Below are positions 1-64,000 of a DNA stretch of 64,000 nt, piece after piece. The stretch comes from Lachnospiraceae bacterium. Its GTDB lineage: Bacteria; Bacillota; Clostridia; Lachnospirales; Lachnospiraceae. A model generated the notes under the pieces. That model worked only from the letters and a program-made list of their open reading frames with translations, had not been told where the DNA came from and searched no databases. How positions within the stretch are numbered: the first letter of the stretch is position 1; every line of letters begins with the position of its first letter. The stretch spans positions 92,767-156,766 of the forward strand of contig JAAUZU010000008.1 of assembly GCA_014804445.1 (NCBI GenBank), in the 5' to 3' direction. Both the position numbers and the translations under genes were made by a program.

Positions 1-1
1 T

Positions 2-1087
2 TTAAGAGAGGCGAAGTTCCATATTGTGGCGGTGCCGACTCCCGTAAATGATGACCATACGCCGGATTTGACGCCGGTGGAGGGCGCAAGCCGGATTCTG
101 GGACAGAATCTGACCAAAGGCTCCATCGTGGTATTTGAGTCCACCGTGTATCCCGGCGTGACGGAGGATATCTGTGTTCCGATTCTGGAGAAGGAGTCGG
201 GATTAAAGTGCGGCGTGGACTTTAAGATTGGCTATTCCCCTGAGAGAATCAACCCGGGGGACAAGGTACATCGACTGGAAACCATCACAAAGATTGTGTC
301 CGGCATGGATGAGGAGACACTTGACGAGGTTGCAAAGGTGTACGAGCTGGTGGTGGAGGCAGGCGTTTACCGCGCCGATTCCATCAAGGTGGCGGAGGCT
401 GCAAAGGTAATTGAGAACAGCCAGAGAGACATCAACATTGCGTTTATGAACGAGTTGTCCATTATTTTCAACCGAATGGGCATTGATACAAAGTCCGTAT
501 TGGAAGCAGCGGGGACAAAGTGGAACTTCCTGAAATTTTACCCGGGTCTTGTAGGCGGACACTGCATCGGTGTTGACCCATACTATCTGACCTACAAGGC
601 GGAGCAGCTCGGATACCATTCTCAGATTATTTTGTCCGGCAGGCGCATCAACGACGATATGGGAAAATATGTGGCGGAAAGCCTTGTGAAGAACCTGATT
701 AAATCCGATATTGCGGTGAAAAACGCACGCGTGGCGATTCTCGGCTTTACCTTCAAGGAGAACTGCCCTGACACCAGAAATACAAAGGTTATCGATATCT
801 ACAAAGAACTAAAGGAATATGGCATCACATCGCTTGTGGTGGACCCTGCTGCAGATGCGGAGGAGGCAAAACAGCTCTATGGCATTACCTTTGGCAGCAT
901 GGAGGACGTAAAGGATATGGACGCCGTAATTGTCGCAGTGGCACACAATGAGTTCCTGAAATTAAACAGGGAAAGCATAGAGGCGTTTTATAACCGGAAT
1001 CACAAGCAGAAGGTGCTGATGGATTTGAAGGGGCTGTTTGACAGGAAGGAATATGCAGACGAGGCGTTCTGTTACTGGAGATTATAA
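2..1087 (+). CDS. UDP-N-acetylglucosamine/galactosamine 6-dehydrogenase, TviB/WbpO type (5' end truncated by window)
   Basis: ORF stays open to base 2 upstream of the listed start (LREAKFHIVAVPTPVNDDHTPDL). Motifs ESTVYPGVTED, GYSPERINPGDK, KVIENSQRDINIAFMNEL, GLVGGHCIGVDPYYLTYKA are typical of the TviB/WbpO subfamily. Confidence 0.92.
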   Translation, partial: LREAKFHIVAVPTPVNDDHTPDLTPVEGASRILGQNLTKGSIVVFESTVYPGVTEDICVPILEKESGLKCGVDFKIGYSPERINPGDKVHRLETITKIVSGMDEETLDEVAKVYELVVEAGVYRADSIKVAEAAKVIENSQRDINIAFMNELSIIFNRMGIDTKSVLEAAGTKWNFLKFYPGLVGGHCIGVDPYYLTYKAEQLGYHSQIILSGRRINDDMGKYVAESLVKNLIKSDIAVKNARVAILGFTFKENCPDTRNTKVIDIYKELKEYGITSLVVDPAADAEEAKQLYGITFGSMEDVKDMDAVIVAVAHNEFLKLNRESIEAFYNRNHKQKVLMDLKGLFDRKEYADEAFCYWRL

Positions 1088-1921
1088 ATGAATAAAAACA
1101 GTGAAAAAGTCAGTATTTGTATTCCCACATACAATAACGCAGATGTAATTGGTGCGACGCTTGAAGGAATTCTGCATCAGACATATCAAAACTTAGAAGT
1201 GGTTATTGTAGATGATGCGTCTACAGATGATACGATACAAGTGATAGAGAGGTACAAAGATTCCCGAATAAAGTTATGGCAGAACGACAAGAATCTGGGA
1301 ATGGCGGGAAACTGGAATCGTTGTGTGGAATTAGCATCTTCCAAATACATTAAGCTTGTGTGTGCCGATGATATTCTTGTGCCGGAATGTGTTGAAACAG
1401 AATTACGGGCAATGCTTTCGCAGAGAAAAGTGGTTATGACCATAAATGACAGTATTATGGTAAACAGTCAGAAAAAGAAACTGGGAGTTTTCGGGAGATA
1501 TCCGAAAAAAGGGTTAATGGATGGGAGGAAACTTGCCAGAAAAGCTTTAATTGTAAATAACTATTTTGGTATGCCCTGCGCTGTTATGTTTCGCAAAGAT
1601 ATTTTCGAAAAAGTGGGAGGCTTTGACGACAGTTATAAATATATATTGGATTTTGACCTCTGGCTGTCAATGGCAGTTTACGGGATGGTTGATGTGCTCC
1701 CGCAAAAGCTGAACTATTTTATGATACGAAGAGATTCCAATACGGGTAAGGTACTGAGCGGTGAGCAGAAGGCTTATTATGATGAACATGTTTTCCTGTT
1801 AAACAAGCATGCTGCAAGATTAAAGCTTACCACATTTAATGTCTGGTTCAGTAAATTGTCAAGAAAAGCAAGAACGATGGGATATGGTCTATGGATGAAG
1901 TGCATGCTGAGGAAGGGATAG
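1088..1921 (+). CDS. GT2 family glycosyltransferase
   Basis: N-terminal VSICIPTYNNADVIGATLEGILHQTYQNLEVVIVDDASTDDT; starts immediately after the previous stop. Confidence 0.9.
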   Translation: MNKNSEKVSICIPTYNNADVIGATLEGILHQTYQNLEVVIVDDASTDDTIQVIERYKDSRIKLWQNDKNLGMAGNWNRCVELASSKYIKLVCADDILVPECVETELRAMLSQRKVVMTINDSIMVNSQKKKLGVFGRYPKKGLMDGRKLARKALIVNNYFGMPCAVMFRKDIFEKVGGFDDSYKYILDFDLWLSMAVYGMVDVLPQKLNYFMIRRDSNTGKVLSGEQKAYYDEHVFLLNKHAARLKLTTFNVWFSKLSRKARTMGYGLWMKCMLRKG

Positions 1922-1930
1922 GAGGCTGCG

Positions 1931-2887
1931 ATGGACAATGTTGCAGTATTGATACCGTGCTATAATGAAGAGCAGACAATAAGAAAAGTGGTTGAGGACG
2001 CAAAAAAGGTATTGCCGGAAGCGGTCATTTATGTGTATGACAATAATTCTTCGGATGCAACAGCACAAATTGCGGCTGAGGCAGGAGCCGTCGTCAGATA
2101 TGAAAGTCTGCAGGGCAAGGGAAATGTTATTCGCAGCATGTTTCGCGATATAGATGCCCATTGCTATGTCATGGTGGATGGGGACGATACTTATCCTATG
2201 GAGCAGGCAAGAGAAATGGTGGATGCAGTTCTGCTGCACAATGTTGATATGGTGATAGGGGACAGGCTGTCTTCCACATATTTTCAAGAGAATAAGAGAC
2301 CGTTCCATAATATGGGAAATACACTGGTAAGAAGTACCATAAACAGATTGTTCGGAAGCAACATACAGGATATTATGACGGGTTACAGAGCTTTCAGCTA
2401 CAGTTTTGTAAAAACATTTCCGGTGTTGTCAAAAGGCTTTGAGATTGAGACAGAAATGACAATACACGCAGTTTACAACAATATGCATCTGAAAAATGTT
2501 GTAGTAGATTACAGGGACCGGCCGGAAGGAAGTGTTTCAAAGCTGAACACGTACATGGATGGTATGAGGGTACTTAAGACCATTATAAAATTATATAAAA
2601 ATTATAAACCGCTTGGTTTTTTTTCTCTGTTGGCAGCTTTGCTGACAATCGTTGCGACAGCTATGTTTATTCCGGTCTTTGTAAGCTTTTTACGCATTGG
2701 CTTGGTCAATCATTTTCCGACACTGATTGTATGTGGATTTGTGGAACTGGCTGCTGTACAGGCCTTTTTTGCAGGAATGATTTTGTCGGATATGGCGCAA
2801 AAGAACAGGCGGGATTTTGAATTCAGGCTCATGCAGGTTGCGGCACAGGAGAGGAACAGCAGAAGAGAGGACATGAAGCGGTTATGA
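1931..2887 (+). CDS. GT2 dolichyl/undecaprenyl-phosphate sugar transferase-like protein with C-terminal TM segments
   Basis: AVLIPCYNEEQTIRKVVEDAKKVLPEAVIYVYDNNSSD, MVDGDDTYP, IQDIMTGYRAFS; two C-terminal hydrophobic stretches. Confidence 0.85.
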   Translation: MDNVAVLIPCYNEEQTIRKVVEDAKKVLPEAVIYVYDNNSSDATAQIAAEAGAVVRYESLQGKGNVIRSMFRDIDAHCYVMVDGDDTYPMEQAREMVDAVLLHNVDMVIGDRLSSTYFQENKRPFHNMGNTLVRSTINRLFGSNIQDIMTGYRAFSYSFVKTFPVLSKGFEIETEMTIHAVYNNMHLKNVVVDYRDRPEGSVSKLNTYMDGMRVLKTIIKLYKNYKPLGFFSLLAALLTIVATAMFIPVFVSFLRIGLVNHFPTLIVCGFVELAAVQAFFAGMILSDMAQKNRRDFEFRLMQVAAQERNSRREDMKRL

Positions 2888-4269
2888 AAAAAAGAGAAAC
2901 CGGCATAAATTTGATAATATTATTGGCAAATCTCTTCTTTTATCTGGTTTTCTTTATAGCAGATGGCGTTAAGCTGGCGGTGGATTCCCAAAGTTATATT
3001 ATGGGAGCTTATAGCCGGGAGCCATTATACCCTGTATTGTTATGGCTGTTCAGAATTGTGTTTGGGGAGAACAGATACTTTTTCTGGGTGGTTTTGGTAC
3101 AGTGTCTGCTTGCAGGGGTTGCTGCATGGCGGTTTACTACCGTTTTGAGAAAAAAGCTGGAACTTACCTGGTTTCCCCTTTTGGTTGTAATCGGCCTGCA
3201 GTTTGCAGTGATTGTAATGCTTCGTTTTGTAGCGAACAGAGGCTCTACTTATTGTAACTCTATATGTTCCGAGGGCATTGCCATTCCGCTGTTTACACTG
3301 TTCATTTCAGAACTTTTGTTGTTTGTATGGGAAAAGAAAGAGAGGAATCTGCTGCTGACTATGTTGTATGCAGTCGCTTTGCTTTCTACCAGAAAACAAA
3401 TGTATATTGTGCTAGCTATCATGGGGATTGTATATGTCAGCATGTTTGCGGCACGCAGAATGAATGTAAAAAAATGTATGCTGGCTATTGCGACAGTAGC
3501 GGGAGCGTTGTTTTTGGCGGTTGGGGCGGATATGCTTTATAATTTAGTGCATAGAGGAGAAGCCATGCGCCATACAACGGATTCATCGGCTTTGGTGATT
3601 TCTACTCTCTATAGTTCAGAATTAGAAGATGCAGATTATTTTGCAGATGCCGATATGAAGAACTTATTTATTACCATCATGACGGGGATTGAAGAGGGAG
3701 AGTATAGTTATCAGTATGCGCAGTCGGGCTGGATGCAGCTATACAATCATTATTCGGACCATTATGATAATATTGCCTTTGACATAGTAAATCCCGCTTT
3801 TTATGCATATATAGACAGCAGTGGAATCTATTCGGATAATGAAAGGGAAAAGTGTTTCACACAACTGAATCATGAAGTATTAAAGACGCTGCTGCCGGTG
3901 AACTGGGGACAAATGGCAAAGGTGACCATGGCAAATATTCTGACCGGTTTTTGTAACACGGTGAGTAAGCCGCATAGATTTTTAAATTGGTACAATGCAT
4001 TGTTCTATGTACTGTACATTATAATGCTGGTGAGACTGGTGATAAAAAAACAAAACAGCAGCCTTTTCTGGTGCGCCTTTGTTGTATTGATCGCAACTGT
4101 TGTGAATGCCGGAGCGGTGGGAGTTATGATTTTTGCGCAGTCGAGATACATGATTTATAATATGCCCTTAATATATGTGGTCCTTTTTCTAATGCTGTAT
4201 TTTTATACGAAAGAATTCTTGATGAAGAGAAAAATGCCGGATAAGACGGGTGGAATGAAAGAGGAATAA
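2884..4269 (+). CDS. Polytopic membrane protein, possible GT-C glycosyltransferase or polymerase
   Basis: ATGA overlap with upstream gene; many hydrophobic TM stretches, no confident family motif. Confidence 0.6.
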   Translation: MKKRETGINLIILLANLFFYLVFFIADGVKLAVDSQSYIMGAYSREPLYPVLLWLFRIVFGENRYFFWVVLVQCLLAGVAAWRFTTVLRKKLELTWFPLLVVIGLQFAVIVMLRFVANRGSTYCNSICSEGIAIPLFTLFISELLLFVWEKKERNLLLTMLYAVALLSTRKQMYIVLAIMGIVYVSMFAARRMNVKKCMLAIATVAGALFLAVGADMLYNLVHRGEAMRHTTDSSALVISTLYSSELEDADYFADADMKNLFITIMTGIEEGEYSYQYAQSGWMQLYNHYSDHYDNIAFDIVNPAFYAYIDSSGIYSDNEREKCFTQLNHEVLKTLLPVNWGQMAKVTMANILTGFCNTVSKPHRFLNWYNALFYVLYIIMLVRLVIKKQNSSLFWCAFVVLIATVVNAGAVGVMIFAQSRYMIYNMPLIYVVLFLMLYFYTKEFLMKRKMPDKTGGMKEE

Positions 4270-4278
4270 GGAGTCGGA

Positions 4279-5739
4279 ATGCAATTTTACTCATATATAT
4301 TTATATTACTGTTTCTGCCAGTTTGTATAAGCGGTTATTTTTTGTTGGGTAAGGCGGAAAAATATGAAGCTTCAAAGATATGGCTGATAGCCATGTCGTT
4401 TTGGTTTTATGCGTATCTTCATGTGACATATCTGATATTGCTGGGTGGCAGTATCTTGGTAAATTATGGAATTATTGATTGGATGCGGAAACAAAAAAAG
4501 ATTGTATATAAAAAATTGCTTCTGGTATCAAGTCTCACAGTCAATCTGGGAGTGCTGTTTCTCTTTAAATATTATAATTTTTTCGTAGATAACCTCAATT
4601 CTTTGTTTAAGAGCAGAATATCTTCATTGACATTATTGCTGCCGTTAGGTCTTAGTTTTATTGTTTTTCAGCAGATATCCTTTTCCATTGACTGCTACAG
4701 AAATGCTGCTTTACAGTACAGCTTTACCGATTATGCGCTCTATATTACGTTTTTTCCGAAAATTGCGTCGGGACCAATCATCGCATTTGAGGAACTGCTT
4801 GTGCAGCTTCAGGATACGGAAAGAAAAAGAATCAATTTTGAAAACATGTCCAAGGGCTTTTATCAGGCTGCCATGGGATTGGCAAAAAAAGTTCTGATAG
4901 CGGATACGCTGGCGCAGCTTGTGACAGTCGGCGTTTCTGATGTAAGAAAGCTACATACCTTCAGTGCGCTGTTGGTTATGCTGTTCTATTCTTTGCAGCT
5001 CTATTATGACTTCAGCGGCTATAGTGATATGGCAATCGGTGTGGCGCGTATGCTGAACATAGAATTGCCCGTTAATTTCGATTCACCCTATAAAGCACGT
5101 TCTGTCACGGAGTTTTGGAAAAGATGGCATATTACGCTGACACAGTTTTTCACAAAGTATGTTTATATTCCGCTGGGAGGAAATCGTAAGGGTATAAAAA
5201 GAACATGCATTAACGTTATGATTGTGTTTTTCCTGAGTGGATTGTGGCATGGTGCAAACTGGACGTTTATTGTGTGGGGCTGTCTGCACGGGGTGTTTAT
5301 GGTTTTGGAAAGGCTTACCGGAAGGAAAATAGAAAAGGTCCCTGTGCTGGGATGGCTGTTTACTTTTTTGTTTGCAAATGCGGCATGGGTTATTTTCAGG
5401 TCGGACTCTCTTTCAGAAGCACTCCTGTTTTTGAGCAGAATCTTCCATATGGGAAATGGGATGGTTGAATCCGGTCTCGTGCAGGTGATGAATGAAATTG
5501 TCGAAATCAGGCTGCTTTGCAGGTTTGGGCTTCAAGGTATTGTAGACAGAATACCATGTCTGCCGTTGGTTTTGTTTGCGGTGCTGCTCCTTGTGTTTAC
5601 GTTGACGGTGAAAAACACACAGGAAAGAGTGAAACAGTTTTGCTTTAGCAGAAAGCAGATGGCGGTCACTGTGTTACTGCTTTTTTGGAGTATCATATCT
5701 TTTTCCGGCGTAAGCGTATTTTTATATTCCAATTTTTGA
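4279..5739 (+). CDS. MBOAT family O-acyltransferase (AlgI/DltB-like)
   Basis: YYDFSGYSDMAIGVARMLNIELPVNFDSPYKARSVTEFWKRWHITLTQFFTKYVYIPLGGNRKG...FFLSGLWHGANWTFIVWG, the MBOAT core with catalytic His. Confidence 0.95.
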   Translation: MQFYSYIFILLFLPVCISGYFLLGKAEKYEASKIWLIAMSFWFYAYLHVTYLILLGGSILVNYGIIDWMRKQKKIVYKKLLLVSSLTVNLGVLFLFKYYNFFVDNLNSLFKSRISSLTLLLPLGLSFIVFQQISFSIDCYRNAALQYSFTDYALYITFFPKIASGPIIAFEELLVQLQDTERKRINFENMSKGFYQAAMGLAKKVLIADTLAQLVTVGVSDVRKLHTFSALLVMLFYSLQLYYDFSGYSDMAIGVARMLNIELPVNFDSPYKARSVTEFWKRWHITLTQFFTKYVYIPLGGNRKGIKRTCINVMIVFFLSGLWHGANWTFIVWGCLHGVFMVLERLTGRKIEKVPVLGWLFTFLFANAAWVIFRSDSLSEALLFLSRIFHMGNGMVESGLVQVMNEIVEIRLLCRFGLQGIVDRIPCLPLVLFAVLLLVFTLTVKNTQERVKQFCFSRKQMAVTVLLLFWSIISFSGVSVFLYSNF

Positions 5740-5755
5740 GGTGAGTTAACGGATT

Positions 5756-6802
5756 ATGAAAGAAAAACAGTGGTTTTTCAAGACAATAGCATATTTGGCA
5801 GTCTGTCTGGCGGCGTTTGCGCTTGTGATGATTGTAGTTGACCCTTATTTTCACTTTCATGCACCAATAAAAGGGATTCCTTACCGGCTGTATGAGGAAC
5901 GTTATATCAATGATGGGATTGTCCGCCATTTTGAGTATAATGCGATTATTACGGGGACTTCCATGACACAGAATTTTAAGACGTCAGAATTTGAAGAATT
6001 GTTTGATTGCAGTGCGGTAAAGCTTCCGTTTGCAGGAGGCGGTTATCGGGAAATAGCGCAAAACCTGCAGAGAGCGTTCAAATATAATGATCATATAGAA
6101 AAGGTATTATGGGGATTGGACGGTGCACTGCTTATAAAGGAGCCGGATTATATGGGATATGAGGAATATCCCACATATCTGTATGATGATTTTTGGTGGA
6201 ACGATGTAAACTATGTTTTAAACAAGGCAATTATGTATCATGGCACGTTTAATAATATCTCCATGCTGCTGAAGGGTGAAACCTCAACAACTTTTGATGC
6301 ATATTCTGCTTGGGAAGGACGGACAGGTTTTGAAGCGGTCATTGCCGGTCATGGCATAAGAGAGATGGAAGACGAGGATAGGGGATTAAGCGCGGAACAA
6401 AGAAAGATGGTGGAAGACAATATTGAAGAAAATTTATGTCCGGTTATTGAGCAGAATCCGGATACCACCTTTTATTTGTTTTTTACACCCTATAGCATTG
6501 TACGCTGGGATTTGTGGGGAAGGGAAGGCAGTATATCCGCACAGATAGAGGCGGAGAGTATCGCGGCGCAGCGTTTACTGCAATATCCAAATGTAGAATT
6601 ATATTGTTTTTATGAAAATATGGAATTAGTGAGCGATTTAGATCATTATAAGGATCCCCTGCATTATACCGCGGCAATCAATTCTCAAATACTGGAGTGG
6701 ATAAAAGCAGGAGAGTATCGTCTTACGTCAGAAAACAATGCGGCACATGCAGAAGCAGAAAAAGAGATATACCTGCATTATGACTATAAAAGCATACATT
6801 GA
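5756..6802 (+). CDS. Membrane-anchored SGNH/AlgJ-DltD-like acyltransfer partner
   Basis: N-terminal TM anchor, VVDPYFHFHAP, ITGTSMTQNF (nucleophile Ser candidate), YKDPLHYT (D-x-x-H); directly follows an MBOAT gene; paralogous to 51870..52916. Confidence 0.65.
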   Translation: MKEKQWFFKTIAYLAVCLAAFALVMIVVDPYFHFHAPIKGIPYRLYEERYINDGIVRHFEYNAIITGTSMTQNFKTSEFEELFDCSAVKLPFAGGGYREIAQNLQRAFKYNDHIEKVLWGLDGALLIKEPDYMGYEEYPTYLYDDFWWNDVNYVLNKAIMYHGTFNNISMLLKGETSTTFDAYSAWEGRTGFEAVIAGHGIREMEDEDRGLSAEQRKMVEDNIEENLCPVIEQNPDTTFYLFFTPYSIVRWDLWGREGSISAQIEAESIAAQRLLQYPNVELYCFYENMELVSDLDHYKDPLHYTAAINSQILEWIKAGEYRLTSENNAAHAEAEKEIYLHYDYKSIH

Positions 6803-6827
6803 AATCTTTGCTGCTATACCGTATAAT
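6799..6827 (+). promoter_or_regulatory. Sigma70-type promoter, TTGAAA-N17-TATAAT
   Basis: Exact 17-bp spacer upstream of the epimerase start at 6864. Confidence 0.55.
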
Positions 6828-6863
6828 AAAACAAAGTGTGTTGTAAAGAAAAGAGGGAGACTA

Positions 6864-7837
6864 TGGGCTATAAAGATTTGAAATTTGAAGCGGACAGTGT
6901 TTTCTTAGTGACGGGCGGTGCCGGTTTTATCGGCTCCAACTTGTGTGAAGCGCTGGTGGAGATGGGCTATACGGTGCGTTGTCTGGACAACCTCTCCACA
7001 GGCAGCTACGACAATATTGCGCATCTGGAGAAAAGCGGCAGATTTACTTTTATCAAAGGCGATATCCGTGATTTGGACACCTGCATGGAGGCATGCAGGG
7101 ATGTGGATTATGTGCTCAATCAGGCTGCATGGGGCAGTGTGCCTCGCAGCATCGAGATGCCTCTTTTATATGAGGAAATCAATATTCGCGGTACCCTGAA
7201 TATGATGGAGGCGGCGAGACAGAGCGGTGTGAAAAAATTTGTGTACGCGTCCAGTTCCTCCGTATACGGCGACCATCCGGTGCTGCCCAAGAAGGAGGGT
7301 GCGGAAGGAAAGCTTTTGTCTCCCTATGCGCTCACCAAGCGGGTTGACGAGGAGTACGGAAGGCTCTACAAGGTGCTTTACGGGCTGGACACCTACGGGC
7401 TCCGGTATTTCAATGTTTTTGGCAGACGGCAGAATCCCGAGGGCATGTATGCGGCGGTGATTCCGAAGTTTATTAAGCAGCTTTTGGCAGACGAAGCGCC
7501 CACCATCAACGGCGACGGCAGGCAGTCCCGCGATTTTACTTATATCGACAATGTAATCGAGGCAAATTTAAGAGCATGTTTGGCGTCCGAAGAAGCGGCA
7601 GGCGAGGCCTTTAACATCGGTGCAGGCGGCAGGGAATTTTTGATTGATATCTATTATGATTTGTGCAAGGCGCTGGGCAAGGAGATTGAGCCGAAATTCG
7701 GTCCCAGCCGCCCCGGCGATATCAGGGATTCCAATGCAGACATCAGCAAGGCCCGCGAGCTTTTAGGATACAATCCTGAATATGATTTCAAAGCAGGCAT
7801 TACACTTGCAATCGACTGGTACAAGGCAAATCTGTAG
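6864..7837 (+). CDS. UDP-GlcNAc(A)/GalNAc(A) 4-epimerase, TviC/WbpP type SDR
   Basis: LVTGGAGFIGSNL, RCLDNLSTG, YASSSSVYGDHPVLPK, YALTKRVDEEY, GLRYFNVFGRRQNPEGMYAAVIPKFI, NGDGRQSRDFTYIDNV; start placed after AGAGGGAG. Confidence 0.88.
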
Positions 7838-7888
7838 TTGCCGGCTTTGCAATTACCTATCAGGTATAGACATGAAAGGACGTTACAG

Positions 7889-8809
7889 ATGAAATATCAG
7901 CTTGTTGTGTTTGGCGTAAAGGATACCACCGAGAGGATTGTGGAATTTATCCAGACAAAGATACGCAAGGTGGATTTGGTGGTGACCATCAGCGGAGCGG
8001 TGCTTCAAAAAAATCAGGTTTCGGGTTTTAAGGGGCTTTCGTTTCTCACGGAAAAATACGGGATTCCGGTACAGGAAGTGGACAGCTATGCGTTAAAGGA
8101 CGAGGCAACGCAGGCCTTTTTTGCAGAAAACGAGTTTGACATCGGCATTTCCATGGGCTGGCAAAGGCTGATACCCGCTGCAGTGCTGGACAGGTTTTGT
8201 TACGGTGTCTTCGGCTTTCATGGAAACTGCGCATACCTACCCTATGGCAGAGGACGCTCACCGTTGAACTGGTCCATTATAAACGGGGATACCCGCTTTA
8301 ACCTGAATCTCTTTCAGTACGATGAAAAAGCGGACAGTCCCAATATTTTTGCCAGTGAGATGTGCGCCATCACGCAGCACGACACGGTCAGGAGTATGCA
8401 GTATAAAAATATCATCTGTTCCCAGAACCTGATTCGCAGGCTGCTTGCGGCGTATGAGGACGGCAATATCAAAATCAACAGGGACTCAAAGGATTTTGAC
8501 TCGTGGTATGAGAAGCGCACAGCAGCCGACGGCAAAATAGATTTTCACGGCAAGACGCGTGATATTTACAATCTGATACGCGGTGTGACGGCGCCTTTTC
8601 CGGGTGCTTTCGCTTATGTGGGAGAAGAAAAGGTACTGGTATGGGATGCGGTGCCTTTTGACGAAATGCTGGATTTTAGAACTTACCGGCCCGGGGAAGT
8701 GATAGAAGTGTTTGACAATCAGCCCATTGTGCGGACGGTGGATGGCTCGCTGCTGATTCGGCGGTACGAGGCGGCGGTTCCACTGAAGGCGGGAGACATT
8801 CTGGAATAG
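7889..8809 (+). CDS. Formyltransferase-fold protein (ArnA/WbkC-like sugar N-formyltransferase)
   Basis: GVFGFHGNCAYLPYGRGRSPLNWSIINGDT matches the formyl-transferase catalytic region (N-x-H..LP..RG); start at internal Met MKYQLVVFGV. Confidence 0.8.
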   Translation: MKYQLVVFGVKDTTERIVEFIQTKIRKVDLVVTISGAVLQKNQVSGFKGLSFLTEKYGIPVQEVDSYALKDEATQAFFAENEFDIGISMGWQRLIPAAVLDRFCYGVFGFHGNCAYLPYGRGRSPLNWSIINGDTRFNLNLFQYDEKADSPNIFASEMCAITQHDTVRSMQYKNIICSQNLIRRLLAAYEDGNIKINRDSKDFDSWYEKRTAADGKIDFHGKTRDIYNLIRGVTAPFPGAFAYVGEEKVLVWDAVPFDEMLDFRTYRPGEVIEVFDNQPIVRTVDGSLLIRRYEAAVPLKAGDILE

Positions 8810-8819
8810 AGGTATTTGG

Positions 8820-9569
8820 ATGCAGATTGCAATTCGTTTAGACGACATTACGCCGGACATGGACTGGGAGCGTTTTCTTGCTTTTAAGGAAATACTGGAC
8901 GGGTGCGGTATAAAGCCCTTAATCGGTGTGGTTCCAGACAACAGGGATGAAAACCTGCACAGGGCAAAGGCGGCGGACGGCTTCTGGGAGTATATCAAGG
9001 AGCTTCAGGAGAATGGCTGGTGTGTCGCCCTGCACGGCTACAGGCATATTTATACGACAAAAAAGGGAGGACTGTTCCCTTTAAACCGCTTTTCAGAGTT
9101 TGCCGGAGTGCCTTTTGACAGGCAGAAGGAAATGCTCTCTGGGGCGGCGGAAATATTGGAAAAGAATGGCATCAGAACGGATATTTTTATGGCGCCGGCA
9201 CATTCCTATGACAGGAATACACTGAAAGCGCTGAAAGAGCTGGGCTACTGTAACATGACGGACGGCTTTGGCAGTTGTCCTTACCGGTGGCAGGGCATGA
9301 CCTTCTATCCGATTTCTTTTCTGCTCAGCAGGAGCTTAAAAAAGAAATCGGGCGTTACCACGATGGTGGTACATACAAATGAAATAGACGATGCAGGGAT
9401 GGAGCGGATGCGGAGGCTGTTGGCAGAGCAGCAGGATCATTTGATTTCCTATAGCGATTTTCTTGCCATGGCGAGCAGGAAAAAAGGAGTCTGCGGTCAT
9501 TTATGGGAGTATATGCTGGCAACGGCGAAGAGGGTGCTGGTAAAACTGAAACAGGAAAGGCATGGGTAG
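8820..9569 (+). CDS. Polysaccharide deacetylase-like protein (DUF2334 type)
   Basis: IAIRLDDITPDMDW, GVVPDNRD, GWCVALHGYRH, MAPAHSYD; NodB-like metal-ligand layout. Confidence 0.75.
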   Translation: MQIAIRLDDITPDMDWERFLAFKEILDGCGIKPLIGVVPDNRDENLHRAKAADGFWEYIKELQENGWCVALHGYRHIYTTKKGGLFPLNRFSEFAGVPFDRQKEMLSGAAEILEKNGIRTDIFMAPAHSYDRNTLKALKELGYCNMTDGFGSCPYRWQGMTFYPISFLLSRSLKKKSGVTTMVVHTNEIDDAGMERMRRLLAEQQDHLISYSDFLAMASRKKGVCGHLWEYMLATAKRVLVKLKQERHG

Positions 9570-19478: not shown

Positions 19479-20663
19479 ATGAACATATTTGACAAAATTA
19501 TCTATCTGGTGGGAGCAATTACAACCGTCTTCTGCGTCGTTTTATGTCTTGTTTTGTTTTTTACAACCAAAAGCAAAAAGGCAAATGGCGAGAGAAACGA
19601 GCTGGACAATAAGACACAGGAAAAACCATGGACATTATCTACCTGGATTGCAGGCGTGTTTGTAGCCGGAACCGGTGTTGCATTGATGTATGCTCCCGCT
19701 GATTTGGTCGGATACATAAAAGAAGGGCTGAATCCGGTGGAGTCGATTACGATGGTCGCTCTGCTGAATGGGGCGCCTGTTTGGGCTTTGTATTCTATCA
19801 TGGGATTGTGGTACATGAAGCATATGGATTCCAAAATCGGTAAGCTTGCAGCAATGCTTTCAACTGTCTTGGGCATGTCTATTTCTCTTTGGACCGGAAT
19901 GAATACAGTTGCTAGATTTGTAGGGCTTTCATTTCCCGGTTTTCAATTCATGCTTGCAGCAATAACGGTGATGATTGCGATGTTGTCTGCAAAACGCAAT
20001 TTATTGAAGGGAATGTCACGGATGGCTTTTCTGGTGTTTGTGTTTGCGTTTTTAGCAGTTATTTCAACACCTCTTACAGACTTTAATTTTTCGCCGATTA
20101 CCGGAGCAATAACGGGTAATTTCTGGAGAGAATATTTCTCGGGCGCAACTGCGGCAAGTTGGATTTTCTGGTTCTTGTCGTGGACACCGACCGTATCAAG
20201 ATGGTTAGCACATATTTCAAAAGGCAGAACTATGAAAGAGTATATTGCGGGAACCATGATTTTGCCCACTGTTCTTGCTTTTGTCTGGATGGCTGTTTCA
20301 TGGATGTATCAGGATGTGATTATTAACTTTAACCTGGCACAGAATATTTCCTCGTTTATACCCTGCATTATTTTCATTATCTCAGGTATTTTGTTTATGA
20401 CGGGAACATTAGATTCTGACTGCAAAGTTTTTACGGAAGATTTGGAATCTTTGAGCAGCGGAAAACTAAAAAGAAATGCCACAATACCTTATTATGGATT
20501 GTTTGTATTATTTTTCTTTTGCCTGTTTATTTCCGGTATTATCAGCAATCCGTTTGCGTTTAACGAATACTCATCTTTGATTTTTATGCCGTTAATGATT
20601 ATGAGCATTGTTGAATGCGGTAAGCTTATAGTAAGAAAAAAGGATAATCGTGATGAGAGATAA
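19479..20663 (+). CDS. Polytopic membrane protein resembling a shortened BCCT-family transporter
   Basis: FWFLSWTPTVSRWLAHISKGRTMKEYIAGTMILPTVLAFVWMAVSW resembles the BCCT TM8-9 region (W-x-P-F-V-x-x-F-I-A-R-I-S-x-G-R-T-x-R-E); only 394 aa. Confidence 0.55.
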   Translation: MNIFDKIIYLVGAITTVFCVVLCLVLFFTTKSKKANGERNELDNKTQEKPWTLSTWIAGVFVAGTGVALMYAPADLVGYIKEGLNPVESITMVALLNGAPVWALYSIMGLWYMKHMDSKIGKLAAMLSTVLGMSISLWTGMNTVARFVGLSFPGFQFMLAAITVMIAMLSAKRNLLKGMSRMAFLVFVFAFLAVISTPLTDFNFSPITGAITGNFWREYFSGATAASWIFWFLSWTPTVSRWLAHISKGRTMKEYIAGTMILPTVLAFVWMAVSWMYQDVIINFNLAQNISSFIPCIIFIISGILFMTGTLDSDCKVFTEDLESLSSGKLKRNATIPYYGLFVLFFFCLFISGIISNPFAFNEYSSLIFMPLMIMSIVECGKLIVRKKDNRDER

Positions 20664-21606
20664 GATATTAATTCTAGGAGCGGCGGGGTTTATCGGAACC
20701 AATCTGACTCTGCGGCTTTGCCGGGAGCAAAAGAAATTGGTGTTATTCGAGCAAAAAGGGGCACAATATCAGGAAATTGTTCTAGGGTCGGCAAAGGCGG
20801 GGAACATCGAGTTCGCGGAGGGAGCTTTTACGGAATACAAAAGTGGTGATTGGCTGGAGCAGCTTCCCTGCCTTAAGGAAATCGACACGGTTTATCACTT
20901 GATCAGCACGACATGTCCGACGAATTCCAACCGAAATATGGCGGTGGAAATGGAAGAGAATTTGATTGCGACCATTCGCTTTCTGGATGCCTGTGTAAGT
21001 GCAGGGATACCGAAGGTGGTATTCCTGTCATCCGGCGGAACCGTTTACGGCAAGAAGCATACGGGTCTCTGCCGGGAGGAGGAAGAGGCATTCCCCATTA
21101 CGGTATACGGGATGCAGAAACTGAGTATAGAAAAAGCGTTGTATCTTTATCGGCAGATGTATGGAATGGATTACAGGATTATAAGGCTGGCCAATCCATA
21201 TGGACCGTATCAGAAGCCCAATGGTATACAGGGCGCAGTGACGACCTTTACCTGGCGGGCGATTCACAAGGAACCGATTCAGGTGTATGGAGATGGTTCG
21301 GTTGTTCGGGATTATATTTACATCGACGATGCCATAGATGGGATTGTCCGGATTGCAGAGTGTCAGGGAAAGCATCGATTGTATAATTTGGGAAGCGGAA
21401 GAGGACATTCGATAAAAGAGGTAATCGAAATGATTGCCGAAGTGCTGGGAGAGCTGCCGAAAGTCCGGTATCAGGCGGGACGTCCGGTGGATGTGCCGGT
21501 TAATGTGTTGGATATCAGCCGGTTTGAACAGGATTTCGGAAAACTGAAGGCGATAGAGTTGAAAGAGGGAATCTGCAGATTGGTGGAATTTTATCAGAGC
21601 CTGTAA
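20653..21606 (+). CDS. NAD-dependent epimerase/dehydratase (UDP-glucose 4-epimerase-like SDR)
   Basis: ILGAAGFIGTNLTLRL, FLSSGGTVYGKK, YGMQKLSIEKAL, RLANPYGPYQ, VYGDGSVVRDYIYIDDAIDG. Confidence 0.88.
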   Translation: MRDKILILGAAGFIGTNLTLRLCREQKKLVLFEQKGAQYQEIVLGSAKAGNIEFAEGAFTEYKSGDWLEQLPCLKEIDTVYHLISTTCPTNSNRNMAVEMEENLIATIRFLDACVSAGIPKVVFLSSGGTVYGKKHTGLCREEEEAFPITVYGMQKLSIEKALYLYRQMYGMDYRIIRLANPYGPYQKPNGIQGAVTTFTWRAIHKEPIQVYGDGSVVRDYIYIDDAIDGIVRIAECQGKHRLYNLGSGRGHSIKEVIEMIAEVLGELPKVRYQAGRPVDVPVNVLDISRFEQDFGKLKAIELKEGICRLVEFYQSL

Positions 21607-21633
21607 GAAGTCTGTCACCGTCGGGTTTGCAAT

Positions 21634-22692
21634 ATGCGGGGTGTTACAATGGAAGAAATGATTAGTGTGATCGTGCCGATTTATATGGGGGAGCAGTGGC
21701 TGGCACGATGTATCGAGGCAATCAGGAAGCAAAGCTTCCAGAACATAGAAATTATTCTGGTCAATGACGGTTCTCCTGATGGCAGTGGAAAAATATGTGA
21801 TGAATTTGCGGCAATTGACAGCAGAATCAAGGTTGTTAATAAGGAAAACGGAGGACTCTCCGATGCCAGAAATGCCGGATTGGCTGCTGCCACCGGCGCT
21901 TGTATTATGTTTGTGGATGAGGATGATTATATTCATCCTGATATGGCGGCAATTCTTTATCAGACCATGAAAAAAACAGGTGCGGATATTGTGGTGTGTG
22001 ATTTTGTACCGGTACCCGATACCGAAATATTCGAATATCCGGCAATCACCCAACTCTCAGAGCCGGTATGCTTTGAGGGAGAGGAAATCATGAACCAGTT
22101 GTATTACCGCAATCTGCTGACGGTGGTAACATGGAATAAATTATACAGAAAAGAAGTTTTTGCAAAACATGGTTATATCAAGGGGCGGGTACATGATGAT
22201 GAATCGGCAATTCATTTTATTTTGCACGCCTGTCAGAAAACGGCATATATAAAGGAAAAACTCTACTATTATGTGCAGCGGGAAGGAAGCATTACCAGTA
22301 ACCGGAAGTGGAATTATTACAGCGACGGATGGCAGGCATATGAAGAGCGGCTTGCGTTTTTGGAGGAGAACGGATATCCCCGGATGGCTTCTTTTACAAA
22401 AGAGCACATGCTGCATTGTGTAGTTACCGATTATAAAATACTGCAGAGGAATCCGGAAGCGAAGAAAACAGCGGCACATATGCGCGCCGTATTCAAGGAG
22501 TTGATGGCAGATGAGGAAGTCCTAAAGAGAATTCCCGCAAAGGTCAGGAGAAGATATCGGTGCTTTGCAATTCACCCGGTACTCTTTCAAGTATGCGTTG
22601 GGCTGGAAAATGGCTATAAAATAATGTGGGGTGCAGCGCGTAAGGTGAAGAGAACGTTATTCAAAAAAAGAACAATCGTCGATAAAGGGTAG
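21634..22692 (+). CDS. GT2 family glycosyltransferase
   Basis: ISVIVPIYMGEQWLARCIEAIRKQSFQNIEIILVNDGSPDGSGKICDEF...NGGLSDARNAGL...FVDEDDYI. Confidence 0.9.
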   Translation: MRGVTMEEMISVIVPIYMGEQWLARCIEAIRKQSFQNIEIILVNDGSPDGSGKICDEFAAIDSRIKVVNKENGGLSDARNAGLAAATGACIMFVDEDDYIHPDMAAILYQTMKKTGADIVVCDFVPVPDTEIFEYPAITQLSEPVCFEGEEIMNQLYYRNLLTVVTWNKLYRKEVFAKHGYIKGRVHDDESAIHFILHACQKTAYIKEKLYYYVQREGSITSNRKWNYYSDGWQAYEERLAFLEENGYPRMASFTKEHMLHCVVTDYKILQRNPEAKKTAAHMRAVFKELMADEEVLKRIPAKVRRRYRCFAIHPVLFQVCVGLENGYKIMWGAARKVKRTLFKKRTIVDKG

Positions 22693-22861
22693 AATAGTTA
22701 CAGGACTGCCTGAGGAAAGGCGCAAAAAGAGGATAATCAAAAAAGTATTATTGCTACTGTGGAATTTTTTGCAGGAAATAGCAGCGGAAAGCACATATTA
22801 CCAGCTGAGGGGCGGAAGGTGGTGGAAGATGCTGCCGCCCCTGTCTTGCTGTAGAAGAAAA

Positions 22862-23938
22862 TCAGAATATCTTCTTCACGATAGGAATATGTTCCAGTAC
22901 AAGAGAGATGCCGTATGCAATCATAAAATAAAAGGTTACATCCACAATTGTTTCGATCAAAAATGATTTCACCCAAAATACGGGAATATAAGGTCTGATT
23001 GCGTTTATAACAATTCCATGAAGCAGGAAAATCATCACGGAATTTCTTCCCAAATGCGCTACAAGTGCGCTTATCCTCTTAGGCAAATGGATATCCTTGA
23101 CTACTACCATAAAAAACACAAAAACGGAAGCGGAGTAGAGCGTTATCAAGGGCGATACATAGCTTCCATAGTACCGGCCATAGCTCAAAACGGACAATAT
23201 CGTATTTTTTTCGGGATAGAACATCGTATAAAAACTGGAACCTTCCCATGCCAAAAAACCGATAAGCAAAAAAGACGCAGCCATTCTTTTTGATATCTTA
23301 TCCGATATTCTTCCTAGATAATGCCCTAAGACAAATAGCGCAGTACTTCCCACAGGAATATATACCTGTCCATAGTCAATCCAATATATTACATACCTGA
23401 TGGCGGTCGGCATTGCACTCCGCACGTATTCAAGATCCGCAAAAGAGGGAACGATTAGGCAAAACACAACGGAAAGGATCAAAAAGTATTCTTCCGATTT
23501 TTTTTCTTCTATAATTTTGCAGAGAAAGGGGGAAACCAAATAGCAGCCTGCCAGCACTGACAAATAGGTTGTCCCGATTCCCCATTCGGATGTGGTGTGG
23601 ATCCAATCCTTTATATTTTGACCTCTTACCAGCGCTTCCAGAATACCAGCCGAAAGGCATAACAAAATGGAAATCAACTGCATAGAAACGATTCGCGGAA
23701 CACGTTTCGTAACTGTTGATTTGATAGAAATTTCTTTTTGCAAGGACAGATAACCGCTTAACATTAAAAATACGGGGACGCAAAATGTAAACCCAAAACC
23801 TATAAATCCATATTCAAACCATTTATATGTTCCGGCTTCGAAGGTATAACAGCTTTTGCCGTGTATTGAAATCACGCCCCAAGTTGCCAGAATTCTCAGT
23901 AAATCAACCCATTCTATTCGTTTCCTCTGTTTTTCCAT
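22862..23938 (-). CDS. Acyltransferase family 3 (OafA/WecH-like) membrane protein
   Basis: MEKQRKRIEWVDLLRILATWGVISIHG..., polytopic, FLLHGIVINA near the C-terminus; start chosen at the internal Met that begins the conserved domain. Confidence 0.82.
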   Translation of the reverse strand: MEKQRKRIEWVDLLRILATWGVISIHGKSCYTFEAGTYKWFEYGFIGFGFTFCVPVFLMLSGYLSLQKEISIKSTVTKRVPRIVSMQLISILLCLSAGILEALVRGQNIKDWIHTTSEWGIGTTYLSVLAGCYLVSPFLCKIIEEKKSEEYFLILSVVFCLIVPSFADLEYVRSAMPTAIRYVIYWIDYGQVYIPVGSTALFVLGHYLGRISDKISKRMAASFLLIGFLAWEGSSFYTMFYPEKNTILSVLSYGRYYGSYVSPLITLYSASVFVFFMVVVKDIHLPKRISALVAHLGRNSVMIFLLHGIVINAIRPYIPVFWVKSFLIETIVDVTFYFMIAYGISLVLEHIPIVKKIF

Positions 23939-23984
23939 TCTCGTACCAGCTTTCTGAAAATAATATTTTTTAATATTTCTGATA

Positions 23985-24013
23985 ATTATATAATAGGTCT
24001 TGGCTAATATCAA
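23985..24013 (-). promoter_or_regulatory. Minus-strand promoter TTGATA-N17-TATAAT
   Basis: Reverse-strand hexamers with exact 17-bp spacer just upstream of the minus-strand acyltransferase. Confidence 0.55.
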
Positions 24014-24094
24014 TCTTTTATCTGGTTTGAGTTTCGTAAATTGTCTATGCAAAAGTTGAAATTTTTAAATTGGGGAAATGCAGGAAGGTTTCTG

Positions 24095-24123
24095 TTGAAA
24101 ACGAATGGCGGGTATATTATAAT
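24095..24123 (+). promoter_or_regulatory. Promoter TTGAAA-N17-TATAAT
   Basis: Exact 17-bp spacer, 56 nt upstream of the start at 24180; divergent to the 23985-24013 promoter. Confidence 0.6.
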
Positions 24124-24179
24124 GGAAGCATTATAAAAATAGGTTCTTTTGAAGGAAAACGACTGGTGGGAGACATAAG

Positions 24180-25694
24180 ATGGGAAAACGCATGAAAGAG
24201 ATGACAGAGAAAAACTTACCATGGCTATATAAGGGAATGTTCTTTTTTGCGGCAATCTTAGCGGCATATATTCAATTTTTGAATCCATATATTACCTGTG
24301 ACCATATTGGACTGGCAGTTTCCCGACCGGAAGCTTCCTTCGGGATGCGGGAAATACTGAGCGCGTGTTCAGGCGGACGGTTTGGAGTGATTCCATTAAG
24401 CATTTGCTATGTCATTTTGGGAAAACTGCATGTGTCACACTATGAAAACATGTATGTATTGCAAATTATCGGGATTTTGCTGTTTACTGTCTGCTGTGTG
24501 ATGCTCCATAAAATGTTTGCTGTTTTTTTTAAAGATAAAAAGAACGGTCTGCTGTTGGACAGCATTATCTTATTGTGTTTTATCAACCCGTTTATGGTAG
24601 AAGCCTATCTGTATGGATGTTTTGACTGGGCGTTTGGAATACTTCTGGCAGTGATTGCAGCTAAGTGGCTAATCCAAAAAAAGTATATCCGCGCTTTGCT
24701 GATGGCTTTCTTTACGGTATCGGTTTATCAAACGAATATTTTGATTGTGGTAATTATTGCACTTTTTGCATGTTTTTTGGAAAATATAGGACTGGAGCAA
24801 AAAAGATGGAAATTATATGTGGAAAGCATGAAAATATTGCTGACTTGCGGCGGAGCAGCAGCACTGAATATTGTTATATTCAAACTGTATGCGCAAACAG
24901 GTAATGTAATAAATGAGGCGAAAACAGCACAGGCTTCAGGTAATTATTTTACCTTGATTTTTAAAATACTGCGTCAGGTAAAATCAACATATGTGTGGAT
25001 GTTTGGCACCTATCCGCTCAGATTTTTTCCGATATTTATTATGTTGATATGTGGCGGAACGATATTATTTCTGATTTGGAGAAGACAATATTATCAGGCG
25101 TTTATATGGATATTGGGTACAGGAATATTATTTTTGCTTCCTTTTGCCTATATGCTGGCGCAAAATAGCACATGGTGTGCACAAAGGACTTTGTTCCCGG
25201 TATTTTTTGCGGCGGCTATGTTTTTTATGGGAACATTATTCTTTGTCAAGGACCGTCCGAGCCTGTGCCGGATTTTTACGGCAGCTTTTATTCTCTTTGG
25301 AGGAGTGACGTGGTATTACACACAGACATTAATTACGGACTGTTATACAGGTCAGGCGCTTGATTACAGCGAAATGATTTGTATTGAAGCAGAGATACAG
25401 GCCTATGAAGAAAAGACGGGGATTACGGTGGATACGGTATCGTGGATGAAGAGCGCGGATGCAGAATATGTGCATCCACTCTTGATGCTGCAGGATGGCA
25501 ATATATGCAGTCACAGGATTATTTATGATGTAGGGCATGAGCTGCTTGCTTTAGTCAGCCAAAAGGAATATAAATTATTAGGGATGACACAAGAGGAATA
25601 TCAACAATACTTTGGTGATAAAGAGTGGGATGTATTTTGTCCCGGAGAGCAGTTACACTTTGAAGACAATGTTTTGTACTGGGTGATTTACTAG
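24180..25694 (+). CDS. Polytopic membrane protein, Glucos_trans_II (GtrII)-like candidate
   Basis: More than ten hydrophobic segments; early loop YITCDHIGLAVSRPEASFGMREILSACSGGRFGVIP resembles GtrII-type glucosyltransferases. Confidence 0.55.
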   Translation: MGKRMKEMTEKNLPWLYKGMFFFAAILAAYIQFLNPYITCDHIGLAVSRPEASFGMREILSACSGGRFGVIPLSICYVILGKLHVSHYENMYVLQIIGILLFTVCCVMLHKMFAVFFKDKKNGLLLDSIILLCFINPFMVEAYLYGCFDWAFGILLAVIAAKWLIQKKYIRALLMAFFTVSVYQTNILIVVIIALFACFLENIGLEQKRWKLYVESMKILLTCGGAAALNIVIFKLYAQTGNVINEAKTAQASGNYFTLIFKILRQVKSTYVWMFGTYPLRFFPIFIMLICGGTILFLIWRRQYYQAFIWILGTGILFLLPFAYMLAQNSTWCAQRTLFPVFFAAAMFFMGTLFFVKDRPSLCRIFTAAFILFGGVTWYYTQTLITDCYTGQALDYSEMICIEAEIQAYEEKTGITVDTVSWMKSADAEYVHPLLMLQDGNICSHRIIYDVGHELLALVSQKEYKLLGMTQEEYQQYFGDKEWDVFCPGEQLHFEDNVLYWVIY

Positions 25695-25742
25695 CGGTAT
25701 CATAATTGAGTAAAGAAGCAAAATGGAAACGGATGAAGCGGC

Positions 25743-26873
25743 ATGAACAAGAATATTTTCTTTTTTGTAGGAACAGAAGCAGAGTTTATCAAAGTATTTC
25801 CTGTAATTATTGATTGTATGGAAAAAGGCGCTGTCTGCCATATCATAGCTTCCGGACAAAATGATTTGACAAAGAGCCGGATTATGAAGGAGCTTTCGCT
25901 GAACGGTGTTTTTTTAGAACTGAGCAGGGAGAGCGACATAGAGAAAAGTGCAAAGGGTCTGCTCTTATGGTTTATCAAAACATACCGCAGCGCTGTGAAA
26001 AAGATAAAAGAAAAATTTGACAAAATGGATTTTAAGGGTGTGCCCATGGTGGTTCATGGTGATACGGTCTCTACATTGATGGGAGCGCGCATCGGTAAAA
26101 AATTGGGCTGTGTGGTATGCCATGTGGAAGCGGGACTGCGTTCCCATCACCTTTTCAATCCATTTCCGGAGGAGATAGACAGGCTGCTTACGAGCAGGTT
26201 TGCAAGGGTACATTTTGCGCCGGGAGCAGAGCCGGTCAGGAATTTGCGGCGTGCAAAAGGAAAAGTAGTTGATACAGTGTATAATACCATACTGGACAGT
26301 CTTAAATATTCGAAGAATATGCCTGTTGCAACAGAAGGTTTGGAGAGCATCCTGCCCCAGGATTATTTTGTGTTTGTCATGCACAGACAGGAAAATCTGG
26401 CGAATAAGGAATTTGTCAGACAGGTAATGGAGCAGGTGAAGAATTTTTCCCAAAACAGAAAGTGTATACTGATTCTTCATAAGATTACGGAAGTAACTTT
26501 GGCGGAGATGGGACTGTTAGCCGGATTGCAGGCGGATAATCATTTTACGCTGCTGCCACGTGTCGATTACTTTGATTTTATGAAGCTGCTTGACGGTGCG
26601 CAGTATGTCATTACGGATGGGGGCAGCAATCAAGAGGAACTACATTATATGGGTAAACCCTGCCTGATTATGCGGAAAGCAACCGAGCGGCAGGAGGGAA
26701 TCGGTGAAAATGCCTTGTTGTACGGTGGCAGACTGGATATCATGGAAGAATTTGTGAATGTATATGAGACCTATCGGAGGGCGTCTTTAATAGAAGAGCA
26801 CAGCCCAAGCGGGACGATAGCGGAAGTCTTGATAAATATGAAGAGGAGTGAGGCAAAAGGTGCAGCAGAATGA
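25743..26873 (+). CDS. UDP-N-acetylglucosamine 2-epimerase family protein (WecB-like)
   Basis: VVHGDTVSTLMGARIGKKLGCVVCHVEAGLRSHHLFNPFPEEIDRLLTSRFA, VMHRQENL, VITDGGSNQEELHYMGKPCLIMRKATERQEGIGENALL. Confidence 0.88.
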   Translation: MNKNIFFFVGTEAEFIKVFPVIIDCMEKGAVCHIIASGQNDLTKSRIMKELSLNGVFLELSRESDIEKSAKGLLLWFIKTYRSAVKKIKEKFDKMDFKGVPMVVHGDTVSTLMGARIGKKLGCVVCHVEAGLRSHHLFNPFPEEIDRLLTSRFARVHFAPGAEPVRNLRRAKGKVVDTVYNTILDSLKYSKNMPVATEGLESILPQDYFVFVMHRQENLANKEFVRQVMEQVKNFSQNRKCILILHKITEVTLAEMGLLAGLQADNHFTLLPRVDYFDFMKLLDGAQYVITDGGSNQEELHYMGKPCLIMRKATERQEGIGENALLYGGRLDIMEEFVNVYETYRRASLIEEHSPSGTIAEVLINMKRSEAKGAAE

Positions 26874-27918
26874 TCTGGTATCTATTATTATAGCTACGTA
26901 TAATTCCGAGAAGATACTGCCTAAGGTTTTGAAAGCGCTACGGGCACAGTCATACCCTCAGGATTGTATGGAAATATTGCTTGTAGATGGTGGTTCAACA
27001 GATGGAACCAAGGCACTGGCGGATGAATTTGGCTGTATTTGGCTGAATAATCCGAAGACGGAACCTGTACATGCCAAGCTGCTTGGAATTCAGCAGGCAA
27101 AAGGGAAATATGCAATATTTGTAGACCATGATGAAGTTTTTGAAAACCGCGACAGCATTTTAATCAGAGTGCAGGCGATGCAAAAGCATACGGAATGTAA
27201 AGCCGCATTTTTGAGTGGATATAAAAGACCACCGCATTATCCGGCACTCAATCAGTATATTTCCGACTATGGAGACCCGTTCTCCTTATTTATTTACAAT
27301 TGTCCAAAGGACTGGAAATTCTGGGGGAAGTGGCTAAAGAAACATTATCATGTGGTTGAAGAGCATAAAAATTATATGCTGTTATCATTTGCTGATATGA
27401 AAAAAATGCCTTTAGTCGAATTGGTTTGTGCCGGTACAATGATGGATCTTTCTTATTTTAAGAAAGAAACGAAGGTTGAGAAGGATTCTTCGGAATTGGT
27501 ACATTTGTTTTATGTAATGCTTAATAAAGGAAAAACAACGGTGGTGGTTAGTAAAAATGACCCACTTTTGCATTACAGTGTAGATTCCCTGAAGGCTTAT
27601 TTCCCCAAACTGAAATGGAGGATCTGTAATAATATCCATTATCAGGAAAAGGGAGAAAAAGGCTTTAGCGGGAGGTTACAGTATCAAAGTTCCCTGCAAT
27701 TTAAAAAGTATTTGTTTCTGCCCTATGCGCTTTTGTTCCCAATCCCGTTTATACATGGATGTTACTTGGCATTACAGCGAAAAAACGGAGCCTATTTGTT
27801 GCATGGTGTATTTTGTGTTTATGTAGTATTTCAGATAATCTGGCAAATGTGCTTGAAGATATTAGGGATTGTGCCAGCGTTTAGAAGCTATGATGGCAAG
27901 AAAAAGATAGAAAGATAA
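26860..27918 (+). CDS. GT2 family glycosyltransferase
   Basis: VSIIIATYNSEKILPKVLKALRAQSYPQDCMEILLVDGGSTDGT...IFVDHDEVF. GTG start at 26860 (or 26848). Confidence 0.88.
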   Translation: MQQNDLVSIIIATYNSEKILPKVLKALRAQSYPQDCMEILLVDGGSTDGTKALADEFGCIWLNNPKTEPVHAKLLGIQQAKGKYAIFVDHDEVFENRDSILIRVQAMQKHTECKAAFLSGYKRPPHYPALNQYISDYGDPFSLFIYNCPKDWKFWGKWLKKHYHVVEEHKNYMLLSFADMKKMPLVELVCAGTMMDLSYFKKETKVEKDSSELVHLFYVMLNKGKTTVVVSKNDPLLHYSVDSLKAYFPKLKWRICNNIHYQEKGEKGFSGRLQYQSSLQFKKYLFLPYALLFPIPFIHGCYLALQRKNGAYLLHGVFCVYVVFQIIWQMCLKILGIVPAFRSYDGKKKIER

Positions 27919-27940
27919 GGACTGGCGGAAATCGAAGAAA

Positions 27941-29230
27941 ATGAGTGTCCCGAAAAACAGAAACAAAAAGAATAGAACAGGTACTTTTGAAATAAACAGT
28001 GTGGTCGTGTTTATATTGGCAATGATTGCCAATATATTGGGTGCGGTGTTTCAGTTGCTGGCAAGCCATATATTGGCTGATGAGGCTTTGTTTGCGGAGC
28101 TGAATTCCATAATGGCATTGTTTAATATTTTGGTATTGCCAACAACGGTTGCAAGCTGTTTGGCGGCAAAGTATACCGCAGAACTGCATGCGCGCAATGA
28201 AGACGGAAAGGTCAAGGGACTATTACATAATCTGGTAAAAGCATTGGGAATTTTGACGATTATATTTGGGCTGCTTATGATAGCCCTGCATGGAGTAATA
28301 GGAAGTTGGCTGCATATAAAAGAGGAAACGGTGGTTCTTTTGGCAGTTATACTGGCAGATGTTACCATGTTATCTGCCGTTTTTACCGGGGGACTACAAG
28401 GGACAAAGCAGTTTGTACTCTATGGTATTTTCGGATTGATTGGCCCAGTATTTAAAATTGCAGCGGTTATGTTGTCACGCTTATTTACAAATAAGATAGT
28501 CGGTCTGCTGTTAATTTGGCTGCTGGGCACTTTGGTATCCTATCTGATAGGAACTTTTTTCCTCAGAAGAGTAATGGGAACGAATACAAAGGAGTCGCCC
28601 GGATTGGACAGGACTGAAGTTGTTAGATACATTATGAAATTGATAGCGGCAAATGCCGGCATTATTTTACTTTCTAATCTGGACATGTTGTTGGTAAAGC
28701 ATTTCTTTGACAGAGAAGCCGGTCTGTATTCTGCGGCCCGCGTGTTGGCGTACTGTATCACATATCTGACGAATACACTCGTAATTGTATTATTTCCTAT
28801 GGCGGCCGACTCTCTCCATACGGAGAAGGAAAATTTGAAACTGTTAAGAAAATGTATAATATATAATGTCTTGTTAAGCGTTGCAGCAATAATTGTAATA
28901 TTTATCTTCGCAGATATCGGTATTCGGATTTTGTTAGGAAAAACCTATTTGGATTGTAAGCAATATCTTTTACCTATTATGATTTTAGTATTGCCCATCA
29001 GTTTACTGACACTGCTTGCCAATTATGGAATGGCCAGAGGTAAAACAAGATTTATTACGAGCACGCTTTTAATTGGAGTTATAGCTGCGGTCGGAGGTGG
29101 CCTGTGCATACGAAATTCCTTGTTCTTGCTGATTGGATATTTATCGGTGGTATTTTGGGTTACAGTGATTGTTAATATCGTTATGTTATTTGGTATAGGG
29201 AGGAGCAATCATGAAACGCAGCAAGTTTAG
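27941..29230 (+). CDS. Wzx-like polysaccharide flippase (MOP superfamily)
   Basis: About 12 hydrophobic segments; LLSNLDMLLVKHFFDREAGLYSAARVLAYCITYLTNTLVIVLFP is typical of the polysaccharide-flippase family. Confidence 0.78.
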   Translation: MSVPKNRNKKNRTGTFEINSVVVFILAMIANILGAVFQLLASHILADEALFAELNSIMALFNILVLPTTVASCLAAKYTAELHARNEDGKVKGLLHNLVKALGILTIIFGLLMIALHGVIGSWLHIKEETVVLLAVILADVTMLSAVFTGGLQGTKQFVLYGIFGLIGPVFKIAAVMLSRLFTNKIVGLLLIWLLGTLVSYLIGTFFLRRVMGTNTKESPGLDRTEVVRYIMKLIAANAGIILLSNLDMLLVKHFFDREAGLYSAARVLAYCITYLTNTLVIVLFPMAADSLHTEKENLKLLRKCIIYNVLLSVAAIIVIFIFADIGIRILLGKTYLDCKQYLLPIMILVLPISLLTLLANYGMARGKTRFITSTLLIGVIAAVGGGLCIRNSLFLLIGYLSVVFWVTVIVNIVMLFGIGRSNHETQQV

Positions 29231-30692
29231 TTTTGTATTTATTATACTGTTTCCTTTGTTGGCAATAATGTTGTGTCTGCTTAATGGACATGGCATATGG
29301 GAGGTATATCTTCCGGCGGGCTGGATATCAGACGAAGTAAGTTATTATAAGCAGATTGAAGGAATGTTAGACTATGGTATGCCACAGGGATTTTGGGGAT
29401 ATTATGAATCTACTGCAAGGGTTGGCACATTTGGTCCATGGTCTTTTTTGGCATTTTTACCCTATGCAATACCGGGGTTTCTTTTTGGCTGGAATTTTTT
29501 TATGCCCATACTTTGTAATTGTCTTTTTCTGGCAGGAGCGTGTGCTGCTTACGTTTGGCTGGCAAAACCTTCTACGAAGGAAGTGCTTTGGATGGTTGCG
29601 GGGGGAGGAGTTCTGCCTTTAATTAGTCGTTATGAGCTTTCAGCGATGCTGGAGGCTTATGTTATAGCACTTATCATTTTATTGATAGGACTAATAAAAA
29701 GCAGTCTGCAGCATCGCTCAAATAAAAAATGCATGGCAATACTTATTTGCGTATTTTTACTTTCTATTCCAAGACCGTATTTTGTGGTTTTGCTTTTTCT
29801 TCCTTTATTTTTTTCAGAAAGTAAAAAGCGTATAAAATGGTTTCTTTTGTCATTTGTGTTGCTTTTTCTGACTGTCATGATATATACTTTTGTAAAAGAG
29901 TGGTTTTGTGCAGATTATGTAACTTCTGCACTTGCAGGCGACAATACGATACCCAGTTTGGTGGAGTTGATAAAACATGTATTAGCACAATTACAAACAG
30001 TATTTTATCTGCTTCGGCAAGGTGGAGCTATGTATGGATATGGTTATTTATTGATGCTTGTGGTATTGATTTCACTTTTTCTTAGTGCATATATAAGCTA
30101 TAAGGAGGGCGGTGTATCAGTAATTTTATGTCTGCATCTTTATATAGCAGGAGCCATACTGGCTATATTTGCCTCCATTTTAATATTATATGATCCATAT
30201 GCGGGAGCAAGGCATATTTTTCAAGCATCTCTCGTAGGATGGTGGTTTATAATGGCATGTACGGTAAAAACGGCAAAATCGAGAATATTTAGTATTGCAG
30301 CGGGAATTATGGTGTTTTTTCTTTATTGGTCGAGTAGAGGTTTTTTGTATAAAATACCATTTCGGAATACAGTGCCGGATGCGGAAATTTTGCAGACAGA
30401 ACTGGCAGGAGTTGTTTCTTGTGAGGCAGGAGAGCCTTGGAGGAATACACTTTTGTTTGATAGACTCTCTGTGGACTACAATCTCGTATATTATCTTCCG
30501 TCTTTTTTGGGAATACAGCTGGTGGCAGAAGACTTTTTTGAGGAGAAAATGCCGGACAGCATAAAAAGTACGTATCTGATGACGGCAGAGGGTAGTGTTA
30601 GTGCAGAGTATGTAAAGGACGCCGGCTGGAATAAGATATATTACAATGAAGAAAGAGGGTTCTGTATTTATCAGAGACCCGCGGAAGAGTAA
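29211..30692 (+). CDS. Polytopic membrane protein, unknown (GT-C-like candidate)
   Basis: Multiple TM stretches, 20-nt overlap with upstream gene. Confidence 0.55.
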   Translation: MKRSKFSFVFIILFPLLAIMLCLLNGHGIWEVYLPAGWISDEVSYYKQIEGMLDYGMPQGFWGYYESTARVGTFGPWSFLAFLPYAIPGFLFGWNFFMPILCNCLFLAGACAAYVWLAKPSTKEVLWMVAGGGVLPLISRYELSAMLEAYVIALIILLIGLIKSSLQHRSNKKCMAILICVFLLSIPRPYFVVLLFLPLFFSESKKRIKWFLLSFVLLFLTVMIYTFVKEWFCADYVTSALAGDNTIPSLVELIKHVLAQLQTVFYLLRQGGAMYGYGYLLMLVVLISLFLSAYISYKEGGVSVILCLHLYIAGAILAIFASILILYDPYAGARHIFQASLVGWWFIMACTVKTAKSRIFSIAAGIMVFFLYWSSRGFLYKIPFRNTVPDAEILQTELAGVVSCEAGEPWRNTLLFDRLSVDYNLVYYLPSFLGIQLVAEDFFEEKMPDSIKSTYLMTAEGSVSAEYVKDAGWNKIYYNEERGFCIYQRPAEE

Positions 30693-30719
30693 TGTCAGTA
30701 TGTGAAAGAGGAGAGTAGC

Positions 30720-31502
30720 ATGAAACAAAATAATGATATGGCAATATTGCTGTACTCTTGCAAAAAAAATTCAGATATGTGGAGCGTGTTTTTGACACTG
30801 TTTCGGAAATATTGGCAAGAATGTCCGTATAAGCTGATTCTTCTTACAGATAAGCCGGAACGGAACCAGGAGTCATTTGGCTTTGACGATGTAGTAGTGT
30901 TGGATGCCGGATGGCGGGATATGATTTTTGCAGGTATTGACCGTGCCGGAACGGAATATGTAATGCTTTGGATGGATGACTATCTGTTATGTGACTATGT
31001 GAAAAATGAGGACATTGCCTATTATGTAGAAAAGGCACGGGAATATCATGCCGCAAATATTCGGTTGCTGGAATCTCCAACAATCATTGCAAAGACATAT
31101 AAGAGAGATGAGGATTTCAATGTTTATGAGCCGGGAACGGCTTACTCCTTTTCTACACAGGTCGGAATTTGGAATGCGGCATTATTAAAAAAATATATCC
31201 GGCCGCAGTGGTCTGCATGGGATTTTGAGAGGAAAGGTTCTCTGGAGGTAAAGGATTTCACGCACCCTCTGCTTGCTTCAAGAAACTACACTTTTCCTTA
31301 TGAAGAAGGTGTCCGCAGAGGAAAGTGGATGGATAATGGCATCAGGCTGTGCAAAAGAAATAATATTCGGCTTGATTTTGAAAAAAGGAAACCGATGAGC
31401 AATTTTGAACTTGCATGGATATATTTTAAAGGTGGAATTTTGGGATTGAGTCCAACAGTTGTTGTAAAAGTGCAAAATTTCGTGCAGAGGTGGAAAAAAT
31501 AA
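30720..31502 (+). CDS. Uncharacterised glycosyltransferase-like protein
   Basis: AILLYSCKKNSDMWSVFLTLF start and acidic YVMLWMDDYLLCD motif; soluble; start at second Met. Confidence 0.5.
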   Translation: MKQNNDMAILLYSCKKNSDMWSVFLTLFRKYWQECPYKLILLTDKPERNQESFGFDDVVVLDAGWRDMIFAGIDRAGTEYVMLWMDDYLLCDYVKNEDIAYYVEKAREYHAANIRLLESPTIIAKTYKRDEDFNVYEPGTAYSFSTQVGIWNAALLKKYIRPQWSAWDFERKGSLEVKDFTHPLLASRNYTFPYEEGVRRGKWMDNGIRLCKRNNIRLDFEKRKPMSNFELAWIYFKGGILGLSPTVVVKVQNFVQRWKK

Positions 31503-31576
31503 AGATTGCTTTCTAAGGGGATATTATATAGAATAAATACAAGAAAGTATAGGTTTGCAACCATAGAGGGCGATGC

Positions 31577-32548
31577 ATGAAGACGGTAGAAATTATTGTA
31601 CCCTGCTATAATGAAGAAGAATGTGTAGAGTTGTTTTACACACGGGTATGTGAAGTGTTTGAAAATTTGCCGGATCATCAGTTTATTATTACATATATAG
31701 ACGATGGAAGCAAAGATGCGACACTTGAAAAAATTAAGAAACTGGTAAGAACAGCAAAGACGGGGCGGGTACAGTATTTGTCTTTTTCCAGAAACTTCGG
31801 AAAGGAGGCAGCTATTTATGCCGGCCTTTCCAAAAGTACGGGGGATTATGTGACCATCATGGACGCGGATTTACAGCATCCTCCGGAATTGCTGGTGGAT
31901 ATGCTGGAGGCAATTGAAAAGGAGGGGTATGACTGCGCGTCAGCCAGACGAATCTCCCGAAAAGGCGAGCCTCCCATCAGAAGTGCATTTTCCAAGATGT
32001 TTTATCGTATCATCAGTAAGGTGACAGCGATTGAACTGGTGCCGGGAAGTACGGATTATCGGCTGATGAAGCGGAAGGTGGCAGAGGCTGTTGTGTCTAT
32101 GCCGGAATACGAACGTTTTACCAAAGGACTGTACGCCTGGGCGGGATATAAGAATAAGTGGATAGAATACAGAAATGTAGAAAGAGCCGGCGGAAAGTCC
32201 AAATGGAGTTTTTGGGGGCTGCTTCGTTATGCTTACAGTGGATTTATTTCATTTGCTACCACGCCATTAAGAGGAGTTGTTTACCTTGGAATACTAACGG
32301 TGCTTGCCTCCATCGTCAGTGCGATTTATATTTTTATGGGGGCTGTCAACAGCGGAGGAGATAATCGGACAGGCTATGCGAGCATTATGATTTTAATCTT
32401 GTTTCTGGGGGGAGTCATCATTACGATATTGGGAATGATTGGTGAATATCTGGCAAGGATTTATATGGAGGTTAAAAGGCGTCCCATTTATTTTGAAAGA
32501 GAATCCAATATAGATAAGGAAGTTGATAAGGAAGAATCGGAGGAATAA
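31577..32548 (+). CDS. GtrB/DPM1-like GT2 polyprenyl-phosphate glycosyltransferase
   Basis: IIVPCYNEEECVELFYTRV, SFSRNFGKEAAIYAGL, TIMDADLQHPPE, GSTDYRLMKRKV, RVGG-like ERAGGKSKWSFWGLLRYA, two C-terminal TMs. Confidence 0.9.
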   Translation: MKTVEIIVPCYNEEECVELFYTRVCEVFENLPDHQFIITYIDDGSKDATLEKIKKLVRTAKTGRVQYLSFSRNFGKEAAIYAGLSKSTGDYVTIMDADLQHPPELLVDMLEAIEKEGYDCASARRISRKGEPPIRSAFSKMFYRIISKVTAIELVPGSTDYRLMKRKVAEAVVSMPEYERFTKGLYAWAGYKNKWIEYRNVERAGGKSKWSFWGLLRYAYSGFISFATTPLRGVVYLGILTVLASIVSAIYIFMGAVNSGGDNRTGYASIMILILFLGGVIITILGMIGEYLARIYMEVKRRPIYFERESNIDKEVDKEESEE

Positions 32549-32571
32549 AAGGGATAAGGAAACAGAGAAAT

Positions 32572-33414
32572 ATGGAAGAAAAGTGGACAACAGTGTTAAA
32601 GCCCAGAACAAAATGGGGAAATGTCAATCTCAAGGAGTTATTCTCTTATAAGGATTTAATTCTGTTATTTGTAAAGCGCAATTATGTGACAAAGTATAAA
32701 CAGACGATATTGGGTCCTTTATGGCTGATTATCAGTCCGTTGATGACGACATTGATGTTTGTGGTCGTATTTGGAAATATTGCAGGTCTTTCTACGGATG
32801 GCACTCCTCAAATAGCGTTTTATATGGCAGGAAATGTGGTCTGGGCGTATTTTGCTGCCTGTGTAAATCAGACTTCCAATACTTTTGTAAGCAATGCGAA
32901 TGTGTTTGGAAAAGTTTATTTTCCCAGAATGGTGGTGCCTATTTCCACGGTGCTGACGGGGATGCTGGATTTTTTGGTACAGTTTGTGCTGTTTTTAATT
33001 ATACTTCTCTTTCTCACCGTGACGGGAATAAGTATATCAATCAATATGTGGGTACTGGTTACGCCTGTGTTGGTGCTGCAGCTTGCATTGTTAGGCATGG
33101 GGGTTGGCATTATTGTGTCTTCTCTTACAACCAAATACAGGGATTTGGCAATATTGGTCACTTTTGGCGTACAACTTTGGATGTATGCAAGTCCGGTTGT
33201 ATATTCTGTCACACAGATTCCGGAGAGATACAGGTTCCTTTATCTGCTGAATCCGGTATCCCCCATTATAACGATGTTTCGCTATGCTTTTCTGGGGACG
33301 GGATATTTGCCGCTGCTTTCATGGGGAATCAGTTGGATAACAACTATTATAGTTGTTATCATCGGTGTTTTGCTATTCAGCAGAATTGAAAAGACCTTTA
33401 TGGATACAGTTTAG
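32572..33414 (+). CDS. wzm: Polysaccharide ABC transporter permease (Wzm/TagG family)
   Basis: LKELFSYKDLILLFVKRNYVTKYKQTILGPLWLIISPLMTTLMFVVVFG...NPVSPIITMFRYAFLGTG. Confidence 0.93.
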   Translation: MEEKWTTVLKPRTKWGNVNLKELFSYKDLILLFVKRNYVTKYKQTILGPLWLIISPLMTTLMFVVVFGNIAGLSTDGTPQIAFYMAGNVVWAYFAACVNQTSNTFVSNANVFGKVYFPRMVVPISTVLTGMLDFLVQFVLFLIILLFLTVTGISISINMWVLVTPVLVLQLALLGMGVGIIVSSLTTKYRDLAILVTFGVQLWMYASPVVYSVTQIPERYRFLYLLNPVSPIITMFRYAFLGTGYLPLLSWGISWITTIIVVIIGVLLFSRIEKTFMDTV

Positions 33415-33430
33415 TGCAGAGGGTTATGGC

Positions 33431-34711
33431 ATGAATGAAATAGTGATTAAGATAGAAAATCTGAAAAAAAAATACAGATTAGGCCTTATAGGCAGCGGCA
33501 CATTAGCGGCAGACCTACAGAGTTTTTGGGCGCGGGTCAGAAAGAAAGAGGATCCTAATTTAAAAATCGGCGAGCAAATGTCCGAAACAAGGGAGTTTTG
33601 GGCACTGAATGGAATCAATTTGGAGGTTCGGAGGGGAGAAACGTTAGGGATTATCGGTGCAAACGGCGCAGGTAAATCCACTCTGTTGAAGATATTATCG
33701 AGAGTCACGGCGCCTACGGAAGGGGAAGTAAAAATCAAAGGCCGGATTTCCAGTATGCTTGAGGTTGGCACCGGATTTCATGGCGAGTTGACCGGACGGG
33801 AAAACATTTACTTAAATGGGGCTATTTTGGGAATGAGCCGTAGCGAGGTGGACAAGAAAATAGAAGATATCATTGAATTTTCGGAATGTCGAAAATTTAT
33901 TGATACGCCTGTAAAAAGATATTCATCGGGCATGTATGTGAAACTGGCATTTGCCGTAGCGGCACATTTGGATTCTGAAATTCTGGTGATGGATGAAGTG
34001 CTGGCGGTGGGTGACATGAAGTTTCAGGAAAAGTGTCTGGGAAAGATGGGGGAGGTTGCGGACAAGGAAGGCCGTACCGTTTTGTATGTCAGTCATAATA
34101 TGAACACGATTCAGCAGCTCTGCAGCAGATGTATTGTGCTGGATAAGGGAAGGGTCATTTATGACGGCAATGTGGAAGAGGCAATTCGCATTTATATGGG
34201 AACAGTGAAGGAATCTCCCACAAGAGTCGATCTGTCTGTTCTGGAACGGTCGGAAGAACATGCAGGCCGTGTTGCTTTTATGAGGGAGTTGAAAGTTCTG
34301 GGGCAGCAGTCCAGCGTCTTTGAGATGAATTCCAGGATTCGCTTTCAACTGCTCTATGAAACGGAACAGAAAGAGTTGAATATGTATATTCGCACGATTA
34401 TCCGCTATGCCGACGGAACACCGGTGACTATGATAACGACACAAAAAGCGTTTGCAGGTCGTGCAGGGAAGGAAGAGCCGGTAGTTTTTGAAATGGATTG
34501 TACCGGCATTGTGCCGGGGAAGTATACAATGAGTATTATTTTATATGAGGTAAATCAGTTTGGCACTTTCAGGAACTGTGATGGCGTAAAAGATGCTTAT
34601 TGTTTTGAAATTAAGTCGGCGGAAGAATATGCACATAAGATGGAATGGAGCCATAGATATTGGGGACACGTAACGTTAGGAGAGTTAAAAATCATATCAG
34701 AGGAAGCGTGA
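33431..34711 (+). CDS. wzt: Polysaccharide ABC transporter ATPase with C-terminal Wzt-like domain
   Basis: GIIGANGAGKSTLLKILSRVTAPTEGEV (Walker A), YSSGMYVKLAFAVAAHLDSEILVMDEVLAVGD, plus about 170 aa C-terminal extension; start at MNEIVIKIENL. Confidence 0.95.
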   Translation: MNEIVIKIENLKKKYRLGLIGSGTLAADLQSFWARVRKKEDPNLKIGEQMSETREFWALNGINLEVRRGETLGIIGANGAGKSTLLKILSRVTAPTEGEVKIKGRISSMLEVGTGFHGELTGRENIYLNGAILGMSRSEVDKKIEDIIEFSECRKFIDTPVKRYSSGMYVKLAFAVAAHLDSEILVMDEVLAVGDMKFQEKCLGKMGEVADKEGRTVLYVSHNMNTIQQLCSRCIVLDKGRVIYDGNVEEAIRIYMGTVKESPTRVDLSVLERSEEHAGRVAFMRELKVLGQQSSVFEMNSRIRFQLLYETEQKELNMYIRTIIRYADGTPVTMITTQKAFAGRAGKEEPVVFEMDCTGIVPGKYTMSIILYEVNQFGTFRNCDGVKDAYCFEIKSAEEYAHKMEWSHRYWGHVTLGELKIISEEA

Positions 34712-35523
34712 TTTTTTGTGTGGCGGCAGTTTTTTGTGCTGTGGCAGTTCTAGGTGTGGTTTTTTTGCCTTTAGGGGGAAGGAAGCGAGTGGAGCGGCAG
34801 GCGCATATCAGTATAGACGATACCACCGAAATTCTGTTGGATATTTACAGACAAGAATATGACAGTATATTTGACAATGAAGTACTGGGGAGACTGCAAT
34901 ATCTGCATGAGGAATACGGAATTGTTGTAACACTGTATGTTTATGCGCAGTTAGATGAATTTTCTGTATGGAATATGCCTCTTTCTTATAAAGCAGAATT
35001 TCAGGAAAATGCAGACTGGCTTAAAATCGGATTTCACAGTATGACGGAAGACAATCCGAAAGGAAGTTCTCTTTTTGATTTTATGGAGTGTTACGAAAGG
35101 GTGGAAACCGCGATTAAACGCTTCGCGGGAGAAGAGACGATTGCGCATGTGCTGAGACTTCACTACTGGTATGCTACGGATGGAATGGTTACATACTTAC
35201 GGCAGCGAGGAGTGACGGGACTTTTATGTTATGACGGTGAAGCGGCGAGTTACAATCTCCGTGAAGAACAGTGGGAAAAGCTTTACCGTTCCAGAGACGG
35301 AATCTTGGAAGCAAATAGGATTACCTATTATGTAACGGATATCCGGTTAGAGAATGAAGATGATATAGAGACGGCGCTGGAGGCGCATCAAAAGGATAGA
35401 ATTATTGTTATTTTTACACATGCATGGTGTTTTGAGGAAAACTATGATAAACTGGAAGCGGCTGTCAAGTGGCTTGTACAGGAGGAATATCAGTTCAGTT
35501 TTTTGGAAAATATGACGGAATAG
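34708..35523 (+). CDS. Membrane-anchored NodB-like polysaccharide deacetylase-related protein
   Basis: HISIDDTTEILLDIYR, LKIGFHSMTEDNP, LRLHYWYATDG, IVIFTHAWCFEE; N-terminal TM. GTG start overlapping the wzt stop (GTGA). Confidence 0.65.
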   Translation: MIFCVAAVFCAVAVLGVVFLPLGGRKRVERQAHISIDDTTEILLDIYRQEYDSIFDNEVLGRLQYLHEEYGIVVTLYVYAQLDEFSVWNMPLSYKAEFQENADWLKIGFHSMTEDNPKGSSLFDFMECYERVETAIKRFAGEETIAHVLRLHYWYATDGMVTYLRQRGVTGLLCYDGEAASYNLREEQWEKLYRSRDGILEANRITYYVTDIRLENEDDIETALEAHQKDRIIVIFTHAWCFEENYDKLEAAVKWLVQEEYQFSFLENMTE

Positions 35524-35534
35524 AGGAAACAGAG

Positions 35535-36605
35535 TTGAATATAGTAAAAAGGGCGGCATCAGTTGCATGGAATCGGATATTTTTTCCCTTGTATACGGTT
35601 ACAATAAAAGCCGCAAAGGATAGAAAGCATCTGAAGAATAAGTACCGGCTGAATCGGAAGGTACGCAATGTAGTTATTTTCGGAACGCCGAATCACGGAA
35701 ATCTGGGGGATTATGCCATTTATCTTGCGGAGAAGCAGTTATTTGCGAAATATCTGCCGGACAGCAATATTTTCGGCGTGAATATGACGGATTTTCAGCA
35801 TGAGGTGCGGGCCCTGACCAGACTGCTTCAAAAAGATGATTTGCTGATTCTGACCGGCGGCGGCAATCTGGGCAACCAATACATGGATGACGAAAAAATA
35901 CGCAGGGAAACGATTGTCCGTTTTCCAGATAACAGAATTGTTTTATTTCCGCAGACAATGTATTTTACGGAAGATGCAGAGGGAAGGGAAGAAGAAAAGA
36001 AAACGGCAGAGATTTACAACGGGCATAAGGACTTGTGGCTGACTGCGCGGGACGAGCAGTCCTGCCGAAAGATGGAGCAGCTTTTTCATCGAGAAATCAG
36101 ACTGCTGCCGGACGTGGTACTTACATGGAAGGGCAGGTCGTGGCCAGACAAAAAGGGAGCGCTTCTCGTTCTGCGAAACGACGTGGAGGGAGTTCTGGGG
36201 ATAGAACACAGAACAATGTTAAAGGAAATGTTACAGCCGCTGTATGCCTCTGTGGAAGAAACGGATACAGATATCGAGGTGGGAAACGACCTGTCTTGTC
36301 TGGATACAGAATTACAGAAAAAGATGGAGCAAATAGGAAAAGCCGCATTGGTGGTGACGGACCGACTGCACGGAATGATATTTGCCGCTCTTATGCAGAC
36401 GCCTTGTCTGGTTCTTCGCAATTATAACCATAAGGTGGAGGAAACCTATAAGTGGTTAGAGGATTTGGACTATGTGAAATATGTGGCAGATTGGAATGAT
36501 TTGCCCAAAGCCTTGGAAGAGATGCGGGTAAAGGCTTGTCAATATCGTGCTGATAAGGCGGAAAAGAAATATGAAAAGTTTATGAGGGATATGATAAATG
36601 GATAA
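35535..36605 (+). CDS. Polysaccharide pyruvyl transferase family protein
   Basis: FGTPNHGNLGDYAIYLAEKQLF, LTGGGNLGNQYMDDEKIRRETI, VVTDRLHGMIFAALMQTPCLVL: family hallmarks. Probable TTG start at 35535. Confidence 0.88.
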   Translation: MNIVKRAASVAWNRIFFPLYTVTIKAAKDRKHLKNKYRLNRKVRNVVIFGTPNHGNLGDYAIYLAEKQLFAKYLPDSNIFGVNMTDFQHEVRALTRLLQKDDLLILTGGGNLGNQYMDDEKIRRETIVRFPDNRIVLFPQTMYFTEDAEGREEEKKTAEIYNGHKDLWLTARDEQSCRKMEQLFHREIRLLPDVVLTWKGRSWPDKKGALLVLRNDVEGVLGIEHRTMLKEMLQPLYASVEETDTDIEVGNDLSCLDTELQKKMEQIGKAALVVTDRLHGMIFAALMQTPCLVLRNYNHKVEETYKWLEDLDYVKYVADWNDLPKALEEMRVKACQYRADKAEKKYEKFMRDMING

Positions 36606-37635
36606 AATCAAGCGATATGTAGAATGTTACGTTCCGATTACAACTTGCAATATACAGTGTCATTATTGTTATATTACCCGGCAGGGAAAATGGAAGGATC
36701 AGATTACGCCAATAGGACATTTACCGGAAGAGATTGCCAAAGCGCTTTCCACAAAACGGCTCGGGGGAAAATGCCTGATTAATCTGTGTGGCGGCGGGGA
36801 AACTTTGCTTTGTCCGCAGATTGCAGAAACAGCGATAGCGCTTTTGGAAGAAGGGCATTATGTTATGCTGGTGACAAATGGCACTGTTACAAAGGTTTTG
36901 GAGCAGATTGCTGCTGCTCCCCCGGAACTGTTAAAGCATCTGATTTTTAAATTCTCCTATCATTATTTAGAGCATCACAGGCTTGGTCTGACGGAACGTT
37001 TTTTCCAAAATATCAAGATGATGCGGGATGCCGGCTGCTCCTTTACCCTGGAGGTTACACCGAATGATGAATTAATTGCACATATTCCGGAAATGAAGGA
37101 AGAGGTACAGAAATATTTAGGTGCATTATGCCATGTTACCATTGCCCGGGATGCGCTGTTGCCAACGATTCCCATTCTGACGGAACTGCCTGAGGAAGAG
37201 TTTTATGAGACATGGGGACAGTTTGATTCGTCTTTGTTTGCGTTTAAGAAGACGATATTTGGAAAACATCAGGATAATTTTTGCTATGCAGGTGAATGGA
37301 GCGTATATGTTCATCTTGGGACGGGCGTCATGACGCAGTGTTATGAGGGCAGAGTGCTGGATAACATATATGAAAATATAGAAAAACCGCTGCATTTTGA
37401 AGCAGTTGGCTGCAGATGCAAAACCTATCATTGTTATAACGGACATGCATTTTTGGCATTGGGGGATATTCCGGAATTGGATACGCCCACTTATGCAGAG
37501 CTGAGAGACAGAACGGACAAGGAAGGAAAGCAGTGGCTAGGGGAAGAGGTTCATGCTTTTTTGTCAGGAAAGCTGAAAGATTCTAACAAGGAATATTCTG
37601 CTTTCAAAAAGTGGATGATTAACAGGAAAAAATAA
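36598..37635 (+). CDS. Radical SAM protein with Cys-rich C-terminus (SPASM-like)
   Basis: TTCNIQCHYCYITRQGKW (CxxxCxxC), INLCGGGETLL, VTNGT; C-terminal NFCYAGEWSVYVHLGTGVMTQCYEGRVLDN...VGCRCKTYHCYNGH. Confidence 0.88.
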   Translation: MDKIKRYVECYVPITTCNIQCHYCYITRQGKWKDQITPIGHLPEEIAKALSTKRLGGKCLINLCGGGETLLCPQIAETAIALLEEGHYVMLVTNGTVTKVLEQIAAAPPELLKHLIFKFSYHYLEHHRLGLTERFFQNIKMMRDAGCSFTLEVTPNDELIAHIPEMKEEVQKYLGALCHVTIARDALLPTIPILTELPEEEFYETWGQFDSSLFAFKKTIFGKHQDNFCYAGEWSVYVHLGTGVMTQCYEGRVLDNIYENIEKPLHFEAVGCRCKTYHCYNGHAFLALGDIPELDTPTYAELRDRTDKEGKQWLGEEVHAFLSGKLKDSNKEYSAFKKWMINRKK

Positions 37636-37680
37636 GGGGAGCGCTTTCCGAAGTTAAGAAAAGGATATTTAGGAGAACAT

Positions 37681-38787
37681 ATGCGTAAAATAGTATTTCA
37701 CTTAAATTGTCTGGAGCAGGGAGGGGCAGAGCGGGTAGTGACGACCCTTGCTGACTGGTTCGTAAATAACGGGGATGAGATTTTCATCGCTACAGAATGG
37801 AAGGCTCAAAACGAATTTGTAATAGATGACAGGATTCGGAGGATACATGTCGGATTGACGCAAAAGCAGGAGACTGCCTCTCGGTGGGCTCAATTTTTTT
37901 ATCGAATTAAGAACTTACGAACCTTTTTGAAGAAAGAAAAGCCGGACATCGTGATTGCATTTGCAAAGAAGGCTAATTACAGAGCATTAATGGCGACAGT
38001 ATTTATGAAAGTTCCGGTTATCATTTCTGTACGCACAAATCCTATGAAGCATTTTTCAGGGAAAAAAGATAGGCTGCTGGTTTCATTGCTCTTTCCAAGA
38101 GCGGCAGGCAATGTGTTTCAAACAGAGGGCGCAAAAAGTTTTTTTTCACCTAGAATACAAAAAAAATCCAGAATTATATTAAATCCGATTCATGAAAAAT
38201 ATATTCAGAGCAAAAAAACGACACAGAGAAGGAAAGTTGTAGTACAATCAGGAAGACTGGCGGTTCCCAAAAATCAGTTAATGCTGATAGAAGCATTTGT
38301 GCAAGTACATGAGAAACACCCCGATTATAGGCTGGAAATCTATGGAGGAGACTCTGGAGACGGCACAAAAGAGCAATTAGAGCAGAGTATTGAAAGGAAT
38401 CATGCAGGGAACTATGTATTTCTGATGGGCTCTAGTGACCAACTGGAGAAGGAGATGGCAGATGCCGCTTTATTTGCTTTTTCCTCCGATTGGGAAGGGC
38501 TTCCCAATGCGCTGATGGAGGCCATGGCTCTGGGGCTTCCGATTGTGGCGACGGATTGTCCCTGCGGCGGCCCGGCAACCTTGATTCGGGATGGTGAGAA
38601 CGGGCTTTTAGTGCCGATAAAGGATGCGGACGCGATGGCGGCAGGGATTTTGCGCCTGATAGAGGACAGAGAACTGGCGGAAAGGCTGGGCGACAATGCC
38701 CGCAGGATAGGGGAAGGGGCAAATACGGAAGCCATCTGCCGCCAGTGGAAAGAATATATAGAAGAATTGTGTGTAAAAGCAAGATGA
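37681..38787 (+). CDS. GT4 family glycosyltransferase
   Basis: LNCLEQGGAERVVTTLADWF, SSDWEGLPNALMEAMALGLPIVATDCPCGGPATLI. Confidence 0.93.
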   Translation: MRKIVFHLNCLEQGGAERVVTTLADWFVNNGDEIFIATEWKAQNEFVIDDRIRRIHVGLTQKQETASRWAQFFYRIKNLRTFLKKEKPDIVIAFAKKANYRALMATVFMKVPVIISVRTNPMKHFSGKKDRLLVSLLFPRAAGNVFQTEGAKSFFSPRIQKKSRIILNPIHEKYIQSKKTTQRRKVVVQSGRLAVPKNQLMLIEAFVQVHEKHPDYRLEIYGGDSGDGTKEQLEQSIERNHAGNYVFLMGSSDQLEKEMADAALFAFSSDWEGLPNALMEAMALGLPIVATDCPCGGPATLIRDGENGLLVPIKDADAMAAGILRLIEDRELAERLGDNARRIGEGANTEAICRQWKEYIEELCVKAR

Positions 38788-38838
38788 GGCTAAAGCGTCG
38801 TCGGGAAATCATTCACTAAAAGAAAGGACAGAGGCTGT

Positions 38839-40314
38839 ATGACAACAAATATTTACATTGAGCATGCTTCAGGGGCAGCCTATCCACAGTGGGACGCTAA
38901 AGCATGTTACGGACCGGATGCAATATATCCGGAGTTTTCTTCCGAAAGTGGGGAGATAGTATTATCGCAGGAAAATAAGGTATATGAGATGGTTCGGAAC
39001 ACGATTGCCGGATTGGGAATGGACAGTGAGCATTTTGGAACTTGTGACTGGAATCCATTTCAGGACTTTATCGCGCAGGGAGAAACCGTACTGATTAAAC
39101 CTAATATGGTGTGCCATTATAACGGAGATAAGCGTTATGGAACGGATTGTCTGGTAACGCATCCCGCAATCGTGAGAGCAGTTCTTGATTATGTAGTTTT
39201 GGCGCTGAATGGCAGCGGTCGGATTATTCTGGCAGATGCGCCGGTTCAAAGCTGTGATTTTGAGGTGTTAGTAAAAGAGCTGCATTATGATGGATTGGTG
39301 GATTATTTTCAGAATAATGGCATAAGCGTCGAACTGATGGATTTGCGCCAGTTAGATGAAGTATACCTGCAATCTTTGAGCCACAACGCCTGCTTTACTG
39401 CCAAGAATGAGGATGTGACGGTCAGTATCGGGGAAGACAGCGCTTTCTGCAGTCGAAAGGATATGAAAAAGACGGCGGACAAACTTCGTATTACCAATTA
39501 TCTGCCGGAGCATATGAGGGAATATCATGATGAAGACAAGCATATGTATTCCGTTGCAAAGGCGGTACTGGAGGCGGACGTTATTATCAATCTTCCCAAG
39601 CCTAAAACACACCGTAAGGCAGGGATGACCGCATCTCTTAAAAATATGGTTGGCTGCGTGGCAAAGAAAGAGTGCCTGCCCCATCACACAAAAGGAAGTA
39701 AGGCGGAGCAGGGCGATGAGTATTTAAAAAAATCTGTTTTTAAAAGATGGCGGACAGCGTTGGAGGAAAAGAATGACCGGCTTGTGGCAAAGGGCAGGAA
39801 AAAATCAGGACTGATTGGGCTTGTACAAATTTTCCTGTATAAGGCTTCCAAAGTGAGTCATGCGGATGTATATGCAGAGGGAAGCTGGTATGGAAATGAT
39901 ACGCTGTGGAGAACCATTTGTGATATCTGCAGGGTGGTTATGTATGCAGACAAGACGGGAGCGATGCAGCCAAAGCAACAGAGAAAGATGCTGATATTGG
40001 CAGATATGATTGTATCAGGAGAAGGTGAGGGACCGCTCTGCCCGAGTCCCAAACCTGTAGGTATATTGCTCGGCGGCTGGGAACAGATAGCAGTTGATAA
40101 AGTAATTGCTGCTTTGATGGGATTTGACTCAGAACATTTTCCTTCCATCAAAAACGCGAACTTAGGCAAAGAATACAGGCTTCCGGACAGCACTGCTGAA
40201 ATATCCTCTAATAATCCTGTATTTCATAAGAAAAGCCGGCAGGAGATAAAGAAGAAAGTTGTTCCGTTCCTTCCTACATCGGGCTGGAAAGAATGTCTGG
40301 AGGAATCCATATGA
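38839..40314 (+). CDS. DUF362 domain protein
   Basis: ETVLIKPNMVCHYNGDKRYGTDCLVTHPAIVRAVLDYV, INLPKPKTHRKAGMTASLKNMVGCV, KMLILADMIVSGEGEGPLCPSPKPVG. Confidence 0.8.
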   Translation: MTTNIYIEHASGAAYPQWDAKACYGPDAIYPEFSSESGEIVLSQENKVYEMVRNTIAGLGMDSEHFGTCDWNPFQDFIAQGETVLIKPNMVCHYNGDKRYGTDCLVTHPAIVRAVLDYVVLALNGSGRIILADAPVQSCDFEVLVKELHYDGLVDYFQNNGISVELMDLRQLDEVYLQSLSHNACFTAKNEDVTVSIGEDSAFCSRKDMKKTADKLRITNYLPEHMREYHDEDKHMYSVAKAVLEADVIINLPKPKTHRKAGMTASLKNMVGCVAKKECLPHHTKGSKAEQGDEYLKKSVFKRWRTALEEKNDRLVAKGRKKSGLIGLVQIFLYKASKVSHADVYAEGSWYGNDTLWRTICDICRVVMYADKTGAMQPKQQRKMLILADMIVSGEGEGPLCPSPKPVGILLGGWEQIAVDKVIAALMGFDSEHFPSIKNANLGKEYRLPDSTAEISSNNPVFHKKSRQEIKKKVVPFLPTSGWKECLEESI

Positions 40315-41342
40315 AAAATATGTTGATAATCAAGGATTTAAGGGACTGGTTCTGGGTGACATATCCCGACTGGACAACGAAAATGTCTTTGAATGTGGAG
40401 TATATTACAAAGTATTTTGAGGATTTGGGATATTGTGTTGAACTAACTTCTTACCGTGAATTTGATTATGCGAAAAACTATGCGGGCTATATTGTGCTGT
40501 ATACTTCCGCGGAAGATTATTGTGGCGGTTCTAAGGCATTTATTGAAGATGTGTTGGTGTATTTGAAACAGCAGGGAGCAGTTTTGTTGCCGGAGTTTCG
40601 GTATTTTCGTGCGCACGATAACAAGGTTATGATGGAAATTCTGCGGTCGGGGTTTGAAGATGACAGGTTAAAGACGATTCATTCAAGCGTATGGCCTTCT
40701 TATGAGGCGTTAAAGGCCGCACATTTTACAGAGTACCCGGTGATAATAAAAAAGGCAGGAGGGGCAGGCGGAGAAGGCGTGTTTCTGGCAAAGAATCAAA
40801 AAGAGCTGTACCGTTATGCGAAAAAGGTATCGCGCATGACAAATTTGCTGCAGTTCTATTATTTGTCCTGTGTCAATGTAAAGCAGAAGCTTTTGGGAAA
40901 GAAGCTGGTGCTAATCCATAACAGCAAGTTTATTACACAGAATTATATCGCAGGTTTGTCGGGGGATTATAAGGTTCTGGTGTTTGGAGAACACTATTTT
41001 GTGCTGCATCGCCTAAATCGGACAGGAGATTTCCGCGCCAGTGGGAGCGGACAGTTTACGCAGGATGCAGCCAATGAAATAGAAGCCGTGCTGGAGTTTG
41101 CAGAAAATTGTAAGGCATCCATACATGCGCCATGGCTGTCCCTTGATATTTGTCACGACGGCAGTGCCTGCCATTTGATAGAGTTTCAGTGTATTTCTTT
41201 TGGTTTTAAGGCGATGAGCTTATCGGAGCGCCACTATATGCGTGAGGGAGGTAAGTGGAAGGTAGTGGAAGGGCGTGTTATGCCGGAACAGGAATTTTGC
41301 GACAGTGTCCGCTATTATCTGGAGAAATGCAGGGAGGAATAA
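40311..41342 (+). CDS. ATP-grasp-like protein
   Basis: YPVIIKKAGGAGGEGVFLAKNQKELYRYAKK, FITQNYIAGLSGDYKVLVFG, WLSLDICHDGSACHLIEFQCISFG; start at MKNMLIIKDLRDWFW. Confidence 0.7.
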   Translation: MKNMLIIKDLRDWFWVTYPDWTTKMSLNVEYITKYFEDLGYCVELTSYREFDYAKNYAGYIVLYTSAEDYCGGSKAFIEDVLVYLKQQGAVLLPEFRYFRAHDNKVMMEILRSGFEDDRLKTIHSSVWPSYEALKAAHFTEYPVIIKKAGGAGGEGVFLAKNQKELYRYAKKVSRMTNLLQFYYLSCVNVKQKLLGKKLVLIHNSKFITQNYIAGLSGDYKVLVFGEHYFVLHRLNRTGDFRASGSGQFTQDAANEIEAVLEFAENCKASIHAPWLSLDICHDGSACHLIEFQCISFGFKAMSLSERHYMREGGKWKVVEGRVMPEQEFCDSVRYYLEKCREE

Positions 41343-41344
41343 GC

Positions 41345-43225
41345 ATGTGCGGCATATGCGGTTTTATCAGTAAAAGCACGATCACGACAGAGCAGTTAAG
41401 GGCAATGAATGAAACCATGTATCATCGGGGGCCGGACGACAGCGGAGAGGAAATATATCCGGCAAAGGACGCATATACGGTGGGGTTTGCCCAGCGCAGG
41501 CTGTCCATTTTGGACTTGTCGGAATCAGGTCATCAGCCCATGCATTCGAGGGATAAAAGGCTGTCAGTGGTATACAATGGGGAAATTTATAATTTTCAGG
41601 AAATAAAAGAGGAGCTAAAGGACTATCCGTTTTGCTCTTCCTGTGACACGGAAGTGATTCTTGCTGCCTATTTAAAGTGGGGAATTGCCTGTGTGGACAA
41701 GTTTAACGGTATGTTTGCCATTGCATTATATGACAGGGAGACGGAGGAGGTATACCTTGTCAGGGACAGAATCGGCAAAAAACCTTTGTATTACTGGTAT
41801 TGTGAGGGAAATATGGCGTTTGCCTCCGAACTGAAGCCCCTGTTTCAGTATCCGGATTTCAACAAGAAAATACGTACCGATGTGATTTCACGCTATTTAC
41901 TTTTACAGTATATCAATGCGCCGGATACCATCTTTGAAAATGTATATAAGTTAGAACCGGGGGCAGTTTTGCGGTTTAAAGGCGGGCAGGTAACGACATG
42001 GAAATATTGGGACGTCCAAAAGGTTTATCAGGAGAATAAGTCAAATCCGGTAACGGATTATACGCAGGCAAAGGAGGAATTGAAGGAACTGCTGAATCGT
42101 TCAGTCAGACTCCGCATGATTTCTGATGTACCTTTGGGAACCTTTTTGAGCGGAGGGTATGATTCTTCGCTGGTGACGGCGATTGCGCAAGAACATTCGA
42201 AGGAGCCTGTGAAAACCTTTTCTATAGGCTTTCAGGAAGAAAAATATAACGAAGCAGAATATGCCGCGCAGGTTGCAAAGTATTTGGGAACCAGTCATAC
42301 AGAGCTTTATATCGATGAAAAAGAAATGTTTGAAATGGTGGACAGTATTCCGAAGTACTATGACGAGCCTTTTGCAGACAGTTCTCAGATTCCTTCCATG
42401 CTGGTGGCAGGTCTGGCAAAGAAAGATGTCACTGTGGTTTTGTCAGGTGATGGCGGCGATGAGTTTTTTTGCGGCTATAATGTCTATGACAGAGTGGGGC
42501 AGGCGCAGAAACTGGATGGATTGGGAGAAATGCTCTATCGTTTTTGCAATCTTCCGGGTATCCATAAAACAGGAATTATGAATAAGCTTCCCTTTAAGAT
42601 AAGGGTGATTGCAAAAAACAGGGATAAAAATACAAAAACGCAAATTACTTCGGATAACTATCTGCGGGTAGTACGAAAAATGGTAAAGGAAGAAGGCATT
42701 CCGCTTCATTATCCGATAGAGAGCCGGTATCACGAAAAAAACTGGCAGGAGCGCAGAATGCTGCTGGATATGGATACCTATCTGCCGGGTGATATCCTGT
42801 GTAAAGTGGACAGAGCTTCCATGAAGTATTCTTTGGAGAGCCGCTGCCCTATTCTTGACAGGGATGTGATGGAATATTCATACAGGCTCCCTCATTCCTT
42901 TAAGTACGGAAATCATGTTAAGAAAAGGATTTTGAAAGATATTGCGTATGATTATATTCCGAAAGAATTGTTGGAACGTCCGAAAAAAGGCTTTAGCGTC
43001 CCCATTGATAAATGGCTCAGGGGACCGTTAAAGGAGCAGCTGCTTACCATGACAGAGCATAATTTTGTAAAATCGCAGGGTATTTTCGATGCGGATTTTA
43101 TTTCCGGTATGGTGCAGACATACATGGAACATGAAGATGGGGGACCTGCTACAGGAGCAAATTATTCTAAACTTATGTGGTCCTATTTTGTGTTTCAGCA
43201 ATGGTATGATTTCTACATGAAATAA
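41345..43225 (+). CDS. asnB: Asparagine synthase B-type glutamine amidotransferase (copy 1)
   Basis: MCGICGFIS (Cys nucleophile), MYHRGPDDSG, SGGYDSSLVTAIA (PP-loop), CKVDRASMKYSLESRCPILDRDVMEYSYRLP. Confidence 0.93.
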   Translation: MCGICGFISKSTITTEQLRAMNETMYHRGPDDSGEEIYPAKDAYTVGFAQRRLSILDLSESGHQPMHSRDKRLSVVYNGEIYNFQEIKEELKDYPFCSSCDTEVILAAYLKWGIACVDKFNGMFAIALYDRETEEVYLVRDRIGKKPLYYWYCEGNMAFASELKPLFQYPDFNKKIRTDVISRYLLLQYINAPDTIFENVYKLEPGAVLRFKGGQVTTWKYWDVQKVYQENKSNPVTDYTQAKEELKELLNRSVRLRMISDVPLGTFLSGGYDSSLVTAIAQEHSKEPVKTFSIGFQEEKYNEAEYAAQVAKYLGTSHTELYIDEKEMFEMVDSIPKYYDEPFADSSQIPSMLVAGLAKKDVTVVLSGDGGDEFFCGYNVYDRVGQAQKLDGLGEMLYRFCNLPGIHKTGIMNKLPFKIRVIAKNRDKNTKTQITSDNYLRVVRKMVKEEGIPLHYPIESRYHEKNWQERRMLLDMDTYLPGDILCKVDRASMKYSLESRCPILDRDVMEYSYRLPHSFKYGNHVKKRILKDIAYDYIPKELLERPKKGFSVPIDKWLRGPLKEQLLTMTEHNFVKSQGIFDADFISGMVQTYMEHEDGGPATGANYSKLMWSYFVFQQWYDFYMK

Positions 43226-43246
43226 AGCGGTATAAGGAGTGGGATT

Positions 43247-44191
43247 ATGGGTGTGCATCCGTTAAAAAAATTTATATATCATCACGGGATAACAGCAAAA
43301 ACATATAATATCATTCGGAACTACAGAAGAAATAAATTTAATAAACTGAGCGATGCAGACTTTGCCAGACAATATTACAGGAAGAATACGGGAAGGGAGC
43401 TGAACCTGGAGAATCCTGTCAATTTTGATGAAAAGCTATGGTATCTGAAACTGCATGTAAGAGACCCGCTGCTGACGATTTGTACGGATAAGTATCGGGT
43501 AAGGGAATATGTGAAACAATGCGGCTTGGAACATATTCTGAATGAATTATACGGAGTTTATGATTCTTTTGAGGAGATTCCCTTTGACAAACTGCCAAAA
43601 CGGTTTATCATAAAATGTAATCACACGTCGGGCATGAATGCCATTTTTGACCGGGAACGTCCATTTGATTCTGTCTATTATAAACACGAATTTGGATATT
43701 GGATGAAGCGGAATTGTTTTTGGGACAGCAGGGAGTGGAATTATAAAGATATCGTGCCCAAGATTATTTGCGAAAGAATACTGGAACAGCCGGGGAAAAG
43801 CTGTCTGGACGATTACAAGTTTATGTGTTTTGACGGTAAAGTCCGTCTGGTGTTCGGGGAGACGGGGATTTGCATGGCGGATGGCAGCCATAATCCCGAT
43901 TCTGTCAGAAATGTGTATGACAGGGATTATCATCTGTTAAAGGGAGTTCGGTTTACAAGGAATAATTTTCCGGAAGAAATGTTGCCAAAGCCCAAGAATT
44001 ATGAAAAAATGGTAGAGTATGCAGAAATTCTGGCAAAACCCTTTCGACATGTCAGAGTGGATTTGTACAACATAGATGGGGAAATTTATTTTGGAGAAAT
44101 GACTTTTTATCATCAGGGCTGTTGCAGCAAGGTATATCCGGAAGAGATGTATAACGAAGCCGGGAGCTGGATTGATATCAGTAATCTTTAA
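43247..44191 (+). CDS. TupA-like ATP-grasp protein
   Basis: NPVNFDEKLWYLKLHVRDPLLTICTDKYRVREYV, FIIKCNHTSGMNAIFDRE, CFDGKVRLVF, VRVDLYNIDGEIYFGEMTFYHQGC. Confidence 0.9.
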   Translation: MGVHPLKKFIYHHGITAKTYNIIRNYRRNKFNKLSDADFARQYYRKNTGRELNLENPVNFDEKLWYLKLHVRDPLLTICTDKYRVREYVKQCGLEHILNELYGVYDSFEEIPFDKLPKRFIIKCNHTSGMNAIFDRERPFDSVYYKHEFGYWMKRNCFWDSREWNYKDIVPKIICERILEQPGKSCLDDYKFMCFDGKVRLVFGETGICMADGSHNPDSVRNVYDRDYHLLKGVRFTRNNFPEEMLPKPKNYEKMVEYAEILAKPFRHVRVDLYNIDGEIYFGEMTFYHQGCCSKVYPEEMYNEAGSWIDISNL

Positions 44192-44220
44192 AATGGAATA
44201 ATCCAAAGGAAAAGACAGAT

Positions 44221-45378
44221 ATGGACAAAGTGCAGATGAACACAAAACAACCGCATAATTCCTCAAAGGAAAGAATGGCAAATCTCGAGCTTTTACGGAT
44301 TGTGGCTATGCTTCTGATTGTTGTGCTGCATTTTTTAGGGAAAGGCGGCTGGCTGACAGAGTTGACGGAGCCGTCACTGCCATACACGGGATACGTGGCA
44401 TGGGGCATGGAGGCGCTGGCGATTGGCTCTCTGAATGTCTATATGCTGCTGAGCGGTTATTTTCTGATTGAGGGCTCTTTTAGGGTAAAACGTCTCCTGC
44501 AGCTTTTTTTGCAGGTTTTGTTTTACAGCATCACCATAGGCTTGACTGCCGCCGCTTTTGGATATCTGCCTGAGGAGGGCTTTTCCATTTACTATCTGGC
44601 GACGCTTTGTCTGCCGATTTCCACAAACCATTACTGGTTTATGACGGCGTATTTCTTTATGTATCTGTTTATGCCCCTGCTGGCACAGGGGGTAAAGAAG
44701 CTGACGAAAAAGCAGTTTCAGATCGTGTTGTCGCTGCTGATTTTCGTGGTGTGTATTGTAAAATCGGTTGTGCCGATTCCGCTTTCTACGGATATGCAGG
44801 GATACGACTGTATTTGGTATATGTGCGTGTTTTTAGTGGCTGCGTACATCAGGCTGTATGGCGTGCCGTTTTTTCAAAACGTATGGCGTTCGCTCTTGGT
44901 TTATCTGGCGTCGGCGGCGGGGATTTTGGCGCTTACACTGGCTCTGCGGTTTTTGTATCTGCGGACGGGAAAGCTGAGTAATATGCTGACAGTCAGTTAC
45001 AATTATAACCATATTCTGACGCTGCTCGCGTCGGCTGCGTTTTTCTGTTTGTTCTGCCATATCAAAATAAAGGATGGGGCGTTTAGCCGCTTTGTCTGCC
45101 GGATTGCGCCATATACGCTGGGCGTTTATCTTTGGCATGAGCATATTGCAATCCGTTATGAATGGCAGGAATGGCTCTATGCGGTGCTGGGAAAACCGAA
45201 TGGCAGCATTATGCTGGTGTTGTATACCATGCTTGCCGTTGTGCTGGTATTTATCATCGGTATCCTGCTTGATATGCTGAGAAGTCTTTTGTTTTGGGTT
45301 CTGCATCTGCTGCTCTCCCATATAGGCGCGTATCAAAGCCTGCAGAAATGGCTGGACGGGCTTGTGATTAAAATATGA
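44221..45378 (+). CDS. Acyltransferase family 3 membrane protein
   Basis: ERMANLELLRIVAMLLIVVLHFLGKGGWL, polytopic, YTLGVYLWHEHIAIR. Confidence 0.85.
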   Translation: MDKVQMNTKQPHNSSKERMANLELLRIVAMLLIVVLHFLGKGGWLTELTEPSLPYTGYVAWGMEALAIGSLNVYMLLSGYFLIEGSFRVKRLLQLFLQVLFYSITIGLTAAAFGYLPEEGFSIYYLATLCLPISTNHYWFMTAYFFMYLFMPLLAQGVKKLTKKQFQIVLSLLIFVVCIVKSVVPIPLSTDMQGYDCIWYMCVFLVAAYIRLYGVPFFQNVWRSLLVYLASAAGILALTLALRFLYLRTGKLSNMLTVSYNYNHILTLLASAAFFCLFCHIKIKDGAFSRFVCRIAPYTLGVYLWHEHIAIRYEWQEWLYAVLGKPNGSIMLVLYTMLAVVLVFIIGILLDMLRSLLFWVLHLLLSHIGAYQSLQKWLDGLVIKI

Positions 45379-47177
45379 GGCAAAATATGAACAAGTGGAA
45401 GGAATCCCGATTTTATCGGATATGCTGCAATTACATATTTCCGTTGATACTGCTCCTGTATCCGCTCCGCCACATTTACTGGGGGCTGGACTTGTGGGAT
45501 ACGGGCTATAATTATGCCAATTTCAGGTACATGGGACTGGAACACATGGATTCCATGTGGCTTTTTTCCACATATCTTGCCAATGTGGTGGGACATTTTT
45601 TCACGCTGCTTCCCGGCGGGCATACCCTTCTTTTTATGAATTTGTACACGGGACTGTTTACGAGTCTGCTGGCGCTCACGTCATACCTGTTTCTGACAAG
45701 GCGGGTGAAGATGCCGGCAGGCGTGGTGTTTGTGGGAGAGTTTGCGGCGGTCAGCCTGTGCTTCTGCCCAACAGCGCTTCTGTACAATTATCTGACCTAT
45801 GTGCTGTTTCTCGCGGGCGTGCTGTTTTTGTATGAAGGCCTTTTACAGGAAAAGAACCGTTATCTGGTGCTTGCCGGTGTGATGCTGGGAACCAACATAT
45901 TTGTCCGCTTTTCCAATCTGCCCGAAGCCGCCATGATAGTGGGAGTGTGGGCATATGCCGTGATTTGCCGCAAAAAGTGGAAAAAGGTTTTGCAGGAGAC
46001 CGCTTTTTGTATGCTGGGCTATATCGGCGCTGTTTTTTTCTGGCTGGGTTTTCTGTCCCTGCGTTATGGTCTGTCAAGCTATGTGGAGGGGATTAAGAGG
46101 CTGTTTGCCATGACGGAAACCGCCACGGATTACAAGGCTTCCTCCATGCTGTACAGAATGTTTTCCGAATATATTGAGAATCTGTACTGGGTGAACCGGA
46201 TTCTGTTTTTTGCAATTCCGGGCATTATCGTCTGCATGGTGCTTCCAAAGTCCTTCAAATGGGTAAAAAAGATTGCCTGCGCGGTATTTGCAGCGGCAGC
46301 GGCGGTATGGCTGTACACCCGAAAGGATGCGCAGGGCATCAGCCTTTTCTGCGACCTGCGGTTTGACGAATACAGTTCCATGCAAAAACCGGCAACCTTG
46401 TTTTTGATGCTGACCCTTGTTGTGTGTCTGGTGCGGGTTTTCGGGAGAAAGACGGAAAAGAAGGAGAAGCTGCTGGCAGGTCTGATTTTTTTGTCGGTAC
46501 TTCTTACCTCCATTGGCAGCAACAACGGACTTTTTACCAGTTTTAACAATCTCTTTCTGGCAGCACCCTATGTCCTGTGGAATCTCTACAGACTGTGCAG
46601 GTATCAAGCGGAGTGGAAAATTCCTCTGGTCTTGCCGTTAAAAACGCTTGCCATGATGTTCACTACTATTTTCCTCTTCCAAAGTCTTGGTTTTGGCACG
46701 CGGTTTGTCTTTGCAGAGGCGACAGGCATAAAAAGCACGGCTGCTAAAGTGGAAAATAACGCCGTATTAAAAGGAATCCGCATGAGCGAAGAAAGAGCCC
46801 GGTGGCTTCAGGAAATCAGCGCTTACATTGCGGATAACCAACTGATGGGAAGAGAGGTTATCCTGTATGGTTATATTCCCTCCCTCAGCTTTTATCTGGA
46901 GCTTCCCTCCGCTTTCAATCCCTGGAGCGACTTGGCATCCTACAGTACAGAAGCGATGGCGGCGGCGATGGAGAAAATGGAGGCGGAACTGGCAGGAGAC
47001 AAAGAACTGCCAATTGTCATTCTGAGCAAAGACTGTGTAGCGGATACCGATACATTGTCGGCTCCGACCGCAGGCGACCCAAAACTAGCCATGATAGTGC
47101 AGTTTATAGAGGACTATCATTACAAAATAACCTTTTCCAACGAGAAGTTTGTGTTATATGAGGCGGCAGGGGAATAA
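45375..47177 (+). CDS. Polytopic membrane protein, unknown (GT-C-like candidate)
   Basis: ATGA overlap; YWGLDLWDTGYNYANFRY early acidic loop, many TMs, soluble C-terminus. Confidence 0.6.
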   Translation: MRQNMNKWKESRFYRICCNYIFPLILLLYPLRHIYWGLDLWDTGYNYANFRYMGLEHMDSMWLFSTYLANVVGHFFTLLPGGHTLLFMNLYTGLFTSLLALTSYLFLTRRVKMPAGVVFVGEFAAVSLCFCPTALLYNYLTYVLFLAGVLFLYEGLLQEKNRYLVLAGVMLGTNIFVRFSNLPEAAMIVGVWAYAVICRKKWKKVLQETAFCMLGYIGAVFFWLGFLSLRYGLSSYVEGIKRLFAMTETATDYKASSMLYRMFSEYIENLYWVNRILFFAIPGIIVCMVLPKSFKWVKKIACAVFAAAAAVWLYTRKDAQGISLFCDLRFDEYSSMQKPATLFLMLTLVVCLVRVFGRKTEKKEKLLAGLIFLSVLLTSIGSNNGLFTSFNNLFLAAPYVLWNLYRLCRYQAEWKIPLVLPLKTLAMMFTTIFLFQSLGFGTRFVFAEATGIKSTAAKVENNAVLKGIRMSEERARWLQEISAYIADNQLMGREVILYGYIPSLSFYLELPSAFNPWSDLASYSTEAMAAAMEKMEAELAGDKELPIVILSKDCVADTDTLSAPTAGDPKLAMIVQFIEDYHYKITFSNEKFVLYEAAGE

Positions 47178-47219
47178 GGAATTTGGTCGTAATATGATAG
47201 ATATCGGAGATTTGTCAAA

Positions 47220-48338
47220 ATGAATCAGCGTAAGAAGAAAATTGTAATATTTTGCAGCTCGCTGGCACGGGGCGGAACAGAGCGGGTTGCGGTAAATTTG
47301 GCGGAATTCATGAAAAACAGAGGTATTTCTGTTACGATAGTGACGCAGTATCGCGCCAAAAATGAGTATGCACTTCCGGATGGGGTGTCCAGAGTGTTCA
47401 GTGAGATTACGGACGATGAGGCCGCCGGAAACCGGATTGGGAATTTTTTTGCAAGGTGCAGAAAGTTACGCAGAATCTGGAAGGAACAGAAGCCGGACTG
47501 TATTCTTTCTTTTATAGGGAAAAATAATGTGATGGCGGTGCTGACCGCGCTTTTTACAAAAATTCCGGTGGTGGTTTCGGTGCGCAGCGAACCCAAGTAT
47601 GAGAATGCTACACATACCATGCGTTTCCTGGCAAAAACGTTGTTTGTGGGGGCGGCAGGTATCGTGGTGCAGACAAAGGAAGCAAAGAAATTTTTCCCGG
47701 TTTATCTGCGCAGCAGAACTGTGGTGTTAAAAAACCCGTTGAATCCGGATTTTGTCAGACCACGTTTTACGGGGGAAAGGGATGGGAATATTGTAGCTGT
47801 AGGAAGAGTGGACAGCAATAAAAACCATGAGATGATTATACGAGCTTTCTCGCGGCTGACGAAAGAATTCCCGCAGTCTGCGCTTACTATTTACGGAGAA
47901 GGCGAATGTAGAAAAGGCTTGCAGGAACTGGCGGACAGACTGGGCATTTCGGACAGAGTGAGTCTCCCGGGAGCGGTAACGGATGTCCCGGAAAAAATTT
48001 ATAAAAGCAGTGTTTTTGTGCTTTCTTCCAATATTGAGGGTATGCCGAATGCGCTGTTGGAAGCAATGTGTCTCGGCCTTCCGGTTATATCTACAGACTG
48101 CCCCTGTGGTGGACCGGGAGAACTGATTGAGGATGGTGTGAATGGCTTTTTGATACCTGTAGGTGATGAAAAGGCGCTGGAGGACAGGCTGCGGCTGCTC
48201 TTGAAAGATAGAGACAGGGCGGAGCGTATGGGAGAACAGGCAGTTCTTCTTCAAAAAGAATATGAGCCGGATAAGGTAAATGCAGAGTGGCTGGCTTATC
48301 TGGTTTCCAAAATGGGAGGAAAGGCATGTGCGGAATAG
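47220..48338 (+). CDS. GT4 family glycosyltransferase
   Basis: CSSLARGGTERVAVNLAEFM, SSNIEGMPNALLEAMCLGLPVISTDCPCGGPGELI; paralog of 37681..38787. Confidence 0.93.
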   Translation: MNQRKKKIVIFCSSLARGGTERVAVNLAEFMKNRGISVTIVTQYRAKNEYALPDGVSRVFSEITDDEAAGNRIGNFFARCRKLRRIWKEQKPDCILSFIGKNNVMAVLTALFTKIPVVVSVRSEPKYENATHTMRFLAKTLFVGAAGIVVQTKEAKKFFPVYLRSRTVVLKNPLNPDFVRPRFTGERDGNIVAVGRVDSNKNHEMIIRAFSRLTKEFPQSALTIYGEGECRKGLQELADRLGISDRVSLPGAVTDVPEKIYKSSVFVLSSNIEGMPNALLEAMCLGLPVISTDCPCGGPGELIEDGVNGFLIPVGDEKALEDRLRLLLKDRDRAERMGEQAVLLQKEYEPDKVNAEWLAYLVSKMGGKACAE

Positions 48339-50227
48339 CAGGTATCTGTAATTACGGAGATAATCCGATTGGAAATATAGAGGCGATGAACCGTATGCTG
48401 CTGCGTCGTGGACCGGACGCAGGAGGATACTGGCTTGATGAAAAGGAAAAAGTGGTATTGGGACACAGGCGGCTGTCTATTGTGGAATTGTCGGAAGCAG
48501 GGGCGCAGCCCATGGTTTCTGACAGCGGCAGGTATGTAATTGTTTACAATGGAGAGATATATAACGGACAACAGATAAAAGAACGGCTTTCTGCAAAGCA
48601 TGAAAGCAGCAACAGACTATTTTCCTTCCGTGGTACTTCCGACACGGAAATACTGCTGGAGGCAATTGAGAGTCTGGGCATACAGGAGACACTGCTGATG
48701 GCAAAAGGCATGTTTGCTTTTGCTGTTTATGACAGGGATGAGAAAGCCCTGTATTTGTCCAGAGACAGAATCGGTGAGAAGCCGCTTTATTACGGGATGA
48801 CTGGAAACAGCTTTGTATTTGCTTCTGACATTGCTGCGATTAAGGCAGTAGAGTGGTTTCACAACGAAATCAATACAGAAGTACTGGGGTTGTACTTTCG
48901 ATATGGCTATATCCCGCAGCCGTATACAATTTACCGGGGAATATGGCAGTTAAAGCCCGGGACGTATTTGAAAATCAAAGTCCCTTTTGCGGAGTGGGAA
49001 GAAAAAAGTTACTGGGATATTTTACAGGTGGCGGAAAGCGGGCAGGAAAACCTGTTTCACGGAACGGAGCAGGAGGCGGCGGAACAATTGGAAATTCTGC
49101 TGAAAGAGGCGATAAGAGGCCAGATGAGAGCCGATGTTCCTTTAGGGGCTTTTTTGTCTGGCGGCATTGACAGCACACTGGTAGTGAGTCTGATGCAGTC
49201 CATGAGCGATAAAAAAATCCGTACTTTTACAGTTGGTTTTGAGGAACAGGATTACAATGAAGCACAATATGCCAGAGAGACGGCCGGATATTTGGGAACG
49301 GAGCACACGGAATTGACTGTTGGTTTTTCTGATGTGATGGATGTGCTGACGCATTTGCCGGAAGCTTATGCAGAGCCTTTTGCTGACAGTTCCCAGATAC
49401 CGACTATGTTGGTGAGCAAAATGACGAAACAGCATGTAACTGTTTCTTTGAGCGGAGATGCCGGTGACGAGCTGTTCTGTGGTTACAATACCTACAAGGA
49501 TATGGAGCAGGGACTGCGCATTGTGCAGGGAAAAGCAGGTTTTCTGCCGCAGCGGATGCGAAAGGGGATAGGAAGGCTCTGCGGAGCGGTGAGTAATGCG
49601 CATACGCCGCTGCTATACAAGGTGGCCGGCTGTTTTTCCGTAGATTCGGCGGAGTCCTATTATCGTATGATGGGAAATACGGATTGCAGGATTCCTTATC
49701 TGCCAAAAAGTAAAGCAGTTTTGCCCTGCAGTAACGATATGTATGCGGACGGCTGTCTGAAAGATGCAAGACATAATCTGATGCTGATAGATATGCTGCA
49801 ATACCTTCCCGACGATATTCTGGTAAAGGTAGACAGGGCGGGTATGTACTATTCGCTGGAAAACAGAATTCCGCTTCTGGATAAGGATGTGATAGAATTT
49901 GCGTGGAAGCTTCCCATACAGTATAAGTTTCAGGATGGGATAACCAAGAAGCCCCTGCGTCATATTTTATATCGGTATGTGCCGAAAGAAATGATGGAGC
50001 GTCCCAAGAAAGGGTTTGGAATTCCGGTAAGCGAGTGGCTGCTGGAAGGGGAACTGCATGAATGGGCGGAAAGTACCATGTCAGATGCAAGACCCATGGC
50101 AAAGGAATTTCTGAATTTGAAATATGTGGACAGCATTTGGAAGGATTTCCTGGCAAATCATAAGTGGAATCCTGTTATTTGGTATGTACTTATGCTGGAA
50201 CAGTGGATGCTGTATGTAAAATTATGA
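48326..50227 (+). CDS. asnB: Asparagine synthase B-type glutamine amidotransferase (copy 2)
   Basis: MCGIAGICNYG, LLRRGPDAGG, SGGIDSTLVVSLM, VKVDRAGMYYSLENRIPLLDKDVIEFAWKLP. Confidence 0.93.
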   Translation: MCGIAGICNYGDNPIGNIEAMNRMLLRRGPDAGGYWLDEKEKVVLGHRRLSIVELSEAGAQPMVSDSGRYVIVYNGEIYNGQQIKERLSAKHESSNRLFSFRGTSDTEILLEAIESLGIQETLLMAKGMFAFAVYDRDEKALYLSRDRIGEKPLYYGMTGNSFVFASDIAAIKAVEWFHNEINTEVLGLYFRYGYIPQPYTIYRGIWQLKPGTYLKIKVPFAEWEEKSYWDILQVAESGQENLFHGTEQEAAEQLEILLKEAIRGQMRADVPLGAFLSGGIDSTLVVSLMQSMSDKKIRTFTVGFEEQDYNEAQYARETAGYLGTEHTELTVGFSDVMDVLTHLPEAYAEPFADSSQIPTMLVSKMTKQHVTVSLSGDAGDELFCGYNTYKDMEQGLRIVQGKAGFLPQRMRKGIGRLCGAVSNAHTPLLYKVAGCFSVDSAESYYRMMGNTDCRIPYLPKSKAVLPCSNDMYADGCLKDARHNLMLIDMLQYLPDDILVKVDRAGMYYSLENRIPLLDKDVIEFAWKLPIQYKFQDGITKKPLRHILYRYVPKEMMERPKKGFGIPVSEWLLEGELHEWAESTMSDARPMAKEFLNLKYVDSIWKDFLANHKWNPVIWYVLMLEQWMLYVKL

Positions 50228-50231
50228 TATC

Positions 50232-50255
50232 AAAGTCATTCGAAAGAATGACTTT
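50232..50255. other. Perfect 10-bp hairpin with GAAA tetraloop (possible attenuator/terminator)
   Basis: AAAGTCATTC-GAAA-GAATGACTTT directly after the asnB copy 2 stop; short T run only. Confidence 0.55.
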
Positions 50256-50276
50256 TGCCGACTATCGTGATATAAT
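50248..50276 (+). promoter_or_regulatory. Promoter module ATGACT-N17-TATAAT with TGA extended -10
   Basis: 17-bp spacer; -35 lies in the 3' arm of the hairpin 50232-50255; upstream of MBOAT copy 2. Confidence 0.55.
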
Positions 50277-50375
50277 CTTTTTGTTGACCATATGGTATGT
50301 AAAGTACCGGGAGATTACACGGAAGATATTTGTAAATATACCGTAGAGAAAGCCGGAATGGAGGAAACGTGAGAA

Positions 50376-51857
50376 ATGCTGTTTAATACCCAGATATTTC
50401 TATTTGTATTTTTGCCCATAGTGTTGCTGGGGTATTATTGTCTGCATAAAGCCTCCCTGCACAACGGTGCAAAAATATTGCTTTTTCTCAGTTCCCTTAT
50501 TTTTTATGGGTATTATAACCCGGCATACTTGATTCTTCTTTTGGGAAGCATAGCAGGAAATTATGTTTTATACAAGATCATACAGAGACTTCTGCCCGAT
50601 AGCGTAAAGAACGGATGGCTGCGAAAAGGGGTTGTGATTGTGGGTGTGGCAGCCAATTTGTTTGTCTTGTTTTATTTTAAATACTTCAACTTTTTTCTAC
50701 ATAATGTCAACAAGGTATTCCGCACGGATTTTAATTTGCGAAACATTATACTGCCGTTGGGAATCAGTTTTTTTACGTTTCAGCAGATTTCTTTTCTGGT
50801 AGACTGCTACAAAGGGGAAACCGGGAAATATAACCTGCTGGATTATGGTGTGTTTGTGGCTTTTTTCCCGCAATTGGTTGCAGGCCCCATTGTGTTACAT
50901 AAAGATATGATTCCGCAGCTGTCGGAAAAAAGCAGATGGAAGCCCGATATGGAAAGATTTGAAAGCGGGCTGAAGTATTTTGTAATAGGGCTTTTCAAAA
51001 AGACAATGGTTGCGGACCGGTTTGGACAGGTGGTATCTCTGGGGTATGCCGGCGCCATGAGATGGAGTGTCTGGGAAACGATATTGATTATACTTTCCTA
51101 CACGTTACAAATTTATTTTGACTTCAGCGGCTATAGTGATATGGCGATTGGATTGGGAAAACTGTTTGGAATCGATATTCCGGTGAACTTTGATTCGCCT
51201 TATAAAGCGTCTTCCATAGCTGATTTCTGGAAACGCTGGCATATGACGATGACGCAGTTTTTTACAAAATATGTGTATATTCCGCTGGGAGGAAGCCGAA
51301 AAGGAATCATAAGAACCTGCATCAACACTATGATAGTGTTTGCCTTAAGTGGTTTATGGCACGGGGCGGCGTGGACATTTGTTCTTTGGGGACTGCTGCA
51401 TGGAGCTGCGCTTGTTTTTCACAGATTGTTTCATGTTTGTATGGATAAGCTGCCGAAAGCGCTTACCGGTTTTGTTACGTTTTTGTTTGTAAATATAGCC
51501 TGGGTATTGTTTCGGGCAGAAGGAACCTATCAGGCAGGCAGAATCTTTAAAAGTCTTCTGACGGGCGGTTTTGCTGTTCAAAATATGGATTTGTGTTATG
51601 CTTTCCTGGGAGATAACCCGAAATTCATGTTGGAAAATATATCATGGGGGACGCCGTTGTTTGACGGAATTGCCCTTGCGGTGACAATTATCGGGATTAT
51701 AGCGGCATTGCTTGTGGTTTTTGCAGCGCCCTCTTCCCACCGAATAGCAAACAGCAGAAAGCATTATCGCGGTGAAGGTGTGGTCTGGGGATTTGCAGCA
51801 GTGCTGTGTATTATGACGTTTACCAAAGTTTCCACATTTTTGTACTTTAATTTTTAG
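50376..51857 (+). CDS. MBOAT family O-acyltransferase (AlgI-like), copy 2
   Basis: FDFSGYSDMAIGLGKLFGIDIPVNFDSPYKASSIADFWKRWHMTMTQFFTKYVYIPLGGSRKG...ALSGLWHGAAWTFVLWG. Confidence 0.95.
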   Translation: MLFNTQIFLFVFLPIVLLGYYCLHKASLHNGAKILLFLSSLIFYGYYNPAYLILLLGSIAGNYVLYKIIQRLLPDSVKNGWLRKGVVIVGVAANLFVLFYFKYFNFFLHNVNKVFRTDFNLRNIILPLGISFFTFQQISFLVDCYKGETGKYNLLDYGVFVAFFPQLVAGPIVLHKDMIPQLSEKSRWKPDMERFESGLKYFVIGLFKKTMVADRFGQVVSLGYAGAMRWSVWETILIILSYTLQIYFDFSGYSDMAIGLGKLFGIDIPVNFDSPYKASSIADFWKRWHMTMTQFFTKYVYIPLGGSRKGIIRTCINTMIVFALSGLWHGAAWTFVLWGLLHGAALVFHRLFHVCMDKLPKALTGFVTFLFVNIAWVLFRAEGTYQAGRIFKSLLTGGFAVQNMDLCYAFLGDNPKFMLENISWGTPLFDGIALAVTIIGIIAALLVVFAAPSSHRIANSRKHYRGEGVVWGFAAVLCIMTFTKVSTFLYFNF

Positions 51858-51869
51858 GAGGATACAGGC

Positions 51870-52916
51870 ATGAAAAGATTTTTTATAGAATTTTTTGCAG
51901 TTGTATTCTTTCTCCTGATTCTGATAGGTGGATTTGACTTGGTAATTGACCCGCTTTATCATTATCATGCCCCGGTGGGCGGAACTGCGCCGTATTTGTT
52001 CAATCAGGTATACCAGATGCCGGGCGTGGCATCGCACTTTCAATATGATTCCGCCATTGTCGGTACAAGTATGACGGAGAATTTTCGGGTTTCCTGGTTT
52101 GAGGAAATGGGGCTGCATGCCGTGAAATTATCCTATTCAGGCGCCCGCAGCCTGGACATCAGAACTGTTCTGGATAAGGTGTATGAAAGCGGGAATGAAG
52201 TAAAGTATATTTTAATGGATGTAAATGATTACCAACTGACTTCGGATGCGAGCCAAAGATATGTGGAGCAGCCTGCCTATCTGTATCGAAATGTATGGTG
52301 GGATGATACGGAATATTTGTGGAACAACGATGTGTTCTGGATGTCCGTAGGAAGGGTGCTGGAGAAACTGACGAACAACCAGCCAAAGCTGGATGATGCG
52401 TATACATGGGAGGAACCGGAACTTTTCTCGGCGGAAATCGTAAAGGAGGACTGCAGGGAATATGTGGAAAGCCTGCGGGAAACGCAGGAGGTGTATGACT
52501 GGCAGGAAGAGTATGCGAATTGTGAGAACAACCTCAATAACATCATTCCGGTGATAGAGGCGCATCCGGAAACAGAGTTTGTTATCTTTTATCCGCCGTA
52601 CAGCATCTTGTACTGGGAAGAGCAGGTATTAAAAGGACGTGCAGAGGGAATTCTCAAAATATATGAATATTCCATGAACAGGCTGCTAAAGTATGAAAAT
52701 GTAAGAATATTTGCCTTTCAGGATGAAGAAGAGATTATTACGAATCTAGACAATTATCGTGATGTCTGCCATCACACACCGCAGGTAAACCGATATATTT
52801 TTGATTCCGTTATGAGCGGCAATAAAGAAATTACGATGGAAAACATAGATGCCTATTTTGAAGGCATGAGACGAATGGTCAGCGAATATCCGTATGAAGT
52901 AAACTGGATTGACTGA
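51870..52916 (+). CDS. Membrane-anchored SGNH/AlgJ-DltD-like acyltransfer partner, copy 2
   Basis: VIDPLYHYHAP, AIVGTSMTENF, FYPPYSILYW, NLDNYRDVCHHT; same order relative to MBOAT as 5756..6802. Confidence 0.65.
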   Translation: MKRFFIEFFAVVFFLLILIGGFDLVIDPLYHYHAPVGGTAPYLFNQVYQMPGVASHFQYDSAIVGTSMTENFRVSWFEEMGLHAVKLSYSGARSLDIRTVLDKVYESGNEVKYILMDVNDYQLTSDASQRYVEQPAYLYRNVWWDDTEYLWNNDVFWMSVGRVLEKLTNNQPKLDDAYTWEEPELFSAEIVKEDCREYVESLRETQEVYDWQEEYANCENNLNNIIPVIEAHPETEFVIFYPPYSILYWEEQVLKGRAEGILKIYEYSMNRLLKYENVRIFAFQDEEEIITNLDNYRDVCHHTPQVNRYIFDSVMSGNKEITMENIDAYFEGMRRMVSEYPYEVNWID

Positions 52917-52923
52917 AAAAGAG

Positions 52924-52952
52924 ATGACTTTTCCCCAAGATAATGCTATAAT
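52924..52952 (+). promoter_or_regulatory. Promoter module ATGACT-N17-TATAAT with TGC extended -10
   Basis: 17-bp spacer; shares GATGACTTTT-N4-AAGATAATGCTATAAT with 55196-55225. Confidence 0.6.
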
Positions 52953-53013
52953 CAACTTCATTGGATACACTGTAACAGTAAAAACAGATGAAAAGAAAGG
53001 TACGGTCATAAAC

Positions 53014-54006
53014 ATGTTAAACGACAAAGCAATACTGGTCACCGGAGGCACAGGCACATTCGGCAAGGCATTTACGCGATACGTATTAGAACATTATAAC
53101 CCGAAAAAAATCATCATCTATTCCCGCGATGAGTTCAAGCAGTTTATTATGCAGAATGAGTTCAAGCCTTATGCAGACAAGCTCCGCTTTTTTATTGGTG
53201 ACGTCAGGGACAGGGAGAGGCTGACAAGGGCGCTTGACGGCGTTGACTATGTGATCCATGCGGCGGCCTTAAAGCAGGTGCCGGCATGTGAATACAATCC
53301 GGCTGAGGCGATTAAAACCAATGTCAACGGCGCGCAGAACGTAATTGACGCCTGTCTGGATACCAATGTAAAGAAAGTGGTTGCGCTTTCTACCGATAAG
53401 GCAGTAAATCCGGTCAATCTGTATGGCGGAACCAAACTGGTTTCGGATAAGCTTTTTATTGCAGCTAATGCATATGCGGGCGCAAGGGACATCAGTTTTT
53501 CCATCGTGCGTTACGGCAATGTGGCAGGCAGTCGGGGCTCAGTCATTCCATTTTTTGATTCTATTTTAAAAAACGGCGGTACGGAGCTTCCCGTCACGGA
53601 CTATCGCATGACCCGTTTCTGGATCAGCCTGCAGCAGGGCGTGGAACTGGTCATTAAGGCTCTGGAGGAGGCAAAGGGCGGAGAGACCTTTATCTCCAAG
53701 ATTCCTTCCTTCAAGATAACGGATTTGGCGGAGGCGATGGCGCCCGGCATGGCGACGAAAGAGGTCGGAATCCGCGAGGGCGAGAAGCTGCATGAAATCA
53801 TGGTGACGGTGGAGGATGCGCCGAACACCTATGAATATGACAAGCATTTTATTATTTACCCGCAGATGGTATGGAGCGAGCATAAGCGGGCGGTGCCGAC
53901 CGGTAAAAAGGTTCCCGAGGGATTTTCCTATAGCTCAGGAAATAACAGCGAGTGGCTTTCCGTGGAGCAGATAAGGGAGCTGCTTTCCGCGATGAAAGAG
54001 GAATAG
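53014..54006 (+). CDS. pseB: UDP-N-acetylglucosamine 4,6-dehydratase (inverting), PseB type
   Basis: ILVTGGTGTFGKAFTRYVLEHYNPKKIIIYSRDEFKQFIM, HAAALKQVPACEYNPAEAIKTNVNGAQNVIDACL, VRYGNVAGSRGSVIPFF, FSYSSGNNSEWLS. Confidence 0.92.
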   Translation: MLNDKAILVTGGTGTFGKAFTRYVLEHYNPKKIIIYSRDEFKQFIMQNEFKPYADKLRFFIGDVRDRERLTRALDGVDYVIHAAALKQVPACEYNPAEAIKTNVNGAQNVIDACLDTNVKKVVALSTDKAVNPVNLYGGTKLVSDKLFIAANAYAGARDISFSIVRYGNVAGSRGSVIPFFDSILKNGGTELPVTDYRMTRFWISLQQGVELVIKALEEAKGGETFISKIPSFKITDLAEAMAPGMATKEVGIREGEKLHEIMVTVEDAPNTYEYDKHFIIYPQMVWSEHKRAVPTGKKVPEGFSYSSGNNSEWLSVEQIRELLSAMKEE

Positions 54007-54229
54007 AGGCGAATATACCAAAAAATTTCTACTCTTGCATAGTAAAATATATTTTTAACGAAAAATTGTGATAAAATGTCGAAAAATAAAATCGACAGGC
54101 TGAACAGCATAAATTTTGGAAAGATGAGACAGCAGCTTGCAGGAAGCGAAGCGTTTCCGTCATTTCTGAAATTATGCTGTTTTATTTTGCCTGCTATGCG
54201 TAATGCATTGCATAAGAGGAGGAGTTTAT

Positions 54230-55216
54230 ATGTTGTACTCATTGCTGAATTCAAATACAGACTATTATGTGAACCTGCATGGGGAGCAGGTGATTACACA
54301 CGCCGAGAAAAGTGTCTGGAAGGGAACGGACTGCATTTGGCAGGAGGAACCGGTGTCAGCAGGGATTATGCAGCGGATTGCCGCCACGGATATCCAAAAC
54401 GAGAGGCTGTTTATAGATTTCGGAGGCGTTTTGCAGCAGCAGAGCGATGGGGAAAAAGAGATACAGGAGACCCTGGAGCTTTTGCACAGAAGGAAGAACA
54501 CGGTTTATCTGATGAACATTGTGGAAGAAGCCGGAATTCGTCTGGAGAAGGGGCTTGAGAAAAAAGGAATTGTCATGCAGAGAGAGCAGGCAGAGGGCGG
54601 CGGATGGTTTTGTGAAGTGTCGCCGTCTAATAGTGCGCGGGACATCCGTCAGGCGGCATTGTGCGAGAAGGCAATCCATGATATCCATATGGACAATCTG
54701 CTGATTTTGATGGAGGAGAGTCCGAAGGGGAAGACCTTTCAAATAGACAGGCTTTTGCAGGATGGAGAAAACTGCCTCTATTACTTTTTTTACAGGCTTG
54801 CCATGCGGCTGATAGAGAAGGGAATGGTGGAACCTTTTGGAAAAAACAGGGATAAACTCTGCTTTGTGCCGGACAATCCGCCTGCCGTACCGATTGCAAA
54901 AGCATTGGCAGTATTCCTCGGTACTGAGGTGCAGTGTGAGGAAGCACAGAATGGCAGGTTTCGGCCGGATATGGAGTATATCATTGTGCGGGATGTGTTT
55001 CACATGTCCTGCGAGCTGGACAGGCTGAGCACGGCGATTTCCATGAGCGGCGGACTGGTGAAAGGCGTCGCCTGTCTGGTGGATATCTATACCGGCGTGG
55101 GTAACAGAAAGAACCGGGTCAGCCTTCACACCATTGATTTGGAGCGGGGAATCAGCTATAGAATAAGGCAAAAACGGGAAAACTTAGGGCAAAAGGATGA
55201 CTTTTGGAAAAGATAA
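54230..55216 (+). CDS. Uncharacterised protein with C-terminal phosphoribosyltransferase-like segment
   Basis: PAVPIAKALAVFLGTEVQ and YIIVRDVFHMSCELDRLSTAISMSGGLVKGVACLVDI resemble a PRTase fold with a degenerate PRPP loop; start after AGGAGG. Confidence 0.45.
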   Translation: MLYSLLNSNTDYYVNLHGEQVITHAEKSVWKGTDCIWQEEPVSAGIMQRIAATDIQNERLFIDFGGVLQQQSDGEKEIQETLELLHRRKNTVYLMNIVEEAGIRLEKGLEKKGIVMQREQAEGGGWFCEVSPSNSARDIRQAALCEKAIHDIHMDNLLILMEESPKGKTFQIDRLLQDGENCLYYFFYRLAMRLIEKGMVEPFGKNRDKLCFVPDNPPAVPIAKALAVFLGTEVQCEEAQNGRFRPDMEYIIVRDVFHMSCELDRLSTAISMSGGLVKGVACLVDIYTGVGNRKNRVSLHTIDLERGISYRIRQKRENLGQKDDFWKR

Positions 55217-55225
55217 TGCTATAAT
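55197..55225 (+). promoter_or_regulatory. Promoter module ATGACT-N17-TATAAT with TGC extended -10
   Basis: 17-bp spacer; 35 nt before the Fkp start; near-duplicate of 52924-52952. Confidence 0.6.
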
Positions 55226-55260
55226 TGCTGTAATTAGGCTTCTAAGAAAAGGAGAGGGCG

Positions 55261-58242
55261 ATGCAGCAGTTATTTTTACAACAGAGTTATCAGGATTGTT
55301 GGGAAATATATGAAAAGAGTCTGCAGAATGGCTCGTGTATCAGGTGGGATTATGTGGTTTTAACCGCATCCAACGAGGCGCAGGCCGAGAGTTACCGGAC
55401 GCAGATAGAGTACCGCAGCATGTCGGGGTATCTGCCTGAGAACACGAAATACGTGGTATTGGCTGACCCGGATGGAAAGCGGGTGGGAAGCGGCGGCGCC
55501 ACGTTAAATGTGCTGCGCTATCTGGCTGAGGATGGGTGCGGCAGCTTTTCAGGCAAGCGGATTCTGGTGATACATTCCGGCGGGGACAGCAAGCGGATTC
55601 CCCAGTACAGTATATGCGGCAAAATTTTTTCCCCGGTTCCCAGAGAACTGCCGGATGGCAGGAATTCCACGCTGTTTGATGAATTTATGATTAGTATGGC
55701 GGGCGTTGCCGGCAGGCTCAAGGAGGGTATGCTGGTGCTTTCCGGAGACGTGCTGCTGTTGTTCAATCCTCTCCAGATTGATTTTACCTTTTCGGGGGCG
55801 GCTGCGCTCTCCATCAAGGAGCCGGTTTCTCTTGGGACAAGGCATGGCGTTTTCTTGAACGACGGTTCCGACTATGTGGGAAGATTTCTGCACAAACAGA
55901 CAGAGGAAGTGCTTACAGAATATGGCGCGGTCAACGACAGGGGCTGCGTGGATTTGGACACGGGAGCGGTCGCGCTGGATGTAAAGCTGATGGAAGCGTT
56001 ATATGGTCTTATCAGCACGGACGGCAGGGTGGATGAGGAAAAATTTGCCTGTTTTGTCAATGAAAAGGCGCGTATCAGTTTTTACGGCGATTTTCTCTAT
56101 CCGATTGCAAAAGAGGCGGATAGGGAATCCTATATGAAAGAGGCGGGAGACGGCCCTGTGTGCGAGGAGCTTCTTTCCTGCAGACGGGCAATCTGGGATG
56201 CCATTTCAGGTTTTTCCATGCGGCTGCTCAGTCTGACGCCGGCGGAGTTTATCCATTTCGGCACCACGAAGGAACTGCGGGAGCTTATGACAAAGGGCGT
56301 GGAGGAGTACGCCTTTTTGGGCTGGAAAAAAACGGTGGGAACAGGGTTCGAGCAGGGGGGACTGGCGGTCTACAATTCCCTCATCGGACAGGGTATATTT
56401 GTAGATGACAAGGTGTATATAGAAAACTCCGTGCTGAAATCCGGTATGCGGATTGGACGGGGCAGCATTATCAGCAATATCCGGTATGCCGGAGAGGAAA
56501 AACCGGTGATTCCCGCCGGTGTGGTATTGTCGGGCGCACGTCTGCTGGACGGACGTTTTACGGTTCGTATTTATGGTGTGGAGGACAACCCGAAGGATAA
56601 AATCGGAGAAATGATGAGCGGCAATATCCTGACTCTTTTGGGGGAGGATATTACATTGTGGGAGGCTCCCATTTACCCTGTCTGTGAGGAAAGGGACGAG
56701 GCTGTGCAGGCGGCGCTTATCACATACCGTATGATGAAGGGAATTGCCTCGGTTGAGGAAAAAGAGTGGTGGCTTGCGCAGGAGAAAATCAGCCTGAGCC
56801 GGAGCTTTGCGCAGGCGGACGTCCGTTATGCTGTTACCGGTGTTTTAGAACTTGCGGAGCAGATTGCGGTTTACCGCGCTATCTTGCTGCTGGCGCAGCA
56901 ATTGCCGTGGCAGGCTGCCATGGAGGTATTTGGTAAGCGGGGCATGAACGAAGAGCAGGAGAAGCAGATGCTTGCGATGGCGGGTACGGTGGAGTTCGGC
57001 ACATCTGTCCGGATTTACAACGCGCTTGCAGGCGAAGCAAAGCGGCGCGGGCGTTCTTATGAGAACTATGAAAAAATGTGTTTTGCGGCAATCCGCAACG
57101 CTGTGTATGAAAATAATGGCGTCCACTGTCAGGAAATGCTGCAGTTTCAGAAGGATGAGGCGCATGTGGAGTTTCCGGTCCGTGTCAACTGGGCGGGAGG
57201 ATGGACGGACACACCGCCCCATTGTCTGGAAAAAGGCGGCACAGTGGTCAATGCTGCCATCAAGGTAAACGGCGTGCTGCCGGTACAGGTTACGGTGCGG
57301 AAAATAGAGGCATTAAAGATAGAGGTGGCAAGCGAGGATATTGGTGCGTTTGGGGAATTGTGTTCGCTGGAAGAAATTTACGACTGCAGCAATCCCTACG
57401 ATGCCTTTGCCCTGCATAAGGCGGCTCTGCTTGCCTGCGGCGTGGTGCCGGAGGTCTTGCCCGAGGGAGAAGGTCTTACCCTTCAGGATGTTTTAAAGAA
57501 GCTGGGCGGCGGACTTTTCCTTTCCACGCAGGTTGTGGGGATTCCAAAGGGATCAGGACTGGGCACCAGCAGCATACTGGCGGCGGCATGTATCAAAGCT
57601 ATCTATGAGGTGATGGGCGTATCTGCTGCGGACGAAGAGCTGTACAGGCTTGTGCTCTATATGGAACAGCTTATGAGCACGGGAGGCGGCTGGCAGGATC
57701 AGGTCGGCGGACTGTGCGGCGGTATCAAGTTTATCACCACCACGCCCGGGCTTACACAGGATATCCGGGTGCGCAAGGTAGAGATAAGCGAGACGGCGGC
57801 AGCGGAGCTGCAGGAGCGTTTTGCACTGATTTATACGGGTCAGCGGCGACTGGCGCGCAACTTGCTCAGGGATGTGATGAGCAGTTATATCGGCGGACGG
57901 CGAGAGACTGTGGAGGCGCTGTATTTTATGCACAAGATGGCGGCGCTTATGCGCTTTGAGCTGGAGAGAGGCGATATTGACGAGGTGGCAAAGCTCTTGA
58001 ACCGGCACTGGGAGCTGTCAAAACAGCTCGACGACGGCTGCACCAACACTTGTATTGAGCAGATATTCAGGGCTTGTGAGGATTTGATAGCCGGCAGATT
58101 TATTGCGGGAGCCGGCGGCGGTGGCTTTTTGCAGGTGATTTTAAAACGGAATGTGACGAAACAGCAGCTTCGCGAGCGGTTGAGAGAGGTATTTCAGGAC
58201 AGCGGCGTGGATGTTTGGGACAGTGAGTTTGTGTGGGAATGA
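55261..58242 (+). CDS. fkp: Bifunctional L-fucokinase / fucose-1-phosphate guanylyltransferase-like (Fkp/FKGP family)
   Basis: DPDGKRVGSGGATLNVLRYL, HSGGDSKRIPQYS (L-fucokinase/pyrophosphorylase domain); C-terminal GHMP kinase VRVNWAGGWTDTPPHCLEKGG, GIPKGSGLGTSSILAAACIKAI, GGGGFL. Confidence 0.9.
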   Translation: MQQLFLQQSYQDCWEIYEKSLQNGSCIRWDYVVLTASNEAQAESYRTQIEYRSMSGYLPENTKYVVLADPDGKRVGSGGATLNVLRYLAEDGCGSFSGKRILVIHSGGDSKRIPQYSICGKIFSPVPRELPDGRNSTLFDEFMISMAGVAGRLKEGMLVLSGDVLLLFNPLQIDFTFSGAAALSIKEPVSLGTRHGVFLNDGSDYVGRFLHKQTEEVLTEYGAVNDRGCVDLDTGAVALDVKLMEALYGLISTDGRVDEEKFACFVNEKARISFYGDFLYPIAKEADRESYMKEAGDGPVCEELLSCRRAIWDAISGFSMRLLSLTPAEFIHFGTTKELRELMTKGVEEYAFLGWKKTVGTGFEQGGLAVYNSLIGQGIFVDDKVYIENSVLKSGMRIGRGSIISNIRYAGEEKPVIPAGVVLSGARLLDGRFTVRIYGVEDNPKDKIGEMMSGNILTLLGEDITLWEAPIYPVCEERDEAVQAALITYRMMKGIASVEEKEWWLAQEKISLSRSFAQADVRYAVTGVLELAEQIAVYRAILLLAQQLPWQAAMEVFGKRGMNEEQEKQMLAMAGTVEFGTSVRIYNALAGEAKRRGRSYENYEKMCFAAIRNAVYENNGVHCQEMLQFQKDEAHVEFPVRVNWAGGWTDTPPHCLEKGGTVVNAAIKVNGVLPVQVTVRKIEALKIEVASEDIGAFGELCSLEEIYDCSNPYDAFALHKAALLACGVVPEVLPEGEGLTLQDVLKKLGGGLFLSTQVVGIPKGSGLGTSSILAAACIKAIYEVMGVSAADEELYRLVLYMEQLMSTGGGWQDQVGGLCGGIKFITTTPGLTQDIRVRKVEISETAAAELQERFALIYTGQRRLARNLLRDVMSSYIGGRRETVEALYFMHKMAALMRFELERGDIDEVAKLLNRHWELSKQLDDGCTNTCIEQIFRACEDLIAGRFIAGAGGGGFLQVILKRNVTKQQLRERLREVFQDSGVDVWDSEFVWE

Positions 58243-58799
58243 GGATTCAGATGGACAGATACGAAGACGAAAATATCTACCTCCGCCTTATGACGGACGA
58301 GGACACGGAGGACATTATCCGCTGGCGGAACAGCGACGCAGTGCGAAAAAGGTTTATCTATCAGGCGCTTTTTACAAGGCAGTCCCATGAAAAATGGGTG
58401 GAAACCATGGTGCGCACCGGCAAGGTGGTGCAGATGATCATCTGTGAAAAAAAAGGAGATAAGAAGGTCGGTTCCGTGTATATCAGGGATATCGATGCAG
58501 TACACCATAAAGGAGAATACGGTATCTTTATTGGTGAGGCAGAAGCCAGGGGAAAGGGATACGGAACGGCGGCAGCGCGTTTGATGAAGCGGTATGCTTT
58601 TTCAGAGCTGCATCTGCATCGCCTGTTTCTGCGGGTGTTTGCGGACAATGCGCAGGCGATTGCAAGCTATGAAAAAGCCGGCTTTGTAAGGGAAGCATAT
58701 CTTAGGGACGATGTGTGCATAGACGGGCAGTTTCGGGATATCGTACTGATGGCTGTGCTCGCGGAAACAGATACAAAAGAAAACAAACAGAAGTCTTGA
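58239..58799 (+). CDS. GNAT family N-acetyltransferase (RimJ/L, PseH/WecD-like)
   Basis: IYLRLMTDEDTEDIIRWRNSDAVRKRF, GIFIGEAEARGKGYGTAAARLMKRYAF, ASYEKAGFVREAYLRD; ATGA overlap with fkp. Confidence 0.88.
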   Translation: MRIQMDRYEDENIYLRLMTDEDTEDIIRWRNSDAVRKRFIYQALFTRQSHEKWVETMVRTGKVVQMIICEKKGDKKVGSVYIRDIDAVHHKGEYGIFIGEAEARGKGYGTAAARLMKRYAFSELHLHRLFLRVFADNAQAIASYEKAGFVREAYLRDDVCIDGQFRDIVLMAVLAETDTKENKQKS

Positions 58800-58819
58800 A
58801 AAGACAGAAAAGAGGAGCT

Positions 58820-59956
58820 ATGAAATTTAATTTTAACGTACCACCCTATACGGGAAAAGAAGCAGAGTATATCGCGCAGGCTGTGCAAAACCAGAAAATC
58901 TGCGGCGACGGTGAGTTTACAAAAAAGTGCAATAAGTGGATAGAAGAGAAGACAGGAACGAAGAAGTGCCTGCTGACCACTTCCTGCACCCATGCAACGG
59001 AGCTTGCGGCTCTGCTTTTAGATATCAAGCCCGGGGACGAGGTCATTATGCCGTCCTACACCTTTGTGTCCACGGCGGACGCTTTTGTGCTGCGGGGAGC
59101 GGTGCCGGTGTTTGTGGACATCAGACCGGATACCATGAACATCGACGAAAAATTGATTGAGGACGCCATAACGGACAAGACGAAGGCGATTGTACCGGTG
59201 CACTATGCAGGCGTGTCTTGCGAGATGGACACGATTATGGACATTGCGGAAAGGCATAATCTGTATGTGGTGGAGGATGCTGCACAGGGCATTATGTCTT
59301 CTTACAAGGGACAGGCGCTTGGCACTTTTGGAGAGTTTGGCTGCTTTTCCTTCCATGAAACCAAAAATTACAGCATGGGCGAGGGCGGCGCACTGCTGAT
59401 TCGGGATGATGCGTTCGTTGAAAGGGCGGAGATTATAAGGGAAAAGGGAACGAACCGCTCCCAATACTACAGGGGACAGGTTGACAAATACAGATGGGTG
59501 GATTTTGGCTCGTCCTATCTGCCCAGCGATATGAACGCGGCTTATCTGTATGCCCAGCTTGAGGTGGCGGAAGCAATTAATGACGCGCGGCTTGCCGTGT
59601 GGAACCGCTATTATGAAAATCTGACGCCTCTTGCGGAGAGTGGCAGAATTGAACTGCCCGTGGTGCCGGAGGGATGTGTTCACAATGCGCACATGTTCTA
59701 TATCAAGGCGGCGGATATGGAAGAACGGACAGCCTTGATAAACTTTTTGAAGGAGAATGATATTTTATCCGTATTCCATTATATTCCGCTTCACACAGCG
59801 CCTGCCGGACAGAAATTCGGGCGCTTCCATGGGGAAGACAGGTTTACAACAAGGGAAAGCGAGCGCCTGCTGCGTCTTCCCATGTACTATAAGCTGACGC
59901 CGGATGATGCGGATTATATCAGCGGCAAGGTGAAAGAGTTTTACGGCAGCAGGTAG
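58820..59956 (+). CDS. wecE: dTDP-4-amino-4,6-dideoxygalactose transaminase (WecE/RffA type, DegT family)
   Basis: KICGDGEFTKKCNKWIEEKTGTKKCLLTTSCTHATELAALLLDIKPGDEVIMPSYTFVSTADAFVLRGAVPVFVDIRPDTMNIDE, VVEDAAQGIMSSYKG, SFHETKNYSMGEGGA, IIREKGTNRSQYYRGQVDKYRW. Confidence 0.95.
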   Translation: MKFNFNVPPYTGKEAEYIAQAVQNQKICGDGEFTKKCNKWIEEKTGTKKCLLTTSCTHATELAALLLDIKPGDEVIMPSYTFVSTADAFVLRGAVPVFVDIRPDTMNIDEKLIEDAITDKTKAIVPVHYAGVSCEMDTIMDIAERHNLYVVEDAAQGIMSSYKGQALGTFGEFGCFSFHETKNYSMGEGGALLIRDDAFVERAEIIREKGTNRSQYYRGQVDKYRWVDFGSSYLPSDMNAAYLYAQLEVAEAINDARLAVWNRYYENLTPLAESGRIELPVVPEGCVHNAHMFYIKAADMEERTALINFLKENDILSVFHYIPLHTAPAGQKFGRFHGEDRFTTRESERLLRLPMYYKLTPDDADYISGKVKEFYGSR

Positions 59957-59997
59957 CAGCGCTGTATGTAATCTGCCGCTTTGTATGGAGGATAAAA

Positions 59998-61056
59998 ATG
60001 CTGGTTTTGCAAATCGGAATATTACTGCTTTTTATGGCTGCGGTTCCGTTGGGAATCGGCGCAGGTATCGCATCTTTTGTGGATGGACAGAAAAATAATG
60101 CAGGTTTTATGTGGATGGCGGGCTATTTGGTTTTGCTCGCTGTCTTTCAGTTTGTGTCAGTGCCCATGGTGATAAAAGGAGCGAGATTTTCCACACTGGT
60201 GCTGTGGTTCGCAGTACTTTGTATTCTTTTATCTGTGGCAGGAATTGCTCTTAGGCTGCAATATATGCGCAGGCATCCGGCTTTGCGGCCGGTAAAGGAA
60301 AGAAGCGGAAAAAGAGAAATCATACTCTGGGCAGTATTTGGCGCACTGCTGCTTTTGCAGTTATTCATGGCGGGCCGTCTTACCTTTGCCGACGGGGATG
60401 ACTCCTATTTTGTAACGGTTTCCACCATTGCGGACGGCACGGACACCATGTATTTTTATCTGCCCTACACAGGCGGCACCACCAGTCTGGATATGCGGCA
60501 TGCACTTGCACCATTTCCCCTGTATATTGCTTTTCTGGCGAGGGTGACGGGGCTTCATACCGCGACGGTAGCGCATGTCGCGCTGCCCATGGTTTTGATT
60601 CCGCTGACGTATTGTATCTATGGATTAATCGGGAGCCGGCTGCTGAAAGGAAGGAGCAGGCAGCTTCCCGTTTTTATGATTTTTACGGCGATTTTGATTT
60701 TGTGGAGTAATTATTCCCTGTACACGGCGGAAACTTTTTTGATGACAAGAACCCGGCAGGGAAAGGCGGCGCTGGGCAATATTGTAGTGCCTGCGTTTTT
60801 CTTTCTGGTATATCTGACCGGTGAGCGCCTTGCAGAAAATAAAAAGGTGGAAAAGAGTCTTTGGATGCTTTTGTTCTGCCTGACGACTTTTTCCTGTCTG
60901 TGCAGTACCTTCGGCGGTTTTTTGACAGCGGTGCTGTTCGGCGCTTTTGGGCTGTGTGCGCTGCTCACCTATAAGAGGTGGCGGCTTTTACTTCCTCTTG
61001 TGTTCTGCCTGCTGCCGGCGGCAGTCTATATGGGCATGTATATGATACTGAAATAA
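59998..61056 (+). CDS. Polytopic membrane protein, unknown (N-terminal half of a possible split protein)
   Basis: Multiple TM stretches; followed in the same frame by 61072..61839. Confidence 0.6.
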   Translation: MLVLQIGILLLFMAAVPLGIGAGIASFVDGQKNNAGFMWMAGYLVLLAVFQFVSVPMVIKGARFSTLVLWFAVLCILLSVAGIALRLQYMRRHPALRPVKERSGKREIILWAVFGALLLLQLFMAGRLTFADGDDSYFVTVSTIADGTDTMYFYLPYTGGTTSLDMRHALAPFPLYIAFLARVTGLHTATVAHVALPMVLIPLTYCIYGLIGSRLLKGRSRQLPVFMIFTAILILWSNYSLYTAETFLMTRTRQGKAALGNIVVPAFFFLVYLTGERLAENKKVEKSLWMLLFCLTTFSCLCSTFGGFLTAVLFGAFGLCALLTYKRWRLLLPLVFCLLPAAVYMGMYMILK

Positions 61057-61071
61057 TGGTAGGAGGCTTGC

Positions 61072-61839
61072 ATGGAAAGTATGTGGAACTGGGTGCTTAC
61101 CCAGTATAAGGGATATATCGGAACCGGCATGATAGCAGGGCTGTTCTTGGTGGCGCTGGTATGGCTGTTTGTCTCTGAAAAAAACAAAAATACCAGAATT
61201 GTCTTTATCTATGTGCCTGTTGTGGTGTTGATCCTGTTTTTCTGCCCCCTGTTTGCAAAAGTTGTCCATGCGTTTACGGGAGAGGAAATCTACTACCGGA
61301 TTTTGTGGCTGGTGCCTGTGATACCCGTTTTGGCGTATGCGGCGGTCAAGCTTATGCTGCAGTGTGCCGGAAAGAAAAGATTGATTGTGGGAGCGGCGCT
61401 TGGCGGCATTATTATTTTGTCAGGCAGTCTTGTGTATGAAAGTCCTTACTTTTCCAAGGCGGAAAACAGGTATCATGTGCCGGAGGCGGTGGTAAAAATT
61501 TGTGATACCATCGAGGTAAAGGGAGAATGGGTCTGGGCAGCGTTTCCGGAAGAACTGATACCGTTTGTGCGTCAGTATTCGCCATGGATCAATATGCCTT
61601 ATGGCAGGGAGATGCTGATTAGCCGATGGTCTGTGTGGGGATTTAAGAGCGAACTGTACGACTTGCTGAAGGAGGAAACCTTGAACGTGGAAAGAATCGC
61701 GGAACTGGCGCGGGAGCAGAACTGCGATTATGTTGTATTTGCAGAGGGGAAAAAGTTGTCCGGCAGCTTTGAAAGCTATGGATTTGAACTGCTTGACGTA
61801 ATATGCGGGTATGCCGTCTATGCAGACAGCGGGTTATAG
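61072..61839 (+). CDS. Membrane protein, unknown (C-terminal half of a possible split protein)
   Basis: Own AGGAGG ribosome-binding site before ATG; N-terminal TMs and a soluble C-terminus. Confidence 0.6.
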   Translation: MESMWNWVLTQYKGYIGTGMIAGLFLVALVWLFVSEKNKNTRIVFIYVPVVVLILFFCPLFAKVVHAFTGEEIYYRILWLVPVIPVLAYAAVKLMLQCAGKKRLIVGAALGGIIILSGSLVYESPYFSKAENRYHVPEAVVKICDTIEVKGEWVWAAFPEELIPFVRQYSPWINMPYGREMLISRWSVWGFKSELYDLLKEETLNVERIAELAREQNCDYVVFAEGKKLSGSFESYGFELLDVICGYAVYADSGL

Positions 61840-61867
61840 AAAAAAGCCGGACTTTTCCGGCTTTTTT
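61840..61867. terminator. Bidirectional rho-independent terminator
   Basis: AAAAAAGCCGGA-CTTT-TCCGGCTTTTTT: perfect 12-bp stem, A/T tails on both sides, between convergent genes. Confidence 0.93.
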
Positions 61868-61869
61868 AA

Positions 61870-62847
61870 CTATTCAGTATCGGTGAGTTTTTCCAGCGCC
61901 TTTTTCATCTGTGCAGCGACAAGCTTTCTGCCCTCCGCGTTGAGGTGCATATTGTCAGTCAGATAATCGGCTGCGTTATCTTCGCGTATGCCACCGTAAA
62001 GGTTATCGATGAAGGTCACTTCATCATACACACAGGCCTCGTATTGATAGAAGAAGTAAGAGGACAGTCGTCCGGTACCGAATTCCTTGGAGTCGCTGCT
62101 CACATAACTGCCGTCCTCCGCCACATCAAAGGCGTAGGTTGGTGACATGACGACTACCTGAATCCATGGATAAGCCTGACGAATCAGTTGGATTCCGGAT
62201 ATCATGGAGCCTGTGAAAAAGCGGGTGTCGGACATGTTTCCTTCATTGTGAATGGCACGTCTGGCAAGATGGTCACTTCCATCATACATAATATAGATAA
62301 AATCAACCGTATTGAAGTCGATGGTCTGCAGAAGCTCTACTGCCGCTTTGGTATCGTCGTCAACTTCCCCCATAGAGGTGAGGGCGGAGCTTAAAGTGTC
62401 GCCGCCGTTTCCGACAGCGGCAGCAGCAAGGTGATAGAAGCTGAAGGCATCAATGGCGTAATCCGTGGCTGAGAAAACTTCGTTGTAGGTGCTCATATAG
62501 GAGCCCGGGATAGCACAGTTGTAAACAACAGCATCGGCCTCTTTGGCAAGAAGCCGGCATGGATTGTCGGAGGCGTCCCTGTCATCGGCAAAGGGTGCGT
62601 TTCCGAAGCAGACGATTGTGGTAACGCCGTCGTCCTCAGGAAAGCCTGTTGTATCTTCTATTTTGTAAAAGGTATCATAGACGGTTATCTCGGGATTGTC
62701 GGGAACCGGTATGGCATCAATTTCATCCTTTGTGATACCGCGGCCAAAACCCCAGAATTTACGGACAATAATGATGATGGCCAGAATCGAGATAACTGCA
62801 AAAATCAAATGAAAACTTATTTTAAATTTCTTTTTATCCTTTTCCAT
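61870..62847 (-). CDS. Membrane-anchored SGNH-hydrolase-like protein
   Basis: N-terminal TM (LIFAVISILAIIIIV), block I-like IVCFGNAPFADD, block V-like DNMHLNAEG; start at MEKDKKK preceded by AGGA. Confidence 0.7.
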   Translation of the reverse strand: MEKDKKKFKISFHLIFAVISILAIIIIVRKFWGFGRGITKDEIDAIPVPDNPEITVYDTFYKIEDTTGFPEDDGVTTIVCFGNAPFADDRDASDNPCRLLAKEADAVVYNCAIPGSYMSTYNEVFSATDYAIDAFSFYHLAAAAVGNGGDTLSSALTSMGEVDDDTKAAVELLQTIDFNTVDFIYIMYDGSDHLARRAIHNEGNMSDTRFFTGSMISGIQLIRQAYPWIQVVVMSPTYAFDVAEDGSYVSSDSKEFGTGRLSSYFFYQYEACVYDEVTFIDNLYGGIREDNAADYLTDNMHLNAEGRKLVAAQMKKALEKLTDTE

Positions 62848-63165
62848 ATTTTTCCTCATTTCTGCGCTTCTTTTTTGGCGCATTCCGCCGCTGTGCGGCA
62901 GTTATTACATTCCTATGTTTAAACTTGTTTGATTGTACTATATACATGGAAAGATTGTCCAGTCCTGTATAAAATATTTAATAAAAAGTAAAGAAATGAT
63001 ACAAAGAGGATACAAAAATAAGGAAAATGAAGTACAAGGATTGCTATTTTGGAAAAACATACCGCTTGAGAGAAGTATTCTCTGTTCTGTATACTGAAAA
63101 ATGAAAGAACGGAGGAACTTCATAAAAAAATAAGAAATTAGCGGCATTTCAGCAGAGTTTATGCC

Positions 63166-63194
63166 TTGTATGAGTCCGACGGAAATGATATAAT
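63166..63194 (+). promoter_or_regulatory. Promoter TTGTAT-N17-TATAAT with TGA extended -10
   Basis: Exact 17-bp spacer, 45 nt upstream of the ATG at 63240. Confidence 0.6.
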
Positions 63195-63239
63195 GTTACA
63201 GAATTGTTAAGAGCCAAATACAGAAAGGTATGTGACAGG

Positions 63240-64000: not shown

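Follow-up and report, generated by a model that had tools for sequence, protein, structure and literature searches.

Species of Bacteroides and Parabacteroides have both the salvage and the de novo route to GDP-fucose, and GDP-fucose is lost there only when the two are deleted together (PMC8698959). The crystal structures of the salvage enzyme of Bacteroides fragilis, FKP, have defined the catalytic and ligand-binding residues of its two sites (PMC11982464), and the same fusion of a GDP-fucose pyrophosphorylase with a fucokinase is found in plant FKGP and the other FKPs (clades A–C of PMC12732313). The GHMP fold of the kinase half is shared with HddA-type heptose kinases (3K85 and 4USK), which, however, lack both the fucose-stacking Trp and a PF07959 partner domain. 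A search of the literature on the GDP-fucose genes of Lachnospiraceae found nothing on point.

Here we describe a gene of the FKP family, fkp, in a 64,000-nucleotide stretch of a Lachnospiraceae genome (positions 92767-156766 of contig C8), referred to below as the window. Its product resembles B. fragilis FKP (PDB 5YYS, 9IIP and 9IIT) in domain order and in catalytic and fucose-binding residues, and the genome resembles those of Bacteroides in pairing salvage with the de novo genes gmd and fcl. It differs from the Bacteroides systems in its remote sequence, in its Firmicutes host and in that several relatives cluster fkp with gmd-fcl-manC and a gene for an AraC-type regulator.

Domain architecture and active sites of the FKP-type protein

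The fkp gene lies on the forward strand, from an ATG at window position 55261 to a stop codon ending at 58242, and its intact frame of 993 codons for amino acids is preceded by a Shine-Dalgarno sequence (AGGAG, 6 nt 5' of the ATG) that was graded good. Two domain groups are seen directly in the translated sequence. The N-terminal half contains the Pfam domain Fucose_pyrophosphorylase (PF07959; residues 96-476, 55546-56688), whose score of 280 bits exceeds the cut-off of 34. The C-terminal half of the same polypeptide contains GHMP_kinases_N (residues 758-821, 57532-57723), which includes the ATP loop GSGLGTSS as well as a TGGGWQDQ motif whose D813 corresponds to D762 of B. fragilis FKP, and GHMP_kinases_C (residues 900-979, 57958-58197), both above their cut-offs. 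The best relatives of solved structure were B. fragilis FKP 5YYS and 9IIT (E ~6e-75), with an alignment to residues 254-923 of that enzyme. The initial annotation had described a two-part, FKP-like protein of 993 residues here, which the reading frame, the Pfam domains and these matches confirm, and its four quoted motifs are all present (residues 76-88, 105-117, 644-654 and 764-776). It had correctly placed a GHMP kinase at the C-terminus, but its label of an "L-fucokinase/pyrophosphorylase-like" N-terminus needs correction, as the pyrophosphorylase occupies the N-terminal half and the kinase the C-terminal one.

The NCBIfam equivalog model for FKP, PRK13412, was matched over profile positions 47-950 of 974 with 469.1 bits, below its cut-off of 721, indicating a large distance between this protein and the Bacteroides enzymes that underlie this naming model. 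Judged by these profile scores, it is outside the PRK13412 equivalog and belongs to the wider FKP family; in close neighbours, the FKP is 90-97% identical to it. Taken as predicted activities, those of a bifunctional L-fucokinase/GDP-fucose pyrophosphorylase are supported by the domains and the structural relatives.

Comparison with B. fragilis FKP at 21 functional positions revealed 20 identical residues and a single R-to-K exchange at R79, a backbone contact in the B. fragilis enzyme (PMC11982464). This exchange falls in the GTP-site motif HSGGDSKR (residues 105-112, 55573-55596, forward strand), which corresponds to H73-R80 of B. fragilis FKP according to HMMER alignments, the residue roles given in PMC11982464 and conservation. 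Across 77 aligned full-length FKP relatives, 19 of the 21 positions are invariant. They include, in the pyrophosphorylase, D69, G108, R112, K121, D163, K212 and H332 (D31, G76, R80, K89, D136, K187 and H272 of B. fragilis) and, in the kinase, R641, W648, D650, T651, E802, Q812 and D813 (R592, W599, D601, T602, E751, Q761 and D762). The fucose-binding motif GGWTDTPP (residues 646-653, 57196-57219, forward strand) aligns with W599, D601 and T602, so that the fucose-stacking Trp is retained as W648, whereas Gly occupies this position in the heptose kinases 3K85 and 4USK. Retention of this Trp and of the other site residues makes L-fucose the most likely substrate of the predicted enzyme.

De novo GDP-fucose genes and the extent of the locus

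The initial annotation had noted no gmd/fcl pair in the window, which is literally true: the two SDR genes in the window (6836-7837 and 20650-21606) share with the E. coli enzymes only 33% identity over 158 amino acids (Gmd) and 22% (Fcl). The pair is missing because the window ends short of it. A search of the whole genome, proposed at the time as a check on salvage, turned up an intact gmd (C8:55723-56805), followed by fcl (C8:56853-57806) and manC (C8:57845-58912), likewise intact. All three share a contig with the window and lie about 34-37 kb upstream of where it begins. Gmd scored 521 bits with TIGR01472 (cut-off 415; match at C8:55731-56741 in a whole-genome profile search), is 60% identical to E. 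coli Gmd and conserves the S/T/E/Y/K catalytic positions. Fcl is 53% identical to its E. coli counterpart, conserves S107, C109, Y136, K140 and H179, and matched the full NF047922 profile with 481 bits, just below the cut-off of 500. The manC product resembles mannose-1-phosphate guanylyltransferases and scored 320 bits with the GMP-PMI fusion model (cut-off 373), the PMI part being absent. Candidate PGM/PMM-type mutases in the genome are weak matches to E. coli CpsG, and the C-terminal domain of type I mannose-6-phosphate isomerase (PF01238) had no match in the assembly, which is 87% complete, so that the supply of GDP-mannose is not fully demonstrated.

The relation between fkp and these genes was clarified by a Lachnospiraceae MAG from rabbit gut (L057), whose FKP is 65% identical to that of the window. 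Within 23 kb, this MAG carries the same upstream flank, followed by AraC, gmd, fcl, manC, GT2, a small ORF, GT2, fkp, GNAT, aminotransferase and DUF6077. The same gene set spans C8:52.7k to C8:157.3k in the source genome, where the small ORF (C8:60,365) and fkp (C8:148,027) are about 88 kb apart, compared to 1.5 kb in L057. As L057 has both blocks close together between the same flanks, fkp and gmd-fcl-manC of the source genome are, by this comparison of gene order, the opposite ends of one roughly 100-kb glycan locus, the middle of which, including most of the window, differs between the two genomes. Downstream of fkp, and overlapping its 3' end, is a GNAT acetyltransferase gene (58233-58799, forward strand; TIGR03585 PseH, 89.9 bits, cut-off 93.1) that adjoins fkp in the loci L055-L058, in which a gene for a WecE-type sugar aminotransferase (58715-59956, forward strand; TIGR02379, 652.7 bits, cut-off 434.85) is also kept downstream. 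Tighter arrangements occur elsewhere, some of them as a single operon, with the orders AraC-gmd-fcl-manC-fkp (G068), AraC-fkp-gmd-fcl (L066) and gmd-fcl-fkp with inter-frame gaps of at most 12 bp (L089).

The large variable middle (window 1 to ~61000; C8:60.4k-148k) contains genes for glycosyltransferases, MBOATs, GT11, GT6, asparagine-synthase-like and ATP-grasp proteins. Among its glycosyltransferase genes, an ATP-grasp protein and two asparagine-synthase-like proteins (38839-41342, 41255-43225 and 48287-50227) suggest, as read from sequence, that the glycan may carry amide or amino-acid groups. Pseudaminic acid genes are scattered over the locus, and PseB (window 52909-54006), PseF (C8:72728-73447), PseI with a C-terminal GNAT-like part that is a weak PseH-like match (C8:73409-74929) and PseC (C8:76053-77255) each scored above the NCBIfam cut-off. 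Directly upstream of fkp, a forward-strand gene (54203-55216) encodes a protein of 337 residues with no Pfam or NCBIfam match, whose C-terminal half resembles a phosphoribosyltransferase fold by eye, although the predicted structure is poor (mean pLDDT 46); this gene is kept beside PseB in L056 and L058.

Users and sources of fucose in the genome

The GT11 gene that the initial annotation had placed in the fkp locus was verified by a PF01531 match at 13756-14649 (forward strand). It encodes the only GT11 fucosyltransferase found in the genome, is likely to consume GDP-fucose and adjoins a gene for a GT6 glycosyltransferase of the A/B-transferase family (14646-15464, forward strand; PF03414). 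A single GH95 protein (L137; G000:C3:7911-10136), with no obvious signal peptide by eye, might release free L-fucose inside the cell. Neither a FucP permease nor a GH29 fucosidase was found in the 87% complete assembly, and the host as a source of free fucose is neither shown nor excluded by the gene content. A FucI-like match at C8:199981 was dropped as a sign of fucose catabolism, being a weak match to sulfoquinovose isomerase near a xylulokinase gene.

Association of fkp with gmd and a candidate regulator

In a survey of 200 Lachnospiraceae genomes, PF07959 had matches in 121, mostly short ones of ~18-31 bits to the beta-helix part of other nucleotidyltransferases, and true FKPs were defined as matches with E below 1e-50. 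By this definition FKP is encoded in 16 of the 200 genomes, and gmd above cut-off in 74. Of the 16 genomes with fkp, 12 also have gmd, versus 62 of the 184 others (one-sided Fisher p = 0.0015, a guide only since the genomes are related and non-independent and both genes may occur together in large glycan loci). The sign of this association is opposite to that of salvage replacing de novo synthesis, and from the joint occurrence across the family fkp is most likely a supplement to de novo synthesis, as it is in Bacteroides. A set of 80 fkp loci taken from genomes in GTDB, with no FKP of Bacteroidota or plants among them, includes 11 in which gmd lies within ~10 kb. The four fkp genomes without gmd (G157, G100, G013 and G161) indicate that salvage-only species probably exist among the Lachnospiraceae.

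Adjoining gmd, outside the window, is a reverse-strand gene for an AraC-type protein (L138; C8:54721-55578) with a cupin-like sensor and an AraC helix-turn-helix domain. Nine of the 11 fkp-gmd loci have a relative of it adjoining gmd, and the 69 fkp loci that lack gmd contain no comparable match. In the 200 genomes, the 32 best matches (at least 186 bits) include 26 located no more than 3 kb from gmd, and 18 of these 26 belong to genomes without FKP. From its genomic position, the AraC-type protein looks like a candidate regulator of GDP-fucose synthesis; that it might sense fucose is only a guess.

Discussion

Combining domain analysis, residue conservation and gene order, we consider it very probable that the window encodes an ordinary FKP feeding the same GDP-fucose pool as Gmd-Fcl, so that salvage or recycling is added to de novo synthesis, with GT11 as a user. 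In the proposed scheme, the C-terminal GHMP kinase of FKP would use ATP to phosphorylate C1 of free L-fucose, and the N-terminal domain would then transfer GMP from GTP to yield GDP-L-fucose. If both routes are expressed, as we infer, FKP and the Gmd-Fcl pathway would fill one common pool, on which the GT11 of the window would draw. The input of FKP may be environmental fucose, or fucose freed intracellularly by the GH95 enzyme of the genome. Salvage may thus contribute GDP-fucose, though it is not the sole encoded source.

Salvage had initially been read as the only route, with the fucose of the predicted antigen scavenged from the environment and surface antigenicity dependent on host fucose. 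The absence of gmd and fcl within the window, and the family's 4 of 16 fkp genomes without gmd, would fit such a reading, but as gmd, fcl and manC are intact and share both contig and ancestral locus with fkp, and as neither FucP nor GH29 was found in the genome, it is very improbable, and both of its statements on host fucose are left unsupported. The initial annotation had itself named a complete de novo route to GDP-fucose as evidence against its inference, and by that standard the genes recovered here tell against it. The opposite extreme, in which fkp is a non-functional or unexpressed relic made redundant by the de novo pathway, draws on a genome of the same genus (G022) that has gmd and no FKP, meaning that fkp is dispensable; a full-length frame with all catalytic residues, the Shine-Dalgarno sequence and the high identity in close neighbours render a relic extremely improbable.

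As for the sugar, published FKPs have relaxed C5 specificity and use D-arabinose (PMC11982464, PMC12732313), and L-fucose, D-arabinose and L-galactose, all accepted by known FKPs, cannot be told apart as substrates by sequence. It is nevertheless very unlikely that the enzyme mainly activates a sugar such as D-arabinose or L-galactose, given that all fucose-contacting residues are retained, that fkp is repeatedly linked to the genes for GDP-L-fucose synthesis, gmd and fcl, and that a GT11 fucosyltransferase gene is located in its locus. A role in an HddA/HddC-like pathway of D-glycero-D-manno-heptose activation is hardly conceivable: there is homology between HddA and the kinase half (NF049969, 88.9 bits; 3K85, E ~1e-25), yet this score is far under the cut-off of 600, the motif reads GGWTD rather than the GGGSD/GGGTD of 3K85 and 4USK, and the partner domain, PF07959, is specific to fucose pyrophosphorylases.

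With an FKP that supplements Gmd-Fcl, the surface fucose of this gut-type bacterium is probably independent of the host, which corrects a tempting claim, namely the host-fucose dependence of a blood-group-like antigen, read from two genes missing in the window. Lachnospiraceae repeat the pairing of salvage with de novo synthesis known from Bacteroides, and some of their species have it in a compact gene cluster that includes a candidate regulator. It is conceivable, though rather doubtful at this stage, that the two routes of Lachnospiraceae form one regulated module, in which the AraC-type protein would detect either free L-fucose or the state of GDP-fucose and adjust the amount of fucose made or recycled. 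Were this the case, host fucose would tune surface fucosylation and not limit it.
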